Shown here one piece after another: positions 1 to 64,000 of a DNA stretch of 64,000 bases. This DNA is from Mucilaginibacter myungsuensis (lineage in GTDB: Bacteria; Bacteroidota; Bacteroidia; Sphingobacteriales; Sphingobacteriaceae): positions 310,001-374,000 of the forward strand of contig NZ_JADFFL010000003.1 in assembly GCF_015222005.1 (NCBI RefSeq), read 5' to 3'. How positions within the stretch are numbered: position 1 is the stretch's first letter; each line of letters opens with the position of its first letter. The translations under genes and the position numbers were made by a program. Under the pieces are notes generated by a model that saw only the letters and a list, made by a program, of their open reading frames with translations, was not told the origin of the DNA and made no database searches.

Positions 1-1
1 A

Positions 2-1216
2 AAAGAGCTTAATGATATTGCCCGCAAGGCCGGAAAAAACGCTACCGACCTGGCCATAGTTGATCTTGAGGACCAGAACGCGGCCAAAAATGTGATCATA
101 GATAAGGATATTGATGATAGTAAGACCCGACAACAAGCCATTCGGCAACAACTTGACCAAGCTACTAAAGAACACCGGACCGATCAGATAGTTAAGTTGC
201 AAGGTTATTTGGACGCGGAGATGGCGGTAGAACTTAAAGCGTCGGCCTACAAAACCGAGTTAACTGCCAAACTGGAGCAGGATAAGGCCAAGATAGAATC
301 CGATGCCGCCACCGTAAAGCAGCAGGAGAAACAAGCCAAAAACGAGCAAGAACTACAAAATAATATCCAAACCCTTAACGCGGGCGGGCATAACATACAA
401 GCGTTGGAACAGCAAAAGATCTTACTGGATATGCAGTTTGAAGCCGCCAAGGCCAACGCGATCAAAACCAACGAAACGACCAAAAAAATAGACGAGGAAC
501 ATGCCGAAAAGAAAAAGGCGATAGAGGAGCAACTGGTACGTGCCAAGATACACGCCGGCGATAAGTACCTGGATGCGGTACTGAAGCATAGCAACAAAAA
601 CTCGGCGATATTTAAGGCCGCCTTTGTGGCCAAAAAAGCCGTAGCGATAGCGGATATCATTATCGATACTAAAAAGGCCTTGATCGCGTCGTTCACCGGG
701 TATGCAAGTATGCCATTTATTGGGCAAGCGCTGGCCATAGCGCAGGGGGCGTTCATAGCCGGGCAGGCAGCATCGTCCATTGCCGAGATAGCGAAGCAAA
801 AGCCGGGCTTTGCGCGGGGCGGGCAATTCGTGTCGGATGGTCGGGGTGCTTTGCTTGGAGGCTACAGCCGTGCAGATGATACCAATGCCTACCTGCGATC
901 GGGCGAAGCCGTAGTGGTGTCCGAAGCGATGCGCAACCCCTGGGCGCGTAACCTGGTGAGCGCTATCAACGTCGCCCACGGCGGCAGGGATTTCTCGATC
1001 GCTTACCCAACACGGGGCTATGCCATGGGTGGCGTGTTTACCGATGGTGGTAATGCCAATAGATATTACAATCAACCGGTGACGGATGTAAAAGACCTTG
1101 CCAATACCTTAGCTTATCAAATGATCAATAACTTCCCTCCCATTTATGTGGATGTTAAGGACGTGAACAACCAGCAAAATATCCTGGCGCAAACGGTGGA
1201 TAGGGTGACCCTTTAA
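2..1216 (+). CDS. Phage tail tape-measure protein, C-terminal part (5' end outside window)
   Basis: The frame is open from base 2, so the gene begins upstream of the window; the GTG at 92 is internal. Tape-measure proteins set tail length and are threaded through the tail tube. The first ~170 residues are charged, Lys/Glu/Gln-rich and helical, as in a coiled coil. A hydrophobic Ala/Ile-rich stretch follows (around IADIIIDTKKALIASFTGYA to AFIAGQAASSIAEIA). The C-terminal domain is Gly-rich, with FARGGQFVSDGRG, YLRSGEAVVVSE and a second GGVF repeat, typical of the ends of Bacteroidota phage tape measures. The next gene is a tail chaperone, which in most siphophages lies before, not after, the tape measure. 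The family call is firm; the full length is unknown. Confidence 0.8.
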   Translation, partial: KELNDIARKAGKNATDLAIVDLEDQNAAKNVIIDKDIDDSKTRQQAIRQQLDQATKEHRTDQIVKLQGYLDAEMAVELKASAYKTELTAKLEQDKAKIESDAATVKQQEKQAKNEQELQNNIQTLNAGGHNIQALEQQKILLDMQFEAAKANAIKTNETTKKIDEEHAEKKKAIEEQLVRAKIHAGDKYLDAVLKHSNKNSAIFKAAFVAKKAVAIADIIIDTKKALIASFTGYASMPFIGQALAIAQGAFIAGQAASSIAEIAKQKPGFARGGQFVSDGRGALLGGYSRADDTNAYLRSGEAVVVSEAMRNPWARNLVSAINVAHGGRDFSIAYPTRGYAMGGVFTDGGNANRYYNQPVTDVKDLANTLAYQMINNFPPIYVDVKDVNNQQNILAQTVDRVTL

Positions 1217-1262
1217 GTCTCAAGTCAAAAGTCTCAAGTCAAAAGTCTGAAGTCAAAAGATA
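1217..1262. repeat. Short direct repeat of the AAGTCTCAAGTC type
   Basis: Directly after the stop codon the unit AAGTCTCAAGTCAAA recurs about three times with small changes. The same kind of sequence occurs as an inverted pair between the tRNA-Leu genes (17,879-17,946) and before 48,236, so it belongs to a host intergenic repeat family. Confidence 0.6.
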
Positions 1263-1284
1263 CTTCAGCTCATCTTTAAAATTT

Positions 1285-1947
1285 ATGACAAGAAAAATAA
1301 GAACCACAACCGGGTGGCTGGCCATAGCTATGCCCCAACAATTGAGTGATATCACGCTCGGGCAACTGATCGCGATGCAATCGGCAGATAAGTTGGGCGA
1401 TCTGGATGCCGTCAGCATCCTGTCGGGAACGCCTTTAGCCGATCTGCAAAATATTTTGGATGTTAAAGATCTGGAAGTATTTAATGCCGACGTTGCATCT
1501 ATAGCTCATCAGATCAAATACTTGTACAATAGCGATGCGATACCAAAAACGGTCGGCTTTATGATCGATGGCGGCAAGCGGGAGGTAAAAGTCACCAACA
1601 ACCTATCTATGGAACCGGCCGGTGCCTACTATGCCTCGCGCGAGTTGATCGCCGATGCGATAGCCAAGCACATTGCCGATCACGGAGAGGATGACTGGCA
1701 GGAAACATTTAGTCCGCCGTTAACGGTTTGTGCGCAAATATTGGCCCAGTACTTCTATTGCCGCGCTACCGGCAAGCCTTATAACGAGGCCGCCGCTACC
1801 GAATTTGAGGAGCAGGTAAGACAATTACCGATAACGCAAGCCCTGCCCATTTGCAAGTATTTTTTTTTGAACTATCCAAACTTATCCAAACCGAGAACCA
1901 GCTTTTGGCATCGCCTGTTACAGCGTTGGAGCAACGCGCGGGGATAA
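1285..1947 (+). CDS. Putative phage tail-assembly chaperone (short, unshifted product)
   Basis: This 220-residue protein is acidic to neutral and probably helical, starting with the WLAIAMPQQLSDITLGQLIAMQ pattern seen in small Bacteroidota phage proteins encoded beside tape measures. In siphophages this position is held by a gpG-type chaperone that coats the tape measure, and its gene usually contains a -1 frameshift that makes a longer gpGT product. Here the last ~27 codons (after ICKYFF) are basic, Trp/Arg-rich and unlike the rest. An overlapping -1 frame (1851-2120) continues with a plausible helical protein, and a run of nine T lies at the crossover. The chaperone role is inferred from position and the shift signal, not from a firm sequence match. 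Confidence 0.6.
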   Translation: MTRKIRTTTGWLAIAMPQQLSDITLGQLIAMQSADKLGDLDAVSILSGTPLADLQNILDVKDLEVFNADVASIAHQIKYLYNSDAIPKTVGFMIDGGKREVKVTNNLSMEPAGAYYASRELIADAIAKHIADHGEDDWQETFSPPLTVCAQILAQYFYCRATGKPYNEAAATEFEEQVRQLPITQALPICKYFFLNYPNLSKPRTSFWHRLLQRWSNARG

Positions 1948-2120
1948 AAAATTTCGAACCATTTAAATATATCAACACCATCAATTCCCTGGCCGGCGGC
2001 GACGTGACCAAATGGGACACCGTGCTGAACCTACCCTACCATACTGTACTCACCAAGCTGCTCCTCAACAAAACCGAAGCGGCCTATCAAAAGCGGTATG
2101 GGGAGTTGATGAAAGAATAG
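1851..2120 (+). CDS. -1 frame extension of the tail-assembly chaperone (probable frameshift product)
   Basis: This reading frame has no ATG start; it begins with TTG and lacks its own upstream promoter space, lying inside the previous gene. After the T run it encodes FELSKLIQTENQLLASPVTA and then ~65 further residues ending in KRYGELMKE, a sequence that looks like a genuine helical domain. Read by -1 slippage at 1860-1869 it would be fused to residues 1 to ~193 of the upstream protein, giving about 280 residues. That is the layout of gpG/gpGT tail chaperones. Alternatives are a true inactivating indel or a sequencing error in the T run. Confidence 0.6.
   Translation: MQVFFFELSKLIQTENQLLASPVTALEQRAGIKNFEPFKYINTINSLAGGDVTKWDTVLNLPYHTVLTKLLLNKTEAAYQKRYGELMKE
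1860..1869 (+). other. Slippery site for -1 ribosomal frameshift
   Basis: Nine T followed by G. In the zero frame it is read TAT TTT TTT TTG, so it contains T_TTT_TTT and T_TTT_TTG, both fitting the X_XXY_YYZ heptamer rule for -1 slippage. It sits where the protein-like character passes from the 1285 frame to the 1851 frame. Confidence 0.55.
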
Positions 2121-2176
2121 TTCATGGTTCATGGTTCATGGTTCATGGTTCATGGTTCATGGTTCATGGTTCATGG
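2121..2176. repeat. Eight perfect tandem copies of TTCATGG (56 bp)
   Basis: Starting right after the TAG stop, the heptamer TTCATGG is repeated eight times without error. About 35 bp further, 2213-2239 carries inverted relatives (CTATGAACTATG, CTATGAACCATC), so the spacer could fold back. The same motif forms hairpin spacers at 12,361-12,456 and 14,005-14,092. Confidence 0.9.
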
Positions 2177-2275
2177 TTAGTCTTACCGATCTGAATAAAA
2201 CCTTCTCATTCTACTATGAACTATGATCTATGAACCATCAATAAAAAACATTCACTCATTCACTCATTAATAACC

Positions 2276-2722
2276 ATGCCCATACGTAACCAAATAGCTG
2301 CAATAGTGCAGCAACTGCACCCCGGCCCCAATTTTTTATACGGCGACCAGGGCGAACTGAACACCCTTGCCGACGACGCTGGTTTCCCCTGCGTGTTCAT
2401 GTACCCGCTGCAAAACATCGGGATCAATACCTCGGTCAACGGATCGGTAGATAACAACTTTACCATCTACCTCGAATTTTTGTACCGCACCGATTTTGGC
2501 CAGTACACGGCCGATAACGAAACCTACGTGGCGCAAGCCTTGCAATTAGCCAACCAATTTTTGGTAAAAGCGGGCACCTACCGCGACAGCCAAGGCCGCT
2601 ACTTCCGCGTAAAGCCGGGCGAAAAGGCCAAGTGCCTGCCGGTGTATAACAAGTACGACGTCAACAGCACGGGTGTTGGGTTGACGGTGACACTGGCAGC
2701 CATGTATTCGCCGGCTGTCTGA
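2276..2722 (+). CDS. Phage structural protein, probable tail-completion type, function unassigned
   Basis: A 148-residue protein starting MPIRNQIAAIVQQLHPGPNF. It has no signal peptide or membrane segment. The sequence alternates short strands and helices, and its size and start resemble small tail-terminator or completion proteins that cap the tail tube, but no diagnostic motif is visible. It lies between the chaperone and a large tail protein, separated from the first by a heptamer repeat spacer and from the second by 31 bp, so co-transcription with the phage operon is likely. Function is inferred only from neighbourhood. Confidence 0.5.
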   Translation: MPIRNQIAAIVQQLHPGPNFLYGDQGELNTLADDAGFPCVFMYPLQNIGINTSVNGSVDNNFTIYLEFLYRTDFGQYTADNETYVAQALQLANQFLVKAGTYRDSQGRYFRVKPGEKAKCLPVYNKYDVNSTGVGLTVTLAAMYSPAV

Positions 2723-2753
2723 ATCATTAATTAACCCATAAATATCCCAAACC

Positions 2754-4814
2754 ATGGCTATCATAGCTGAAATTTTTAAAGTAGATAATAGCGTATCCGA
2801 TGCCGGGATGAACGACATTTACACCGCTACCTTCTACATCCGCATCCGCGATGCTGCCACCGGGCTGGACACACCCGGCAATGGCGTTAGCATAACTTAT
2901 CAAAAGATCATTAACGGCGTGCCCGACAGCATCCATACGCGCACCGTATCGGGTTGGTTGGATAAGTTAGAGACCTCTACCTTTTTGATATTGCGCAAGG
3001 ATGGCACAGCCACCTACACATACGACCTTCAGATCGTAGCGTCGGACCCGATCCAGCCCGATGAACCACCCATCGATCCCGGCGCTTGCGATCTGCTGAT
3101 CTACGAGGTTGCCATCAACAAAAAGGAAAGTGCTCCGGGTGCTGCCGACGGGCAGATAAGTATAGCGGCAGGCAGTAGCAAACAACCGATGAGTTACAGT
3201 TTGGATGGCACCAACTTTCAGTCTTCGCCAATTTTCAACGGTATTCCGGGCGGCAATTACACCACCTACGTAAGCGATGCTATTGGGTGTACGGTCACAC
3301 ACGCCTTTACCTTACCCACCTTGCAAAGTATGTTGGTGGACGACCCTTCGGTCAGCATCGGATCGGGCAATAATTCGCGCTGGAACGCGGCTTTTAACCC
3401 GGTTGTGTTCACTTATCAGCGCCGCGATTTTGAGGTGACCGAAGTGATCCGCGACGGCAACGACCAAGCCATCCTGATAGTGAACCGCAATGTAAGCGAT
3501 CTGCCCGCCGGTGAGTTGGTGTATGTTGATGCGGGGCCATATAAAGGTGTATTCGAGACCAAAGTTGCGGCAGGCAATCAGTTACCCATCAAGGCATCGT
3601 TCATAGAAACGGCAAGCGGGTTCATCAACATTAACCGTTACCGCCCTTACTATTGTATCAAAACCAAGGTGACTTACATTAACCGCGAGACAGGCAGGGA
3701 GCAGACCATCGAGGCTACGCACCGCCCCGATGGCAAAGGGTTGGTACGCGCCGATATCTCCAGCTTTTTGCAAAGCCTGTTACAGGTACAGGACGATAGC
3801 GACTACACCAAACTGAACTTTAAGGATACCAACCTAAGCGCATCGTACAAGATCAGCTACGCCGAGCAATGGGATGGCATCGCTAACCCGGTCTATCACC
3901 ACATTGCCCAGCCGTATTATATTGTGTACGCGGCCAAGCAATTAGGCGATGCGCACGGCGGTAACCTGGCGGCCTATGTGCCTTTCCCTATGGTTGACGA
4001 TGATGCCAAACTGGCCAAATGGCTGACCGACTTTGCCGAACCGGCTTACAGTAATGGTTATCCATTCGATATCGGCTTTATTTATAGTGATGCCATAGCC
4101 GGACTCGACATCTACGCCGAGCTGATCCTGCTGGACATTAACCGCCAGCCAATCACAGGCACCTTGCAAAACAATCATTTACTGAATGAGGACGGCTCCT
4201 TCCTGCTTCAACAGGACGGCAGTAAATGGGTGATCGCCTACGCATCGGTAAGCGGGCAGGGACTATCAAAGTGTATAGGGCTTAACCGTTTGCTCGTCAA
4301 CCAAAACTTCCCCGCGGCAGCGCATTATTTTTCGTTGACGCTGAAATATGATGACGATAGTACACCGAGACCGGTCACCCGGACACAGACCGTACGGATA
4401 GATAAAGCCGTAGACGATAATTCGGTCTACCTGCGCTGGATCGGCCTGACCGGATCTTGGAATTACTATCGTTTTGTGTACGACCAGGAAATAAGCCTCG
4501 ACGTGCAGAACGCCGTCATCATTAAAAACTACGTGACCGATTGGGCCAACCAGCAAAGCATCGAGGAAGTGATCAGCAAATCGGCCGGGGTAAAAATGAA
4601 AGTAATGGCCGAGGATCTTTCGGTAGCCGATATTAAGGGTTTACAGTCCATCAAGTATTCGCCCAAGGTGCAACTGCTGGTGAGCATGTCGCCGATGAAA
4701 TGGCAAACGGTCGTCCTCAACACCGCCACCTTTGCCGAATATCAAACCAAGAACGGGCAAGCGCCATTTAGTGTGACGTTTAATTTGCCGGGGATCAACG
4801 TGCAAAGCCAATAG
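2754..4814 (+). CDS. Large phage tail/structural protein with SprB-like repeat domain
   Basis: This 686-residue protein has no signal peptide. Residues ~113-188 (LLIYEVAINKKESAPGAADG, then GQISI, PMSYSLDGTNFQSSPIFNG, GGNYTTYVSDAIGC) match the pattern of the SprB repeat of Bacteroidota gliding adhesins, a beta-sandwich module. The remainder is beta-rich, with many YY/WxxP segments, as in tail-tip or baseplate proteins that contact the host. Its place next to the other 690-residue tail protein supports a distal tail role. A phage protein carrying a host-type adhesin module suggests domain exchange. The exact tail part is not determined. Confidence 0.6.
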   Translation: MAIIAEIFKVDNSVSDAGMNDIYTATFYIRIRDAATGLDTPGNGVSITYQKIINGVPDSIHTRTVSGWLDKLETSTFLILRKDGTATYTYDLQIVASDPIQPDEPPIDPGACDLLIYEVAINKKESAPGAADGQISIAAGSSKQPMSYSLDGTNFQSSPIFNGIPGGNYTTYVSDAIGCTVTHAFTLPTLQSMLVDDPSVSIGSGNNSRWNAAFNPVVFTYQRRDFEVTEVIRDGNDQAILIVNRNVSDLPAGELVYVDAGPYKGVFETKVAAGNQLPIKASFIETASGFININRYRPYYCIKTKVTYINRETGREQTIEATHRPDGKGLVRADISSFLQSLLQVQDDSDYTKLNFKDTNLSASYKISYAEQWDGIANPVYHHIAQPYYIVYAAKQLGDAHGGNLAAYVPFPMVDDDAKLAKWLTDFAEPAYSNGYPFDIGFIYSDAIAGLDIYAELILLDINRQPITGTLQNNHLLNEDGSFLLQQDGSKWVIAYASVSGQGLSKCIGLNRLLVNQNFPAAAHYFSLTLKYDDDSTPRPVTRTQTVRIDKAVDDNSVYLRWIGLTGSWNYYRFVYDQEISLDVQNAVIIKNYVTDWANQQSIEEVISKSAGVKMKVMAEDLSVADIKGLQSIKYSPKVQLLVSMSPMKWQTVVLNTATFAEYQTKNGQAPFSVTFNLPGINVQSQ

Positions 4815-4816
4815 GT

Positions 4817-4935
4817 TTAAGGAATGCGAAAGTCGAAGTGCCAAATGCGAAATGAATTAAAAATAGAAAATGAGCACTTTGCATTTGAACTTTCGCACTT
4901 CGAATTCATTAACATCCGCTTCGCATTCCTTAAAA
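4817..4935. repeat. Imperfect inverted repeat of the GGAATGCGAAAGTCGAAGTG family
   Basis: GGAATGCGAAAGTCGAAGTG near 4822 is mirrored by CACTTTGCATTTGAACTTTCGCACTTCG and CGCTTCGCATTCC near 4876-4929. The right end, TCGCATTCCTTAAAA at 4921-4935, is repeated directly at 5392-5406 on the other side of the four-helix-bundle gene. A related sequence occurs at 58,754-58,816. Confidence 0.75.
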
Positions 4936-4937
4936 CG

Positions 4938-5306
4938 TCACTTACCCTTGGCCTTGTTTTCCTTAGCGGTCTTGCCCGACGCGGTAAATATCGCGGTCAG
5001 CTCTTTAGCTTCGTTGTGTAGCGCTATCGTAAAGTCGTTGCTCAGAGTACCCGATTCCATAATCAGCTCTAACCACAGCGTGGTTTCATCAGCTTCTTCT
5101 TCGACTATAGTGATCTTAGAAATAAAATCAGCGGTTGATCGGGCCTTGCAGGCCGAACGGTAATTAGCGGACACAGATGTACCAGACCGTAATATCTGGT
5201 TACCTAACACCCGGCCAACTTTATCATCAGGCAATTGCCTAACCAATTTGATAATATTCAACGCAAAGGTTTTAGAACGTTGCTTAAGGTCTGATACAGG
5301 TTGCAT
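4938..5306 (-). CDS. Four-helix-bundle protein (S23/intervening-sequence family)
   Basis: About 122 residues from the chosen ATG (5304-5306); ATGs at 5333 and 5354 are possible, but the longest form would begin in repeat-derived sequence. The core DLKQRSKTFALNIIKLVRQL, QILRSGTSVSANYRSACKA and EEEADETTLWLELI is the signature of the TIGR02436 four-helix bundle, first known from 23S rRNA intervening sequences and related to Avd of diversity-generating retroelements. Its usual length is ~115-125. The biochemical role of stand-alone members is unknown. It is oriented against the phage operon and flanked by 15-bp direct repeats, so it appears to be an inserted cargo gene rather than a phage structural gene. 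Confidence 0.85.
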   Translation of the reverse strand: MQPVSDLKQRSKTFALNIIKLVRQLPDDKVGRVLGNQILRSGTSVSANYRSACKARSTADFISKITIVEEEADETTLWLELIMESGTLSNDFTIALHNEAKELTAIFTASGKTAKENKAKGK

Positions 5307-5330
5307 ATCGCCAAAATATGCAATTAAACT

Positions 5331-5406
5331 CATTTCGCAATTGGCGTTCCGCATTCATTCTAAACTCATTTCGCATTTGAACTTTCGCATTTCGCATTCC
5401 TTAAAA
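5331..5406. repeat. Right flank repeat of the four-helix-bundle insertion
   Basis: Contains CATTTGAACTTTCGCA and then TCGCATTCCTTAAAA (5392-5406), direct copies of sequence at 4882-4897 and 4921-4935. The last A is also the first base of the next phage gene's ATG, so the repeat reaches the start codon and replaces any normal upstream leader. Confidence 0.7.
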
Positions 5407-7484
5407 TGAACTTACAATTATTCATCTCCGACCACCTCGTCGACCTGACTGACAGCAGTCCGATAGCGCTTACCTTCCAGATCAATAACCTGGCCGAGGT
5501 GAAGAACCAGCAGGGCAATACCAGCAACCAATTTAAGCTGCCGCTTACGCAGCGCAACAGGCGCATTTTGGGTTTCCCGGATGATGTTGCTTTTACCAAC
5601 GAGTGGCCTTACCGCCAATACCCGGCCAAGATCGTTCAGGATGGTTTAGAGATCGTCCCAAACGGCTTTGCCGAACTGAACGGGGTTGATAACGATACGG
5701 CATCTATCACCATACTATCGGGCAATGTGGACTTTTTTGACGCGATTGGCGGTAAGCTGTATGAGATGGGCGACAGCAAGTCGGCCTATGGCGTGGGCCA
5801 GCCATTTAAAAGTTACGAGCACGAGTGGAGTGTTGCCAATGTGGTAGCATCACAAACAAAGACCGACGGCTGGATATGGCCTATAGTGGACTATGGCAAC
5901 CTTACTTACAACCAGACCGGCCAAAACGTGATCGATGTGCGCCAGCTGCGCCCGGGTTTCTTCATTAAAACCGCTATAGACCGTATGCTGGCCTCGGTAG
6001 GATATACCGCTATAGGATCTTTAATGGCCGACCCTTTATATCCCAAGCTGATCGCGCAATTCAGCAACAGTAAATTTGAACATGGTACTGACTATCAGAA
6101 CGAGCCGGACGTAGACGGCATCAGCGTAACGCTTGGCGATAACCTGGTGAGGACAACGGCCGGCGAGGGGGATGATGATCCTATGATACATTGGCATATC
6201 CGAAATGCGAACGCCCTTAACAAGCAATTCAAGGCAGGTTATGTTTACGACTCGCCCGGTGAACTGACCGTATCGGTAAAGTTGAGTATCCCGGCCATCT
6301 ATTTCTACGGCAAAGTAACGGATAACGAGTCATCACTGGTGATCGAACTCGTCAAAAGCCATCCGGCAACCGGTGCGTTTGACGGTATCGCATCTTATGT
6401 GGTTGATTTTTCGGCAGGGTACGACTATTATTTTAGCGTTGATAACGGCCCCGATAAAAAGAGCTTCACCATTTTGAAAAACATCGTATTAACGCACGAG
6501 GTAGAGCTGATCAACGGCGACCAGCTGGCCGTAAAATACCGTTTTGAAGGCGGCGATCCGGCTGAATTCAACATGGATAAGAACACCACCTGGGAGGTGC
6601 GGCCCCAGGTGAAAGAGGTACGCTACGGGCAAATGATACAGTGCGAGCGTATCTTCCCGGATATCAGTCAAAAAGATCTGCTGAAAGATGTACTGCTACG
6701 TTTTGGGATCATCTGCCAAACGGATGCCAATAACCGGCAGATCAACTTCGCGTCTTTCAGGGACATCGTCGGCAATATCCCGATCGCCAAAAACTGGAGC
6801 AAAAAATGTATGGACCAAGGCAAAAGCATCAGCTTTAAATTAGGCAATTACGCCCAGGTAAACCGAATGAAGTGCAAGGAAGATGAGGCCATTTTACCTT
6901 TGGGGTTTGGCGACGCCAACATTTTGGTCGATGACAAGACCCTGCCCCCTGCCGCTGACCTGTTCGAGAGCCAGTTTGCCCCCACCCTGAACCGGCCTTA
7001 CATTGGCGGCACCATTGCACAGATCATCATGAACCAACCGGGCGAGGGCAGCGATGACTTTTCTACGGGTGTATCGCCCAGGATATTGGTTGATCAAAAG
7101 ATGGACCTGAGGACCAAAACCAACCGCGACATTAAATTTACGGATGGCAACGCGGCTAAGGACGTGGTTGTGAACAGTTGGGTATCCGTCCCCTACTTTT
7201 ACAAACCCGACGGCGAACATAACCTTTGTTTTGGCGACAAGCCCGGCAACGGCACAGCACTTTTACCCGGCTTAAAAACGCGCTACTATCCCGAACTGAA
7301 AAAGATATTGCACCGCGCCAAGAAGGTTATCCGCTACTTCCTGCTCAGCCCGCTCGACATTTTGGAGCTGGACCTGCTGATCCCTGTTTACCTGGAGCAG
7401 GACAGTGCCTACTATTACATCAATAAAATAGATGCCTGGCAAAAGGGGAAGCCCACCAAGGTGGAGTTGGTGAAGTTGGAGTAG
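5406..7484 (+). CDS. Large phage tail/baseplate-like protein
   Basis: A 692-residue protein without signal peptide, starting MNLQLFISDHLVDLTDSSPI and QINNLAEVKNQQGNTSNQFK. This N-terminus is typical of a widespread Bacteroidota prophage structural protein encoded next to tape-measure genes; its role is presumed to be in the tail tip. Later parts are beta-rich and include IFPDISQKDLLKDVLLRFGI and YYINKIDAWQKGKPTKVELV, the latter resembling the closing segment of tail-hub proteins. Its start codon abuts the repeat described at 5331-5406. The exact virion part cannot be named from sequence. Confidence 0.6.
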   Translation: MNLQLFISDHLVDLTDSSPIALTFQINNLAEVKNQQGNTSNQFKLPLTQRNRRILGFPDDVAFTNEWPYRQYPAKIVQDGLEIVPNGFAELNGVDNDTASITILSGNVDFFDAIGGKLYEMGDSKSAYGVGQPFKSYEHEWSVANVVASQTKTDGWIWPIVDYGNLTYNQTGQNVIDVRQLRPGFFIKTAIDRMLASVGYTAIGSLMADPLYPKLIAQFSNSKFEHGTDYQNEPDVDGISVTLGDNLVRTTAGEGDDDPMIHWHIRNANALNKQFKAGYVYDSPGELTVSVKLSIPAIYFYGKVTDNESSLVIELVKSHPATGAFDGIASYVVDFSAGYDYYFSVDNGPDKKSFTILKNIVLTHEVELINGDQLAVKYRFEGGDPAEFNMDKNTTWEVRPQVKEVRYGQMIQCERIFPDISQKDLLKDVLLRFGIICQTDANNRQINFASFRDIVGNIPIAKNWSKKCMDQGKSISFKLGNYAQVNRMKCKEDEAILPLGFGDANILVDDKTLPPAADLFESQFAPTLNRPYIGGTIAQIIMNQPGEGSDDFSTGVSPRILVDQKMDLRTKTNRDIKFTDGNAAKDVVVNSWVSVPYFYKPDGEHNLCFGDKPGNGTALLPGLKTRYYPELKKILHRAKKVIRYFLLSPLDILELDLLIPVYLEQDSAYYYINKIDAWQKGKPTKVELVKLE

Positions 7485-7525
7485 CAAAAACTTAAAATAA
7501 ATTATGCCAATTAGAATATAATTCA

Positions 7526-7533
7526 TATATTTG
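7526..7533 (+). promoter_or_regulatory. Candidate -7 promoter element (TATATTTG)
   Basis: TATATTTG matches the Bacteroidota -7 consensus TAnnTTTG in the 167-bp gap before the head-protease gene. No clear TTG at the expected distance upstream is seen. It would give a leader of ~110 nt and a separate transcript for the head genes. Confidence 0.4.
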
Positions 7534-7651
7534 TATTAACCATTCAGCTAAGCGTCCATAACCGTCGCAAACCTCTTTTTTCCTTCAACCCGACCCTCCG
7601 TTCCGATGATCCATCGCTATACGGACCGATCACAAACTCATAATTTATAAA

Positions 7652-8851
7652 ATGAACCACAAACTTTATCTCTACGACACCGAACAGGACTGCATCGGTA
7701 CGGGCAGCCTGTCATCAGCTTACATTAAACAACAATTGAATGCCGCCGGCGGCGCGGATATCGAGGTTCACATCAGCTCGGTAGGCGGCAGCGCTTTTGA
7801 TGCCATTGCCATTTACGATATGCTTAAAAAGTATCCCGGCAAGGTAACCACGTACGTGGACGCATTAGCCGCCTCGGCAGCATCCATTATAGCCATGGCC
7901 GGGCAGGATGTGGTGATGAGCAAATATGCCCTGCTCATGATCCACAAACCGATGGTAGGCAGCGGCGGCAATGCCGACGAACTACTGAAGGATGTGCAGA
8001 TGCTCAACATTGTTCAATCTCGCTTGGCGCAGATCTATATGGATAGATCGGGATTGGACGAAGTGACCATCAACAGTTTTATCAATGCCGTTACCTGGAT
8101 GACCGCCGATCAGGCCTTAGACCTGGGCTTTATTGACCGGGTGGAGGATTACAGTGCCGACATTATTAATAGCGCCATCATCCGAAATTATACCGGCGCG
8201 GCCCCGGCTGTTTACCAACGCTGCATCAACAAGATCCTGAACACAAATAACAAACCCAATAACAAACAAACCCACAACAACATGAACATGGAAAACAAGG
8301 ACCTTATCGAAAAGACCGCGTCTGTCTTAGATAAGATGATGAACTTTTTTAAACGCGTAGTGAACAAGGCTACCATTACCGACAAAGGCACCCTGCACCA
8401 CACCGGCGAGATGGAACCCGGCAGCGAGGTGTATCAGGACGAGGATCTGTCCAAGCCCGCCCCTACCAATCTGTATGTCACCTCGTCGGGCAAAAAAGTA
8501 AAAGTAAAAGAAGGCAAAGTTGAAGAGCTGACTCCCGGTGAGGACGTGGAGGACGAAGACGACGACATCCCGACCGACAAACTAAAAAAGGGCGAAGTAA
8601 CCAACCGGATAGCGAGCATCCGCGCCAAGCTGCACGCACAAAACTCACTATTAGCTGATGCCCGTGCCGCCCTAGAAGATGCCAACGCCCGACTGAAAAA
8701 GACCCGCGAGGAGGTGAGAAATGAGATCAAATCGAATTTTACGCCTGAGGGTTCGCGACGCAGCAATAAAGCACGTAGCGAGGACCAGCCTTTCTTTGCT
8801 CCGCAGACCACCCTGGCTAAGAACGCGGTGAGAAAGGCAGTGGCGAAGTAG
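7652..8851 (+). CDS. ClpP-like phage head maturation protease fused to a charged C-terminal scaffold region
   Basis: Residues 1-170 have the ClpP/S14 fold used by phages to process capsid precursors: IEVHISSVGGSAFDAIAIYD, then ALAASAASIIAMAG with the predicted nucleophile Ser75, and LMIHKP with His98. The place of the catalytic Asp, three residues before the Met of TWMTADQALDLGFID, is Val147, so the third triad member is not obvious. Residues ~195-399 are Lys/Glu/Asp-rich and low in hydrophobics, with an acidic patch (EDVEDEDDDIP) and a coiled-coil-like stretch (ARAALEDANARLKKTREEVR), consistent with a scaffolding domain released during maturation. It is followed, after two inserted minus-strand genes, by the major capsid gene. 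Confidence 0.8.
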   Translation: MNHKLYLYDTEQDCIGTGSLSSAYIKQQLNAAGGADIEVHISSVGGSAFDAIAIYDMLKKYPGKVTTYVDALAASAASIIAMAGQDVVMSKYALLMIHKPMVGSGGNADELLKDVQMLNIVQSRLAQIYMDRSGLDEVTINSFINAVTWMTADQALDLGFIDRVEDYSADIINSAIIRNYTGAAPAVYQRCINKILNTNNKPNNKQTHNNMNMENKDLIEKTASVLDKMMNFFKRVVNKATITDKGTLHHTGEMEPGSEVYQDEDLSKPAPTNLYVTSSGKKVKVKEGKVEELTPGEDVEDEDDDIPTDKLKKGEVTNRIASIRAKLHAQNSLLADARAALEDANARLKKTREEVRNEIKSNFTPEGSRRSNKARSEDQPFFAPQTTLAKNAVRKAVAK

Positions 8852-8897
8852 GTTTTATTAAAACGACAACCCATTACCTTAACTGAGATCTGAAATT

Positions 8898-9473
8898 TCA
8901 ATCCGAGGTCGAGTAGGCTAACAACCAAATGCTTTTAGTTTTTTCAACTGTAAGTAAAACTGTTTCGCTGAAGGTATATGGCCCAGCCATGAACCATGTA
9001 TTCCAAGGAGAAAGCGTCCTTAAGCAATAAGCATTCCTTTGTGTGTAAACTCCTTCGAATATTTTTTCACAAAACGATGTTGCCAGTTGCAGTGCGGAAT
9101 CATATGAACCTTGAAAATCTGTGTTTCCTAATCCGCCATAAAACAACACGTCGGCAAGAATGCTCTCGATATTTTTACCGGCATCTAACCTTTGCAGATC
9201 AACTTCTAAAACCAATGCGTCGGCACTAACATATTGACTTGGCCCGCTATAAACCTCTTGCTGAAATTGATCTAATACTGGTTTAGATAACAAAAAACTG
9301 CGTCCAATTTCGGATCGGCTAATTTCCCCTTCTGAACAAATAGTTAAGAATTCCTCAACGTTTTCAAACCGAAAACAAGTAAATACAAAGAGTTCAGAAC
9401 TAAAGTTATCGTTTAAGATCCGCACATATTCTATGTCTGTCTCTACAACTTGTAAATTCATCACTTTAGTCAT
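8898..9473 (-). CDS. Hypothetical protein, inserted cargo gene
   Basis: A 191-residue soluble protein that I do not recognise. It contains no signal peptide or membrane segment. An ATG at 9459-9461 would shorten it by four residues. The sequence mixes acidic helices with a motif FYGGLGNTDFQGSYDSALQLA and ends WLLAYSTSD. It lies opposite to the phage operon between protease and capsid genes, and the DNA to its left and right (8814-8853 and 9533-9578) is a diverged duplication, so it was probably inserted. Such cargo (moron) genes often help the host or exclude other phages, but no function is implied here. Confidence 0.65.
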   Translation of the reverse strand: MTKVMNLQVVETDIEYVRILNDNFSSELFVFTCFRFENVEEFLTICSEGEISRSEIGRSFLLSKPVLDQFQQEVYSGPSQYVSADALVLEVDLQRLDAGKNIESILADVLFYGGLGNTDFQGSYDSALQLATSFCEKIFEGVYTQRNAYCLRTLSPWNTWFMAGPYTFSETVLLTVEKTKSIWLLAYSTSD

Positions 9474-9532
9474 TTAGGTAGAATATTCAATAAACCAAAG
9501 ATAATCAACATTTCATGCTCCGCTGAATGCTT

Positions 9533-9578
9533 TGGCTAAGAACGCGGTACGCATTTCAGTTGGCAGTGGGAAGTAGGC
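9533..9578. repeat. Diverged duplication of the protease gene 3' end
   Basis: TGGCTAAGAACGCGGT occurs here (9533-9548) and at 8814-8829 inside the end of the protease gene, a perfect 16-bp direct repeat. The similarity continues as GGCAGTGGGAAGTAGG here and GGCAGTGGCGAAGTAGG there. The copies flank the cargo gene at 8898-9473. Confidence 0.8.
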
Positions 9579-9590
9579 AGTTGGCAAAGC

Positions 9591-10316
9591 TTACATGCGG
9601 GCTTGCATAGCCATCACCAGTTCCCTTAAGGTGTAGTAACCGCCGATCACCTCTTTAGCAGGAGGGAATTTACTGCCGATATACCATAGCAGGATGCCAA
9701 TACCAAGCGGAAGCAACAGCATCCAATGGAAATGCCAAACGAAGGGGACGACGATGATGGATAGCAAGAAGAGAAGGATAAAGTTACCGCCCGTTCTGCT
9801 GATACGGTTTTGTTCGTACTCAAATTTGGTAAAAGCACCGGGGGCAAACTTGCTTACTTCTGTCAGCAATATCCCACCGTGCTTATTAAATATCGGCGCA
9901 AGTTTGGAGCTTGGCCTGATGTGTTGAACGTCTACTCCGCGCTCTTTCAAGTTAGCTGTAAGCGTTTTGAAAATGGCCGCACTCATGCAAGGGGTACCGA
10001 GACTCATTACCGGAGATACTGTTAGCTTAACGGCATGATCTGAAATATAGCGGCAAAAGCCAAGGAGCGTAGTAGTCTCTGTCGATAAGATGATTTCCAA
10101 TTCCTGAACGGGAGTTGCCAATTGAAAGGATCGGTGTTCAACTTTAGCCAAACTTTTAGGATCTATTAGATCACAGGTATCACGCCATTCCTGGATCGTC
10201 GTCGCAAAGGTCAGATCATCACCTTCATCTACCTCAGGATCAAATACAGCCTGACAATGGTACTGATCATTCAGTATCTGCAAGATCTCTTCCGGAGTAT
10301 ACCGTGTAACTTCCAT
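9591..10316 (-). CDS. Hypothetical membrane-anchored protein, inserted cargo gene
   Basis: A 241-residue protein of unknown family. Residues ~1-175 are soluble, starting MEVTRYTPEEILQILNDQYH. Then come two closely spaced hydrophobic segments, FILLFLLSIIVVPFVWHF and WMLLLPLGIGILLWYIG (~180-218), and a short tail. The arrangement suggests a cytoplasmic domain anchored to the inner membrane by a hairpin. It is on the minus strand between the head protease and the major capsid gene, next to another unrelated minus-strand gene. Possible roles include superinfection exclusion or another host-benefit function; neither can be shown from the sequence. Confidence 0.65.
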   Translation of the reverse strand: MEVTRYTPEEILQILNDQYHCQAVFDPEVDEGDDLTFATTIQEWRDTCDLIDPKSLAKVEHRSFQLATPVQELEIILSTETTTLLGFCRYISDHAVKLTVSPVMSLGTPCMSAAIFKTLTANLKERGVDVQHIRPSSKLAPIFNKHGGILLTEVSKFAPGAFTKFEYEQNRISRTGGNFILLFLLSIIVVPFVWHFHWMLLLPLGIGILLWYIGSKFPPAKEVIGGYYTLRELVMAMQARM

Positions 10317-10443
10317 TGCTACTCAAATGTACAAACTTAAACAACAACCTAAACCTAACAACTTTCAACCCGAAACCTATCATACAATTAATTAACCAAT
10401 AACAAACCTGCAGAAGCCGACCGGCAACTGCAAACTAAAAAAC

Positions 10444-11652
10444 ATGGCTCAATTTACATTTACAAACAACACCTACGCCGGTGAAGCATTGGCGGGGTTT
10501 ATGGCAAGCACGCTGCTGGAGGCCGATTCGGTAAAGCGCGGATTGCTCACAGTGATCAACGACGTAAAGTCGCGCAAGGTCATTTTGGACGTAGACGATG
10601 ACGTAAAATTGCAAGATCCGTCGGGCATTTTCACCGACCAGGGTACCACCGCCCATCAGACCGAAAGCTATCTGGACCCGGTAGTTTACGAATTTATGAA
10701 ACAGGAACAATGGGACAAGCTAGCCCAAAGCTGGGAAGCACAAGCCCTTGCACCCGGCGCCTTCGGCGACTATGAAGGCGTGGTAGACCTATCCGACTTT
10801 ATGGTGCAACGCTATTTGACAAAGATCCAGATCGCTAACGAGCGCCTGTACTGGTTAGGTAAAGCGGCTACTAAAGAGGCCTCGTTCACCGCTCAGTTCG
10901 ATGGTCTGTTACCAAGCATCGCTAATGCGACCGGTACTTACAAAGTCGGCTTGGGTAAATCGGCCACCAGCATGTCGGCAACTGCGATCAATGGCAGTGG
11001 TGTGGTTACGGTAGCAAGCACAGCAACTTTATCTGATGGCGATGTGGTGACCATTACTGCAGTAACTGGTAACAGCAAGGACATTACCAACGGTGGAGCC
11101 GGTATCGACATCCAAGGCCAATCCTATTTTATTCAGGTGTTGACAGCCACTACTTTTAAATTGGTACGTAATTATAACGAGATCAACACCCGTAAAGCTG
11201 CCCAATTCACCGGCACATCAAGCGGGGCTACGATCAGCTACATCAACGCAAGCAACGTATTAGGCGTATTAAGTAGCGTATTTTCTCAACTGGATCCGGC
11301 CGATCGTTCGCAGGATGACTTTAACCTGCAGATCCCGCTGCACGTAGGTTATGCCTACGCCCAGGCCCAGGCATCGCAAGCTACCAACGTGTTGAATGCC
11401 TTTACCGACAAAAAAAAAATGGATTACTTAGGCATCCCGCTGCAATTGATGAACCACTGGCAAGCCAACACCATTTTGGGCGCAAGATCATCAAACCTAT
11501 TCTTAGGTGTAGACCTGTTAGGTGATGCCAGCGAACTATCAACCGTTTACATGAAGCCCTACACCAACGATAACGTAGTGCGCATGAAAGCAAGGATGAA
11601 AGCAGCGGTTAATTTTAAGTTCGCTAACGAGTTGTTCTTGTTAACGGCTTAA
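10444..11652 (+). CDS. Phage major capsid protein (HK97-like) with inserted domain
   Basis: A 402-residue protein starting MAQFTFTNNTYAGEALAGFM, a typical Bacteroidota prophage capsid start. Residues ~1-165 and ~268-402 form the presumed HK97-type core, ending with VVRMKARMKAAVNFKFANEL. Residues ~171-267 form an inserted beta-rich module (GSGVVTVASTATLSDGDVVT, IDIQGQSYFIQVLTATTFKL) of the kind that projects from capsid surfaces; the pattern resembles the FCCH-like domain found in other phage proteins. It follows the head protease after the two inserted cargo genes. The call as major capsid rests on context and overall pattern. Confidence 0.75.
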   Translation: MAQFTFTNNTYAGEALAGFMASTLLEADSVKRGLLTVINDVKSRKVILDVDDDVKLQDPSGIFTDQGTTAHQTESYLDPVVYEFMKQEQWDKLAQSWEAQALAPGAFGDYEGVVDLSDFMVQRYLTKIQIANERLYWLGKAATKEASFTAQFDGLLPSIANATGTYKVGLGKSATSMSATAINGSGVVTVASTATLSDGDVVTITAVTGNSKDITNGGAGIDIQGQSYFIQVLTATTFKLVRNYNEINTRKAAQFTGTSSGATISYINASNVLGVLSSVFSQLDPADRSQDDFNLQIPLHVGYAYAQAQASQATNVLNAFTDKKKMDYLGIPLQLMNHWQANTILGARSSNLFLGVDLLGDASELSTVYMKPYTNDNVVRMKARMKAAVNFKFANELFLLTA

Positions 11653-11754
11653 GCCCCCCAGCCCCCTAAAGGGGGAGAAAAATCAAAACCGATACTATTT
11701 AACCTTATCAATTTATCAATGCTTTCCTATTCCCCCTTTAGGGGGTTAGGGGCT
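11652..11754. repeat. GC-rich inverted repeat, possible terminator or spacer hairpin
   Basis: AGCCCC...CCCCCTAAAGGGGGA at 11,652-11,676 is matched by TCCCCCTTTAGGGGG and TTAGGGGCT at 11,731-11,754; each arm can also fold on itself around CCCCCTAAAGGGGG. It follows the capsid stop immediately and may reduce readthrough, setting capsid above downstream expression. Confidence 0.75.
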
Positions 11755-11770
11755 AAAAACTAATACCAAC

Positions 11771-12355
11771 ATGCCCATTTACAATAAAATAACAGCAGGC
11801 TTTGCCCTTGGCGCAGCAAGCCCAATTACCTCAGGTTTAGAAGATGTGATCTACATTTTTAACGAGGGCGACATCGCCCTCACCTTCGACACCACCAACC
11901 CATTGATCGTGACTGGACTGACCGCCGTGACCGACGCACTGGTGTACAAGTTCACCGGTACTAACAATAGCTTTAACAGTATATCCAAACTGACCAAAAC
12001 CCAGGTGGGCCCGCGTTATACCGAAGAGATAGACTTTAACATTGCCGGACTATCTACCGAGATCAAAACGCAACTGATGGCCATGGGTTACGGTCGTGTG
12101 CGTGCTATTACGGTCAACAATTACAAATCGGGCGATTCGGCTATCGAACTGTTCGGCGCAGTTAACGGCCTTATCCTGTCCGAAGCCGAACGCAACGCCG
12201 CCGAGGAATCTATCGAGGGTGGCTACAAACTAAAACTCACCAACCCCGATAAGCTGAAAGAACCATTCCCTCCGCGCGCCGTATCTATCGCGCCGCAATC
12301 GGGCACGGCTACCTATGCCAGCACATTGGCGGCTTTGGAAGCGTTGACGGTGTAA
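11771..12355 (+). CDS. Probable phage tail-tube protein
   Basis: A 194-residue protein without signal peptide that starts MPIYNKITAGFALGAASPIT. It contains beta-rich segments followed by YTEEIDFNIAGLSTEIKTQL and LSEAERNAAEESIEGGYKLKL, a pattern fitting a major tail subunit: short beta-barrel with one helix and an extended C-terminus. Position after the major capsid gene supports an abundant virion protein. An alternative is a head decoration protein. The gene is enclosed by two hairpin-forming spacers (11,652-11,754 and 12,361-12,456). Confidence 0.5.
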   Translation: MPIYNKITAGFALGAASPITSGLEDVIYIFNEGDIALTFDTTNPLIVTGLTAVTDALVYKFTGTNNSFNSISKLTKTQVGPRYTEEIDFNIAGLSTEIKTQLMAMGYGRVRAITVNNYKSGDSAIELFGAVNGLILSEAERNAAEESIEGGYKLKLTNPDKLKEPFPPRAVSIAPQSGTATYASTLAALEALTV

Positions 12356-12360
12356 GCCTT

Positions 12361-12456
12361 TAGTTCATGGATGATGGTTCATAGTTCATGGTAGGACCGA
12401 GACTAAAACCATCATCCATTTTAAAACTATGATCCATATCCATCAACCATGAACTA
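12361..12456. repeat. Inverted repeat of the TTCATGG family
   Basis: TAGTTCATGG at 12,361-12,370 is the exact reverse complement of CCATGAACTA at 12,447-12,456, and the inner arms (GATGATGGTT and AACCATCATC-like sequence) also pair. It is related to the tandem heptamer at 2121-2176. Confidence 0.8.
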
Positions 12457-12459
12457 CTT

Positions 12460-12750
12460 ATGAAAAAATATATTTTAAAACCCGGCAAACACCAATTTGC
12501 CCCCGGCGGGGAGGCGGTGCATGACAATGATAACCTGACCGACGCCGAAGCGGAGTGGTACTTGGAACGGTATCCGCATATAGCCGGATTATTTGTTGAA
12601 AGGTTGGAAAGTTTGAATGTTGAAAAGTTACCTGCCGTGAAACGGTATCGAAGCAGAAAATCGAAAGGTAAAACAACAATAGAACTTTCAAACATTTCAA
12701 CCTTACAACATTCCAACGAAGAAAATGAAAACCTACCTTCCACAAATTGA
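12460..12750 (+). CDS. Small phage protein of unknown function
   Basis: A 96-residue, highly polar protein. Residues 1-45 (MKKYILKPGKHQFAPGGEAV, then NLTDAEAEWYLERYPHIAGLF) resemble small Bacteroidota phage proteins encoded near capsid or portal genes, with a DAEAEWYLERYP helix. From residue ~45 on, the sequence is encoded by an inverted repeat (12,595-12,717), so its C-terminal half may have been replaced by repeat-derived sequence. The reading frame overlaps the portal start by 26 bp, which suggests coupled translation. Function unknown. Confidence 0.6.
   Translation: MKKYILKPGKHQFAPGGEAVHDNDNLTDAEAEWYLERYPHIAGLFVERLESLNVEKLPAVKRYRSRKSKGKTTIELSNISTLQHSNEENENLPSTN
12595..12717. repeat. Inverted repeat lying within a coding region
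   Basis: The 35-bp arm at 12,595-12,629 (GTTGAAAGGTTGGAAAGTTT...) is roughly three-quarters identical to the reverse complement of 12,682-12,717 (...ACAACATTCCAAC). The pair brackets ~50 bp and would form a hairpin in the mRNA just before the portal start codon at 12,725. It has the look of an intergenic repeat that is now read as part of a protein. Confidence 0.65.
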
Positions 12751-14005
12751 ACGCCGCATCACCGTTAGGCCCAACCAAACCTACGGGATACTGAATTATG
12801 ACAAGGATAATGCCTATCCGCAGCGCATGCTGGAGCTGGTGGGCGCATCGCCAACGGCTAAGGATTGCTGGAACAAACGGGCCAAATTCATCTCGGGCAA
12901 TGGCTTTGTACAGCCTGATCTGGGTAAGCAGGTTATCAACAATAAAGGATTGACGATGGCTAAGTTGCTAAAGGCGCTGGCTACGGATAAAGCACTGTTC
13001 AGCGGGTTTGGCTTGCATGTGAATTACAATGCCAACTTTAAGGTTTGCTCGGTCAACTATGTCAAGTTCGAGGATATCCGCATGGGCGATATCGACAACA
13101 GCGAGACCTGCGGCAAATACGCCGTTTACTTTGACTGGGGCCGCAAAAGCTGGAAACACGTGATGCGCAGCAAGATCTGCTTTATTGACGCATACGATCC
13201 GAACCCCGAGGTGATCCAACAACAAGTGACTGCTGCCGGCGGCTGGGCAAACTACAAAGGGCAACTCTTTTATTTCAATCCCGAAGTAGATGATTACCCG
13301 CTGATAGAGGCTGATAGCGTTTGGGAAGACTTTGAGACCGAGGCGGGCATCAAAATTTTCAACAATCGCGAAGTGACCACCGGTTTCCTGCCGTCGACTA
13401 TGCTCTTCATGCCATCGCGCAGGGAAGAAGCCGATAATGCAGGTGCTACCGATGCTGCACCCGGCACAAATACGCCATCGCAATTAGAGAAAGACCTGGG
13501 TGCTTTTCAAGGGACCAAAAGTTCGCAAAAGATCATCGTGATCGAGTACGAAGACGAGGCATCCAAACCGGAGTTTAAACCTTACGCCATTCAGAATAAC
13601 GACAAATTATTTGAGGCGACGGAACGTTCGGTAGAGGCCCGCATCATTAAAGGTTTCTCTATCCCGCGCGAACTCATTAACTCAGATAAAGCATCCAGCC
13701 TTAGCAATGGTGGCGAAAAGAAACAAGCCATCCGGGAGTTTAACGACATCACCGCGCCCGAGCGCCTTGAATTGTCCGAGACCTTTGCCGAGATATTCGG
13801 GCATTTCCATATTGACCTGAACCCATCCGGTAATTGGGATATCATCCCCGTCCCGGCCGATCTTGCCGGTGATAGTGTGGGCATTGCGGCGGGTAGCAGT
13901 ATTAACCAGTTACTATTATCTGATCTGCCGCCAAGCAGCAAAACCGCTATCCTGATCCACGCCTACGGTTTTAAACCAGCCGAAGCGGAAGCGATGACGG
14001 GTTAG
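12725..14005 (+). CDS. Phage portal protein
   Basis: A 426-residue protein of the portal type found in Bacteroidota prophages. It would form the dodecameric ring at one capsid vertex through which DNA is packaged. Supporting segments are YPQRMLELVGASPTAKDCWN and FISGNGF near the N-terminus, ALFSGFGLHVNYN (wing), and KLFEATERSVEARIIKGFSI with IPRELINSDKASSLSNGGEK around residues 300-340, a classic portal helix and clip pattern. It overlaps the preceding small gene. The terminase normally encoded just upstream of portal is not present in this window, an unusual arrangement. Confidence 0.8.
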   Translation: MKTYLPQIERRITVRPNQTYGILNYDKDNAYPQRMLELVGASPTAKDCWNKRAKFISGNGFVQPDLGKQVINNKGLTMAKLLKALATDKALFSGFGLHVNYNANFKVCSVNYVKFEDIRMGDIDNSETCGKYAVYFDWGRKSWKHVMRSKICFIDAYDPNPEVIQQQVTAAGGWANYKGQLFYFNPEVDDYPLIEADSVWEDFETEAGIKIFNNREVTTGFLPSTMLFMPSRREEADNAGATDAAPGTNTPSQLEKDLGAFQGTKSSQKIIVIEYEDEASKPEFKPYAIQNNDKLFEATERSVEARIIKGFSIPRELINSDKASSLSNGGEKKQAIREFNDITAPERLELSETFAEIFGHFHIDLNPSGNWDIIPVPADLAGDSVGIAAGSSINQLLLSDLPPSSKTAILIHAYGFKPAEAEAMTG

Positions 14006-14092
14006 TTGATGGTTCATAGATCATTGTTCATGGCATCGTAAAGACCACCAAGCTACCAGATACAAAAAGGCAATGAACTATGAACCATCAAC
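14005..14092. repeat. Inverted repeat of the TTCATGG family after the portal gene
   Basis: GTTGATGGTTCATA at 14,005-14,018 and TATGAACCATCAAC at 14,079-14,092 are perfect 14-bp inverted copies, with further pairing between TCATTGTTCATGG and CAATGAAC inside. The hairpin begins at the last base of the portal stop codon. Confidence 0.85.
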
Positions 14093-14132
14093 CATGAACT
14101 AAAACCAACGAACCATTAACTATGAATTACTA

Positions 14133-14732
14133 ATGAACCTCATCGATCAAACAACATTTCAACGCTTCGAGGATATCAGCCAAAACATCAAACCCGAACG
14201 CCTGGCCGTTTTTATAGCCAAAGCGCAAGAACTTGACCTAAAACCTTTTTTAGGCTACGCCCTGTATTACGACCTGCTTAAACACTTTAATACCGACGGT
14301 ACACTTAAAGACGATGCCCCGCAACACTATAAAGACCTGGTGAACGGCGCCGAATACCTGGACCGCCGGGGCAATGTTGTGCTTTACCAGGGCCTTGCCC
14401 CACTATTAGTGTACTTTGCTTTTGCCCGCTTTATTGAGGACAATGCGGTACACTACTCGGCCACCGGTCCGGTGATCAAACAGCGCGAGGGGGCAACAAG
14501 CCTCTCCCCTGCCGATACCACCAAACTGGTGCAACAACAACGCAGTACAGCCAATGCTTACGCCAACCAGACCGAACAATTTTTAAAAGACCACAAAGCC
14601 GACTTCCCGCTATGGCAATATGATCCTAAGAATCGTTCGGCCAGACAAGCCGGGCCACGCATCCGCGCGGTAGACAGAACTGAGTTAAACCTGCAAAGCG
14701 GGGTGGATCTTAATTATGTAGTGCCGCTTTAG
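14133..14732 (+). CDS. Phage neck/adaptor-like protein (DUF6712-type)
   Basis: A 199-residue helical protein. The motifs RLAVFIAKAQELDLKPFLGY, LVNGAEYLDRRGNVVLYQGL and PLLVYFAFARFIEDN are characteristic of a Bacteroidota phage family (DUF6712) encoded beside portal or capsid genes and thought to be a head-tail connector. It probably joins the portal ring to the tail. The spacer upstream carries a TTCATGG-family hairpin and the spacer downstream carries a 17-bp inverted repeat. Family recognition is good; the structural role is inferred from position. Confidence 0.65.
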   Translation: MNLIDQTTFQRFEDISQNIKPERLAVFIAKAQELDLKPFLGYALYYDLLKHFNTDGTLKDDAPQHYKDLVNGAEYLDRRGNVVLYQGLAPLLVYFAFARFIEDNAVHYSATGPVIKQREGATSLSPADTTKLVQQQRSTANAYANQTEQFLKDHKADFPLWQYDPKNRSARQAGPRIRAVDRTELNLQSGVDLNYVVPL

Positions 14733-14749
14733 GACTAACAACCGCCGGT

Positions 14750-14823
14750 CCAAGCGTCCACGCTTACGAAGATCGGGAGCGTGGACGCTCCAATGATCGT
14801 TACGGTTAAGCGTGGACGCTTGG
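14750..14823. repeat. Inverted repeat with a central related copy
   Basis: CCAAGCGTCCACGCTTA (14,750-14,766) is the perfect reverse complement of TAAGCGTGGACGCTTGG (14,807-14,823); a third copy, GAGCGTGGACGCTCC, lies between them and is itself nearly palindromic. The repeat is read through by a GTG-started extension of the next gene, which argues for the later ATG at 14,862. Confidence 0.85.
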
Positions 14824-14861
14824 CCAGGCGGATGAAGATCACCATCAAACTAAACATCAAC

Positions 14862-16661
14862 ATGGATAAAAAAATAACAGAATTAGCTGCTGCCACGTCC
14901 ATCCAATCGTCGGACGTATCGGTGCTGGTACACAATGGGGCCGATCTGCAATATAGCTTTGCTACCTTGCTTACCTTCTTAAGCAGTAACCTAGGGCTTG
15001 GCGCAGCCATCAGCTTTGGTACTACCTTACCCACGAACATTAGCGGCAAGAACGGCGACATATTCTTCAACACAGCCACCGCAGCCATCGCCCAAAAAAC
15101 ATTAGGCGTGTGGACCATCGTTTATAACCTCCCCACTGCCGGGTTAACAGATAGCACCGTGCTTTATGGCATTGGTGTGCCTGCATCAGGCACGGGCAGC
15201 AACGGCGATACATATATCAATACCGCCACGGGTATGTTCTACAAAAAAGCGTCGGACGCGTGGAGCAACGTCTTTTCGATTCTGAACGGACCTGCAGGTG
15301 CCCGCGGCGAAAAAGGAGACAAGGGCGATACCGGTGCTGCCGGGCGAACGATCCTAAGCGGGACGACCAACCCATCTAACCTGACCGACGGCATTAACGG
15401 TGACTACTACATAAACACAAGTAATTTTACCCTTTTTGGTCCGAAGACAGCAGGGGTATGGGGAATAGGCACTAATGTGATCGGTCCCGCCGGGGCAAAA
15501 GGCGATACCGGGAACACAGGACCTCAAGGTGCGGCCGGACCAACAGGAGCCAAAGGCGATACCGGAGACACCGGGCCGCAAGGTCCTCAGGGCGAGGATG
15601 GGGATACCGGTCCGCAAGGGCCGACGGGAGACACCGGCGCCACTGGTCCGCAGGGTATTAAAGGTGATACCGGCGATCAAGGTCCGGCCGGACCAAAAGG
15701 CGACACCGGAGACACCGGTCCGCAAGGGCCACAAGGCGCAAAGGGAGACACCGGTGATGCGGGACCTGCCGGAGCGAACGGCGCTACCGGAGCAGGTGTA
15801 GCGACCGGCGGATCAACCGGGCAAGTGCTCGCCAAAATTAACGGCACCAATTACAATACCCAATGGATAGACCCGCCGGCGGGCGTTACCAAAGCAACGC
15901 TGGCCGAAGTAAATGCAGGTGCTGACGATGCCAAATTCGCTACGGCGTTGGCTTTGGAAGGCTCAAAGTATGCCGATCAATCCGGCGCGAAATTATCAGC
16001 TACGGCATCGGGCACTAATGCTTACACGGCAACTATTAGTCCGGCTATTACGGCTTACTCCAATACACAGCGATTTTACATCCGTTTCACCAATGGCAAT
16101 ACCAACGTGGGCTGCACCCTGGCCTTGAATGGGTTGGCCGCCTTACCGTTAGTGAAGGGTATTAACACCGCTATTTCCGTCGGCGATATTGTGGCTAATA
16201 GCATCCACGTGATCGCTATTGATGGGACAAACGCGCGAATACTTTCCCTATCGGCTATCCCCACCGTAACCACGGGCGAAAAGGTGCTGACCATCACATC
16301 AAGCGGACCGCAAAAGACCTATGACCTGCAGGAGATGTCGGTATCGCCGACGAGCTTGACCGCCGCCGATTTCAGCACCGGCATGGCGGTAGTGACGGGT
16401 TTGCCCGGACAGGTTGCTTACGACAGTAACTACCGTTACGATAGCGTGGGCATTAACCAATGGCGACGCTCGGCCCTGAACGGCAGCTTGGTAGACCTTT
16501 ACCTGGCTGACATTGACGACAGCGCCGGCGACAAGACCAGCGCGCAGCTGCAAACAGCTTACCCGGCATCGGTGATCGGTCAGCAGGTTTGGGGATTAAA
16601 TAATTTATATATCAAAAAAACGCTTACCCTTTGGAAAAAGGTTGCCGCAATAACCGCATAA
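14862..16661 (+). CDS. Collagen-like phage tail fibre protein
   Basis: About 599 residues from the ATG at 14,862, chosen because upstream codons lie in an inverted repeat and because [20 protein letters not shown] is a standard fibre start. The centre contains two Gly-X-Y tracts (near 15,289-15,346 and 15,484-15,800) with many GDTG, GPQG and GPAG triplets, expected to form a trimeric collagen-like shaft. It ends in a C-terminal region of ~280 residues with strand-rich sequence and [20 protein letters not shown], likely the receptor-binding or trimerisation head. The triplet tract is repetitive at DNA level and prone to length change, a known way to vary fibres. Confidence 0.8.
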
Positions 16662-16665
16662 AACC

Positions 16666-17517
16666 ATGTCACACATATTAAAAACAGGCACCAGCATATT
16701 AAAGAACGGCGACAACATTTTTAGAGTGAACGATAAATTAAATGTTTTGGTGGAGAATAAGGGGGGATTTGGCAGCGTGATAGAGGGGCTGAGGATAGAT
16801 CCAATAATCAGCAATCACCGAGTAGCCATATCGGGGGCCGGCTTTGCAAAGATAGTAGATACGGATACCTTTAATGTCATCGCTACGGTGTCTATACCTG
16901 GCATGGTGGTGGGTTTTGCATGGGATTCGCCCAACAATAAACTATATGCAACAGCCGGAGGATATTTATATATTATCAACACAACAACCTGGACCGCGGC
17001 GGCAACAGCACTTGTAGGCGGCATTTATACGGGAATAGCCATCGACCCAAATTCTGCTAACAATAGGTTGATTATTGGTGGTGGCGGCAAGTTGAATTTT
17101 GTGAACAGAACCAGCTTTGCGATAACACATGTAATGACGAGCGGATTTACCGGCATTTATGGTATAGCGTTTCATCCCGATATACCGAACAGGATATATG
17201 TTGGTAATTATGCCAGCAATTACATTTCTGTGGTCGATACCGACAATTTTATCATCGTTGACACGATAACCGGTTTTAGCTCGCCCATAGATCTTTCATT
17301 TGACCCCAACCCCACTAATAACAGATTTATTGTTAGCGAATATGCAGGCGGCCAAGTTGCATATGTGGATAAGGGAACTCATGGAATATTAAAAAGAGTA
17401 TCGGCGATAACGGGTCCGGAGGGAATAGCTTTTGATCCTAATATTGTCAATAATCGTTTCATTGTAGCGAGTGCGAGCCTTGGTCAATATGCTGTCGTCA
17501 GAGAAATCCTAACCTAA
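16666..17517 (+). CDS. YVTN-type beta-propeller protein of the phage tail region
   Basis: A 283-residue protein starting MSHILKTGTSILKNGDNIFR, only 4 bp after the fibre stop. Repeated blades show patterns such as SVIEGLRIDPIISNHRVAIS, IYGIAFHPDIPNRIYVGNYA and PIDLSFDPNPTNNRFIV, the D-P-(N)-x-x-N-N-R repeat of YVTN/SMP-30-like propellers. There is no signal peptide. The close spacing implies translation with the fibre gene, so it may be a fibre accessory or receptor-binding piece. A host-derived propeller gene captured by the phage is the alternative. Confidence 0.6.
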   Translation: MSHILKTGTSILKNGDNIFRVNDKLNVLVENKGGFGSVIEGLRIDPIISNHRVAISGAGFAKIVDTDTFNVIATVSIPGMVVGFAWDSPNNKLYATAGGYLYIINTTTWTAAATALVGGIYTGIAIDPNSANNRLIIGGGGKLNFVNRTSFAITHVMTSGFTGIYGIAFHPDIPNRIYVGNYASNYISVVDTDNFIIVDTITGFSSPIDLSFDPNPTNNRFIVSEYAGGQVAYVDKGTHGILKRVSAITGPEGIAFDPNIVNNRFIVASASLGQYAVVREILT

Positions 17518-17530
17518 AATCTTACCCAAT

Positions 17531-17776
17531 ATGACACCCATAGAACAACAACAATTAAAAGGCTTCACAATAAAGACCTTAGTGATGCTTACAATTTCAA
17601 CAGCCAGCATCGTAGCATCGGTAATGGCTACCTACTTCGAGTTAAAAACGAGCATAAATGCTGTGCAAACTAATCAAGAGGCGCAAACCCGAGTTAACGA
17701 GATCCGCTTAAATGTTTTGGAAGGACAAATAGCTGTGCTGCAAACCGAAGTTGCGGAGCTGAAAGAAAGAAGGTAA
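17531..17776 (+). CDS. Small membrane protein with coiled-coil tail, holin-like by position
   Basis: An 81-residue protein with one membrane segment (FTIKTLVMLTISTASIVASV, residues ~12-32) followed by a heptad-rich helix (LNVLEGQIAVLQTEVAELKE). The single span plus coiled coil fits small phage membrane proteins, such as holin partners or Rz-like helpers, but no lysozyme or amidase is next to it. It is the last phage-side gene; its stop lies 3 bp before the tRNA-Leu gene. Confidence 0.5.
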   Translation: MTPIEQQQLKGFTIKTLVMLTISTASIVASVMATYFELKTSINAVQTNQEAQTRVNEIRLNVLEGQIAVLQTEVAELKERR

Positions 17777-17779
17777 TAG

Positions 17780-17863
17780 TGCCCGGAACGAGATTCGAAC
17801 TCGTACATCCTTACGAATGCCACCCCCTCAAGATGGTGCGTCTACCAATTTCGCCACCCGGGC
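17780..17863 (-). tRNA. tRNA-Leu (GAG anticodon)
   Basis: Reverse complement starts GCCCGGGTGGCGAAATTGGT and folds as a class II tRNA with long variable arm. The anticodon stem-loop CCATC-TTGAGGG-GGTGG gives anticodon GAG, and the T arm contains GTTCGAATC. The acceptor end pairs GCCCGGG with TCCGGGC, with discriminator A at 17,780; CCA is not encoded. Its 3' end points into the phage region. Confidence 0.92.
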
Positions 17864-17878
17864 TTTGTACAGTAAAAA

Positions 17879-17946
17879 AGTCTTAAGTAGAAAGTCTTAA
17901 GTCGTTTTATTGACCTTTGACTTATAACTTAAGACTTTCGACTTAA
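17879..17946. repeat. Inverted repeat between the two tRNA-Leu genes
   Basis: AAGTCTTAAGTAGAAAGTC is mirrored by GACTTATAACTTAAGACTTT and CGACTTAAAT, forming a fold-back spacer of the AAGTCTTAAGTC family seen at 1217 and at 48,155. Confidence 0.7.
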
Positions 17947-17953
17947 ATGGATG

Positions 17954-18037
17954 TGCCCGAAGAGAGACTCGAACTCTCAAGAGACAATTCTCAACGGCTT
18001 CTGAGACCGCAACGTTTACCAATTTCGCCATCCGGGC
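17954..18037 (-). tRNA. tRNA-Leu (CAG anticodon)
   Basis: The reverse complement begins GCCCGGATGGCGAAATTGGT. The acceptor stem pairs GCCCGGA with TTCGGGC, and discriminator A is at 17,954. The anticodon arm GCGGT-CTCAGAA-GCCGT gives anticodon CAG. A long variable arm and GTTCGAGTC in the T loop confirm a leucine class II tRNA. It lies upstream of the second tRNA-Leu in the same transcription direction. Confidence 0.92.
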
Positions 18038-18087
18038 TTTTGTTTGGACCTGGCCGGTTTTGCAACCGCTTTAGCTTAACAAGGGTG

Positions 18088-18095
18088 CAAATATA
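18088..18095 (-). promoter_or_regulatory. Candidate -7 element for the tRNA-Leu pair
   Basis: On the minus strand this reads TATATTTG, matching TAnnTTTG, and lies 50 bp before the first tRNA-Leu. No TTG is found at 18-20 bp upstream, so the call rests on the -7 box alone. Confidence 0.5.
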
Positions 18096-18178
18096 GTTTT
18101 TTCTACAACATAGGCCTAAAAAATTTTAACATCGGCGGATAGTTTTGCGTTCAGCTTGTTAAACAGTATTTTAGGTGC

Positions 18179-19195
18179 ATGTTTAAGAGGAAATTATTGC
18201 TTTGCAGGGCCTTTGTTAGTATTGTTCTATTGTTAATTGTGTGCAATACCGCCAATGCCCAAAAGATAGAGGTGTTGCAACAAGGCCGTTCTATCAGTAT
18301 CCGTGGCTTGAGTGTGGTTAACGACAAAATAGCCTGGATAAGTGGAAGTAAAGGAACGATAGCCACTACCAGAGACGGCGGCAAGACATGGAACTGGCAA
18401 CAGGTAAAAGGTTTTGAAACGGCTGATTTTAGGGCGATCGAAGCATTCTCGGATAAAGAGGCCGTGATCCTAAGTTCGGGCACGCCGGCGCTTGTCCTTA
18501 AAACTATGGATGGCGGCGCCAATTGGTCTTTGAAATACAGGAATGATGACAAAGCATATTTTTTGGATGCGATGGGTTTTGCCGATAAAAAACGCGGCTA
18601 CATCCTCGGCGACCCGATCGGCGGTAAGTTTTTGGTGTTAGAGACCAAAGATGGCGGCGAAACCTGGTCCCCTTTCAGTAACATGCCCGAAGCATTGGAA
18701 GGGGAAGCTGCCTTTGCGGCCAGCGGAACTTGCCTGCGGGTGGAAAGTAAAAGTTACCTTTCTATTGTTACAGGTGGTAAAGTGGCTCGCAACCTGAGCT
18801 ACAATGCTAAAGCTCAAAAATGGTTGGCTACGGATCTACCGGTTACGCACGGGCCATCAAGCAACGGCGCGTTTTCCATCTCGGCCGATAACAAGGTTAT
18901 CGTTGGTGGCAATTACTCAAAAGATAAAACCAAGGATTCGGTAGCTTGTTATTTTAAAGCTGGCGAGTTTGTAGCAATAAAGGATGGCCCGTCGGGTTAT
19001 CAATCAGGAGTTGAGCAGATAAAAGGCGAAACTTACTTGTCTACAGGTACACCGGGCAGCAATATTACCACCGATGGCGGCCTTACCTGGAAGCAAATAG
19101 ATGCGAACAGCTATAACGTTTGCCGCAAAGCAAAGAAGGGAAAACTGGTTTTATTAGCAGGCGACAGGGGTAGAATTGGCCTGTTCACATTTTAA
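18179..19195 (+). CDS. Exported YCF48/BNR-repeat beta-propeller protein
   Basis: A 338-residue protein with a signal peptide (FVSIVLLLIVCNTANAQ, cleavage near residue 27). The repeats TRDGGKTWNW, TMDGGANWSL, TKDGGETWSP and TTDGGLTWKQ are the Asp-box/BNR pattern of YCF48-like propellers, the family including the photosystem II assembly factor Hcf136; in non-photosynthetic Bacteroidota these are usually called oxidoreductase-like. It should sit in the periplasm or outer membrane. No catalytic residues can be assigned, so the function remains unknown. Confidence 0.75.
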   Translation: MFKRKLLLCRAFVSIVLLLIVCNTANAQKIEVLQQGRSISIRGLSVVNDKIAWISGSKGTIATTRDGGKTWNWQQVKGFETADFRAIEAFSDKEAVILSSGTPALVLKTMDGGANWSLKYRNDDKAYFLDAMGFADKKRGYILGDPIGGKFLVLETKDGGETWSPFSNMPEALEGEAAFAASGTCLRVESKSYLSIVTGGKVARNLSYNAKAQKWLATDLPVTHGPSSNGAFSISADNKVIVGGNYSKDKTKDSVACYFKAGEFVAIKDGPSGYQSGVEQIKGETYLSTGTPGSNITTDGGLTWKQIDANSYNVCRKAKKGKLVLLAGDRGRIGLFTF

Positions 19196-19247
19196 TACCT
19201 GTTAATGAACGGCTTAAAACCGCCCGAAAAATAAATTAAAAAAAGGC

Positions 19248-19278
19248 TTGCAGGCAATTGCCAATAGCCGTATATTTG
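19248..19278 (+). promoter_or_regulatory. Bacteroidota-type promoter of tRNA-Lys
   Basis: TTG at 19,248-19,250, a 20-bp spacer, then TATATTTG at 19,271-19,278 fits TTTG-N19/20-TAnnTTTG. The tRNA gene begins 26 bp downstream. Confidence 0.7.
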
Positions 19279-19304
19279 CACCACTTTAAAAGGAAACGAT
19301 TATC

Positions 19305-19377
19305 GATTCCGTAGCTCAGCTGGTAGAGCATTACACTTTTAATGTAGTGGTCCTGGGTTCGAATCCCAGCGGGATCA
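19305..19377 (+). tRNA. tRNA-Lys (TTT anticodon), copy 1
   Basis: A 73-nt cloverleaf begins GATTCCGTAGCTCAGCTGGT; GATTCCG pairs with CGGGATC and the discriminator is A. The anticodon loop CTTTTAA reads TTT. The T arm is CTGGGTTCGAATCCCAG. Confidence 0.95.
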
Positions 19378-19412
19378 CATCCTGTCACCGAAGACGATAA
19401 CTTTTAAAGTAC

Positions 19413-19443
19413 AAAAGGCGCAAGCAATTGCGCCTTTTGTTTT
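19413..19443 (+). terminator. Rho-independent-like terminator after tRNA-Lys copy 1
   Basis: AAAAGGCGCAA (19,413-19,423) pairs perfectly with TTGCGCCTTTT (19,428-19,438) around loop GCAA, followed by TGTTTTC. Confidence 0.8.
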
Positions 19444-19465
19444 CAGTAGGGTAACACCTGCTAAT

Positions 19466-19538
19466 GATTCCGTAGCTCAGCTGGTAGAGCATTACACTTT
19501 TAATGTAGTGGTCCTGGGTTCGAATCCCAGCGGGATCA
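19466..19538 (+). tRNA. tRNA-Lys (TTT anticodon), copy 2
   Basis: Identical over all 73 nt to the first tRNA-Lys. The space between the copies contains a terminator and no clear -7 box, so this copy may depend on readthrough or a weak promoter. The duplication appears recent or is kept identical by conversion. Confidence 0.95.
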
Positions 19539-19569
19539 CAAAAAGCCTTAAAGGCAACAGTTTTAGAAG

Positions 19570-19595
19570 AGCTGCTTGAAAGAGCGGCTTTTTTT
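19570..19595 (+). terminator. Terminator after tRNA-Lys copy 2
   Basis: AGCTGCT (19,570-19,576) pairs with AGCGGCT (19,583-19,589), allowing one G-T pair, followed by a run of T to 19,595. Confidence 0.75.
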
Positions 19596-19685
19596 GTGGG
19601 CTACTACAATTAGAAATAGGCTGCCACATTAAGTGTACAGCCTATCTCGTATCAGCCTTTTAAAAAGGCAACAAATATATCAAAT

Positions 19686-21467
19686 TTATTCCCAGCCCGG
19701 GTTTTGGGGTTTTAAGTTAGGATTACGCTGGATATCGTTCAGCGGGATAGGGTAATAATAGTTGCGATCGTTCCACTTTCTTGGGATCTCGTTCATCCAG
19801 GTCAATTCTCCCGATGTGCCATTTTTCAATAATTGCGAGTTGACAGCGGTACCAACTCTTGGCGATACATCAACATAGGTCACTCCGGCCACTGCCGGCG
19901 TTGGGCGCGTACCCTGATAAAAGGCTACATCTAATATACCATCTTCGTTCAGGTCCAATGGTGTATTCAATGCGGGAACATAAAAACCATTCCATTCCTG
20001 CTCCATCAGCGGGCCGCGTTTCCACCTTAATATATCGGCAAAACGGAAGCCCTCTAAACTTAGTTCGATACCACGCTCTCGGCGTATCTCTAATATTACC
20101 GGATCAGTAATATCCGGGAAATAATTTGTTCTCAGATATGGATCTGCCACAGTAGGCAGTGTATTAAGGCCTGCGGTTATACCACCCCTTGCCCTCAATA
20201 TCCCTACGGTCAATGCCCAATCTGCAGGAGTTATTATTCCTAACTCTGCCTTGGCTTCTGCATAATTTAACAGAACTTCAGCATAACGGAACAACACTAT
20301 CGCGTTGGTATTCAATGCACCGGCATCCAAACTTTCGTCATCAAGCGTTAATTTGATGGGCTGGTAACCGGTGAAGGTATATGAAAACACCGGAGGTGCG
20401 GGCACTTGTACCCCGTTTCTGATACGTTTGTAATCGCCCGAGCGTATCGTTTGTTTCAACCTCAGATCTCTACCTTTAACCTCGTCTTTAAATAACGTGG
20501 TGCGATAGTTTGGATCATTGGTGAAAGGTGTGCCATCCAGCTTTAAATAGGTATTGATAAAAGTACGTGTAAAGCTTGCTTTTGCACCGTAGGTACCGCT
20601 GGTCCACCACCAATTTGCCTCGCTAAGTACCCCAAGGTTCACGTCGGCAACGGCTGCCTGTAATACTTCGTTGATCAAAGGCGCGTTACTTGTAAATACC
20701 TGACGATAAGATACACCCGCGCCGCCCGCGTTATTGATCGAATAGCCCCCATTCTTGATGATCTGATCAGAGGCTGATACCGTTTCATTCAACCACTTGG
20801 TTGCAGTTGATGTTAAATTAAGTTCAGTGTGGTACTTACGAAAGGTACCTTCAAACAAACACACACGAGACTTGTAGGCATAAGCCACCCATTTAGTGAT
20901 CGTTGTCCGGCTGGCATCGTTAGTGGCTTGAATGTTAGCACAGGCATAATCAAGATCGGCTAATACTGAGTCCATAACCAGCTCGCGCTTATCACGGCCG
21001 GCTATCAAAGCAGGATCATCAAACGCTAATGGCCTGTTTATCCATGGCACATCGCCAAAGCGTTTTACTTTTTCCATATAAAAGTACGCTCTGAAATAAC
21101 GTGCTATACCCAGATAGTTTTTACGCGTAGCCAACGGCACGGCTGGATCATCGCAATTTTCGATGAAGTAATTAATATTCCGCAGGTCCGACCAATCCCA
21201 ACCCGAACTATTGTTGGCAGCAAAGCCACCCTGGCGGATAAAATCAGGCACCGACTTTACCGCAAGATAATCAGACATGGCATCTTGGGTAGTAGAGTTT
21301 CGGGGCAGAAAACCCATACCATAAAAGGAGTTAGTATATAATCTTAATCCATTTTCGGTACTGAACACCGCTGCTTTAGAAGCTGATGACTGGGGTGTCT
21401 GGTCCAGTTTTTTACAGGCTGCAAAGCTAAGGCAACCTAATAACGTAAATATATAGTACTTTTTCAT
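19686..21467 (-). CDS. SusD/RagB-family nutrient-binding outer membrane lipoprotein
   Basis: The ATG at 21,465-21,467 is preferred over the TTG at 21,497, because the product then starts MKKYYIFTLLGCLSFAACKK, a lipoprotein signal with the lipidated Cys at residue 18. About 593 residues. SusD-type features are RYFRAYFYMEKVKRFGDVPW, the TPR-like middle (LLNYAEAKAELG) and RRERGIELSLEGFRFADILRW, plus the C-terminal RNPNLKPQNPGWE. It would lie on the cell surface over the SusC pore and capture a glycan or peptide. It is encoded 19 bp after SusC in the same transcript. Confidence 0.95.
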   Translation of the reverse strand: MKKYYIFTLLGCLSFAACKKLDQTPQSSASKAAVFSTENGLRLYTNSFYGMGFLPRNSTTQDAMSDYLAVKSVPDFIRQGGFAANNSSGWDWSDLRNINYFIENCDDPAVPLATRKNYLGIARYFRAYFYMEKVKRFGDVPWINRPLAFDDPALIAGRDKRELVMDSVLADLDYACANIQATNDASRTTITKWVAYAYKSRVCLFEGTFRKYHTELNLTSTATKWLNETVSASDQIIKNGGYSINNAGGAGVSYRQVFTSNAPLINEVLQAAVADVNLGVLSEANWWWTSGTYGAKASFTRTFINTYLKLDGTPFTNDPNYRTTLFKDEVKGRDLRLKQTIRSGDYKRIRNGVQVPAPPVFSYTFTGYQPIKLTLDDESLDAGALNTNAIVLFRYAEVLLNYAEAKAELGIITPADWALTVGILRARGGITAGLNTLPTVADPYLRTNYFPDITDPVILEIRRERGIELSLEGFRFADILRWKRGPLMEQEWNGFYVPALNTPLDLNEDGILDVAFYQGTRPTPAVAGVTYVDVSPRVGTAVNSQLLKNGTSGELTWMNEIPRKWNDRNYYYPIPLNDIQRNPNLKPQNPGWE

Positions 21468-21486
21468 ATTGATCTGTTTATGATTG

Positions 21487-24400
21487 TTAAAAGCCAATGT
21501 TCAACCCAAAAGAATAACTCTTCAGCAGCGGATAATTATAACCGTCGCCGTTGGTGCTGCCCGGGTTAAGATCCTGATCTGACGGAACAGCATTTTCCAC
21601 GTCGATGGTATTTTTAACGATCTTATACATTGGCGAGTAAGTAAATAAGTTCTCGCCAGAGAAGAACACTTTAGCGCTACGCATACCAACGCGGTTTATC
21701 CACTTGCTTGGCAAATTATAACCCACCTGTATGTTCTTTAAACGCAGGTAAGCCACATTTTGCAGATACTTGGTTTGCGCGACACCTAACGTACGGTTGG
21801 TATTGCTTGATGCTGCACGTGACATGGTACGCGGGAAGTAAGCGTTCGTATTTTCAGGCGTCCACATGTTACCCAGGTGAAAAAGCGGGATGTTGTTGTA
21901 TGGCCTGTTATATTGGCCCCAAAACATTTCGGTCTCGGTGCTTGGATACCATTGCTGCTTGCCTACACCCTGTAAAAAACTGGAGAAGAATAAATTGTGC
22001 CAGCTTGCGCCTAAATTGATACCATATGTGTAACGTGGTGCCGAATTACCGATTATCCTTCTATCGCCAGATCTGCCAACTTTATTCTCGCCTACGTTGA
22101 TGAAACCATCGCCGTTAAGATCCCTCAATTTGATATCGCCCGGGAACCACAAGCCTGTGGGCGAAGCCCGCATCTGCGGATCTTGCTTGGCGTGCGATTC
22201 GATATCGGCAGCGTCAATAAAGAAACCTTCGGTCTCGTAACCCCATATCTCTCCCAGCGTTTGGCCTTCGTAATAATCACTCAGTAATTTATCCGGGTTG
22301 TTATACTTGTCTATCTTGGTAATGTTATCGGCCAGGGTAACTCTCACATTGTAAACGAACGGTTTTGAGCCGCTGCCTATCCTATCGTTCCAACTTACAG
22401 ACAATTCCCACCCACGTGTAGTAAGATCGGCATAGTTACCCCGGGGTGTACCTGCACCAAATACTGCGGGCGGAGTTAAACCGGTGGTGAACATGTCAGT
22501 TGTTTTACGCACGTAGGCATCGCCCGTCAGGCTTAACTTACCAGACAGCATGGTCAGATCTAAACCAACGTTAGTAGTGGTGGCTGTTTCCCAGGTCAGT
22601 CCATCCGGCAATACCGACGGGTTACGTGTAGTTTGCGGCCGTGACCCATTTAATATAACACCAGACTGGCTTATATTGAATTGTTCCTGAAAAGCGTACG
22701 ATGCAATGTTACCGTTACCTAAAGAACCGTATGATGCCCGCAGTTTAAGATCCGATATCAACTTGTCAGAGACCTTCCAGAATGGCTCATTATTGACCCT
22801 CCAACCGGCAGATACTGAAGGGAAGAAACCATAGCGCTGGTTTGACGGAAATTTTGAGGAACCATCATAACGTGCGTTAACTTCAACAAGATACCTGTCC
22901 TTATAAGAGTAATTCAATCTGGAAAAGCCACCCAGGATCGCCCACTGCTCGTAACCACCACCGGTAGTTATAGCTTGGCCAAGGGCAAGGTTAAGGTCTG
23001 TAGCGTCTTCGAAGATGATACCGTTACGCTGTACAGCGGTGCGGTTATAAGTGGACTGCTCGTAGTTGTAGCCTGCCATTGCTTTAAAGTAATGGTCCTT
23101 ACCAAAACGGTCCTCAAATTCACTGTAAATGTTCGTTGCCAGATATCTTGTCTCGCGCAGATCGAACGACAGATCGTTAGTGGTGGTACCTACAAAAGCG
23201 GTAACGCCTTTAAAACTACTGTAAGGCACCTGCACACGTTTTTGCTCGCGATCGTTATCGGTGTTGCGGAAAGTAAAGTCGGCATTAACGCGAAATTTAT
23301 TATTGAAAAAATTACTGCGTAAACCTGTAATATTCCTGAACACCTCGCGTTGCGTGTCAAAACCGTTCTTACCATACATTAGGTCGCCCACGGTATAGGC
23401 AGATGCAAATGTTAAAGAACCGTCAGGGTTGGTCAACGGAACCGTTGGCTTACCTTCGTCGGCAATATTACGCCAAATACCGCCACCCTCACCCACGTTA
23501 AGCGGGTTATGATAGTTCATGATCGAATAGTCGGCATTGTTCTCGATGCTTAACCAAGGCGCTATTTGTACCGAACCTCTGGCACGCAGGTTTTTCATGG
23601 TGTAATCATCACTATTATACCTGAATAAGCCTTTTTGATCCAGCATCCTGCCCGAGACCAGGAAATTTACTTTTTCGCTACCCCCGCTTACAGATAGGTT
23701 GTTCTCGAAAGACTGTGTGGTATTTTTATATAAGGCGGCATAGTAATCTTCGCTGCCGTAATAAGTATATTCACCTGTGGTCGGGTTCACTTCCACTTGG
23801 TTGTAAGGCTGGCCAGACTCCACCCTTCTTTTGAATTCGTCAAGATAAGCTTGAGAGAATTTTTGGGTCTTGTTGGCGTTCTGTGGGAAAGCGCCATCGC
23901 CGTTAACAAATGCTTCGGCAAACATTTTGGCCCACGTATAGCCATCGGTCACCACTTCCGGCCTTACAATTGGCGATTTGATCGCGTAGTTATTAGTATA
24001 AGTTACACTGGTGCGCCCTTTTTCGCCTTTTTTGGTGGTGATCAAAACCACACCAAAAACACCTCGTGCACCGTAAATAGCGGCAGAACCGGCATCTTTC
24101 AGTACCGATACACTTTCCACATCGTTAGGATTCAACAAGCTTGGATCGCCTTCAAAACCATCGATCAGTATAAGCGCGCTGCCACCCTGCCCGATAGAGG
24201 TTGTACCCCTTACGTTGTACGTTGGCGATTGCGTTGGCTTACCATCCAGCATCCGCAAGTTAAGGTTGGGTATCTGACCCTGCAAACCCTGCGTAAGGTT
24301 GGTGACCGGCCTGTTCTCTAAATTTTTTGATCTGATCTGATCGACCGCGCCGGTAGCATTCGCTCTTTTCTGCGTACCGTAACCTACAATGATCAGCTCG

Positions 24401-24795
24401 TTCAACGTGCCCGATTCTGCTTTAAGCGCAATGTTCAACGGCGTTACCTCGTTAGCTTTAACAACGATCTTACTTAGCGTTAACGTTGCATAAGATACAT
24501 AGGTTACCGTAACGTTGTAAGTGCCTGCGGCCACGCTTATTTTAAAAGTACCGTCGGCATTGCTCGACACCGCTTTGTTCAGTTCTTTGATCATGATGGT
24601 GGCTCCCGGCAAGGTCTCACCTTTTTCGTCGACCACCTTTCCACTGATCGTTCCTGTTTCTTGTTGCCCCACCAGGTAAGGCAGGCCGTCAGGATTAGGT
24701 ATAGTGGTAGCCTGTGCCGGCAACACGCTTACACATAGCAACGCCGAGGACGCGTATGCTATTACCTTGATTTTAGACAGTAAGTTTTTTTTCAT
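21487..24795 (-). CDS. SusC/RagA-family TonB-linked outer membrane transporter
   Basis: A 1102-residue TonB-dependent receptor with a signal peptide ending near VLPAQA. A carboxypeptidase-like N-terminal domain (GTISGKVVDEKGETLPGATI, residues ~47-125) precedes the plug (ELIIVGYGTQKRANATGAVD, and VESVSVLKDAGSAAIYGARG) and a beta-barrel ending in PLLKSYSFGLNIGF. The length is usual for SusC proteins. No STN domain is seen, so there is no direct anti-sigma coupling. It works with the SusD below it to import a bound oligomer using TonB energy; the substrate is not determinable, since no glycosidase is in the same operon. Confidence 0.95.
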   Translation of the reverse strand: MKKNLLSKIKVIAYASSALLCVSVLPAQATTIPNPDGLPYLVGQQETGTISGKVVDEKGETLPGATIMIKELNKAVSSNADGTFKISVAAGTYNVTVTYVSYATLTLSKIVVKANEVTPLNIALKAESGTLNELIIVGYGTQKRANATGAVDQIRSKNLENRPVTNLTQGLQGQIPNLNLRMLDGKPTQSPTYNVRGTTSIGQGGSALILIDGFEGDPSLLNPNDVESVSVLKDAGSAAIYGARGVFGVVLITTKKGEKGRTSVTYTNNYAIKSPIVRPEVVTDGYTWAKMFAEAFVNGDGAFPQNANKTQKFSQAYLDEFKRRVESGQPYNQVEVNPTTGEYTYYGSEDYYAALYKNTTQSFENNLSVSGGSEKVNFLVSGRMLDQKGLFRYNSDDYTMKNLRARGSVQIAPWLSIENNADYSIMNYHNPLNVGEGGGIWRNIADEGKPTVPLTNPDGSLTFASAYTVGDLMYGKNGFDTQREVFRNITGLRSNFFNNKFRVNADFTFRNTDNDREQKRVQVPYSSFKGVTAFVGTTTNDLSFDLRETRYLATNIYSEFEDRFGKDHYFKAMAGYNYEQSTYNRTAVQRNGIIFEDATDLNLALGQAITTGGGYEQWAILGGFSRLNYSYKDRYLVEVNARYDGSSKFPSNQRYGFFPSVSAGWRVNNEPFWKVSDKLISDLKLRASYGSLGNGNIASYAFQEQFNISQSGVILNGSRPQTTRNPSVLPDGLTWETATTTNVGLDLTMLSGKLSLTGDAYVRKTTDMFTTGLTPPAVFGAGTPRGNYADLTTRGWELSVSWNDRIGSGSKPFVYNVRVTLADNITKIDKYNNPDKLLSDYYEGQTLGEIWGYETEGFFIDAADIESHAKQDPQMRASPTGLWFPGDIKLRDLNGDGFINVGENKVGRSGDRRIIGNSAPRYTYGINLGASWHNLFFSSFLQGVGKQQWYPSTETEMFWGQYNRPYNNIPLFHLGNMWTPENTNAYFPRTMSRAASSNTNRTLGVAQTKYLQNVAYLRLKNIQVGYNLPSKWINRVGMRSAKVFFSGENLFTYSPMYKIVKNTIDVENAVPSDQDLNPGSTNGDGYNYPLLKSYSFGLNIGF

Positions 24796-24850
24796 AGTGC
24801 AATAGTTAATGTTCGGTTCTACGCGTTTTGATGGGCCGCATAGAACGTGA

Positions 24851-24858
24851 CAAAAGTA
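24851..24858 (-). promoter_or_regulatory. Candidate -7 element of the susCD-like operon
   Basis: The minus strand reads TACTTTTG, matching TAnnTTTG, 56 bp before the SusC start. TTTG at 24,875-24,878 is only 16 bp upstream, shorter than the usual 18-20. Confidence 0.45.
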
Positions 24859-25037
24859 TTGGCGACATATGAAGCAAATGTTAAGCTATCTTGATGTATG
24901 TAATTCATTTTTGTGAATACCGACATCTTTACTATACTTATAATGGCAGCATAACACAATAATATGATCTTAAGTTATATAGTTAAATTATTAACTGTCA
25001 ATACTATTTAATACCTTAGCCTTACCAATTAACAGCC

Positions 25038-27626
25038 TTGACATCTATCTGCACCTTCGGTTATCTTAAAGTTAAGCACACGGCGCTTATAGCTCTGGTG
25101 TTGTTATGCCTTACTTTGCCTGATCTGAAAGTAAACGCGCAAAATCAAACCGTGGCCAACGGTGCCATGACGCAGCCTATCGATTTCCCCGCGGCCAATT
25201 GTACTTATAATTGGCTCAGTGACAACCCAACAATTGGCCTGGCAGCACGCGGCAGCGGAAATATCGCAGCTTTTAAAGCTATCAATAACGGTTTCGCACC
25301 GGCGATCGCTAATATTACCGCTACTATTTTGGCGACACCTACCTATGGCTACCGCACTACTACTAAAACGCCGCGGACCATTGCAGTGGTGGATCTTAAG
25401 ACCCATCAGGATGTGGCTGAGATAACCATACCAAATGGACAGATCTTACGGATGAGTCCGGATGGACAGATCTTATATATGAAAGATCCAACCAAGCCTA
25501 ATATGATCTTGTTGGTGAGCACCATTACTAACGATATCGTAGATCAGATCACGTTAAGTGCACCCTACTCGTGGCTTATGTTAAGCCCTGGCGGTGATAA
25601 GATCTACCTGCAAAACAGTGTATTTTCGGGTGCAAATTATGATAAGCTGTTAGTAGTAGATGTGGCTACGCGGACTGAAGAAGCTCCGATCGTTTTATCG
25701 AGAGACCTGTTCAATCCAGACTTGAATGTTGATCCCAGATTTTCTTTCAGTAAAGATGGCAGTAAAATATACATGACCAACGATTGGGGAACATTCAGCA
25801 ACCAAGGTTTATTGGCGATTTTTGACAGGTCTTCAAAACAGATGCTGACCCGGGTACAGGTGAAGCGGCCAACACATGTGATAGAAAGTAAAGACCAAAC
25901 CAAGCTGATCATCACCAGCGCTACGCAAACCATACCGATCCAGTTCTATGACATAGCTACCGGCAACGTTCAAGAGACACCTTTTAACCAATTTACTTAC
26001 TTCACGGTATTGAGCGAAGATGGCAATTACCTATATACCGCCTCTTATGATCATTTGATCAAAATAGATCTGAGGAACAATAGCGTTACCCCTTTCGAGA
26101 CCGGATTTTCGCCGATCTCGGGTATCCAGATCCTGCCTAACAAAGACCATACAAGGATCTTTGTATTGGAGCGGGCTACAGGCAACGTAATTATGATAGA
26201 TGCTAATGACGGAACGATACGTGGCGACAAGATCAATGTCAACGCTTCTAAGTCGTATGGTAATCCTGATATAGACTTTTCTAATTCGAATATGCAGCTA
26301 AGTCCGGATGGTACGCAATTGTATATCACCAATAGGGTTGAGGATTATGCCAACAATAAAAGGTTCGCATACATCTCTGTCGCCGATGTCGCAACACAGA
26401 AAGTGGTAAAAAGGATCGACCTTCCTAATTATGAGGCGCAAGACATACGCCTTTACGATATTGAAAAATATTGTTCTGCCAGCACCATCACCGTCAAGAT
26501 CACTGTTGACCCTGACCCGCCTACCATTACGCCATCTAATAATACATTAGCCGCTCATAATACTACTTATGGCACGCCGTCGACGGCAGGCACTTTCACC
26601 ATATCAGGCCAAAGGATAAATGCGGGCATTTTGGTAACCCCGCCTGCCGGGTTTGAGATAAGTACTAACGGAACAACGTTTACCAATACCACTACAGTCG
26701 GTGGCTCGGGCGATGTAGCGGCTACCACCGTGTACATCAGGCTGGCGGCTACCGCTAACGCGGGTAATCTTTATGGCGGCAACATTATGATCAGCAACGG
26801 TAACTTAAGCCTCACCAAAGCTATCCCTACAAGCAGTGTTGCACCGGCAGCACTTGAACTTAAAGCAACTAACGTCACCAAAAAATATGGCGAGACCCTG
26901 ACCGGCGGACCGGGTTCTACAGCCTTTACTGCCGCCGGATTAAAAAATAACGAGACCATTGGCAGCGTCACCGTTACTTACGGAACTGGCGCTGCGACGA
27001 GGGATGAAGTACGGTCGCATACAGGTTCGGTGAAGATAGATCAGCCTACGGGCGGTACTTTTCTGGCCGGTAATTATCAGATCGACCGGTCGGATGCTGA
27101 CATCATTGTAGAGCAGGCTACGCTAACCGTTACTGCTGATGACAAGCAACGTTATTATAACGAAGCCGACCCGATCTTTACTTTTAAATATAGCGGCTTT
27201 GTAGATCCGGATGATGAGAGCGTGCTTACCGGTACCCCTAACGCCTTTACCACCGCTACAAAAGCATCGCCGGTGGGTAAATATCCTATCAATATTACCG
27301 GAGGCGCCGCGCTGAATTATAAAATAGAGGGTAAAGCCGGTACGCTGACCATCATCTCGCGCTCGGTCACCCCCGCTAACGCTTTTACACCTAATGGCGA
27401 CGGCATTAACGATACCTGGAACATCGCCAACATTAACCAATACCCTAAAGCCACCGTGCAGGTGTACACCCGGTCGGGCAGTCAGGTGTTCTATGCTTTA
27501 GGCTACCATACTCCTTGGGATGCAACGAGTAATTCAGGCGTGCTTCCTACAGGGACATATTACTATGTTATTGACCTTGGTAATGGCACCGACCCTATGA
27601 AGGGATCACTATTGGTTATCAGATGA
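25038..27626 (+). CDS. Exported propeller/MBG protein with T9SS-type gliding C-terminal domain
   Basis: An 862-residue protein. The frame opens after a stop at 25,017 and has no ATG before the signal peptide (ALIALVLLCLTLPDLKVNAQ), so TTG at 25,038 is the likely start. Residues ~100-475 are YVTN-like propeller repeats (ILRMSPDGQILYMKD, WLMLSPGGDKIYLQN, FSFSKDGSKIYMTND). Residues ~490-770 hold Ig-like and MBG-type modules (LELKATNVTKKYGETLTGG, LTVTADDKQRYYNEADPIFT). The C-terminus ~776-862 (ANAFTPNGDGINDTWNIANI) is the CHU_C domain that directs type IX secretion to the cell surface. It probably acts as an adhesin or glycan-binding surface protein. Confidence 0.8.
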   Translation: MTSICTFGYLKVKHTALIALVLLCLTLPDLKVNAQNQTVANGAMTQPIDFPAANCTYNWLSDNPTIGLAARGSGNIAAFKAINNGFAPAIANITATILATPTYGYRTTTKTPRTIAVVDLKTHQDVAEITIPNGQILRMSPDGQILYMKDPTKPNMILLVSTITNDIVDQITLSAPYSWLMLSPGGDKIYLQNSVFSGANYDKLLVVDVATRTEEAPIVLSRDLFNPDLNVDPRFSFSKDGSKIYMTNDWGTFSNQGLLAIFDRSSKQMLTRVQVKRPTHVIESKDQTKLIITSATQTIPIQFYDIATGNVQETPFNQFTYFTVLSEDGNYLYTASYDHLIKIDLRNNSVTPFETGFSPISGIQILPNKDHTRIFVLERATGNVIMIDANDGTIRGDKINVNASKSYGNPDIDFSNSNMQLSPDGTQLYITNRVEDYANNKRFAYISVADVATQKVVKRIDLPNYEAQDIRLYDIEKYCSASTITVKITVDPDPPTITPSNNTLAAHNTTYGTPSTAGTFTISGQRINAGILVTPPAGFEISTNGTTFTNTTTVGGSGDVAATTVYIRLAATANAGNLYGGNIMISNGNLSLTKAIPTSSVAPAALELKATNVTKKYGETLTGGPGSTAFTAAGLKNNETIGSVTVTYGTGAATRDEVRSHTGSVKIDQPTGGTFLAGNYQIDRSDADIIVEQATLTVTADDKQRYYNEADPIFTFKYSGFVDPDDESVLTGTPNAFTTATKASPVGKYPINITGGAALNYKIEGKAGTLTIISRSVTPANAFTPNGDGINDTWNIANINQYPKATVQVYTRSGSQVFYALGYHTPWDATSNSGVLPTGTYYYVIDLGNGTDPMKGSLLVIR

Positions 27627-27635
27627 AGATCTTAA

Positions 27636-30068
27636 TTACAAACCCACCTTCCATTGGTTATCATAAAAGCCGGCGTGTAATAAATGCCCTGCACCGTCCT
27701 TTAACATATCCAGCTTAAACAACATTATATCAGCAAAACCGCTGCCACCGGTAAAATATTGGTTGGCGTTGGTGGCGTTCATCCCATCGATGCCCGTGCC
27801 TGATATAACCGATACGCTATTATCGGCCGTGCCTGCTATCGGCCAAACAAAGTAGGCGCCTATATCGGTACCGGTCCATTGCTTGCCACCGATCTTGGCC
27901 GAGCCTTTGGTTATGTTGATCGGGCAATCAAACAGCAATGTTTTCCAAGCCGAATTGGTGGTCGCATTGCCGATCAATACCACATTACGGCCCGGGTATT
28001 TTGCTTTGCTATATTCCTTATCGCTAATGATATCGAAAGCACCGTTACCGCGGTAGTACCAGCTTTCAGCATCGTAACGGGCTTTATTTTCGGCCCATTG
28101 TTTTTCTTGCTCGGTGCCGCCCGTGCCGTACACGTAAAGCATGCGCTTGTTAAAACCATCCTTAAAAGTGCCATTGCGGTGCGGGCCTTTCTCTGTAAAA
28201 GCTGGCTGGGCGATAAGCTTCCAGCTATTATTTTCTTTTTTGATGAAGATGCTGTCCTTATCTCCTTTAGTGGTGTAATTTAGAGCCATTGCGCCATCCA
28301 AAGTCACCTTTATTTCCTTACCGGCTGCAAAGCCATCTAAAGTTAACTTTAACAATTCAACGTTCTCTGTCGATCCCGAAATTGTTCCTGACTGTTTATT
28401 CTTATTCAATTTCACCTTACTGTACTGAAAAGGGACCTGCTGCTGATAAATAGTAGCCCAATGATCTTTGGCCGATATACCGGGGCTTGCTGTAGTGAAA
28501 TCAATATTTAAAACATCGGCAACGACCGGGATCTTGTGCCATTTGAACAGGTCAAAGATCGGCTTCCAGTCTACCGATTCGTCGCTGTACCAATGCGAAC
28601 CGCCTGGATATTCATAATAGTTCATATCCGAGTGGAACGGTGCCAGCAATTGCTTCATCTGCCGGGCAAAGTTTACCGATACGGTCTCGTCCGCATCGCC
28701 ATGCAAGATGTAAACGCCTAATTGTTTGTAGTTATTGATGAGCTTGGGCACATCGCTTTGGTTACTGGTACGGAGCAGCACTTTACCCAGATCAAATGAA
28801 CTGGTATCAGGCACCACGCCATCCGCCGAGCCATAAGTTTTCAAGGTAGGATAACCCGCGCAAGGTGCGATCGCCGCCCATTTATCAGGATAAGTTGCCC
28901 CCAGGAACCAGGTACCATGGCCACCCATGGAATGCCCCGTCAGGTAGACCTTCTGCGGATCTGGTTTGTATTCTTTTTTGGCGATATCCAAAACTTCCAG
29001 CGCGTCCAACCTGCCCCAATCTTCCCAGTTGAACCCACGTGGGCGGCGGTTAGTAGGGCTGACCAGATTGCCCCAGTCTTTGCTTTTATAAGCGCGGACC
29101 TGATTGATCGCCTCAACACCCGCGCCATGTACCGAAAAAAACAGCGCCTCGCCATCCTTTTGCCCGCCAACCTGCGGCGCGACAGAATAGTACTGCAAGC
29201 TGCCATCAATATTGCTGATAAAGGTTTGGCTGTATTTATCATCCTTAAGGGCGCTCTCTATTTTGATAGTGGCTTTATCCAGCACCTTGCCGCCATTCGT
29301 CAGAATCAGGGCACACTCGTTAAAACCTTTGGCCTTTACGGTGCTGCCATCAAACTCAAAATAAACTTTGCGGGTGCTGTAGGCCGGCACGGTCTGCAAG
29401 GTGCTGCTTACCTCTTTACCGCCCAGGTTGCTCTGCAATTTAAGGTTGGCAAGCTGAGTTGCTGTTGTATTGATCACCAACACTGCAGCCTTTTGTTTAT
29501 CAGCACTTTTACCGGGGACGATGAACGGAGCGGTCATATCCTTGGTGTCCAAGATCACCGCTTTATCAGGGAACATCAGCGCGCCTTGCAACAGGCCGCC
29601 ACGCACGAAGATATCATTCTTGCCTTTCTTTAATTTTACCACGGCGTTCATCCAGCCAAAACGATATGGGTCGCCCATGTGTAGCGCACCGTTTATAAAT
29701 ACCGCACTGTTGCCCTGGATATTCAGCACAGCTGCCTGGTCTTTTGGCGAATCATAAGTAAAATAGGTGTAAGTACCCTCTCCTCCCCTCGCACGGAAAC
29801 GTTTGGCGGTATCCGCAGTGATCTTGGTCCATTTGGCAGAGCCTATGGCATCGCCCTCTTTGGGAGTGCCTAAAGTGCCTTTGTACATGGCATAAGCTAC
29901 CGGATCTTGATAAATGGCAGCCCTGTTATAGTTAGCAGTAACACGAATGGTAAGCCCTGATGTAAAGTGATGCACATCCTGCGCGATAGCAGTGATGGAC
30001 AAGCACAATATGATAAGCAAAAGAGATAAGAACCGAAACGGTTTAATTGAGGAAAGATGAATGGCCAT
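27636..30068 (-). CDS. Exported prolyl-oligopeptidase-like serine hydrolase
   Basis: About 810 residues from ATG 30,066-30,068; the upstream TTG at 30,101 lies in a terminator hairpin. A signal peptide is present (FLSLLLIILCLSITAIAQ). The alpha/beta-hydrolase core carries VYLTGHSMGGHGTWFLGATY (nucleophile Ser in GHSMGG), ILHGDADETV (acid Asp) and YPGGSHWYSD (His). An N-terminal region of ~300 residues and a C-terminal ~280-residue beta domain surround it, so it is larger than a simple esterase. It may cleave peptides or acylated glycans in the periplasm. Its 3' end is convergent with the T9SS protein gene, 9 bp apart. Confidence 0.75.
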   Translation of the reverse strand: MAIHLSSIKPFRFLSLLLIILCLSITAIAQDVHHFTSGLTIRVTANYNRAAIYQDPVAYAMYKGTLGTPKEGDAIGSAKWTKITADTAKRFRARGGEGTYTYFTYDSPKDQAAVLNIQGNSAVFINGALHMGDPYRFGWMNAVVKLKKGKNDIFVRGGLLQGALMFPDKAVILDTKDMTAPFIVPGKSADKQKAAVLVINTTATQLANLKLQSNLGGKEVSSTLQTVPAYSTRKVYFEFDGSTVKAKGFNECALILTNGGKVLDKATIKIESALKDDKYSQTFISNIDGSLQYYSVAPQVGGQKDGEALFFSVHGAGVEAINQVRAYKSKDWGNLVSPTNRRPRGFNWEDWGRLDALEVLDIAKKEYKPDPQKVYLTGHSMGGHGTWFLGATYPDKWAAIAPCAGYPTLKTYGSADGVVPDTSSFDLGKVLLRTSNQSDVPKLINNYKQLGVYILHGDADETVSVNFARQMKQLLAPFHSDMNYYEYPGGSHWYSDESVDWKPIFDLFKWHKIPVVADVLNIDFTTASPGISAKDHWATIYQQQVPFQYSKVKLNKNKQSGTISGSTENVELLKLTLDGFAAGKEIKVTLDGAMALNYTTKGDKDSIFIKKENNSWKLIAQPAFTEKGPHRNGTFKDGFNKRMLYVYGTGGTEQEKQWAENKARYDAESWYYRGNGAFDIISDKEYSKAKYPGRNVVLIGNATTNSAWKTLLFDCPINITKGSAKIGGKQWTGTDIGAYFVWPIAGTADNSVSVISGTGIDGMNATNANQYFTGGSGFADIMLFKLDMLKDGAGHLLHAGFYDNQWKVGL

Positions 30069-30081
30069 ACACAAACCTAAC

Positions 30082-30113
30082 AAAAAAAGAGCGCCCCGCA
30101 AAAGGCGCTCTTT
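30082..30113 (-). terminator. Terminator of the ECF sigma gene
   Basis: On the minus strand AAAGAGCGCC (complement of 30,104-30,113) pairs with GGCGCTCTTT (complement of 30,086-30,095), followed by TTTT to 30,082. It separates the sigma gene from the hydrolase downstream. Confidence 0.75.
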
Positions 30114-30176
30114 AGTGGTGTATATAGTACATAGTTTAGTTTATAGAGATGGGAATTGGTTTGATGTGAGCAATAT

Positions 30177-30743
30177 TCAGGCGGTCATAGCCATGGCTTT
30201 GAGCGGAATGCGTACGTTAAGCGAAACGCTTTTGCGCAAAGCCGTACGTGCCCGGCAAACGTGCGTACGCGATTGCAGTACAGTAATATTGGTCAGCTCG
30301 GCTATCTCCTGGTGACTGTAGCCTTCTATGGCGAACAGGTTGAATGCAACTTTATGGTGTAGCGGCAGTTTGTTCAGGCTATCGTACAGGTAGGCGGTAT
30401 CGTCGGTTTGATAGTCAGTATAGCTGTTCAGTGCGTACAGGCAATCGTCAATATCCACGGTCATCACCTGTTTTTGCTTTTCGCGGTAAGCGGTTAGCGC
30501 GGTGTTGACCATAATGCGGCGCATCCAGCCTTCAAAGCTGCCCTCGCCGGTGTACAAGTGTATCTTGGTGAACACCTTTACAAAAGCATCCTGCAAAATA
30601 TCCTCAGCCTCGGCGGTGTTATTAGTGTAGCGGCGGCAAAGGGCCAGCATACGGCCGGCGTAGTGCCGGTAAACGGTTTCCTGAGCACGCCTGTCGCCTT
30701 TTTTGCAGGCGGCTATGTGTGCATCGGTAATTAAAATTTTCAT
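30177..30743 (-). CDS. ECF-type RNA polymerase sigma factor
   Basis: A 188-residue sigma-70 family protein. Region 2 is seen as AEAEDILQDAFVKVFTKIHL and GWMRRIMVNTALTAYREKQK; region 4 is seen as LPLHHKVAFNLFAIEGYSHQ with EIAELTNITVLQSRTHVCRA. Region 4 usually reads xxGxVxSRxxRAR; here VLQSRTHVCRARTALRKSV is close. It redirects RNA polymerase to stress or envelope genes. There is no FecR-like or zinc-finger anti-sigma next to it, and the nearby SusC lacks an STN domain, so its input is unknown. Terminators lie both upstream and downstream, suggesting it is transcribed alone. Confidence 0.9.
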   Translation of the reverse strand: MKILITDAHIAACKKGDRRAQETVYRHYAGRMLALCRRYTNNTAEAEDILQDAFVKVFTKIHLYTGEGSFEGWMRRIMVNTALTAYREKQKQVMTVDIDDCLYALNSYTDYQTDDTAYLYDSLNKLPLHHKVAFNLFAIEGYSHQEIAELTNITVLQSRTHVCRARTALRKSVSLNVRIPLKAMAMTA

Positions 30744-30767
30744 GATCGGTAAGGTAAATTGTGATAG

Positions 30768-30797
30768 AAAGGCCCCCGCCTTGCGCGGGGTAGCCTT
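30768..30797. terminator. Hairpin between lipoprotein and sigma genes
   Basis: AAAGGCCCCCGC (30,768-30,779) pairs with GCGGGGTAGCCTTT (30,784-30,797) with a small bulge. It lies just downstream of the minus-strand lipoprotein gene and can serve as its terminator. Confidence 0.65.
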
Positions 30798-30820
30798 TCG
30801 GTTAAAAAATATAGGTGATA

Positions 30821-31615
30821 TTAATTTTTGTAGGTGTACTTCAACGTAGCGGTAACCTCGTTAGGGTTCTCTTTTGTTGTAGTCTTTTTGGTGGCAATGG
30901 TAGGGTAACCTTTGTCATCATAAGTGTAAGTGTAAATGCTGGTCTCAACCACTTGGTTAAGCGCATCCTTGGTCACCTCTTTAGTGATGTTGTTAGCCGA
31001 TACTACGGAGTAGAAAGTTGCCGAGATGTCTGAAGTGATGGTCAGCGGGTTAACTTTAGCATCGTACTCAAAGGTGGTGGTCTCGTTCAACTCGTACTTC
31101 TCCTCTAACGGCGACCACATGTATTGGGTCTGCGTGGTCACGCTGCCGGCTGCATTGTAAGCATAGGTGATCTTGTAGAACGGCGTAACCACATTACCCG
31201 ACTTAGCGAACGCTTTGATCTCGCTAACCCTGCCATTTTGGGTAGTGAACTCGGTATAGCCGGTCAGTGCTGGATTAGCACCTGTGCTGAAATACTCGAC
31301 CTTAGATATGCTGTTGCCGTTGTAGGCGAACTTTAATTGTACCAGGTTCATGCTGGCAACCGTTAGCTTTTTGGTAGCATCGTAAGTAAAGTCGATGTTA
31401 GTAGTGGTAGGGCCATCTTTGGTGACCATTTTGCTCAACTTGTTATCGCCGTTGTACTCAAAAGTGGTATTGTCGGTACCTTCTTCTATCTTCACCAATT
31501 GGCGGGTGATCGTTGGGTTGGTTACTACTTCCTTATCTTTTTTGCATGAGGTAGCGAAAATTGACGCGGCTGCAAACATGGCTACAGCGGCAGATCTTGT
31601 GATCGTTTTTAACAT
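30821..31615 (-). CDS. Putative lipoprotein with RHS-like YD strand repeats
   Basis: A 264-residue protein with a lipoprotein signal (AAVAMFAAASIFATSCKKDK; Cys at residue 24). The mature part is made of repeated beta hairpins such as FEYNGDNKLSKMVTKDG, FTYDATKKLTVAS, FEYDAKVNPLTITS and YTYDDKGYPTIATKK, the pattern of DUF4595/RHS-type repeats found in Bacteroidota lipoproteins. It should be anchored in the outer membrane. Function unknown. A canonical promoter lies 40-70 bp upstream; no operon with the sigma gene is indicated because of the hairpin between them. Confidence 0.75.
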   Translation of the reverse strand: MLKTITRSAAVAMFAAASIFATSCKKDKEVVTNPTITRQLVKIEEGTDNTTFEYNGDNKLSKMVTKDGPTTTNIDFTYDATKKLTVASMNLVQLKFAYNGNSISKVEYFSTGANPALTGYTEFTTQNGRVSEIKAFAKSGNVVTPFYKITYAYNAAGSVTTQTQYMWSPLEEKYELNETTTFEYDAKVNPLTITSDISATFYSVVSANNITKEVTKDALNQVVETSIYTYTYDDKGYPTIATKKTTTKENPNEVTATLKYTYKN

Positions 31616-31654
31616 AGATGTGTTTTATTAATTGTGAATAAATTATTTATACCG

Positions 31655-31685
31655 CAAAAGTAGGCGCGGCATAAAAACACATCAA
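31655..31685 (-). promoter_or_regulatory. Bacteroidota-type promoter of the lipoprotein gene
   Basis: On the minus strand TTG (complement of 31,683-31,685), a 20-bp spacer, and TACTTTTG (complement of 31,655-31,662) match the consensus well. Predicted leader ~35-40 nt. Confidence 0.65.
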
Positions 31686-31725
31686 TCACACGTTGGGGTG
31701 ATGTTAAAAACGGGGCAGATCGGGA

Positions 31726-32352
31726 TCAGTAATTATTTTTGAGGGCTTTGGCTACCGCTTCGCTCTTGGAATTTACGTGGAGTTTCTCGTAGATCTTTTT
31801 GATATGGGAGCGTACCGTATCGATGGAAATGTACAGATCGACAGCGATCATTTTATAGCTGTGGCCATTCACCAGCAACTGCAAAACCTCAGCTTCGCGG
31901 TCGGACAGATCAAAGTTATCGCCCGGGGAATTGCCTTTCGAGAACATTTTCAGCACTTGCGAAGCGATAGACGACGTCATTGGTGCGCCGCCGGTTTGGG
32001 CGTCCTGAATGTACTCTAATAGCTTTGCAGGGGGTGTTTTTTTAAGCAGATAGCCATTGGCTCCGCTCTTTATGGCTTCAAAAACATTCTGATTATCATC
32101 AAATACAGTGAGCATCAGGATCTTTACGTCACTGTTATGCTTGCGGAGCAGTTTTAGCCCGGCAAGCCCGTCAACATTGGGCATGTTGATATCCATTAAT
32201 ATTACGTCGGGTTTAATGGTGTCGCATTGCTGCACCACATTACTACAGTCGGGGAAAGACCCGGCATATTCAAAGCCTTCGGTGCCACTCAGCAGAATGG
32301 CCAGCCCATCGCGCAATTGCGGATTGTCCTCGTATAGTAATACGCGTATCAT
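31726..32352 (-). CDS. LuxR/NarL-family two-component response regulator
   Basis: A 208-residue regulator. The receiver domain (1-120) carries the acid pair Glu8-Asp9, the phosphoacceptor Asp54 in VILMDINMPN, Thr82 (LTVFDD) and Lys104 (LLKK). The C-terminus (~148-208) is a LuxR-type helix-turn-helix (LSDREAEVLQLLVNGHSYKM, STDTVRSHIKKIYEKL-like sequence). It is encoded 58 bp downstream of a large propeller histidine kinase in the same direction and is almost certainly its partner. It likely activates genes in response to an extracellular nutrient. Confidence 0.95.
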   Translation of the reverse strand: MIRVLLYEDNPQLRDGLAILLSGTEGFEYAGSFPDCSNVVQQCDTIKPDVILMDINMPNVDGLAGLKLLRKHNSDVKILMLTVFDDNQNVFEAIKSGANGYLLKKTPPAKLLEYIQDAQTGGAPMTSSIASQVLKMFSKGNSPGDNFDLSDREAEVLQLLVNGHSYKMIAVDLYISIDTVRSHIKKIYEKLHVNSKSEAVAKALKNNY

Positions 32353-32410
32353 TAATAGTTAATAGTTAAGCGCAAAGTAGGCAAAACAAAACCCGCCGTC
32401 AATCACATAT

Positions 32411-35400
32411 TTATGCGATAGGTATTTTTAGCGTGACCGTTGTCCCAGATGTTTTTTGCGGATCTACGCTGAAACTTCCCTGCATACCCTCGGCCCTTTT
32501 TCGCATATTGATCAGGCCGTTACCCAGGTCCATTTGCTCAGGATCAAAGCCAATGCCGTTATCGGTAATGGTCATCTGCAGCATATCGTAACTTACCTTA
32601 AACTCTATACGCACATCCGTCGCGCCCGAATGTTTTACCAGGTTGTTCAACGCCTCTTTATAGATCAAGAACAGGTTACGCCGCACATCCATATCCAGCT
32701 TCACGTTCCGCAGCTTATCATCGTTCACTACGGTATAGTCAATATCGCGCGGCTCCAGCACCGTAGCGGCGTACTCCCGCATACGGGCAATAATGCGGGG
32801 CATGGTATCATTGGCGGGATTGATGTTCCAAACAATATCATCCATGGCATCCATCATCTGGCTGCTGTTGGTACTGATGCGACCCAGATAATCCTTCACC
32901 TGCGGGTTATCACCCGTCATTTTTATATTAGCCATTTCGCTGAGGATATTGATAGATGTCAGCGTCGACCCCATATCATCGTGCAGATCCCGGGCTACTT
33001 TCTCCCGCAATTTCTGTACGGCCAGTAAGCGGTTAATCCGGGCGCGATAGATCACATAGATCGGCGCCGCCGCAAATATGGCGACCAATAAAATGAACCA
33101 CCAGGTCTGATAAAAGGCAGGTTTAATAATGATACTCAGTTGCGTAATGTTTTTTGACGATATCCCATCCGGACTAACGCATTTCACCAAAAAGGTATAT
33201 CGCCCCGGCGATAGCGAGGCGTAGGATGCCGTCAGCGAATTCTCGGCCTTGATCCAATCTTTACCTGCGCCTTGTAATTGATAATAATAGTTGAGCTTAT
33301 CGCGCTGCGTATAACTCAGGGACGCAAATTGGATCGTAATGGCGTTCTGATCATGCTGCAAAACCAAACCACCCTTAGCCGCTATCGAATCGATATTGAG
33401 GTACGTGTTGAACAGCTTAAGATCGGTGATGGTAACATCCCTGGGCGAACCTTTATCGCGTAAAGCATCCGGATCAAAAATGATAAAGCTATTGCCTCCT
33501 GCAAAAACTAACTCGCCTGTAGCCAGCAGGGTGCAATTATAAAGCATGTTCTTATTATCCGACGTGGTGATAAGCCCGTCCTTTTGATCGAACGCGCGGA
33601 AAGTGTTCTCTTTAAAACTATACCGCACCACCCCGCCATTAGTAGCCATCCATAGCTGCCCTTTTTTATCCATTTGCAGGCAATTGACCATAGGCATAGG
33701 CAAGCCATTATAGTTATTGAACTTGGTTACCTTGCCTGTCGTAGTATTCAGCAGGTTCAAGTTTTCTGAGCAGGCAACGGCCATGATACTATCATTAACC
33801 TGTATCAGATCGGTAATAGAATTGGTGAACAAACTTAGGGATGGATCTTTAGATGTGCCATAGGTCTTTACCACCTGTTCGGTATTAGGATCAAACACTT
33901 TTAATCCGTAACCACCCGTCGCCATCCAGATCAACCCTTTTTTGTCCAGTCGCATTTGGGGGATCACCTTGCCAATGTTGGTAATGAAGTGGAACTTACC
34001 ATTGGTTGTGCGCTTAACAAGCTTTCCTGAGTGTGAGCCGAACCAGATATTATGCTGACGGTCCTCGATAATGCTGCGGATAGAACTGCGTTTAAACGCC
34101 GAATCAACAATGAATTTTGACCGCCTTGCAACCGGGTCGTAGTCGATCAATATCCCCTCTTGGCAGCCAAAAAACAAATGCTTATCTACCGAGTACTCCA
34201 GCATTGACCATGGCGCTGTATAATTGCCGCCCATAAAGGGTGCGCCTTTATAAACATCGCGCGATAATATGCTATCGGTGGTAAGCGACATATCCTGCCT
34301 GTCCATCTCTAACGGAAAGATACCGCCACCCCAGGTACCCAAAATAACCTGCCCGGTACTTATCTGCTTTACAAAGGTCATATCGGTATTGCTGGTGGGT
34401 AGTGTGCCGTGCCTTATCTTTTTGTTAGACACGGTTGTCATATACAAACCATTGTCGCTCGCTATCCAAATGTTTTTATCCCCATCCTGATACACCTGCC
34501 TGATATCGGCAAATTTGATCCCGTAATTTCTGCTTTGGCTATCGTAACATTTGTAAAAGGTGTAGCTCCCCTCGTCAAACAAATTAAAAACATTCCCGCC
34601 CGATAACCATATGCGGCCGGCACATTCGGTAATATCTACCATAGCAAAATAGCCCGGCATATCCGGGTAAACATTATTCTCGAAAGTGACGCCCGTACGC
34701 TCCTCGTAACAAAACAAAGTAGCAGCCGCTAAGGGTGGCCACTTTAACACCCAAAAACGCCGGCGGCTGTCGATCAGCACTTTCAGTATATGATCACCGA
34801 ACTGATGTTTAAGTAAAGGCAAGTTAAGCGGGTTATAACCCTCGTGATAAAACTGCCCGGTACGCTGATGATAGATACCCAAACCCCTGATACCGGTAAC
34901 GATGTAGTCCCCGGTTTTGGGATCTTCTACAAAAGATAAGGCCCGCCAATCTTTAGGGATCTTTAAAGCCGACCATGTTTCGAACTTGTTGTTGCGTTGG
35001 TTATATTTATAGATACCGAAACCGGTCACTCTAACTACTACATTACCTTTACTATCAATAGTTATGGCTTTGTCTACCTCGGGCAGATCAGACAGATCTG
35101 CGGCGGTAAATCTGTTGGTCTGAAAGTTATACTTACCAATAATAGAACCCAATCTAAGCCACATATTGTTCTGCTTATCGCCCAGTATCTGCTGCACGGG
35201 CAAGGCGGGCAAACTGCGCCCGGCTGCCTCGGCATAGATCTGAATGAACTTATTACCATCATACCGTTGCAGACCGCCCTCGGTGCCTACCCAGATAAAA
35301 CCCTTGGCATCCTGCCATAAGCAATTGATGAAATTGGAACGGAGACCATCGTTGATGGATAAGCGCGAAAAAATGATCTCGTTCGCCTGGGTGCTGAGAC

Positions 35401-35500
35401 CGACACCTAACAAACAGACCAACAGAGAGAGGTTAAGCGAAAACTTAAAACGAAAAAAAGTTTTGGTGACAGGTATCAAGCTGAATGTCTTATAGTTCAC
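32411..35500 (-). CDS. Propeller-type (Reg_prop/Y_Y_Y) sensor histidine kinase
   Basis: A 1029-residue sensor, counted from the GTG at 35,500. A TATATTTG box overlaps this codon, so a start a little downstream, for example TTG at 35,479, is possible. Signal peptide, then about fourteen Reg_prop propeller repeats (IFSRLSINDGLRSNFINCLW, AKGFIWVGTEGGLQRYD, KKGQLWMATNGGVVRYS), then a Y_Y_Y domain (LSYTQRDKLNYYYQLQGAGK). One membrane segment ~795-815 is followed by HisKA_3 (ARDLHDDMGSTLTSINILSE, His840) and HATPase (NNLVKHSG, DNGIGFDP). This layout senses periplasmic oligosaccharides in other Bacteroidota. It probably phosphorylates the regulator encoded downstream. Confidence 0.93.
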   Translation of the reverse strand: MNYKTFSLIPVTKTFFRFKFSLNLSLLVCLLGVGLSTQANEIIFSRLSINDGLRSNFINCLWQDAKGFIWVGTEGGLQRYDGNKFIQIYAEAAGRSLPALPVQQILGDKQNNMWLRLGSIIGKYNFQTNRFTAADLSDLPEVDKAITIDSKGNVVVRVTGFGIYKYNQRNNKFETWSALKIPKDWRALSFVEDPKTGDYIVTGIRGLGIYHQRTGQFYHEGYNPLNLPLLKHQFGDHILKVLIDSRRRFWVLKWPPLAAATLFCYEERTGVTFENNVYPDMPGYFAMVDITECAGRIWLSGGNVFNLFDEGSYTFYKCYDSQSRNYGIKFADIRQVYQDGDKNIWIASDNGLYMTTVSNKKIRHGTLPTSNTDMTFVKQISTGQVILGTWGGGIFPLEMDRQDMSLTTDSILSRDVYKGAPFMGGNYTAPWSMLEYSVDKHLFFGCQEGILIDYDPVARRSKFIVDSAFKRSSIRSIIEDRQHNIWFGSHSGKLVKRTTNGKFHFITNIGKVIPQMRLDKKGLIWMATGGYGLKVFDPNTEQVVKTYGTSKDPSLSLFTNSITDLIQVNDSIMAVACSENLNLLNTTTGKVTKFNNYNGLPMPMVNCLQMDKKGQLWMATNGGVVRYSFKENTFRAFDQKDGLITTSDNKNMLYNCTLLATGELVFAGGNSFIIFDPDALRDKGSPRDVTITDLKLFNTYLNIDSIAAKGGLVLQHDQNAITIQFASLSYTQRDKLNYYYQLQGAGKDWIKAENSLTASYASLSPGRYTFLVKCVSPDGISSKNITQLSIIIKPAFYQTWWFILLVAIFAAAPIYVIYRARINRLLAVQKLREKVARDLHDDMGSTLTSINILSEMANIKMTGDNPQVKDYLGRISTNSSQMMDAMDDIVWNINPANDTMPRIIARMREYAATVLEPRDIDYTVVNDDKLRNVKLDMDVRRNLFLIYKEALNNLVKHSGATDVRIEFKVSYDMLQMTITDNGIGFDPEQMDLGNGLINMRKRAEGMQGSFSVDPQKTSGTTVTLKIPIA

Positions 35501-35534
35501 AAATATAATATCTGACGCTAATTTTATCTAATGA

Positions 35535-35557
35535 CAACGAATTACACAAATTCGTTG
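35535..35557. promoter_or_regulatory. Palindrome and repeated AATTCGTGCAA motifs between divergent genes
   Basis: CAACGAATT and AATTCGTTG form perfect 9-bp inverted arms (35,535-35,543 and 35,549-35,557). Related half-sites (AATTCG, ATTCGTGCAA) recur to 35,620. It could be an operator for the sensor gene or for the 35,683 gene, or an intergenic repeat. Confidence 0.4.
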
Positions 35558-35682
35558 CAGAAAAAATTCGTGCAATTCGACATAATTCTGTTGCCCTTAG
35601 GAGGATTCGTGCAAATTCATTTCCTTATATTAGTTGCCTGATAAAGACCTTCATCCAATTAATTATCAACGCCCCTCAAGTT

Positions 35683-36894
35683 ATGGATACCATTAGCCTG
35701 CACGCACCGCAAACCCTGCCCAACGACCGCTCCGTTAGCACCGTCGCAAGCAAACCTTTGCCATTTTATATTTACGCCGTTGTATTCGCATCGTTCAGCA
35801 TTACTGTTGGTTTGATCTGGGATATCGCCTGGCACATCAGTATCGGGCGCGATGGGCTTTTTTCGCCGCCGCATTTGGCTACTTATTTAGGCGCGGTAAC
35901 ATCGGGCTTGTTCTCGGGGTATTACGTTTTGCGGCTGACCTTTGGCGGCCGTAAAGAAGAACGCCAAAGTTCTATCAAGTTCTGGAAGGTTTTTTACGGA
36001 TCTCTGGGCGCGTTATTCTGCATTTGGGGTGCATTCACCATGATCACCTCAGCACCTTTTGATGATTGGTGGCACAATACCTTTGGGCTGGACGTGCAGA
36101 TCTTATCGCCGCCGCATACCGTTCTGTTATTAGGGATGATCACCATACAATTTGGCGCCATGGTCAGTGTGATCGCTTTGCAGAACCGCCTGTCTACCGG
36201 CGCAAATTACTCGCCCAAAGCTTTGGCCTGGTGCTTTATGCTGTCATCAGGATTTTTGTTAGTAATGCTGTTCACCATCGCATCAGAATACCTGACGCGG
36301 CACGATATGCACGAGCCGCAATTCTTCCAGGTAGGCGGCATCATTTTTCCTTTGTTTTTAGTGGCGATATCCAAGGCATCAAAAAGCAAATGGGGCGCAA
36401 CGCAAATGGCGTTAGTTTACATGGGATTGATGGCAGCCATGGTTTGGATACTACCGCTCTTCCCGGCCGAGCCTAAATTAGGGCCGGTGGCTAATCACAT
36501 TACGCATTATCAGGCTTTTCATTTTCCGTTGCTGCTGGTGTTCCCGGCACTAATAATTGACTGGCTGAACCACCGCATACAGGTTAGCGGTTTCGGTAAA
36601 GGCTTGCTGAAAACATTGGCTTTAGGCGCTGCTTTCACGGTGGTGTTTTTTGTGGTGCAATGGTATTTTGGCGATTTCCTCACTACAGAAATGGCCAAAA
36701 GCTGGGTATTCGGCACAACATCATGGTATTTTGGTAACGACCCTAATTATGAGTTCCGTTATAGCTTCCACCCTAACAATATCGCAACAGGCGCAAGGCT
36801 ATGGCAAGGTATGGCCTGGGCTTTGTTATGGTCAGTAGTATCAGCAGGCATCGGCCTGATCTGGGGGCGTTGGATGACATCAGTTAAACGCTAA
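35683..36894 (+). CDS. Multi-pass membrane protein with duplicated DxxWH...SPPH motif
   Basis: A 403-residue inner membrane protein with about nine or ten hydrophobic segments. I do not recognise its family. A His motif occurs twice: Asp47-x2-Trp50-His51 then SPPH61-64, and Asp127-x2-Trp130-His131 then SPPH142-145, suggesting internal duplication and a metal or haem site near the membrane surface. A further His cluster (HDMHEPQFF, HITHYQAFHFP) lies later. It is encoded 15 bp before a periplasmic protein with HLHP motifs, so they are likely co-translated. A role in metal handling or terminal oxidation is inferred only from these histidines. Confidence 0.6.
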   Translation: MDTISLHAPQTLPNDRSVSTVASKPLPFYIYAVVFASFSITVGLIWDIAWHISIGRDGLFSPPHLATYLGAVTSGLFSGYYVLRLTFGGRKEERQSSIKFWKVFYGSLGALFCIWGAFTMITSAPFDDWWHNTFGLDVQILSPPHTVLLLGMITIQFGAMVSVIALQNRLSTGANYSPKALAWCFMLSSGFLLVMLFTIASEYLTRHDMHEPQFFQVGGIIFPLFLVAISKASKSKWGATQMALVYMGLMAAMVWILPLFPAEPKLGPVANHITHYQAFHFPLLLVFPALIIDWLNHRIQVSGFGKGLLKTLALGAAFTVVFFVVQWYFGDFLTTEMAKSWVFGTTSWYFGNDPNYEFRYSFHPNNIATGARLWQGMAWALLWSVVSAGIGLIWGRWMTSVKR

Positions 36895-36909
36895 GCAAAG
36901 GATAAGGAC

Positions 36910-38559
36910 ATGAAAAAACTGACGACCTCCCTCATCCTGCTTTTAATATTTTTAACTACTTCGGCGCATGTGGGCAGCCCGGGTGTGACTTTTGAAGGCA
37001 CGGCCGGGCCATACAAAGCCATCATCAACATCACTCCGCCTGATGTGATCCCAGGCACCGCCACGGTGACCGTTTATTTAGAGGACGCGCCCAAAGGTTT
37101 ACAGGTGAGCGCCCGCCCCATCTATTGGACGGTTGGTAAAGACGGCACCCCAAGCGCCGACATAGCCACACCATCAGCAACCGAGCAGGGCCGTTACGAT
37201 GTAAAGGTCTGGTTCATGAGTATCGGTGCATCCAGCATCGAAGTTATTGTGGACGGACCAAAAGGAAAAGGCGTTGTACTGGTCCCGGTAATGGCATTAT
37301 CAACCGCTAAACGCAGCATGCCTGCCGGATTAGGTTGGGGTTTGCTGGCCATGGCCGCCTTTTTAGTGATACTGATGGTGACCATCATTGGCTCGAGCGT
37401 TGGCGATAGCCAGCTTAACCCGGGCGACGAGATGACCCAACGCTTACGCCGCCGCCGGGTGATCGGCTCAGTAGTATCGTTGGTGCTGTTAGTGCTCATC
37501 CTTTGGGGAGGTAAGAACTGGTGGGATTCAGAGGCGGAGGATTATAAAAGCTACCTGTTCAAGCCCATGCAGGCTACCACAACGGTTGATGCCGGCAATG
37601 GAACGCTGACCTTCTCGATAGACACCGCGCAACTAAAATACCTTGGTCGTGGCCGGCGCATGGGCACCACCCGTAAAATGAATTACATAGTGCCCGACCA
37701 CGGTAAGCTGATGCACCTGTTCCTGGTCCGCGCCGGCGATCTGGATGTGTTTGCGCACCTGCACCCCCGCCGCGCTGATTCGGTCACCTTTATATCTAAA
37801 GTACCAAAGCTGCCCGCAGGTAAATATTTTGTTTACGCCGACATTACCCGCCTAAGCGGTTTTACCGAGACCATTGTAGATACGCTGGACGTGAAGGAGA
37901 ACCTGTTCCGCAACGCGGCACTGGAAGCCAAGACCGAAACCTTGGCCGACCCTGACGATACATACTATACCAACAACCCTATGGGCAGCCGCGCCCTTAC
38001 CCGCCCCGGCGCGGCCATGTGCGGCTTACCGGGCGTTGCCGCCCAACTAAATGATGGTTCATCAGCGATATGGTTGCAGGATCCTAAAAAACCTATCCAG
38101 GCCAACGAGCTGACCACGCTGAACTTCGAGATCAAAGACCCCGAAGGCAAACCCGCCGTACTTGAACCCTACATGGGCATGATGGCCCACGCTGTGATCC
38201 TAAAGGATGATGGCAGCGTGTACATCCACCTCCACCCGGCGGGCAGCTATTCCATGGCATCGCAAAAGGCGCTGCTGGACAGGATAGCCTTTAACAAACC
38301 ACTGGATGAATACCTGCCCAAACCGTCGGTATTTGCAGATAGCATAGATCACTTTGTGGCCAAGATCAATGATATGCCCGCAGCCGAGCGCGACAAATTG
38401 TTGATGACCAACATGTCCGACATGAAATCCGACGGCAAGGCACATCATCAGGTGAGTTTCCCGTACACTTTCCCGCAACCGGGCAAGTACCGCATTTGGA
38501 TACAAGCCAAACGCAACGGAAATATCATCAACAGCGCTTTTGATGCGGAAATAAAGTAG
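36910..38559 (+). CDS. YtkA-like periplasmic protein with two HxHP motifs, membrane-anchored
   Basis: A 549-residue protein with a signal peptide (TTSLILLLIFLTTSAHVGS). Residues ~20-125 resemble the YtkA/CopC-like Ig domain (TVTVYLEDAPKGLQVSARPI). Two membrane segments follow (GLGWGLLAMAAFLVILMVTI; VIGSVVSLVLLVLILWGG), so the following ~325-residue domain is again periplasmic. It contains HLFLVRAGDLDVFAHLHP and HAVILKDDGSVYIHLHP, two H-x13/12-HLHP motifs, and a closing FPYTFPQPGKYRIWIQAKRN. These motifs resemble copper-protein and heavy-metal domains. Together with the His-rich membrane protein upstream it may form a metal-binding complex; metal identity is unknown. Confidence 0.6.
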   Translation: MKKLTTSLILLLIFLTTSAHVGSPGVTFEGTAGPYKAIINITPPDVIPGTATVTVYLEDAPKGLQVSARPIYWTVGKDGTPSADIATPSATEQGRYDVKVWFMSIGASSIEVIVDGPKGKGVVLVPVMALSTAKRSMPAGLGWGLLAMAAFLVILMVTIIGSSVGDSQLNPGDEMTQRLRRRRVIGSVVSLVLLVLILWGGKNWWDSEAEDYKSYLFKPMQATTTVDAGNGTLTFSIDTAQLKYLGRGRRMGTTRKMNYIVPDHGKLMHLFLVRAGDLDVFAHLHPRRADSVTFISKVPKLPAGKYFVYADITRLSGFTETIVDTLDVKENLFRNAALEAKTETLADPDDTYYTNNPMGSRALTRPGAAMCGLPGVAAQLNDGSSAIWLQDPKKPIQANELTTLNFEIKDPEGKPAVLEPYMGMMAHAVILKDDGSVYIHLHPAGSYSMASQKALLDRIAFNKPLDEYLPKPSVFADSIDHFVAKINDMPAAERDKLLMTNMSDMKSDGKAHHQVSFPYTFPQPGKYRIWIQAKRNGNIINSAFDAEIK

Positions 38560-38617
38560 GGTTGCTTACCTAATTTTTATATTTGTCAGCCCTGAGCGAA
38601 TCAAACCTTCTTTTCCC

Positions 38618-38758
38618 GACAGCGGCACGGCTTCGGGTGAGGGGGCCAATGCATTTGGTGTGTGCGGTACGGGCAATTGGCCTCCTGCAGGGTAAAGGCC
38701 TGTGCGTAGAAGCATTGGCGCTGTCTTGATCTTTGGTTCTTTCTATCAAGAAAAGAAC
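38618..38758 (+). ncRNA. Structured intergenic element, possible small RNA or leader
   Basis: This accounts for most of the 303-bp gap. GACAGC (38,618-38,623) pairs with GCTGTC (38,720-38,725); GCCAATGC (38,645-38,652) pairs with GCATTGGC (38,712-38,719); and GTACGGGC (38,667-38,674) pairs with GCCTGTGC (38,698-38,705), allowing G-T pairs. A second stem CTTGAT/ATCAAG (38,725-38,730, 38,745-38,750) follows. A TATATTTG box lies upstream at 38,578-38,585. It matches no riboswitch or RNA family I recognise and may be a repeat-derived element. Confidence 0.4.
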
Positions 38759-38862
38759 GGCGTATGAAGAGCCACTTGCATAGTCAGCGACGCTAAAAGC
38801 TTTAACAACTTAAAACAACAGGAAGCCGGCGTTAACATGAAGGCCGATAGATAAATTTAAAC

Positions 38863-40587
38863 ATGACCAAATATTTCCTCTTAGCCGCGATGGCTTTATC
38901 TACAAGCGCAAGCCTCGCGCAAAAGAACGCTAACGTTATCGACAGCTATTACCGGCTGCTACGTAAAGAATTTAACCAGGATAACGCTTACAAAACAACC
39001 GGCTTTGTAGAGCAACGCTGGCGTGTGCCCGGCAACACCGGCTTTACCGAGAGCATTTACGAGGTGGAAAAAGTGCTGCAAAAAGGAGGCTTTAAAAAAG
39101 AAGTAAAAGGCGAAGCCGATGGTCCACTCACCTACCGCGTAGAATCGCGCGAGATGAAACGCCTGACCTGGGAACCGATAGATGCCACAGTGACCATCGA
39201 GGGCGAACAGCAACCGGTATTAAAATTCGCGACCAACCGTAATATGCTGGCCATGTATTCGGGCAGTACACCTGCTGGCGGCGTTACCGCCGAATTGGTT
39301 TACGTGACCCGCGCGACCATGAATACTATCGACCCGAAAACGGTTGCAGGTAAGATCGTTTTTGGCGAAGGTTCTGTCGGCTCTTATTACCAGTTTGCTG
39401 TCAAGAACGGCGCTTTAGGCGCTATGGGCTATAGCATGCCGGCTTATACAAAGCCTGAAACGCATGTAAACTCTATCCAGTTCAGCAGCATCAGCAACCA
39501 GGATTCTACCAGTCAGAAATTTGGGATCGTGCTGTCTTATCAGGCTAAAGAAAGATTGAAAGCAGCTTTAGCGAAAGGAGTAGTTAAGGTACATGTAGAG
39601 ACCAAGGCGCGCATCTACAAAGCAGCCGAGCTGACCATTGTGGCCAATGCCCGTGGCTCACTAAAACCCTACGAGCGTTTTGTATTCAGTGCCCACGTGC
39701 AGGAACCGGGTGCTAACGATAACGCTACGGGCGTAGGTACGCTTGCCGAAATGGCACGGGTAACCGCTACCCTCATCAAACAAAAGAAATTCGACCCGAA
39801 ACGGACCATTACCTTCCTTTGGGGCGATGAGATACAGTCGACCGCAAGGTATATCAAAGAAGATACTACCCGCGCCAAAGGCATCAAATGGGGTATGAGT
39901 CTGGATATGGTCGGCGAGGACATCGCCAAAACCGGCGGCACTTTCCTGATCGAGAAAATGCCCGACCCATCGGCCATCTGGACACGCGGCGAAGAAAAGC
40001 ACACCGAATGGGGTGGTAGCGTGCTGAAGGAGTCGGACATGTTCCCGCATTACTTTAACGATCTGCTGCTGAACCGTTGTTTACAGCAAGCCAAAAGCAA
40101 CGGCTGGATCGTAAAGACCAACCCTTTTGAGGGCGGCAGCGATCATACGCCGTTCCTGCAAGCCAAGATACCCGGTCTGCTAATGTGGCACTTTACCGAT
40201 GTTTACTACCATACCGATGCTGACCGTTTGGACATGGTATCGCCCGAAGAAATGAAGAACGTAGGCATAAGCGGTTTGGCAACAGCTTACACGTTAGCAT
40301 CGGCCAACGAGGCGACCACCGCTACCCTGATCGCTGAATTGCAAAAAAGCGCGACCGACCGCTTGCAAGTGGAATATCAAATAGGGTTAAAAGCCGTAAC
40401 GAGCGGCACCCCTGCCGATGAGGAAAAACACAAGCTGGACGTTTGGGCTAAATGGTACACCGATGCTATTGGTAAAATGAAAGACATTAACGTGACCGGC
40501 GAAACAAAGCCACTTGGCAATAGCATTACTAATGCGCAAAGTGCGGTTGCTGAACTGTCCGAAAAACTAAAAGCCGGACTGAAATAA
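38863..40587 (+). CDS. Exported M28-like zinc peptidase with PA-type insert
   Basis: A 574-residue protein with a signal peptide (MTKYFLLAAMALSTSASLAQ). A PA-like insert lies around residues 130-250 (TVAGKIVFGEGSVGSYYQFA). The M28 core shows SAH (first ligand), PGANDNATG (bridging Asp), WGDE (usual GEE: the base Glu is Asp here), SLDMVGE and GGSDHTPF with YHTDADRLD. The loop between the first His and the Asp is short and the usual HxD is HVQ, so activity may be altered. It probably trims peptides in the periplasm. It starts 278 bp after a -7 box, behind the structured element. Confidence 0.75.
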   Translation: MTKYFLLAAMALSTSASLAQKNANVIDSYYRLLRKEFNQDNAYKTTGFVEQRWRVPGNTGFTESIYEVEKVLQKGGFKKEVKGEADGPLTYRVESREMKRLTWEPIDATVTIEGEQQPVLKFATNRNMLAMYSGSTPAGGVTAELVYVTRATMNTIDPKTVAGKIVFGEGSVGSYYQFAVKNGALGAMGYSMPAYTKPETHVNSIQFSSISNQDSTSQKFGIVLSYQAKERLKAALAKGVVKVHVETKARIYKAAELTIVANARGSLKPYERFVFSAHVQEPGANDNATGVGTLAEMARVTATLIKQKKFDPKRTITFLWGDEIQSTARYIKEDTTRAKGIKWGMSLDMVGEDIAKTGGTFLIEKMPDPSAIWTRGEEKHTEWGGSVLKESDMFPHYFNDLLLNRCLQQAKSNGWIVKTNPFEGGSDHTPFLQAKIPGLLMWHFTDVYYHTDADRLDMVSPEEMKNVGISGLATAYTLASANEATTATLIAELQKSATDRLQVEYQIGLKAVTSGTPADEEKHKLDVWAKWYTDAIGKMKDINVTGETKPLGNSITNAQSAVAELSEKLKAGLK

Positions 40588-40665
40588 AACGACAACCATA
40601 GGCTATTTAGCCAACTTTACAAGCGATCTGTGGTTAAACTTGCAGATCAATAAAAACATATATCG

Positions 40666-41394
40666 ATGAAATGCGCACTGGTGACCGGCGGGTCCAGAGG
40701 GATAGGTAAGGCCATTTGTTACAAAATGGCCAAGGCCGGCTACTACGTTCTGATCAATTATAACAGCAATGCCGACGAGGCTAACAATACCCTCGCCCAG
40801 ATCCGCGAGCAAGGCGGCGATGGCGAGATCATTCAATTTAACGTAGGCGACAAGGAACAAGTTGACAGCGTGCTGGGCGGTTGGATAGCTGCCCATACCG
40901 ATAGACACATTGAAGTGCTGGTGAACAACGCCGGCATTAAAGACGACGTGCTGATGGCCTGGATGGAATACCCGCAGTGGGATAATATCATCAAAACCAG
41001 TTTGTACGGTTTTTATCATGTCACCCATTTGGTACTTTCAGGTATGCTGACAGAACGTTACGGGCGCATTGTTAATGTGGTGTCGTTATCTGGCATCAAG
41101 GGTATGACCGGACAAGTGAATTACTCGGCCGCCAAAGCAGGCGTTATCGGCGCGACCAAGGCTTTGGCCTTAGAAGTTGGGCGGAGCGGCATCACCGTTA
41201 ACGCCGTCGCCCCGGGCTTCATTAAGACCGACATGACCGGCGACCTGGACGAGAAACAACTGAAGGCGCTGATCCCCATGAAACGTTTCGGCACGGCAGA
41301 TGAGGTGGCGAGCACGGTTGCGTTCTTAGCATCCCGCGATGCTTCTTATATCACCGGCGAGGTCATCTCTATCAACGGCGGTTTGTACACCTAA
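40666..41394 (+). CDS. 3-oxoacyl-ACP reductase (FabG-type SDR)
   Basis: A 242-residue short-chain dehydrogenase. It has the nucleotide-binding TGGSRGIGKA (residues 7-16), NNAG (87-90), and the catalytic Ser140, Tyr153 and Lys157 in VNVVSLSG and NYSAAKAG. FabG reduces 3-oxoacyl-ACP with NADPH. It is followed by two hotdog-fold genes at 13 and 10 bp spacing, so the three are likely one operon acting on the same acyl chain. The house-keeping fatty acid FabG is usually elsewhere, so this copy is probably specialised (aryl polyene/flexirubin-like), but no ketosynthase is in the window. Confidence 0.9.
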   Translation: MKCALVTGGSRGIGKAICYKMAKAGYYVLINYNSNADEANNTLAQIREQGGDGEIIQFNVGDKEQVDSVLGGWIAAHTDRHIEVLVNNAGIKDDVLMAWMEYPQWDNIIKTSLYGFYHVTHLVLSGMLTERYGRIVNVVSLSGIKGMTGQVNYSAAKAGVIGATKALALEVGRSGITVNAVAPGFIKTDMTGDLDEKQLKALIPMKRFGTADEVASTVAFLASRDASYITGEVISINGGLYT

Positions 41395-41407
41395 TTCGTT
41401 TTGACAG

Positions 41408-41830
41408 ATGCTTGTACCGCAAGAAGATATTTTAACCCTCATCCCGCAAAGGCCTCCTTTTGTGATGATCAGTACATTGATAGAAAGCAATGAGACAAGT
41501 TCGACAACGACGTTCACCATTCCATCAGACAATGTATTGGTAGAGAACGGCAAACTCAGCGAAGCGGGATTGTTAGAGAACATCGCCCAAACCGCAGCAG
41601 CAGGAACAGGCTACGCCGCCCAACAGAACGGCGCGGGTGTAAAGGACGGCTACATCGGCGCGATCAAAAATTTAGAGGTATTCGATAGAGCTAAAATCGG
41701 CGACACCATAGTTACCACGATCACTATCGAGGACCAGATCTTTGATGCCACCCTCATAGCCGGTTCGGTAAAATTGAATGGCCAGCTTATCGCCCAATGC
41801 CAAATGAAAATCTTTATTAGTAGTAACTAA
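41408..41830 (+). CDS. Hotdog-fold dehydratase subunit lacking the catalytic His (ApeP-like)
   Basis: A 140-residue hotdog protein. The FabZ-type active-site acid is present as Glu57 in GLLENIAQTAAAGTG, but the usual GHFPG histidine loop is replaced by NVLVENGKLSEAG, and the start LIPQRPPFVM replaces the FabZ PHRYPF. This matches ApeP-like subunits of aryl polyene gene clusters, which pair with an ApeI-like partner. The following gene carries the missing histidine. It likely functions as half of a heterodimeric 3-hydroxyacyl-ACP dehydratase. Confidence 0.8.
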   Translation: MLVPQEDILTLIPQRPPFVMISTLIESNETSSTTTFTIPSDNVLVENGKLSEAGLLENIAQTAAAGTGYAAQQNGAGVKDGYIGAIKNLEVFDRAKIGDTIVTTITIEDQIFDATLIAGSVKLNGQLIAQCQMKIFISSN

Positions 41831-41840
41831 GTCGCCCCTC

Positions 41841-42206
41841 ATGCTCCAGAACAATTTATTTACGTTTACCGGATCATCCACTGAGGGGAATTTGATCAAA
41901 TTTGCTATCACGCTTAATGCTGATAGCTCGATCTTTGCCGGGCATTTCCCCGGGCAACCTGTGTTACCGGGCGTTTGCATGATGCAAATGGTAAAGGAAG
42001 CTATAGAAACACACCTCGGCCAAAAGACCGATCTGGTGAAGGCAGCTGATCTAAAATTTTTGTCGATGATAGATCCGGGACAAACGCCTGTTTTGAGTTT
42101 AGAAATTAAGTTAACCGCTTTGGAGGAGCGCTATAATGCGGACGCGAAGTTGTTTGTGGATGATGTGGTTTTCTTTAAGTTTAAGGGGACGTTTAAAGTC
42201 CAATAG
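41841..42206 (+). CDS. Hotdog-fold dehydratase subunit with catalytic His but no Glu (ApeI/FabZ-like)
   Basis: A 121-residue protein with the FabZ motif GHFPGQPVLPGV and His35. Fourteen residues later, where FabZ has its catalytic Glu (PGVLILE), it has Gln49 (PGVCMMQ). The preceding gene has the Glu but no His. In hotdog dehydratases the His and acid come from different subunits across the dimer interface, so together they could form one working site. This pairing is known for ApeI:ApeP. It probably dehydrates a beta-hydroxyacyl-ACP after the FabG step. Confidence 0.82.
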   Translation: MLQNNLFTFTGSSTEGNLIKFAITLNADSSIFAGHFPGQPVLPGVCMMQMVKEAIETHLGQKTDLVKAADLKFLSMIDPGQTPVLSLEIKLTALEERYNADAKLFVDDVVFFKFKGTFKVQ

Positions 42207-42256
42207 TATAATTACCTTTAAGGCAAACGACCTGATCGATAAAGCCATAAAAGGAC

Positions 42257-43210
42257 ATGAACAAAACCATTACCGGTGTACTCATCGCGATAGCGTCAAT
42301 AACGAACTGCTTCCATGCGTCCGCGCAAAAATTTACCATACCGATATTTCCAGATACGCAGGAAGCTGTTACCCGCAAGCACGAGATGTTTTACGGACAG
42401 GTGAACTGGATAGCCAAACACCGCGATTCGCTAAAAGCGCCTATCGTTTTGCATGTAGGCGACCTGGTGAACTTTGACAATGTTGGGCATTATGAGGTAG
42501 CCAGCAAAGGGTATCAGTTATTCGACAAAGCCAAGATCCCCTACGCTATTACTGTCGGCAACCATGATACCGAAGCAGTTGGCGAGAACAGCGGGAGCGC
42601 CGCTCCGGGCAACGTCAACCAAAATTTGCGCAAGACCACCAAGTATAACCGCTACTTCCCTACCGATCGTTTTAAGCTAATGAAGGGAACGATGGAGAAA
42701 GGCATCAGCGATAATTCGTTCCATACTTTTAAAGTAAAGAATACGCAATGGCTGGTGATCACGCTTGAGTTTTGCGCCCGGGAGAAAGCGGCCAAATGGA
42801 TGGATAGCGTGATCAGCGCTTATCCTAAACACAACGCCATCGTACTTACCCATTTCCACCTGACATCCAACGGGCAGATCAATAAAAATAACGCTGGTTA
42901 TGGCGACTTGAGTCCGGAGGTAATATTTAACAAATACATTAAGCCGCACAAAAATGTATTACTGGTACTCAGCGGCCACGTTTGCACCACCGCCTCACGG
43001 GTAGACGACGGCACCGAAGGCAACAAGATCTACCAGATATTGCAGGATTACCAATGCGCCGATAACGGTGGCGGTTACATCCGTTTGTTAGAGATAGATG
43101 TGGACAAGCGGTCGATATCGGGGTTGATGTATTCGCCGTTCTATAACAAGATCGATTCTGATCCTAAAACGAGGGTTATGTTCAGTGATGTGGAGTTTTT
43201 GAAGAAGTAA
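42257..43210 (+). CDS. Exported calcineurin-like metallophosphoesterase
   Basis: A 317-residue protein with signal peptide (GVLIAIASITNCFHASAQ). Metallophosphoesterase motifs are PDTQ (D-x-Q instead of D-x-H), HVGDLVNFDN (GD motif), VGNHDTEAVG (GNHD), LTHFH and LSGHVC (GH). The D-x-Q and GHV forms are common in exported Bacteroidota members that act on phospholipid or nucleotide substrates. It starts ~50 bp after the hotdog pair but differs in pathway, so a functional link is uncertain. Confidence 0.85.
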   Translation: MNKTITGVLIAIASITNCFHASAQKFTIPIFPDTQEAVTRKHEMFYGQVNWIAKHRDSLKAPIVLHVGDLVNFDNVGHYEVASKGYQLFDKAKIPYAITVGNHDTEAVGENSGSAAPGNVNQNLRKTTKYNRYFPTDRFKLMKGTMEKGISDNSFHTFKVKNTQWLVITLEFCAREKAAKWMDSVISAYPKHNAIVLTHFHLTSNGQINKNNAGYGDLSPEVIFNKYIKPHKNVLLVLSGHVCTTASRVDDGTEGNKIYQILQDYQCADNGGGYIRLLEIDVDKRSISGLMYSPFYNKIDSDPKTRVMFSDVEFLKK

Positions 43211-43338
43211 GACTTACTATTGTTAGCGATCGAAGGATCGTGGCAAACTTTCCAGTTACTGATCGGATCAATTCATGCGTTGCTGTGCTGAACAGGGTGC
43301 CATGCCGCCGAGAGAAGCTACTGCCGATAAAAAAAGCA

Positions 43339-43370
43339 GAAGGGCACCATACTCGCGCATAGTGCCCTTC
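43339..43370 (-). terminator. Terminator of the GH78 gene
   Basis: GAAGGGCAC (43,339-43,347) pairs with GTGCCCTTC (43,362-43,370). On the minus strand it is followed by TGCTTTTTTT, giving the expected U tract after the rhamnosidase gene. Confidence 0.75.
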
Positions 43371-43390
43371 GCATAATATCAATAGCAATC

Positions 43391-46057
43391 TTATCTCAAC
43401 TCAAAACGGTACTTGCCGGCTGCGAGTTGAGTGGTAGTACCTTTAACCTCATTCACCCCAATGTAGGCCTTCATACCCGGCATGGTCGGCAACTTAACCG
43501 TGGCGGTAGAGTTGGCCGGTATCTCTACATTGTAGATCACTTTGCCATATTCTTTTTTCCAAGATGACAGGATAGTTCCGTACGGACCTTTATGGCTGGT
43601 TTCGAAACGGTCCAGGCCGTTTACAAAGTTGGGGGCCAAGATCACATTCTTAAAGCCGGGTTGATCGGCATCGGGATAGATACCGCCTAAGCCTTTGTAT
43701 AACCAGGCACCTATCTCGCCGAACATGATGTGGTTAAGCGATATATCGTTCTTGGCATCTATTTTCCAGTTCTCGTACAGAGTGGTAGCGCCATTTTTTA
43801 TCCACCAACCCCATGATGGGTAGGTTTCCTGGGCGGCAACTTTGTAGGCAACGTCGGCATAGCCGTTATCGCTCAACGCATTCAGGATGGCTTTTTGGCC
43901 AAGCAATCCTACATCCAGATGGAAGTTATCGGCCTCTACCCTTTTGGCCAGGTTCCCGGCAACTTTAGCTTTCATATCGTCAGGTACTAAGCCCCAATAC
44001 AATGGGCAGCTTAATTCGGTCTGTAAACCGTTATTGTAGATCCCATCAGCTTTCAGATATTTTTGATTGAAAGCGGTCTTGATCTTCTCGGCTAAAGCGG
44101 CGTATTTCTCCGCGTCGGCAGTTTTGCCTAACAGTTTTGCTGCTGACGACAGGATAAGTGCATCTTTATAGTAGTAACAGGTCGACGTTAACTCAACCGG
44201 CGATTTAGACTTCACCGGCACCCAATCACCCAGTCCCCAGGTGGTTAACCCTGTAGGATATTTTTCGTCGATGTGGTCAACGTATAGTTTGATATTATCA
44301 TAGCACTCGGCCAGCAGGTGTTTATCGCCGTAAAATAAGTAGATATTCCATGGGATCATGGCGATGGTGCTGGTCCAATCCGGGCCGTTACCCCAATCGT
44401 AGCCCCAACCATCGGTAGGGATGATGGATGGTAAAACGCCATCAGGTTTTTGCTCGTCGCGATGATCGGCCATCCATTTTTCGTACACGGTGATGCCGTC
44501 AAAGCCATACAGGCCGGTCTCGTTAGCAATGGTCGCGTCGCCCGTCCAGCCGTTCTTTTCGCGCTGAGGGCAATCGGTAGGGTAACCGAACAGGTTAGAC
44601 AGGTAAGAGTTATTGGTAGCGTACCACATCTTATCCACCGTAGGGTTTGATGAGCTCACCTTGCCCACGGCAGGCACGTCGCTGTGCATAAAGTAGCCCA
44701 CCATATTGTAGTGCGTCAGTTTCAATGGAGCACTGCTGTTCACCTCCACATACTGGAAACCTTTGTAGTTAAAGTGCGGGCTAAAACTCTTCGGGCCTTT
44801 ACCATCCAAAATGATGATATCCGTTTGGAAAGGGTCTGACTTGTCTTTAGGGCGATAATGAACGTCGATATTTGACATATCCACATGGCCATTGGCATAA
44901 ACGCGCTCCCCGTGTTTCAGGCGGATGATCGTGCCAGCAGGGCCGTCGACCGTAAACTTGCTCACGCCTGAAATGTTACGTCCCAGGTCGAACACGTAAT
45001 TACTATCGCTAAAAGCTTTCACGCTTTTGGTCGCTATCTCCTCTACATTGCGCACCGGGTGCATTACCTGCGCTACGATATTTTTTGAGGGTGACTGGCG
45101 CGATATAGCCGTTTTCCAGGCCGAATCGTCGAACTTGATGGTATTCCATCCAGGTTGCTCCAAGCGGGCATCATAATGTTCGGCAGTGTAAATAGAGTTA
45201 AATATCACCGGACTTAATGCCGTTTTCCAATCCTGTCCCGAGCTGATGGTCTCGGTAGAGCCATCGGTATAGGTTACACGCAGGTCCAACAAAAACGTCG
45301 GTCTGGCACGCCATTTTGCGTTATGGAAATCCCATACGGCGGTTGACTGGTGGTTGTACCAACCATTGCCCAATAACACGCCAACGGCATTTTTGCCTGC
45401 CAATAAATTCGCGGTCACATCGTGCGTGATGTACAGGTTGCGTTTATCAAAACGGGTGTACATGGGGTCCATACGGTGATTGCCTATCTTTTGCCCGTTA
45501 ACATATAGTTCGAACAAACCACCGGCGGTGATGTAAGCCCTTGCCGACTTGATCTTTTTAGCCGCGCTGAAAACCTTGCGGAAGTAAGGAGCAGGCTTCA
45601 GGGCTACATCGTTAATATCAGTTATCCACTCGCCTTTCCAGTTATCCATGGTCATCATACCTATCTCAAACGTTGAAACTTTGCCTGTCTTTTTAACGCC
45701 GCCTTTATCGGCAACATCAACCCTAAAAAAGTATTTAGTGAATGGTTTTAACGCCGCGCCTGCATACGTAGCCAGTTGCGCGTCGCTTTTTACCCAGCCG
45801 GTATTCCAGGCCGTGCCCTTAGCCAGTTCGGCGACGGTCTTGCCGACAACGATACGATAAGCGGTCTGTTTAGCACCCTGGCGGTCATCCTGCAAGCGCC
45901 AGGTAAAACGGGGATGCGGGGTGTCCATACCGATCGGGTCGGCAAGGTATTCGCATTTAACGTCGGCAACCGCAACGGTGCTTTGTGCCATTACCGGCGA
46001 TGTGCAGAGCAGAGCAAGCAGCAAGGAAGCGCTGCTAAGTTTGGTCAAAAAATTCAT
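43391..46057 (-). CDS. Alpha-L-rhamnosidase, GH78 family
   Basis: An 888-residue enzyme with signal peptide (SLLLALLCTSPVMAQ). The order of domains follows GH78: N-terminal Ig-like (VKCEYLADPIGMDTPHPRFT), beta-sandwich with WKGEWITD, a second sandwich (DLGRNISGVSKFTVDGPAG), then the (alpha/alpha)6 catalytic barrel with YPTDCPQREKNGWTGDAT (DCPxRE/WTGDA catalytic segment), WGLGDWVP and TLYENWKID, and a C-terminal cap. It removes terminal alpha-L-rhamnose from pectic or other glycans. It ends in a strong terminator and is not in an operon with the neighbouring minus-strand genes. Confidence 0.95.
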   Translation of the reverse strand: MNFLTKLSSASLLLALLCTSPVMAQSTVAVADVKCEYLADPIGMDTPHPRFTWRLQDDRQGAKQTAYRIVVGKTVAELAKGTAWNTGWVKSDAQLATYAGAALKPFTKYFFRVDVADKGGVKKTGKVSTFEIGMMTMDNWKGEWITDINDVALKPAPYFRKVFSAAKKIKSARAYITAGGLFELYVNGQKIGNHRMDPMYTRFDKRNLYITHDVTANLLAGKNAVGVLLGNGWYNHQSTAVWDFHNAKWRARPTFLLDLRVTYTDGSTETISSGQDWKTALSPVIFNSIYTAEHYDARLEQPGWNTIKFDDSAWKTAISRQSPSKNIVAQVMHPVRNVEEIATKSVKAFSDSNYVFDLGRNISGVSKFTVDGPAGTIIRLKHGERVYANGHVDMSNIDVHYRPKDKSDPFQTDIIILDGKGPKSFSPHFNYKGFQYVEVNSSAPLKLTHYNMVGYFMHSDVPAVGKVSSSNPTVDKMWYATNNSYLSNLFGYPTDCPQREKNGWTGDATIANETGLYGFDGITVYEKWMADHRDEQKPDGVLPSIIPTDGWGYDWGNGPDWTSTIAMIPWNIYLFYGDKHLLAECYDNIKLYVDHIDEKYPTGLTTWGLGDWVPVKSKSPVELTSTCYYYKDALILSSAAKLLGKTADAEKYAALAEKIKTAFNQKYLKADGIYNNGLQTELSCPLYWGLVPDDMKAKVAGNLAKRVEADNFHLDVGLLGQKAILNALSDNGYADVAYKVAAQETYPSWGWWIKNGATTLYENWKIDAKNDISLNHIMFGEIGAWLYKGLGGIYPDADQPGFKNVILAPNFVNGLDRFETSHKGPYGTILSSWKKEYGKVIYNVEIPANSTATVKLPTMPGMKAYIGVNEVKGTTTQLAAGKYRFELR

Positions 46058-46127
46058 AAGTATGGTTTACGCAACTAAGCTAAGATATTAAAATTTAGCC
46101 GGCATCCCCAACTGTCTTTATGGTTTA

Positions 46128-46185
46128 GGAAGTCACAGACTTCTGTTCATCTGCGAGGCTTCAGTTGCAAACTGAAGCCAGTGAG
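46128..46185. repeat. Intergenic repeat with GGCTTCAGTTGCAAACTGAAGCC palindrome
   Basis: GGCTTCAGTT and AACTGAAGCC form a 10-bp palindrome around GCA. The wider sequence GGAAGTCACAGACTTCTGTT and TCATCTGCGAGGCTTCAGTT recurs at 51,362-51,421, and an inverted version lies at 51,305-51,360. Confidence 0.8.
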
Positions 46186-46248
46186 GGGGATCGCCAAGTC
46201 GCTGATAGAAGCTCCTCGCGATGACGTTCATGGGAGAGTATAGTTTAC

Positions 46249-47076
46249 TTAATTCCGCTCAAAATCCTTCTTATACTTCTTCAGCGCGCGCAGCAGTGAT
46301 TGCGCCACCTCGTTCTGCCCTTCATCAGAGCTGAGGTATTTTTCGTCCTGGGGATTATTCACAAAGCCGGTCTCAACCAAAACCGACGGCATAGCGCTAT
46401 GTGCCAATACCAGCAAGCCTTGTTCGTGTACGTGGTCGCTGCGTCGGCCGTCGCGCTGGGTAAATTCTTCGTCTACCATTTTACCAAATTTAATGCTTTG
46501 GGCACGGTAGGTCTGCATCATTACGTTCAGCAGGATAAAGTAGGCAGGGTCGTCGCCTTTATAGCCTTTATATTTTTGGGAGTAGTCTTTCTCCTGATAG
46601 ATGGACGCGTTCTCGCGCAGTGCCTCCATTTGTTCGCCTTTGCGGTGGTAACCGTAGACAAGCAATAAAGCGCCACGCTTGGTACCGGTACGCTGCGGAC
46701 TGGAGTTACAATGTATCGATATGAAAAGATCGGCCTTGGCATCGTTAGCTATCTCGGCCCGGCGGCTCAGCTCTACGAACACATCGGTAGAGCGGGTCAT
46801 TACGGTTTTTACAGACGGTAGTTCGGAATTAATGGCGTTGCGTAACTTAAGGGCGATAGCTAAAGCGATGTCCTTCTCTTTATTAGACACACCATGTGCG
46901 CCCGGATCTTTACCACCGTGACCGGCATCGATCACCACTGTTTTGAACTTAAAAGTAGCCTGACGGTCGGTATCGCGCGATTGGGCCAACAGTACGTTGG
47001 TAGCCAACAGGAACAGGATCGTTAAAACGGGAACAGGGATATATTTAAAAAGCGGAACAGTATATATATTGCGCAT
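46249..47076 (-). CDS. N-acetylmuramoyl-L-alanine amidase (AmiC/Amidase_3 type)
   Basis: A 275-residue protein with an N-terminal signal or anchor (VLTILFLLATNVLLAQS). The Amidase_3 domain carries the zinc ligands His53 (DAGHGG), Glu67 (NKEKDIALAIA) and His122 (ISIHCNS) and catalytic Glu235 (VLVETGFVNN). It hydrolyses the amide between MurNAc and L-Ala, helping daughter cells separate. It lies alone on the minus strand, behind a TATATTTG promoter box at 47,104-47,111. Confidence 0.95.
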   Translation of the reverse strand: MRNIYTVPLFKYIPVPVLTILFLLATNVLLAQSRDTDRQATFKFKTVVIDAGHGGKDPGAHGVSNKEKDIALAIALKLRNAINSELPSVKTVMTRSTDVFVELSRRAEIANDAKADLFISIHCNSSPQRTGTKRGALLLVYGYHRKGEQMEALRENASIYQEKDYSQKYKGYKGDDPAYFILLNVMMQTYRAQSIKFGKMVDEEFTQRDGRRSDHVHEQGLLVLAHSAMPSVLVETGFVNNPQDEKYLSSDEGQNEVAQSLLRALKKYKKDFERN

Positions 47077-47103
47077 TACGTTGCTATGTCTTTAAAAAGG
47101 CTG

Positions 47104-47111
47104 CAAATATA
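47104..47111 (-). promoter_or_regulatory. Candidate -7 element of the amidase gene
   Basis: Minus strand TATATTTG matches TAnnTTTG, 28 bp before the start. A TTTG (complement of 47,125-47,128) is closer than normal (13 bp), so only the -7 box is convincing. Confidence 0.5.
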
Positions 47112-47152
47112 ACCGCTGTAAACCCAAAGGGTTGCGGTAAATTTTAAACATT

Positions 47153-48121
47153 TTACGCCTTTAGGCCTTCGCAAACTTCGACTATGGCTTTACTGATAGG
47201 TTTAAATTGGATATCGATAGCCTTATGTAACTTACTGCTATCGTAATTACGGGTGATGGACGCGCTCTGTGCCGACACCTTATCAATAGCCGGGATACCG
47301 CCGGTAATTGCCGCCCAAAAAGCCGCCGCACGCCAGGCTACTTCCATCATCCATGGTTTCGATTCTGTTTGGGGGGCGGGGATGCCGAAACAATTAGCAG
47401 CCTCGGTCACTACGCTTTTATAATCACGATTCTCGGCGCTGACAATGAAACGCTGCTCGCTGATACCGCTGTCCATCAGCAGGATCATGGTTTTGGCGAC
47501 ATCCTGCACATCTACAAAACCAATGGTGCCACGGGTATAGAATTTCAACCCTTTTTTTACGATATGGAATAAGCGACCGCTGCCCTCGATACCTGCATTA
47601 GGACCAATGATAATACTCGGGTTAACGATCACGGCATCCAACCCTTCGGCAATACCGCGCCAAACCTCCATCTCGCTTTCCAGTTTAGAAGTGGCGTAAC
47701 CATCGTGCATCAAGCCGGGGTCCAAATGGTGTTCTTCGGTGATCATTTGCCCGGGCTTGGCATCGCCAATAGCCGCTACCGAGCTTACATGCACCAGACG
47801 CGCATTGTTCAGCGAACAAAGGTTAACCACGTTAGCAGTCCCGTTAACATTGGTGCTGATCATAGCATCCCTATCCTTTTGCATTAGTGATACCCAGGCC
47901 GCGCAATGGTAAACCTGCGTTACGCCCTCAAAGGCATCTTCTAAAGCAGGATAGTTCAGCAGATCAGCATCAACCCATTCGATATTGTTCTTGTAAGGAT
48001 CAAGAAATACCGGCACAACGCTACTGGCCCGTTTGATACAGCGCACACTGTGACCGGCAGAAGCTAACTGCATCACCAACTCCGAACCTAAAAAACCTGT
48101 AGCGCCTGTAACGAGGATCAT
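47153..48121 (-). CDS. NAD-dependent epimerase/dehydratase (extended SDR)
   Basis: A 322-residue extended SDR with the Rossmann motif TGATGFLGSEL near the N-terminus and a catalytic DGYATSKLESE (Tyr-x3-Lys) segment. VHVSSVAAIGDA supplies the Ser. The overall pattern fits dihydroflavonol reductase/cholesterol-dehydrogenase-like members, which act on sugar nucleotides or small ketones; the substrate is unknown. A TACATTTG box (complement of 48,127-48,134) starts only 6 bp before the ATG, so its transcript may be almost leaderless. Confidence 0.85.
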   Translation of the reverse strand: MILVTGATGFLGSELVMQLASAGHSVRCIKRASSVVPVFLDPYKNNIEWVDADLLNYPALEDAFEGVTQVYHCAAWVSLMQKDRDAMISTNVNGTANVVNLCSLNNARLVHVSSVAAIGDAKPGQMITEEHHLDPGLMHDGYATSKLESEMEVWRGIAEGLDAVIVNPSIIIGPNAGIEGSGRLFHIVKKGLKFYTRGTIGFVDVQDVAKTMILLMDSGISEQRFIVSAENRDYKSVVTEAANCFGIPAPQTESKPWMMEVAWRAAAFWAAITGGIPAIDKVSAQSASITRNYDSSKLHKAIDIQFKPISKAIVEVCEGLKA

Positions 48122-48154
48122 GGGTGCAAATGTAGCAAAAACCCCGACCCAGTT

Positions 48155-48217
48155 TAAGTCCTAAGTCTAAAGTCCAAAGTAAAATGCTTTCGGCTTTGGA
48201 CTTTAGGCTTTCGGCTT
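48155..48217. repeat. Inverted repeat AAGTCCTAAGTCTAAAGTCC family
   Basis: AAGTCCTAAGTCTAAAGTCCAAAG at 48,159 on is mirrored by CTTTGGACTTTAGGCTTTCGGCTTA ending at 48,217. It lies between divergent genes, upstream of both. A TACATTTG box for the + strand gene is at 48,224-48,231, five bp before the next ATG. Confidence 0.7.
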
Positions 48218-48235
48218 AATTACTACATTTGCAGC

Positions 48236-49420
48236 ATGTCATTGTCAGATTTTTTCGCTCCTATCGACCTTAAGAAAGTAACGCCTAAGACCGGTTTCTT
48301 TAACAGTCATTTAGGTAGTAAAATAGAACACCACTCTGTCGCTTTCCCCGATCTGGAGAACGAGAAGTTCGACATAGCCATCATCGGCGTTCTTGACGAC
48401 CGCAACGCTGTCGGCAATCCCGGCTGTGCCCTGGGGCCTGATTACGTCCGCGAAAAACTGTACTCGCTTTACGAGGGCGCTTACACCACCAAAATAGCCG
48501 ACCTGGGCAATATCAAACAGGGTGCTTCAGTGACGGATACTTATTATGCGGTAAAAACCGTGGTATCCGAACTGGTTAAGAAAGACATCCTACCGGTGAT
48601 CATTGGGGGCGGGCAGGACTTGACCTATGCCCAATATTTGGCTTATGAAGACCTGGAGCAAAAGGTGGATCTGGTAGTTATCGATCCTCGCTTTGACCTG
48701 GAAGATGACAGCAATGCAGAAACTATCGAGACCACATCGGGATCATACCTGAACAAGATATTCTTGCACGAGCCCAATTACCTTTTCAACTTCAGCAACC
48801 TGGGTTACCAAACCTATTTTGTTAACCAGGATAGTTTGCGGGTAATGGATAAACTCTACTTTGACACGCATCGCCTCGGCGAACTAATGGGTAACGTTGC
48901 CGTTGCCGAGCCCATCATCCGTAATGCCAGTATGATCAGTTTTGATATGGGCGCCATCCGCTCGTCGGATGCAGTGGGTAATGCCAATGCCACACCGAAT
49001 GGTTTTTACGGCGAAGAAGCTTGCCAGATCTGCCGTTATGCTGGTTTTAACGATAAGCTGACATCGATCGGTTTTTACGAGTTCAACCCGGCTTATGATA
49101 GCAACGGGCAGACCGCTACCCTGTTATCGCAAATGATCTGGTATTTTATTGATGGCTTTTACAACCGTAAAAAGGATTTCCCGCTCAACCCTAAATCGCA
49201 ATATCTGATCTACAAGACTACCCTTAAACATGATGACCACGAGCTGGTATTTGTAAAAAGCAAAAAGTCCGACCGTTGGTGGATGCAGGTGCCTTACCCT
49301 ACCGGCGGTTCGCAAAACTCGCGTTTCCACCTCGTTCCTTGCCGTTACGATGATTACAAAATGGCCACCACCGGCGAAATGCCCGACCTTTGGTGGAGGA
49401 CATACCAAAAGTTGAGTTAG
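48236..49420 (+). CDS. Arginase/formimidoylglutamase-fold protein with lost metal ligands
   Basis: A 394-residue ureohydrolase-fold protein. The canonical ligands are altered: GGGHD/E is GGGQD (Gln127), DAHxD is DPRFD (Arg152 replaces His), and SFDxDxxD is SFDMGAIRSSD (Gly239 replaces Asp). Three of six manganese ligands are therefore missing, so it is unlikely to be a binuclear hydrolase; it may bind a ligand or be a scaffold. Many Bacteroidota carry a similar copy annotated as formimidoylglutamase. It starts only 5 bp after a TAnnTTTG box and its stop abuts the stop of the next, convergent gene. Confidence 0.8.
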   Translation: MSLSDFFAPIDLKKVTPKTGFFNSHLGSKIEHHSVAFPDLENEKFDIAIIGVLDDRNAVGNPGCALGPDYVREKLYSLYEGAYTTKIADLGNIKQGASVTDTYYAVKTVVSELVKKDILPVIIGGGQDLTYAQYLAYEDLEQKVDLVVIDPRFDLEDDSNAETIETTSGSYLNKIFLHEPNYLFNFSNLGYQTYFVNQDSLRVMDKLYFDTHRLGELMGNVAVAEPIIRNASMISFDMGAIRSSDAVGNANATPNGFYGEEACQICRYAGFNDKLTSIGFYEFNPAYDSNGQTATLLSQMIWYFIDGFYNRKKDFPLNPKSQYLIYKTTLKHDDHELVFVKSKKSDRWWMQVPYPTGGSQNSRFHLVPCRYDDYKMATTGEMPDLWWRTYQKLS

Positions 49421-50257
49421 TTATTTGGCCAAAGTGTACTCGCCCCAAAAGTCGGTAGCGCTCATCAGGTATTGCACCTTATCTGCCGATGAGCCTTCAT
49501 AAACAAAACTGCCGTTCACTAAGGACATGGATGTTAAACCGCTACGAATATCTGCCGGGATCTGACCAATATGCGGCGGGTTCAATTTAACATTATAAGA
49601 GAACTTTGAGCGTTCTTTCATCGATAACCCTAAATACTTAAACGGAATAGCCAACTCACAAACAAGATCTATCTGCTCATCAAAAAGGGCTTTAGCTTTT
49701 ATGCCAATATCATTGTAAACAGAGATCAAACTATCGGTGATGCCTTTTATATTCTTTACCTTGATCTCTTTGACGGTCCGGTCTAATTCGAAATTACAAA
49801 CTCTTTTAAAAGAGTCCAGAGACAGCTTATAGTGTGCAGTATCACTGCCTTGCTTCGGCTTATTTTTCAAATTAACATTAAACCCTGCTGATCTGTTGAA
49901 CAATGGGAACGTGATCGCTACCCCATTTTTGTCATTTTTATGCCCGGATGCGCTGACCCTTAATGTTAACCCTCCCTTAATTATTTTATTAATGATGTCA
50001 ACGTCAGTAGCTTTTATGGCCAGGTAAAGGCAGCTATCATTGTTGGCGATGGTGTAAAATATAGCCGTGGCTTTATTGTAGGCCAAGAGTTGGTCATTCC
50101 ATTCGGTAGTTTTGCCGTCCACTTTATAGTCCGACGGTGCCCTGACCGCTTGTATTTGCACGCTCGGCATTTTTTGCGCGTACGCGGTAATTGAGCACCA
50201 ACAGACGATGGCGATAAAGACTATTGATCTGATGATATTGTTTAGGTTCGATGTCAT
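49421..50257 (-). CDS. Exported CBM9/DOMON-like hypothetical protein
   Basis: About 278 residues from ATG 50,255-50,257; the upstream TTG at 50,275 is less likely. A signal peptide is present (SIVFIAIVCWCSITAYAQ). The mature part shows the CBM9-like start DYKVDGKTTEWNDQLLAYNK, then FYTIANNDSCLYLAIKATD and a C-terminal strand series. This pattern is found in family 9 carbohydrate modules and haem-binding DOMON domains. It is expected in the periplasm or outer membrane. It could bind sugar or haem, but no ligand residues can be named. Confidence 0.65.
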   Translation of the reverse strand: MTSNLNNIIRSIVFIAIVCWCSITAYAQKMPSVQIQAVRAPSDYKVDGKTTEWNDQLLAYNKATAIFYTIANNDSCLYLAIKATDVDIINKIIKGGLTLRVSASGHKNDKNGVAITFPLFNRSAGFNVNLKNKPKQGSDTAHYKLSLDSFKRVCNFELDRTVKEIKVKNIKGITDSLISVYNDIGIKAKALFDEQIDLVCELAIPFKYLGLSMKERSKFSYNVKLNPPHIGQIPADIRSGLTSMSLVNGSFVYEGSSADKVQYLMSATDFWGEYTLAK

Positions 50258-50332
50258 GCTTTGTGTATCGGCCAATTTATAGTAATTTTATGATATTAGT
50301 AGCGAAATTAACACACCAATAAAACCCACATC

Positions 50333-51196
50333 ATGAAGAAATATTTACTTACCGCTTTTATGGCTTTATTATGCTCGGCTGCTGCTTTGGCACAGACCGG
50401 GAAGGTTTTTGACAACCTTTCTGTCGCCAGCAAGATCCTGAAAATGGAACGCAAGTTTGCCGTTTACCTGCCACCCGATTACGAAACATCTACACGCGAT
50501 TACCCTGTGCTATACCTGCTGCACGGATCTGGCGATAACCATACCGGTTGGGTGCAATTTGGCGAGGTGCTTGGCATTGCCGATAAAGCCATTAAAGACG
50601 GAGCAGCTACCCCAATGGTGATCATTATGCCCGATGGCGACACTGGTAGGCGGGGTTACTTTAACGACCCTAAAGGCGACTGGAATTACGAGGACTTCTT
50701 TTTTCAGGAGCTGATGCCTTATGTAGAAAAGAAATACCGCATTAAGTCGCAGAAACGTTTCCGCGCTATCTCGGGCCTGTCCATGGGTGGGGGCGGTACG
50801 CTGATGTATGCCATGCATCATCCTGAGTTGTTCAGTTCGGCTTGCCCGCTAAGTGCTTATGTTGGTCCGCTTAATGTGGAGGAAGCCAAAAAGAACATTC
50901 AACGCGCCTTACCAAATGCTGCCGATTCAGTTGGCGTGAATTATTACAACCAGTTCAGCGCTTTGGGTCTGGTAGCTAAAATGCCGGATAAAGACAAAAA
51001 AGCCGTGCGCTGGTTCCTGGATTGCGGCGACGACGACTTCCTTTACGAAGGCAACGCCCTGCTCCACATCGCTATGACCAAGAAAGCCATCCCCCACGAA
51101 TTTCGTATGCGCGACGGTGGCCATACCTGGACCTATTGGCGAGCATCGCTACCTAAGGTATTGGAGTTTGTGTCGGATGCTTTTCATCAGTATTAA
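50333..51196 (+). CDS. Exported carbohydrate esterase/S-formylglutathione-hydrolase-like enzyme (CE1 type)
   Basis: A 287-residue alpha/beta hydrolase with signal peptide (FMALLCSAAALAQ). Ser150 sits in SGLSMGGGGTLMYA, and YLLHGSGDNHTGW marks the oxyanion strand; the Asp is probably in FLDCGDDDFLYEGN, and His in MRDGGHTWTYW. This is the CE1-like family including feruloyl and acetyl esterases. It may remove acyl groups from plant polysaccharides for the neighbouring GH95 and GH78 enzymes. A 17-bp terminator hairpin follows the stop. Confidence 0.85.
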   Translation: MKKYLLTAFMALLCSAAALAQTGKVFDNLSVASKILKMERKFAVYLPPDYETSTRDYPVLYLLHGSGDNHTGWVQFGEVLGIADKAIKDGAATPMVIIMPDGDTGRRGYFNDPKGDWNYEDFFFQELMPYVEKKYRIKSQKRFRAISGLSMGGGGTLMYAMHHPELFSSACPLSAYVGPLNVEEAKKNIQRALPNAADSVGVNYYNQFSALGLVAKMPDKDKKAVRWFLDCGDDDFLYEGNALLHIAMTKKAIPHEFRMRDGGHTWTYWRASLPKVLEFVSDAFHQY

Positions 51197-51254
51197 TGAG
51201 GAATTCGAAAGGCGAAAATGCCATCCCGATAGATATCGGGAACAAAATGATAAT

Positions 51255-51294
51255 AAAGCAAAGCGTCCGGCCAATAGCCGGACGCTTTGCTTTT
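51255..51294. terminator. Strong hairpin terminator between convergent genes
   Basis: AAAGCAAAGCGTCCGGC (51,255-51,271) pairs perfectly over 17 bp with GCCGGACGCTTTGCTTT (51,277-51,293) around CAATA, with A/T runs on both sides, so it can stop transcription from either direction. Confidence 0.9.
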
Positions 51295-51304
51295 AACCTC
51301 CCCG

Positions 51305-51421
51305 CTGGCTTCAGTTTGTAACTGAAGCTTAACGAATGGGGACAAGTCTGTGACTTGTCGCGGAAGTCACAGGCTTCCGTTTATCTGCAAGGCTTCAGTT
51401 ACAAACTGGAGCCAGCGTAAG
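51305..51421. repeat. Inverted pair of GAAGTCACAGACTT/GGCTTCAGTT repeats
   Basis: CTGGCTTCAGTTTGTAACTG and TAACTGAAGC at 51,305 on, followed by ACAAGTCTGTGACTTGT, are inverted relative to GGAAGTCACAGGCTTCCGTT and GGCTTCAGTTACAAACTGGA at 51,362-51,421. The second half is a close copy of the repeat at 46,128-46,185. Confidence 0.85.
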
Positions 51422-51435
51422 GAGTAGAGAATCCC

Positions 51436-53706
51436 TTACTCCCCCACAAACGTATAAACCTTCCCAACCTGCGTTTTAAAGCTATACTTAAACCCATTGC
51501 CATCTTTAGCAATAACAGCCTTAACACTGCTTGATCGTAACGCATTCTTACTCCGCAGAGCAACATCTCCGCCGGATAATGATCTGATACTTACGCTGGC
51601 GACCTTACCGTCTTTCCAGGCCAGGTTGGTGATCTCGAAATTACCACGGGCTTTCAGACCGGTCACTTTGCCTTCGGGCCAGGCTGATGGCAGGGCGGGT
51701 AACAGAACGATATCATCGTTCTGACTTTGTACAAGCATTTCGGCAACGCCGGCGGTGTAGCCGAAATTGCCATCTATCTGGAACGGCGGGTGCGCGCAGA
51801 ACAGGTTGGCGTAAATACCGCCACCATTATTATAGTCCGTGCCGGTGCCACCTACCAGGGTGATGAAATTATTCAGGATCTTATAAGCATGGTTGCCATC
51901 CAGCAGTCGCGCCCAAAAGTTCATCTTCCACGCCATCGACCAGCCTGTGGATGCATCGCCACGGGCCAGCAGACTGGTCTTGGCAGCAGCGGCCAGATCC
52001 GGCGTAGTGATCGGCGATATCTGCCTGCCCGGGTGCAGGGCGAACAGGTGCGACACGTGGCGGTGCGTATCCTTCGGGTCGTCGCGGTCGGTCTCCCACT
52101 CCTGCAGTTGGCCCCATTTACCGATCTTTGGTTTTAGTAAGTGCTCGCGCATATCGGCCACGTGTTTTTTGTAGTCCGGGTCGATGTTCAGCAAGCCTGC
52201 CGCTTCGGTATAGTTGGTGAACAGATCGTAAATGATCTGCTGATCGTGCGATACACCGTCCTCGGTCGGGCCATGCTCGGGCGACCAGCCCAGCGGGGCA
52301 ACCAGCGTACCATCAGGGCGGCGTTTCAGGTGGTCATCCCAAAACTCAACCACCTCTTTCATGATCGGGTAAGCAAAGGTGCGCAAGTAATTCTTATCCT
52401 GTGTAAAAGTGTAGTGGTCCCACAAAGCTTGCGCATACCAGGCGCTGCCGGGGATGTTCCAAAGGTAGCTGTCGCCGCCCATGCTGTTATTTTCGGTGCG
52501 GACGGTCCAGCCGCGCACTTTTCCATATTCTTTTTGGGTATGCAATTTAGCCACCTCGCGGATGCTGTTGATGTAATCCAGATAAGGCCAGGCGCATTCG
52601 GACAGGTTGACCGGCTCGGCCAACCAATAGTTCATTTGGATATTAATGTTAGAGTGGTAGTCGCCGCCCCAGGGTGGGTTGTTGGTATTGTTCCACAGGC
52701 CCTGCAAGTTAGCAGGCAAACCACCTTTACGCGACGAGCTGATCAGCAGATACCTGCCGTATTGGAAAAGCAAGGCTTCCAGATCATGGTCGGGTTTATT
52801 CTTGTAGTTGATAATGCGCTGTTTGGTGGTCAGCATATCGATATTCGGTCTGCCGCCGCCTAAGGTAAGCGAGGTACGGCCCGAAAGCGCGGTAAAATCG
52901 GCCAAGTGATCCTTTAACAAAATGCTGTATGGTTTGCTTGATATCAAAGCCAGTACCTGTTTTATTGGGGCGTCAGGCTCTTCGCCTTTCCAGTTCTGTG
53001 TGCGATCACCGACGAAGTTGGTCGCGCCCGTCAGCAAAATGGTGAAGGCATCTGCTTTATCGATACGGATAGCGGGGGCACCATTCTTATCCGTCGTTGG
53101 GCTCACCGAGCCGCCTTCCACTTTAATTAAAGCGGTGGCCTGGTAGGTCATTCCATTATCCAGCCGGCCTTTAAATTGTATAGTGTTCCCTACCAGTGTC
53201 GGCTTGCCGCCGTGGGCATCGGTCAGGCTGATCAGGCCCGAGTATGCGCCATCTTTATTGGCGATGAAACGCAGGCCCATCACCTTATCGGGGAAACTGC
53301 AAAAATACTGTCGGTTAAATATTGTACCGCTCTGGGTATAGGCTATAGTATGGATAGCCTTATCGATATTGAGTTCGCGGCGGTAGTTGGTGAACGCATC
53401 CTTATTGTCAAAGTCGATGAACAGATCGCCGAAAGCCTGGTAAGCGCCGCGGTTATTCTCGTCGCCGGTCCACAGGCTAATGTCGTTAAACTGGATATGC
53501 TCCTGCTGTACGCCGCCAAATATCATCCCGCCAATGCGTCCGTTACCAATAGGGTAAGCGTTCTCCATCCAGGTGGGCGCAGGGGTATTATCCCAAAGAA
53601 CATTTGCCGGGGCGGTAATTTTAGGCTGAGCGATCAGGTTAGCGCCGGTCATTAAAACAAGGGCGATAAATGACAATGCGGTTCTGTATAGCCGGGGAAT
53701 TTTCAT
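51436..53706 (-). CDS. Alpha-L-fucosidase-like glycoside hydrolase, GH95 family
   Basis: A 756-residue enzyme with signal peptide ([18 protein letters not shown]). The N-terminal domain has the GH95 signature ([20 protein letters not shown], then [13 protein letters not shown]), a linker with [20 protein letters not shown], and the (alpha/alpha)6 catalytic domain with [20 protein letters not shown] and GHAR-like [23 protein letters not shown] and [18 protein letters not shown]95 removes alpha-1,2-fucose or, in some members, alpha-1,2-galactose. It is on the minus strand near GH78 and the esterase, consistent with breakdown of branched plant or exopolysaccharides. Confidence 0.95.
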
Positions 53707-53864
53707 CGATGGTATTTTTGGTTTTTAAGCGTCCGGTAAATTTAGGCTGATCGGTATTTGCAGCAATATGCTATTTTGGCCTGTGAATATCCAATTTAAA
53801 CATAGCGGCATGTCAAAATAATTTATTGGCGATGCCGGCGTTTAAAAGGTTTTAGATCCCATCA

Positions 53865-55028
53865 ATGAAGAAACTGCTTTTAGCGCTTATCACCTTAACG
53901 CCTTTCATCGGCGCAGCACAAGACACATTTACTATATACGGACAGGTTGGCAAGACCGACCTCGCGGCCAAAGTTTATTTGGCTTACCGATCTGCCGCAG
54001 GGCAAATGCTCGATTCGGCAAACATCACCGGCGGTCTGTTCACTTTTAAAGGACCTTTCACCGTACCTGTTAACGCCAAACTGATATTAGATCATACGGG
54101 CAACACCTTTAACCACGCCAGGGCTTCCGCCGAAAAAACGGGGATGGAGAAAAAGCTGGACGTGCTGAACCTGTACCTTGATGACGCGATCATAACCGTT
54201 ACCGGGACCGACTCTATAGCGAAAGCTAAAATAACAGGCTCTCCTGTAAACGATGATAATCAACGCCTGAATACCCTGCTTACCGTAGTGAACACCCGGG
54301 CTAAACGACTTGCTGATGACGGCGCGACCTTTACCGCCGAGCAGCAACGATCCGCCGAGTTTGCCGCCGTAATGCAGACCCGCTTAAAACCCATACAAAC
54401 CGACCGCGAACGTATTATGCAGGGTTTTATTAAAAGTAACCCCAAAAGTTATATCAGTCTGATCAGCCTTAACTCACTGACCGGGCTGGCGCTGGATCCT
54501 GCTGTTTTAGCGCCACTATATGCGGGCCTATCCACCGATCTGAAGCAGACCGACCTTGGCAAAACGGTGGCCGAATCTATCGAGCGATCAAAGACCACCG
54601 TTGTTGGATCTGCAGCTCCCGACTTTAGCCTGAACGATGGAGCAGGTAAACCCATGGCCTTGTCATCCTTCCGCGGGCGGTATGTGCTGGTTGATCTTTG
54701 GGCATCCTGGTGCGAACCTTGTCGCGCTCAAAACCCGCATCTGATAAGCATCTACAACAAATACCGCACTAAAAAATTCGCTATCCTGGGCGTATCCTTG
54801 GATAGCGTTGGGCAAAAAGGTGCCTGGAAATTAGCAATAGAGAACGACGGACTGCGCTGGCCCCAGGTGACCGACCTGAAAGGCTGGCGGAGCGAAGCCG
54901 CCGTACTCTATAATGTGCAAACCCTACCCCAAAATGTACTGATAGACCCCAACGGCAAGATCATAGCCCGCAACATCAGAGGGAAAGATCTGGAGGATAA
55001 ACTGGCCGAGATATTTGGGAAGATATAA
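53865..55028 (+). CDS. DUF4369-thioredoxin-fold (TlpA/ResA-like) exported protein
   Basis: A 387-residue protein with signal peptide (LLALITLTPFIGAAQ). Residues ~22-120 match the DUF4369 beta-sandwich found in Bacteroidota redox proteins; ~249-387 are the thioredoxin fold with WASWCEPCRAQ (Cys283 and Cys286) and the cis-Pro355 in TLPQN. It would reduce or exchange disulfides in the periplasm, for example during cytochrome maturation or peroxide defence. A terminator follows. No partner gene lies next to it. Confidence 0.9.
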   Translation: MKKLLLALITLTPFIGAAQDTFTIYGQVGKTDLAAKVYLAYRSAAGQMLDSANITGGLFTFKGPFTVPVNAKLILDHTGNTFNHARASAEKTGMEKKLDVLNLYLDDAIITVTGTDSIAKAKITGSPVNDDNQRLNTLLTVVNTRAKRLADDGATFTAEQQRSAEFAAVMQTRLKPIQTDRERIMQGFIKSNPKSYISLISLNSLTGLALDPAVLAPLYAGLSTDLKQTDLGKTVAESIERSKTTVVGSAAPDFSLNDGAGKPMALSSFRGRYVLVDLWASWCEPCRAQNPHLISIYNKYRTKKFAILGVSLDSVGQKGAWKLAIENDGLRWPQVTDLKGWRSEAAVLYNVQTLPQNVLIDPNGKIIARNIRGKDLEDKLAEIFGKI

Positions 55029-55048
55029 TTGCTTAGATAACTATTTTC

Positions 55049-55081
55049 AGCCCGGCGCAGTGATGTGGTCGGGCTTTTTTG
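55049..55081 (+). terminator. Terminator of the TlpA-like gene
   Basis: AGCCCG (55,049-55,054) pairs with CGGGCT (55,070-55,075), followed by six or more T. Confidence 0.75.
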
Positions 55082-55590
55082 TGATATGATGTCAAAGAAC
55101 TTGAGGTGGACGGGGGATATCCGCGTCCGGGTCGATCCCGAAGGGGATGACGTGTTAATAGAAAAGTTTCATTGCAATAGCAGGCTACAGCGCAGCCCCG
55201 TGTTGCTGCCGATCAATAAAAGTCGTTGTAGAGATAGGCGACTCCTACGGAGTCTTTCCCTTTGATATATTTCAAGCTATTACACGTGATCCTTACAGGA
55301 TCGGGGAATCATAAATTGCTCTACCGTCGCAGGTTTAGCAAATAATTTTCAAGATCAAAATTTGAGAGTTATCGACCGGAAAGAACCATCCGGTATTGCG
55401 CCGATGACGGCATCATCGAGCACAAACAAATATACTAAAATAATTGGCAATATCAAAGCCTTTTTGCAAATTGTCGCAAAGTGACGCTTGCGGGTGCTGA
55501 TCGTCACGGTATGCCGAATTCACCACTATCCGCGGGGGATTTCGCTCTTACTTGCAGATCACTTATATTTAGAGCATCATTATTTAAACT
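55082..55590. repeat. Gene-free 509 bp with degenerate palindromic repeats
   Basis: No convincing gene is present. GACTCCTACGGAGTC (55,240-55,254) and GATCCTTACAGGATC (55,288-55,302) are perfect 15-base palindromes separated by TTTCCCTTTGATATATTTCA, and further folding units occur at 55,135-55,160 (CGATCCCGAAGGGGATGACG). The arrangement looks like a decayed intergenic repeat. Nearer the peptidase gene, ACTTATATTTA at 55,560-55,570 is a weak -7-like box. Confidence 0.6.
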
Positions 55591-57261
55591 ATGAAACTAA
55601 GATCGGCCCTTGGCCTGTTGATGCTGCTGATCGGCATCGCTCCTCTATCGTCGCAAGCACAGCTGCTTACCGCGCGTCAGAATTTCACCCGAAAGGATTC
55701 GTTACAGGGCAACCAGAACGCGCCTTTGCGTACATGTTACGATATCAACTACTATCATCTTGATGTTAAGTTCGATATCGTCAACAAATTCATCAGCGGC
55801 AGCAACCTGTTCAGGTTCACGGCCACGCGGGATATGGATAAGTTGCAGTTCGACCTGTTCGATAACCTCAAAATAGAAAAGGTACTTTATAAAGGTAAGG
55901 AGCTGACATTCAAGCGTGAGTTCAATGCCGTGTTCCTTGACTTCCCGGGCACGATCAAGGCCGGCGCTAAGGATGAGTTCACCGTGTTCTACTCAGGTAA
56001 CCCCACCATCGCTAAAAATCCACCCTGGGATGGCGGTGTAGCTTTCAAGACCGACTCGTTAGGTAAACCGTGGATATCGACCGCCTGCGAGGGCATCGGC
56101 GCATCTATCTGGTGGCCGAATAAAGACCAAATGACCGACGAGGCCGACAGTATCCTGATCAGCATCAGCGTACCTAAGGGGTTGAAAGATGTATCTAACG
56201 GTCGCCTGCGCAAGGTGACCGAGTTGAAGGACGGCTATACCAGGTTCGACTGGTTCGTCGGCAACAAGATCAACAATTACAACGTAGAGGCCAACATCGG
56301 CGACTACGTACATTTCAGCGATAGCTACATGGGTGAAAAAGGTAAGCTGACCCTGGATTACTGGGTGCTGCCTTATAACCTGGAGCGGGCTAAAAAGCAA
56401 TTTGCCGCCAATGTTAAGCCAATGCTGAAAGCTTTTGAATACTGGTTCGGTCCGTATCCGTTTTACGAGGACGGCTACAAGCTGATCGAGACCTCGCACC
56501 TGGGTATGGAGCACCAAAGCGGCGTGGCCTATGGCAATAAATACCGCAACGGTTATTTAGGCAGGGATCTATCCGGAACAGGTCATGGCCTTAACTGGGA
56601 CTTTATTGTGGTGCACGAGAGCGGCCACGAGTGGTTCGGTAACAACATCACCAATAAGGATGTGGCCGATATGTGGATCCACGAGGGCTTTACTAATTAC
56701 TCGGAGTCGCTGTTCATTGAGCATTTTATGAACAGTAAAGAGAAAGGCATTGAGTACGTGCACGGTACCCGCCGCGCGATACAGAACGACCAGCCGATCA
56801 TTGGCACTTATGGTGTTAACAAAGAGGGCAGCGGCGATATGTACTACAAAGGCGGCAACCTGCTGAACATGGTGCGCACCATCATAAACGACGACGAGAA
56901 ATGGCGGGCCATTCTGCGTGGCTTGAACAAGACCTTTTATCACCAGACCACCACTACCGAAGCCGTTGTTAAATACATTAACGACCAGGCAAGTATGAAC
57001 CTGACACCGATATTTGACCAATACCTGCGCTACAAGCACATCCCGACCTTGGAGTTCCGTTTTGAGAACGGCACGGCTACGGCCCGCTGGATATCTGAAG
57101 TGCGTGGCTTTAACATGCCGGTACGCGTGCGCACCAAAGGCGGCAAGTGGAAATTCATTACCCCAACAACCCGCGTTACCCCTATCAACGTTCAAGGCTT
57201 GACCAAGGAGAACCTGGAGGTGGATACGCTGAATTATTATATCGGGGTGTTGGTGGAGTAG
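55591..57261 (+). CDS. Exported M1-family aminopeptidase
   Basis: A 556-residue enzyme with signal peptide (LMLLIGIAPLSSQAQ). The M1 zinc site is HESGH (His342, Glu343, His346) followed after 18 residues by Glu365 in WIHEGFTNY; the substrate-binding GMEHQ (305-309, equivalent of GAMEN) precedes it. The N-terminal domain is the saddle-like M1 beta-domain. It lacks the usual C-terminal helical domain, so it is a short M1 form common in Bacteroidota. It probably cleaves N-terminal residues from peptides in the periplasm. A large inverted repeat lies after the stop. Confidence 0.93.
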   Translation: MKLRSALGLLMLLIGIAPLSSQAQLLTARQNFTRKDSLQGNQNAPLRTCYDINYYHLDVKFDIVNKFISGSNLFRFTATRDMDKLQFDLFDNLKIEKVLYKGKELTFKREFNAVFLDFPGTIKAGAKDEFTVFYSGNPTIAKNPPWDGGVAFKTDSLGKPWISTACEGIGASIWWPNKDQMTDEADSILISISVPKGLKDVSNGRLRKVTELKDGYTRFDWFVGNKINNYNVEANIGDYVHFSDSYMGEKGKLTLDYWVLPYNLERAKKQFAANVKPMLKAFEYWFGPYPFYEDGYKLIETSHLGMEHQSGVAYGNKYRNGYLGRDLSGTGHGLNWDFIVVHESGHEWFGNNITNKDVADMWIHEGFTNYSESLFIEHFMNSKEKGIEYVHGTRRAIQNDQPIIGTYGVNKEGSGDMYYKGGNLLNMVRTIINDDEKWRAILRGLNKTFYHQTTTTEAVVKYINDQASMNLTPIFDQYLRYKHIPTLEFRFENGTATARWISEVRGFNMPVRVRTKGGKWKFITPTTRVTPINVQGLTKENLEVDTLNYYIGVLVE

Positions 57262-57277
57262 TTGAACAAGGTGACAT

Positions 57278-57405
57278 AAGAGGGTGTCACCCTGAGCCTG
57301 TCAAAGGGCAACGTGCGCAGGGCATGGCTGATGTGCATGGTCACCATTTGCATAGTGTCAAGCCCACCGCACCATGGTTCGACAAGCTCACCATGACACC
57401 CTCTT
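57278..57405. repeat. Long inverted repeat with GGGTGTCACCCTGAGCCTGTC arm
   Basis: AAGAGGGTGTCACCCTGAGC at 57,278 on (to 57,302) is about 84% identical to the reverse complement of 57,381-57,405 (GACAAGCTCACCATGACACC). The type is a widespread bacterial intergenic palindrome; here it follows the peptidase stop and may fold as a terminator-like stem. Confidence 0.8.
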
Positions 57406-57490
57406 TATACGTAAGATCTTACAAAACCCATTGTGAGGATGACAAATTATTCTCCTTGCGACTTGCGCTACGTCGTTAATCTGGTCGTCA

Positions 57491-57510
57491 TTTTTAACTT
57501 AAGTTAAAAA
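57491..57510. promoter_or_regulatory. Perfect 20-bp operator-like palindrome
   Basis: TTTTTAACTTAAGTTAAAAA is its own reverse complement. It lies 34 bp before the Crp/Fnr gene start and shares TTTTAACTTAAGT with the site at 58,691-58,708 before the DUF308 gene. It is a probable binding site for that regulator. Confidence 0.7.
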
Positions 57511-57543
57511 CACATCTAACAAAAATGTTTTACTTGGCGGCCC

Positions 57544-58155
57544 ATGATAGTAAGCAACGATAAGGTGACCCGGCATTTGCAAAACTTTGCCGGGCTGACG
57601 GATAAAGATATAGCCGAAGCGCAACCCTACTGGCGTAGTCGCAAGATCAGCAAGGGCGACTTTTTTAACATGCAAAGCATGGTCTGTAACGACCTTGGTC
57701 TGGTAGTGAAGGGGATCTTCCGCATCTACTACCGTGATCCTGCTACCGAGACGGATAAAAACCTGTTCTTCTTTTCGGAGGATCAATTTGTGGTATCGTT
57801 CCGCAGTTTTATTTCCCGCAACCCGTGCTGGTATTTTATAGAGGCCATGGAGGATTCCGAGATCGTGTTCATCTCCTATCAGGACCTGAATAACCTTTAT
57901 GGCACCTCGTCCAACTGGGCCACCTTTGGCCGCTTACTGGCCGAGCAGTTTTTTGCCTATGCACAGACACGCACCGAAGAGCTGATGTTCTTTACGCATG
58001 AGGAGCGTTACCTGCGTTTGTTGAAAGAGCATCCCAATATCGTCGACAGGATACCGGCTTATCACATATCGTCATACCTCGGCATCACCAATCCTTCACT
58101 CAGCCGCATCCGTAAGAGGCTTAGGGCTACGCCCGATCCTGATGCCGGCCAATAA
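57544..58155 (+). CDS. Crp/Fnr-family transcriptional regulator
   Basis: A 203-residue regulator. The N-terminal ~130 residues have the cyclic-nucleotide-binding fold (GDFFNMQSMVCNDLGLVVKG, YYRDPATETDKNLFFFSEDQ, IEAMEDSEIVFISYQDLNNL), but no clear cAMP phosphate-binding Arg-Ala pair, as in many Bacteroidota Crp-like proteins. The C-terminal helix-turn-helix is YLRLLKEHPNIVDRIPAYHI followed by SSYLGITNPSLSRIRKRL. A perfect palindrome lies just upstream and a second copy before the convergent DUF308 gene, so it likely controls itself and that gene. The two genes overlap by 60 bp at their 3' ends. Confidence 0.9.
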   Translation: MIVSNDKVTRHLQNFAGLTDKDIAEAQPYWRSRKISKGDFFNMQSMVCNDLGLVVKGIFRIYYRDPATETDKNLFFFSEDQFVVSFRSFISRNPCWYFIEAMEDSEIVFISYQDLNNLYGTSSNWATFGRLLAEQFFAYAQTRTEELMFFTHEERYLRLLKEHPNIVDRIPAYHISSYLGITNPSLSRIRKRLRATPDPDAGQ

Positions 58156-58647
58156 AAAGTAGAACGCGCCGAAAGCCGCGTAGCCGGCTAAACTGCCTAT
58201 GCCTTTGCTTGGGTCGTGAGCCAGCAGGATGAACGATGTACCGCCAAGCACTGACTGTCCGCCACTGATGATCATGGGCCATTGCCCGTTCAAGGTTTTA
58301 CGGCGGATGATGCTCATCACCAATTGGATAGCGCCTGTAAGTATAGCCCAGGCACCGAATACCATTAAAGCTTCGGGTACACCTGCTTGTAAAGCCAAGC
58401 CTACCGCTACAGTAGTGACCAGGCTGATATCCGCGTTTACATACTGCGGCGTTTTGGATGAGTTAGCTGCATTGATGCGGATATCCCAAATGGTTGCCAG
58501 CAGGTCCCAAAGCGGATAGATGATCAGCAGGACCATTCCCGCCGTGGCCGAACCTTTAACCAATACCGCTACAAGTATTACCCAGCAAACCGAGAATGCC
58601 GCCCGTGTAAAATAAAGCCTGCGCAAGGCCGATGATGAATTTTCCAT
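58096..58647 (-). CDS. DUF308/HdeD-like integral membrane protein
   Basis: About 183 residues from ATG 58,645-58,647; the ATG at 58,686 would overlap the operator region. Six hydrophobic segments are visible (AAFSVCWVILVAVLVKG, TAGMVLLIIYPLWDLLATIW, ISLVTTVAVGLALQAGV, ALMVFGAWAILTGAIQLVMS, MIISGGQSVLGGTSFILLA, GSLAGYAAFGAFYFLLAGIRI), in the arrangement of the HdeD/DUF308 family, which is linked to acid resistance and other stress responses in other bacteria. It is antisense to, and overlaps, the 3' end of the Crp/Fnr gene, and shares its operator type. Confidence 0.85.
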   Translation of the reverse strand: MENSSSALRRLYFTRAAFSVCWVILVAVLVKGSATAGMVLLIIYPLWDLLATIWDIRINAANSSKTPQYVNADISLVTTVAVGLALQAGVPEALMVFGAWAILTGAIQLVMSIIRRKTLNGQWPMIISGGQSVLGGTSFILLAHDPSKGIGSLAGYAAFGAFYFLLAGIRIGRSPKPLTDAAE

Positions 58648-58690
58648 TGTGTTTTGTTTTGGGCAAAGTTGGGCTGATCCCGGCATCCCA

Positions 58691-58708
58691 ATTTTAACTT
58701 AAGTGAAG
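58691..58708. promoter_or_regulatory. Operator-like site ATTTTAACTTAAGTGAAG before DUF308 gene
   Basis: TTTTAACTTAAGT matches the palindrome at 57,491-57,510 except in the last half-site. It lies ~45 bp upstream of the DUF308 ATG on the minus strand. Confidence 0.65.
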
Positions 58709-58753
58709 ACGGGCGTCATGATAGTGTAGATCAGCCACTTATTACTTACCCAA

Positions 58754-58816
58754 TTCCGCATTTCACATTTCGACTTTCGCATTCCTTCTCTTCAAATTTT
58801 GCCTTTCGCATTCCCT
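58754..58816. repeat. GCATTTCACATTTCGACTTTCGCATTCC repeat
   Basis: Repeated units of TTTCGACTTTCGCATTCC and CCTTTCGCATTCC, the same family as at 4817-4935 and 5331-5406. It sits between divergent genes. Confidence 0.6.
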
Positions 58817-58827
58817 AACTATCTTTG
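58798..58827 (+). promoter_or_regulatory. Bacteroidota-type promoter of the PdeM-like gene
   Basis: TTTG (58,798-58,801), an 18-bp spacer, and TATCTTTG (58,820-58,827) form a good consensus promoter 17 bp before the ATG. Confidence 0.65.
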
Positions 58828-58844
58828 TAGCCACAAAACTCAAC

Positions 58845-59513
58845 ATGACGAAGGCCAACGGCGGGATGGAACATATTTTACTGGATCAGCATCTTTTATT
58901 ACTACCACAAAAAGCGATCTACTGGCAGCAGGAACAGGCGCTCATCGTGGCAGACGTTCACTTGGGCAAGGTGGGGCATTTCCGCAAGGCGGGTATTGCC
59001 GTGCCGAGGGATATGGAGCAAGACGACCTCGCATGCCTGTCGGATCTGATCCACGAGCATCGCCCCAGAAAGATTATCTTCCTTGGCGACCTTTTTCATA
59101 GCGATATGAATAACGATTGGGACTGGTTTGCCATGTGGCGGCGCAATTTCCCTAAGCTGCAAATGATCCTGATCAAAGGCAATCACGATATTATTCACGA
59201 CAGGCATTACCTGGAATTGGACGTAGAGCTGCACCAACGCCTGCTTGTCGGCCCGTTCCTGATGCTGCATCATCCACAATCTGATGAGAAACTACTGACC
59301 GTAGAGGGCTATGTATTTTGCGGGCATATCCACCCGGGCGTATTACTATCCGGCAGGGCACGCCAGCGTGTTACCCTGCCATGCTTTGCATTTGGCGACA
59401 GGCAGGTGGTGCTACCATCGTTCGGGAAATTTACGGGCAAGGTTGCCATGCGCCACCAGGAGCAGGATAAGATATTTGGGGTTCTGAAAGATAAGGTGAT
59501 CTGCCTTTCGTAA
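58845..59513 (+). CDS. pdeM: PdeM-like metallophosphoesterase of the ligase-associated DNA repair type
   Basis: A 222-residue cytoplasmic protein. Metallophosphoesterase motifs are VADVHLGK (D-x-H), FLGDLFHSDMN (GD), IKGNHD (GNHD), LMLHHPQ and FCGHIHPGV (GHxH). The sequence LPCFAFGDRQVVLPSFGKFT is characteristic of PdeM, a nuclease associated with LigD/Lhr-type repair systems. In most genomes it is beside a ligase or a DEXH helicase, but here its downstream gene is an RhlE-type RNA helicase and no ligase is present. It probably cleaves damaged DNA ends. Confidence 0.8.
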   Translation: MTKANGGMEHILLDQHLLLLPQKAIYWQQEQALIVADVHLGKVGHFRKAGIAVPRDMEQDDLACLSDLIHEHRPRKIIFLGDLFHSDMNNDWDWFAMWRRNFPKLQMILIKGNHDIIHDRHYLELDVELHQRLLVGPFLMLHHPQSDEKLLTVEGYVFCGHIHPGVLLSGRARQRVTLPCFAFGDRQVVLPSFGKFTGKVAMRHQEQDKIFGVLKDKVICLS

Positions 59514-59533
59514 TAGTTATCAATAATTAACCG

Positions 59534-59541
59534 TATCTTTG
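59534..59541 (+). promoter_or_regulatory. Candidate -7 element of the RNA helicase gene
   Basis: TATCTTTG matches TAnnTTTG. It would give a ~105-nt leader with a short palindrome (CCGTAAGCTTACGG at 59,553-59,566) before TTTTG, perhaps a cold-regulated leader. Confidence 0.5.
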
Positions 59542-59646
59542 CGGCATAATACCCGTAAGCTTACGGTTTTGATCATTTCAAACACCACGACGAACTCTTC
59601 AAGCCCGCTATGCATTCGCGTTAGCAAACAATAGTAAAAACATTAC

Positions 59647-60966
59647 ATGTCATTTAAAGATTTTAATTTAATTGAGCCTATTTTAAAGGCTCTGAATACC
59701 GAGGGTTATACCACCCCCACCCCCATCCAGGCCCAGTCTATACCCATCATCCTAAAAAAACGCGATCTGTTAGGTTGCGCCCAAACAGGTACGGGTAAAA
59801 CGGCCGCCTTCTCTATCCCTATCCTGCAGTTATTGTATCAGGACAAACAACAGCATAAAGAGCAAAAGACCATCAAGACGCTGATCTTGACCCCGACCCG
59901 CGAGTTGGCTATCCAGATCGCTGAAAGTATCGCGGCTTACGGTCGCCATACCGGTTTAAAACATTTGGTGATCTTTGGCGGTGTATCTCAAAACCCGCAG
60001 ACCGAAGCCTTAAGAAAAGGTGTTGATATTTTGGTAGCCACCCCTGGCCGTTTGCTGGACCTGATGAACCAGGGTTTTATCAAGCTGGATCATCTGAAAA
60101 TATTGGTATTGGACGAAGCCGACCGTATGCTGGATATGGGCTTTGTGCATGATGTTAAACGCATTATAGCCAAGGTGCCTAAACAACGCCAAACACTGTT
60201 CTTTTCGGCTACCATGCCGAATGAGATACAGGCATTGGCCGATAGCATCCTGAACAATCCTGAGCGTGTAGAAGTTGCCCCGGTATCATCTACCGCCGAA
60301 ACTATCCAACAAGCTTTATATTATGTGGATAAGGATGATAAACGCGGCTTGTTGCTGCATATCCTTAAAGATAAGTCTATTGCTACGGCCCTAGTTTTCA
60401 CCCGTACCAAACATGGTGCCGATAAGGTAGTGAAAGACCTGAGCAAAGCCGGCATTACTGCCGAGGCTATCCACGGTAACAAATCACAAAATGCTCGTCA
60501 GCGTGCGCTGACCAACTTTAAGGCCCGCACCACCAGGATCTTGGTAGCTACAGATATCGCTGCCCGCGGTATTGATATTGACGAGCTGACCCACGTGATC
60601 AACTACGAGATACCTAACATCCCCGAGACCTACGTACACCGTATCGGTCGTACCGGCAGGGCTGGTGCAAGCGGTATAGCTTTGTCTTTTTGCGATAACG
60701 ACGAGAAAGATTTCATCAAGGATATCCATAAACTGATAGCCAAGCAGATACCGGTAGAGGAAGAGCACCCTTTCCCGATGAAGCAACTGACCACGCAGCA
60801 ACGTATAGCGCAGGAACTTAAGAACGCCCCACAGGGCGGCGGTCGTTCTGGCCCGCGTAACCCGTCTGCATCTCGCAACCCTAACGCTAATAAGGCGGGC
60901 GGTAACGGCAACTGGCGCCGTGGCGGCAAACCGGGTGGTGGTAAACCAGGCGGTGGTAACAGATAG
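59647..60966 (+). CDS. RhlE-type DEAD-box RNA helicase
   Basis: A 439-residue helicase with Q motif ([11 protein letters not shown]), motif [12 protein letters not shown], Ia [29 protein letters not shown], and [15 protein letters not shown]. The C-terminus is Gly/Asn/Arg-rich ([20 protein letters not shown]), as in RhlE. It unwinds RNA during ribosome assembly or decay, particularly in the cold. The long leader upstream would be expected for cold-shock regulation. A terminator follows immediately. Confidence 0.95.
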
Positions 60967-60985
60967 TCCTTCCTGATCAAATAAT

Positions 60986-61030
60986 AACGGCTTTTAAACA
61001 TTGCTTACGCGGTGCTTAAAAGCCGTTTTT
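60986..61030 (+). terminator. Terminator of the RNA helicase gene
   Basis: AACGGCTTTTAA (60,986-60,997) pairs with TTAAAAGCCGTT (61,016-61,027), followed by TTT. A second half-copy, TTTAAAAGCCGTTTTTGC, occurs at ~61,084-61,101. Confidence 0.85.
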
Positions 61031-61202
61031 GTATTGGGGGATACCGCAGCATGCGTCCATTCGGGCGCAATTGACGCAAGGGTGTTTAAAAGCCGTTTTT
61101 GCTTTCGGAATATCGCAACGTTAACAAACAGTTTATCAGGGCTTAATATGTTTACGATCGCTAAACATTGCCATAACATGCGTAGGTTAATTTTAACCCG
61201 AC

Positions 61203-62204
61203 ATGAAAATTTTATACGCGATACAAGGTACCGGCAACGGTCATTTAAGCCGGTCGATGGATATTGTGCCCCTGCTGCAAAAATACGGGCAGGTTGATGT
61301 AGTAGTAAGCGGCGTTCAGGGCGATCTTAAACTGCCGTTCCCGGTCAAATACCAGTTCCACGGGTTGGGATTTATTTTTGGTAAGTCGGGCGGGGTAGAT
61401 CTGCTCAAAAGTTTTTACAAAGCCAAGCTGCGCCTGTTCCTTAAAGAGATACAAAAGCTCCCGGTAGAGGATTACGACCTGGTGATCAACGATTTTGAGC
61501 CCGTTACATCCTGGGCCTGTTACCTGAAAAACAAGTTCAGTGTGGGGCTAAGCCACCAGGCAGCCGTAGTAGCCGAAGGTTCGCCCAAGGCCGACGATGT
61601 AGATGTGATGGGTAAATTCATCCTGGAATATTACTCGCCGGCTAGCGTAAAGTATGGCTTCCATTTCAATAAGTTCGATGACAATATGTTCACGCCGGTC
61701 ATCCGTCAGCAAGTGCGGGATCAAGTGGTGAGCGATCAGGGACATTATACGGTTTACCTGCCCGCTTACGATGATAGCAGGCTGATAAAACGCCTGTCGG
61801 AGTTTAAGGATGTGCGCTGGGAGGTATTCTCTAAACACAACAAAAAAGTGCTGAAGCATCGCAATGTGCATATACAGCCCATCAACAATCAAAAATTTAT
61901 AGAGAGCATGGCCGGCGCGTCGGGGATACTTTGCGGGGCGGGCTTCGAGACCCCAGCCGAAGCTTTGTACATGAAAAAGAAGCTGTTAGTGATACCTATG
62001 AAAAGCCAGTACGAGCAACACCTGAATGCAGCCGCGCTAAAGCAAATGGGCGTACCGGTGATAAAAAGCTTAAAGGAAAAACACTTCCCTGTTTTAAGCG
62101 ATTGGATAGAGAATGGTAAGATTATCGGTGTAGATTATCCTAACGAGACGGCCGATGTTATAAATATGATCATCAAAAAACACGGCCCGGCTCATTCCGC
62201 ATAG
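61203..62204 (+). CDS. GT28-like glycosyltransferase, probable cell-envelope type
   Basis: A 333-residue protein with the glycosyltransferase B fold. The N-terminus IQGTGNGHLSRSMDIVPLLQ is the phosphate/acceptor loop of the MJ1255/VC2487-like family. The C-terminal half has SMAGASGILCGAGFETPAEA and KLLVIPMKSQYEQHLNAAAL, the nucleotide-sugar binding pattern of GT28. There is no signal peptide or membrane span. It probably transfers a sugar to a lipid or envelope polymer and may belong with the exopolysaccharide genes that follow 215 bp downstream. The sugar and acceptor are not known. Confidence 0.85.
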   Translation: MKILYAIQGTGNGHLSRSMDIVPLLQKYGQVDVVVSGVQGDLKLPFPVKYQFHGLGFIFGKSGGVDLLKSFYKAKLRLFLKEIQKLPVEDYDLVINDFEPVTSWACYLKNKFSVGLSHQAAVVAEGSPKADDVDVMGKFILEYYSPASVKYGFHFNKFDDNMFTPVIRQQVRDQVVSDQGHYTVYLPAYDDSRLIKRLSEFKDVRWEVFSKHNKKVLKHRNVHIQPINNQKFIESMAGASGILCGAGFETPAEALYMKKKLLVIPMKSQYEQHLNAAALKQMGVPVIKSLKEKHFPVLSDWIENGKIIGVDYPNETADVINMIIKKHGPAHSA

Positions 62205-62418
62205 TTTTAAAATACCAAAAAAAGCGTTTTCAGTAGTAAGAATGGATTTTTTATTTATTTTTACAGAGATAATAAAATTTATGATTACTTATTTAAGTAA
62301 GCGATTTAATTATCAAAAAGACTTTTAGATGGAGCTTTTTTTGCTAATTTAACATCTTTATTTCAAGTCTTAAGATCGCAAGAGGTTTCATTACCGTATA
62401 TTGGGTTATTAATTTAAA

Positions 62419-62790
62419 ATGAAGAAAGTTATACTGATCGTTGACGACGACCTGGGTATTTTAAAATTGCTCAATTTTATCCTCTCAAAGGAATACGAAA
62501 TAGTGGTTAAGACCAATGGTTTCGATGCTCTGGATTGGCTGGAGTTAGGCAATCTTCCCGACCTGATCATATCCGACCTTGCTATGCCGACCTTTGACGG
62601 ACAGGCATTTGTGAAGAACGTGAAGATCAGCGGCTTTTATGGCGATATCCCTGTTGTACTGTTGTCTGCCGCGCACGATCTGGACGAGCAAGTGGGCAAA
62701 ATGCCTTTCCGGGTAGAAGCTTTTCTGCAAAAACCTTTCAACCCTAATATTTTAAAGACCGAGATCAGTAAAATTTTGCAATTATCATGA
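62419..62790 (+). CDS. Single-domain response regulator
   Basis: A 123-residue receiver only: acidic Asp9 and Asp10, phosphoacceptor Asp53 in LIISDLAMP, a Ser in VVLLSAAHD and Lys in AFLQKPFNP. There is no output domain. Its last 4 bp overlap the ATG of the next gene (ATGA), indicating translational coupling, so the phosphorylated protein may act on the pseudoreceiver part of that enzyme. No histidine kinase lies nearby. Confidence 0.92.
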   Translation: MKKVILIVDDDLGILKLLNFILSKEYEIVVKTNGFDALDWLELGNLPDLIISDLAMPTFDGQAFVKNVKISGFYGDIPVVLLSAAHDLDEQVGKMPFRVEAFLQKPFNPNILKTEISKILQLS

Positions 62791-63878
62791 TGCACACCAC
62801 AACTGATTGGAACGAGAGCGCCGGATTGCGCGTACGTTTGGCTTATGCCGGTACCCAACTCCGCGATTCGATATTTGCCGAGTTACCGGCACATTACCAG
62901 ATCACATCTAACGATACGGTAAAACAGCTTGACGATTACCTGGCCGAGCAATCCATCCTAAGTATGCCCGATATTGTGGTAGCCGAGGTTGATGATGCCG
63001 GCGAGACCATGAAATTTGTCGAGCGTATTAAAAAGAACGGCCTTTTCAAGCAAATGCTTATCGTGTTGGTATCGGCTAAAGTGGATCCTGAACTGAAAAA
63101 GCAAGCCATCAAGCTAAAGGTGAACGACCTTTACAGCATGCCGATCAACCTGGGCCACCTGCGCGAGCGTTTGAACTTTTTGGTGAACTTTAAACTGATC
63201 AAACCTACCCTGGCCGAACTTTCTGAAAAAGTGGATACCACCTACAAACTGCCTCCTGGTAAGCGTGCTATGGATATCTTCTTTTCGGGCATGGCTTTGT
63301 TGATGCTGTCGCCGGTATTTTTGGTGGTGGCGTTGGCTATTAAATTCGGATCTAAAGGCCCTATCATTTACAAGAGCAAACGTGTTGGTACCGGTTACCA
63401 CGTGTTCGATTTTTATAAGTTCCGCTCGATGCGTAGCGATGCCGATCAGTTGTTGGCCAAAATGGCTATCGAGAACAATCAGTACGCAGTTGAGGAGACC
63501 GGCGCTAAAGCCGCTTCTTTTGTAAAGATCAAGAATGACCCGCGCATTACCAAGTTGGGAGCATTTTTACGCAGCAGCAGTATTGACGAGTTGCCACAGT
63601 TTTTCAACATTTTAAAAGGCGATATGTCTATCGTTGGCAACCGCCCTTTACCGGTTTACGAAGCCGAGATGCTAACCTCTAACGAGTGGGCAATGAGGTT
63701 CTTAGGTCCCGCAGGGCTTACCGGCCTTTGGCAGGTGACCAAGCGTGGTAAAGACGACATGAGCGAGCGCGAACGCAAAAAGCTTGATAACTTTTATGCC
63801 CAGAACTATTCAATTTTATTAGATCTTAAGATTATCTTTAGCACAATTCCGGCCTTGTTCCAGAAAGAAAAAGTGTGA
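62787..63878 (+). CDS. Pseudoreceiver-sugar transferase fusion (exopolysaccharide initiating enzyme)
   Basis: A 363-residue protein. Residues ~1-135 have a receiver-like pattern without the conserved acid pair (LRVRLAYAGTQLRD) and with AEVDD where the Asp is expected, so it is a probable pseudoreceiver. Residues ~158-363 are a bacterial sugar transferase (WcaJ/PglC type): KRAMDIFFSGMALLMLSPVF (membrane helix), GPIIYKSKRVGTGYHVF, FYKFRSMRSDAD, NDPRITKLGAFLRSSSIDEL, ILKGDMSIVGNRPLP and GLTGLWQVTKRG. It attaches the first sugar phosphate to undecaprenyl phosphate. The fusion may link polymer synthesis to signalling. Confidence 0.88.
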   Translation: MMHTTTDWNESAGLRVRLAYAGTQLRDSIFAELPAHYQITSNDTVKQLDDYLAEQSILSMPDIVVAEVDDAGETMKFVERIKKNGLFKQMLIVLVSAKVDPELKKQAIKLKVNDLYSMPINLGHLRERLNFLVNFKLIKPTLAELSEKVDTTYKLPPGKRAMDIFFSGMALLMLSPVFLVVALAIKFGSKGPIIYKSKRVGTGYHVFDFYKFRSMRSDADQLLAKMAIENNQYAVEETGAKAASFVKIKNDPRITKLGAFLRSSSIDELPQFFNILKGDMSIVGNRPLPVYEAEMLTSNEWAMRFLGPAGLTGLWQVTKRGKDDMSERERKKLDNFYAQNYSILLDLKIIFSTIPALFQKEKV

Positions 63879-63884
63879 TCGCCA

Positions 63885-64000
63885 ATGTCTGTAAAATATA
63901 AGCTGATAATCACCATATTGATCTCTCTGTTCACCGCGGGCCAATTAAGCGCCCAGGTGTTAGGCGGCACCCGCAAGGATGGCGACCAGGAGAGCATGTT
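63885..64000 (+). CDS. Exported protein, 5' part only (continues beyond window)
   Basis: ATG at 63,885 begins MSVKYKLIITILISLFTAGQ and LSAQ, a clear signal peptide; the frame is open to the window end. It starts 6 bp after the sugar transferase and probably belongs to the same exopolysaccharide operon. The product cannot be named from 38 residues. Confidence 0.65.
   Translation, partial: MSVKYKLIITILISLFTAGQLSAQVLGGTRKDGDQESM

Follow-up and report, generated by a model that had tools for sequence, protein, structure and literature searches.

A linked gene pair of Bacteroidota, probably for a two-subunit copper-binding membrane complex with distant kinship to pMMO and AMO

Two linked genes of Mucilaginibacter myungsuensis, here called A and B, probably encode a two-subunit copper-binding membrane complex that is distant kin of pMMO and AMO. 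Methane and ammonia oxidation are controlled by the CuMMOs (pMMO, AMO and HMO). The active copper site of these enzymes is disputed, as stated in an excerpt of PMC7584546. A CuMMO relative that keeps CuC- and CuD-type sites while its CuB is incomplete would serve as a naturally occurring test of which site binds copper and puts it to use, and the visible internal repeat of protein A would allow ideas on the origin of CuC and CuD to be tested. In addition, bacterial copper biology would gain a further module, and a family with 313 relatives, to which Pfam assigns no family, would gain a working name.

The window (the whole stretch of 64,000 nucleotides that was analysed) comes from a soil-type bacterium. 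ORFs A and B lie on its + strand, separated by 15 nt, and contain the following features:

35683..36894, + strand: gene A, a 403-aa membrane protein with nine predicted long helices, in which a PmoC-like N-terminal part and a PmoA-like (predicted) C-terminal part form a single chain
35821..35874, + strand: first putative copper-site motif of A, codons D47-H64, D-x3-H-x12-H (DIAWHISIGRDGLFSPPH)
36061..36117, + strand: second motif of A, codons D127-H145, D-x3-H-x13-H
36208..36891, + strand: PmoA/AmoA-like predicted fold of A, codons 176-403, from structure only and with sequence support absent
36910..38559, + strand: gene B, 549 aa, predicted to be exported and membrane-anchored, with a predicted PmoB-like order of parts (beta domain, two helices, periplasmic histidine module)
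36910..36966, + strand: predicted signal peptide of B, residues 1-19, with cleavage directly ahead of the invariant His20
36967..37305, + strand: beta domain at the N-terminus of B, residues 20-132, whose nearest solved fold is the copper protein CrdA of Helicobacter pylori, closely followed by other beta-sandwiches
37324..37524, + strand: two predicted transmembrane helices of B, residues about 139-168 and 177-205
37699..37767, + strand: first histidine cluster in the C-terminal module of B, H264-x4-H269-x13-HLHP
38188..38238, + strand: second histidine cluster in the C-terminal module of B, H427-x12-HLHP

When ORFs and translations were rechecked, the motifs, spacing and coordinates of the original prediction proved correct throughout. 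In full, the motifs of A are D47-xx-W50-H51-x9-S61PPH64 and D127-xx-W130-H131-x10-S142PPH145, and those of B are H269-x13-H283-L-H285-P and H427-x12-H440-L-H442-P. His20 of B and the PmoC-identical spacing of A had both been overlooked. Conservation was assessed, and profiles were built, with the window and 79 loci taken from the best 80 of the 313 relatives; L001 (identical to the window), L002 (truncated) and L067 (B cut at a contig end) were omitted, and L003 lacks A. The latter locus had entered as a 52-aa match (G171/L003, E 5.2e-4) that was discarded because neither an A-like nor a B-like ORF is found there. For the alignments of A and B orthologues, redundancy was reduced at 88% identity of A, which left 60 rows.

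Neither of the two findings that would have counted against the original prediction, variable motif histidines or independent occurrence of the genes, was made. The motif histidines are present in 80/80 aligned orthologues of both proteins: H51, H64, H131 and H145 in A, and H20, H264, H269, H283, H285, H427, H440 and H442 in B. Such locus counts overstate independence, as L026 and L027 have identical match figures. The triads D47/H51/H64 and D127/H131/H145 of A are likewise kept in 80/80.

In PmoC, the CuC ligands are Asp156/His160/His173 and the CuD ligands Asn227/His231/His245; the excerpts of PMC7584546 and PMC12576850 that give them also describe the CuB ligands. The first motif of A has exactly the CuC spacing (D-x3-H-x12-H), and the second has exactly the x3/x13 spacing of CuD, with Asp in place of Asn. 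Aside from ligand spacing, A and PmoC share a W, an RD and a PxH. The PmoC profile used for comparison (n=62) comprised 55 ORFs of at least 240 aa from viral contigs, where 75 were found, and seven plasmid genes. Alignment with hhalign yielded E values of 5.1e-4 for Bacteroidota, 5.5e-4 for actinobacterial relatives and 2.1e-4 for the pooled set; whole-profile probabilities were just 30-46%, and both motifs stood in register in the two independent A families. The pooled score was attained by 0/450 column-shuffled controls and by none of five unrelated polytopic families. A segment around the first motif alone matched the PmoC site with E 1.5e-6 (Bacteroidota) and 1.2e-6 (actinobacterial relatives), a result equalled by 0/200 shuffles for each family and, for Bacteroidota, by 0/318 segments of 41 other families. 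The second-motif segment against the CuD segment alone was not significant (E 0.31).

The paired pattern [DN]-x3-H-x12-H ... [DN]-x3-H-x13-H occurs in 163/2254 distinct ORFs of at least 150 aa from the loci gathered, namely 95 A-like proteins, 67 PmoC and one other; because the loci were chosen for holding A or PmoC, chance is measured solely by the single outsider. At the level of primary structure, the motifs, their invariance and the exact PmoC spacing are established, as is the linkage of the two genes considered below. D-sites are reported not to be universal among CuMMOs in the portion of PMC9038741 that deals with them.

The remainder of A resembles PmoA in predicted fold. The ten best structural matches of the A model were all PmoA/AmoA chains (Z 13.0-14.3, with 13.6 for 9leg_A over model residues 176-403), and the next match had Z 8.8; helical bundles may, however, score about Z 13-14 through arrangement alone. 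Foldseek was weak for A (best AmoA match E 0.32), and sequence comparison of the C-terminal half with PmoA was not significant (score 19.9, shuffles up to 25.7). Therefore, the PmoA-likeness of this part is one of modelled fold. Searched against PDB sequences, neither protein retrieved anything relevant, be it as a single query or as a profile, and Foldseek against viral models gave no usable match. PmoC and PmoB are missing from the structural matches listed for A and B, which is no counter-evidence, as one chain is listed per entry.

Pfam searches with A and B of the window found no CuMMO subunit profile (AmoC, AMO, Monooxygenase_B) above cut-off. Nor, among the matches listed, did any scanned A or B orthologue pass the cut-off of such a profile. 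AmoC was not among the matches listed for 60 Bacteroidota A members (25 of 29 families), and a search of the genome itself with PF04896 returned nothing at E<=10. In actinobacterial relatives, a single chain combines an A-like part with a C-terminal domain that is exported. AmoC (PF04896) is the best Pfam match, below threshold and at the motif, in 2/5 of them (E 0.044 and 0.094); one of the others has no Pfam match, one has FixH first, and one has Acyl_transf_3 (E 3.4e-5, under the cut-off).

In protein B, the position directly ahead of His20 is occupied by A, S or G in 80/80 orthologues, so judging from sequence the mature protein is predicted to start with histidine. The N-terminal domain has no histidine other than His20, and the HxH motifs sit C-terminal of the two helices, the second of which opens with a basic stretch, RLRRR. 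Hence the CuB site (mature N-terminal His plus an HxH in the N-terminal domain) is incomplete. The domain matched CrdA with Z 11.1 (101 aligned residues, rmsd 2.5, 12% identity) and FetP with Z 9.1 (11% identity); its match to the carbohydrate-binding beta-sandwich CBM56 (5t7a, Z 10.1) nearly equals that to CrdA, and the copper meaning of the CrdA match is therefore weak. The YtkA-like domain of the original prediction is recovered faintly: 11/60 orthologues match PF13115 at E<=1 (best 0.00094), while the window protein stays at 14.2 bits against a cut-off of 25.9 (E 0.07). Sequence comparison of B with PmoB was not significant (E 0.22).

The C-terminal module of B, with seven invariant histidines, has relatives. 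Its profile aligned to that of six free-standing modules at E 7.7e-27, and all seven histidines fell in register, including both clusters (H-x4-H ... HxHP and H ... HxHP). The free-standing modules show the pattern H-x4-H ... HxHP ... GHxVxL ... HVHP. They come from Gloeocapsa, Planococcus, Priestia, Natrinema and two Bacteroidota, and 3/6 adjoin heavy-metal genes; no copper genes were found near those of Priestia and Natrinema. By sequence, then, the C-terminal half of B is akin to modules that stand alone, of which several lie in copper islands. In contrast to B, the free-standing modules have no N-terminal domain, no helices and, in the stretches read, no A.

A and B occur together: both are present in the same 11/120 genomes of the genus, and across the genomes searched no full-length A or B was found alone. 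Among the papers listed by searches of the open-licence literature, none reports a Bacteroidota relative of CuMMOs or the A-B pair. The expectation of nearby metal genes held in part. Near the 80 Bacteroidota loci, a single P-type ATPase and no multicopper oxidase or HMA motif was detected, while several relatives elsewhere do have metal genes as neighbours; among the actinobacterial relatives, 3/6 neighbourhoods read are copper islands. The recurrent Bacteroidota neighbours that were scanned encode M23 peptidase, FAA hydrolase, NlpC/P60, HAD, transketolase, amidohydrolase, penicillin amidase and ABC1, and two small recurrent ORFs have no family match. As neighbours vary by lineage and those scanned are housekeeping genes, they give no functional hint.

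Altogether, we favor a copper-binding complex in which A would contribute a four-helix part whose periplasmic side bears a CuC-like D47/H51/H64 and a CuD-like D127/H131/H145 site, joined in the same chain to a PmoA-like helical part. B would contribute a periplasmic beta domain starting with histidine, two helices and a periplasmic seven-histidine module. The HxHP clusters and the N-terminal histidine of B may capture periplasmic copper, which B might hand to the twin site of A. The 'metal-binding or oxidoreductase complex' of the original prediction was a reasonable guess; among metals, copper is now favored. Its statement that the pair matches no named system is right only in part: the motifs of A are those of PmoC copper sites, the remainder of A is predicted to fold like PmoA, and the C-terminal half of B is a module that also occurs in copper islands.

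As to the end use of the pair, the handling of copper, be it capture, redox buffering or delivery, is tentatively the most likely, somewhat ahead of oxygenation. An O2-activating oxygenase or oxidase reaction is less likely. The corresponding proposal, rather improbable, is that of a true CuMMO-type oxygenase, whose twin D-H-H site in A would activate O2 and hydroxylate or oxidize a small hydrophobic substrate or ammonia while B provides copper or a second site. A retains both PmoC-type spacings plus a part of PmoA-like predicted fold in one chain, and the Asp and two His of the C-site are described as important for enzymatic activity in the pertinent part of PMC9038741. As to layout, B recalls PmoB/AmoB in running from a signal peptide and a beta domain through two helices to a periplasmic domain, and in its predicted mature N-terminal His. 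CuMMOs have separate xmoC, xmoA and xmoB genes, whereas there are two genes here, with C-like and A-like parts in a single A chain; the CuD-like site has Asp, not Asn; B lacks a complete CuB and has HxH after the helices, twice; its N-terminal domain is nearest to CrdA; and no listed CuMMO Pfam match exceeds the cut-off. Several points speak against an oxygenase: CuB is incomplete, no third gene adjoins A in more than 30/82 loci (positions -2 to +3), no redox partner or catabolic gene is found among the recurrent neighbours scanned, presence within the genus is sporadic (11/120), and 3/6 relatives read lie in copper islands. As several membership tests failed, the A-B pair is not classed as a CuMMO.

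A YcnJ/CopCD-type copper importer or metallation factor that does not descend from CuMMOs, with its PmoC likeness due to convergence on a D-x3-H / H hairpin, seems unlikely. YcnJ of Bacillus (CopC-CopD-YtkA) unites CopC and YtkA with a membrane domain that binds copper, an arrangement comparable to A plus B, and its CopC domain carries a functional histidine, H24, according to an excerpt of PMC13344008; like these importers, the A-B pair has a putative membrane copper part and exported beta domains, and CrdA is the nearest fold for the N-terminal domain of B. Unlike YcnJ, A and B of the window have other motifs and no CopC or CopD match (E<=10), nor are these families among the matches listed for 60 orthologues of each protein (25 of 29 families for A, 25 of 34 for B). 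Convergence would also have to account, within one chain, for both spacings, for the shared W, RD and PxH, and for a PmoA-like fold. It is very improbable that the site holds zinc or a further metal and serves structure, transport or sensing in the envelope: Asp/His ligands are not copper-specific by themselves, and the best E in the 60 Bacteroidota A members is a weak ZIP zinc-transporter match (0.0022, 2/60; 25 of 29 families listed), but several relatives of A and of the B module lie in copper neighbourhoods.

A quite doubtful speculation is that A-B survives as a deep offshoot of the lineage behind the CuMMOs, a two-subunit O2-activating copper enzyme of Bacteroidota with PmoC and PmoA parts in one chain, whose twin D-H-H sites would reveal that CuC and CuD arose when a single helix-hairpin copper motif was duplicated. 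By profile comparison, internal duplication is not recognizable between CuC and CuD of PmoC; between the first and second sites of A, it is recognizable with E 1.3e-5, and with E 5.2e-11 in the actinobacterial relatives.

Genes A and B are adjacent on the same strand, 15 nt apart, in an assembly of 5.09 Mb:

35683-36894 (+), A, 403-aa membrane protein
36910-38559 (+), B, 549-aa exported partner

Every histidine motif that the original prediction had described in the two proteins is borne out in the translated sequences, and conservation is strict. In the window and 79 loci drawn from the best 80 of 313 relatives, the four motif histidines of A are invariant (80/80), as are Asp47, Asp127, Asp128, Arg56 and Asp57; the same holds for eight histidines of B (80/80). 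Among those best 80, the closest relatives of A come from Mucilaginibacter. In the AF2 model of A (pLDDT 89.1, pTM 0.88), the first motif lies at the ends of helices 28-53 and 62-88, the second at those of 108-134 and 143-172. The loop 89-107, bounded by these helices, carries five K/R residues and would be cytoplasmic by the positive-inside rule, which would place both motifs on the periplasmic side.

The suspected co-occurrence of the two genes was also found. In the genus search, 11 of 120 genomes contained A; B was detected in exactly these 11, always as its neighbour. Of 82 A-bearing loci, window included, B lies directly downstream of A in 79 (one cut by a contig end) and directly upstream in three (L044, L048 and L053). 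Measured from the longest ORF start, 61 of 79 A-B pairs are spaced from a 4-nt overlap up to 15 nt; another 17 overlap further, and one is 100 nt apart. Across the phylum, a search with a single A protein gave 3 of 247 genomes, one of them a weak match that was discarded, and a profile search found A in 5/395 and B in 7/395, the latter being the same five at full length plus two partial matches of 64 positions. Distance matrices of A and B correlate (r 0.95, 80 loci); this is expected for neighbouring genes, and is therefore weak evidence.

Duplications of A beside B were detected in the orders A-B-A' (L035:5933-10045, both motifs retained in both copies) and A-A-B (G366:C1:314153-318505). On the minus strand of the window, at 31726-35500, a Reg_prop/Y_Y_Y sensor histidine kinase and an ORF resembling a response regulator run divergently to the pair, separated from it by 182 bp.

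The motifs of A resemble the copper sites of PmoC, a subunit of the copper membrane monooxygenases (CuMMO; pMMO/AMO). D47-x3-H51-x12-H64 and D127-x3-H131-x13-H145 have the spacings of the ligands of CuC (Asp156, His160, His173; D-x3-H-x12-H; PMC7584546) and CuD (Asn227, His231, His245; N-x3-H-x13-H; PMC12576850). Ungapped, DIAWHISIGRDGLFSPPH of A and DGTWHMTVIRDTDFTPSH of a viral-contig PmoC share 8 of 18 residues. In hhalign, both motifs fell within one alignment of A with PmoC (E 0.0019 with 14 PmoC, 5.1e-4 with 62). Five actinobacterial plasmid proteins found by tblastn (E 5e-15 to A) carry both motifs and a C-terminal exported domain:

Actinobacterial "hypothetical" fusion proteins: A-like twin-motif membrane part plus exported domain (AxA/HDPGQG)
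L103:7944-9371
L104:8007-9452
L223:5986-7455
L224:5992-7482
L225:6004-7437

By reading, the sequence after AxA starts with HDPGQG in all five; the exported domain is weakly FixH/YtkA-like in one. These relatives matched PmoC independently (E 5.5e-4), and pooling them with the A family gave E 2.1e-4 and a score of 38.9, against maxima of 29.3 in 450 column shuffles and 23.9 in five unrelated polytopic families. At the first motif, a 63-column window reached E 1.5e-6 (Bacteroidota) and 1.2e-6 (actinobacterial); none of 200 shuffles equalled either score, and the Bacteroidota score (33.4) was unmatched by 318 windows of 41 other families, pmoA, pmoB and B included (best 22.4). The second motif alone gave no significant match to the CuD window (E 0.31), with the register kept (7-42 on 7-42). 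AmoC was the top Pfam match, below cut-off, in two of the five actinobacterial proteins. It was absent among 25 of the 29 Pfam families listed for 60 Bacteroidota A members, whose best E was for ZIP (0.0022, 2/60). In the viral contigs (L106-L185), 55 of 80 loci carry a pmoC of at least 240 aa, in agreement with an earlier report of phage-borne pmoC (PMC7674155).

The two motif windows of A resemble each other (E 1.3e-5; 5.2e-11 in the actinobacterial relatives; 0/100 shuffles each), whereas those of PmoC do not (38/100 shuffles equalled the real score). The A family thus points to, but does not prove, a common descent of CuC and CuD from one duplicated hairpin.

Structural comparison points to the same enzyme. 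With VIA-align 2, the first ten rows for the A model were pMMO/AMO entries (Z 13.0-14.3; next TRPML1, 8.8), with 192-208 residues aligned to chains of 238-274, rmsd 3.7-4.3 (once 6.1) and 12-15% identity, although the tool itself advises caution with helical-bundle matches. A phmmer search with a plasmid PmoA identifies the matched chains as PmoA/AmoA, six of them through the printed chain (6cxh_B, 9cl1_Ca, 4phz_B, 9cl6_B, 9leg_A, 9pxf_D) and the remaining four through entry and chain length (7s4l, 9cl2, 7s4h, 3rfr); PmoC and PmoB are other chains. The match spans model residues 176 to 402 or 403 in two rows and starts earlier in the others. Foldseek alone was weak (E 0.32), and sequence comparison of A with PmoA gave no support. 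A PmoA-like fold has moderate support from the model, and carries weight because it is a pointer independent of the motif.

B is modelled (AF2, pLDDT 85.7) as a beta domain, two helices and a large periplasmic part. The residue before the invariant His20 is alanine in 47, serine in 21 and glycine in 12 of the 80 sequences (window plus 79 loci from the best 80 of 313), and these are residues favoured ahead of a signal-peptidase cut. Because of this pattern, mature B very probably begins with histidine, like PmoB (His33; PMC7584546). HLHP of B also recalls the HVHP/HLHP/HIHP around the CuB ligands, read in plasmid PmoB sequences; however, it lies in a different domain, and a PmoB-type CuB site is therefore absent as such. 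Structural matches of the N-domain were CrdA (Z 11.1), CBM56 (10.1) and FetP (9.1).

The C-terminal half of B matches free-standing proteins of Gloeocapsa, Planococcus, Priestia, Natrinema and two Bacteroidota; the hhalign comparison gives E 7.7e-27 and places the histidines in register. Clear heavy-metal islands surround three of these six. The Gloeocapsa neighbourhood holds HMA, P-type ATPase, cupredoxin and a metal regulator. In the Bacteroidota (L243:5377-6321, L244:5374-6321), the HxHP module is fused to an HMBD heavy-metal-binding domain and adjoins a DUF305 protein and efflux genes; the neighbour scan gave DUF305, an outer-membrane efflux protein and an AcrB-family pump for L243, and a P-type ATPase with HMA, a cupredoxin and a CusB-type adaptor for L244. 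This unnamed family probably binds copper. Near the Planococcus module only YdhK and DUF305 proteins occur; the Natrinema neighbourhood has an ArsR-type regulator and no copper genes, and that of Priestia no copper genes. Genes for a P-type ATPase and an ArsR-type regulator lie near a shorter match in Rhodococcus.

Among six plasmid neighbourhoods read around the actinobacterial A-like genes, three contain copper genes: Leifsonia (two P-type ATPases, metal-sensitive regulator, YHS, HMA, multicopper oxidase, copper-binding four-helix protein), S. mirabilis (cupredoxin, HMA, P-type ATPase) and Streptomyces F2 (multicopper oxidase, cupredoxin, CcsB/ResB). In the two Mycolicibacterium neighbourhoods, a CopY/BlaI-type regulator is accompanied by TlpA/CcdA or by a YHS protein; the Rubrobacter neighbourhood contains no copper genes. 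An A-like fusion gene and a CuMMO operon occur together on plasmid pMYCCH.01 of M. chubuense NBB4.

From three sides, namely the PmoC-type sites, the kinship of the module and the neighbourhoods of relatives, we infer that copper is the metal of the A-B pair. Its role admits two readings. Copper handling is somewhat favoured by the copper islands and by the scanned neighbours of A-B, which include no recurrent redox or catabolic partner; the retained CuC/CuD-type sites and the PmoA-like part lean towards O2 catalysis. We keep the pair outside CuMMO proper because it differs in gene number, CuB site and profile matches. The main text of two CuMMO surveys (PMC6215863, PMC9038741) does not contain "Bacteroid", and we found no report of the pair in the open-licence PMC articles searched.

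Elsewhere in the window, 40666-42206 is a short fatty-acid or polyene-type set (a FabG-like reductase, then a small ORF that matches no Pfam family and another that is FabA/ApeI-like), and the 626-aa protein encoded at 14781-16661 contains collagen triple-helix repeats (PF01391).
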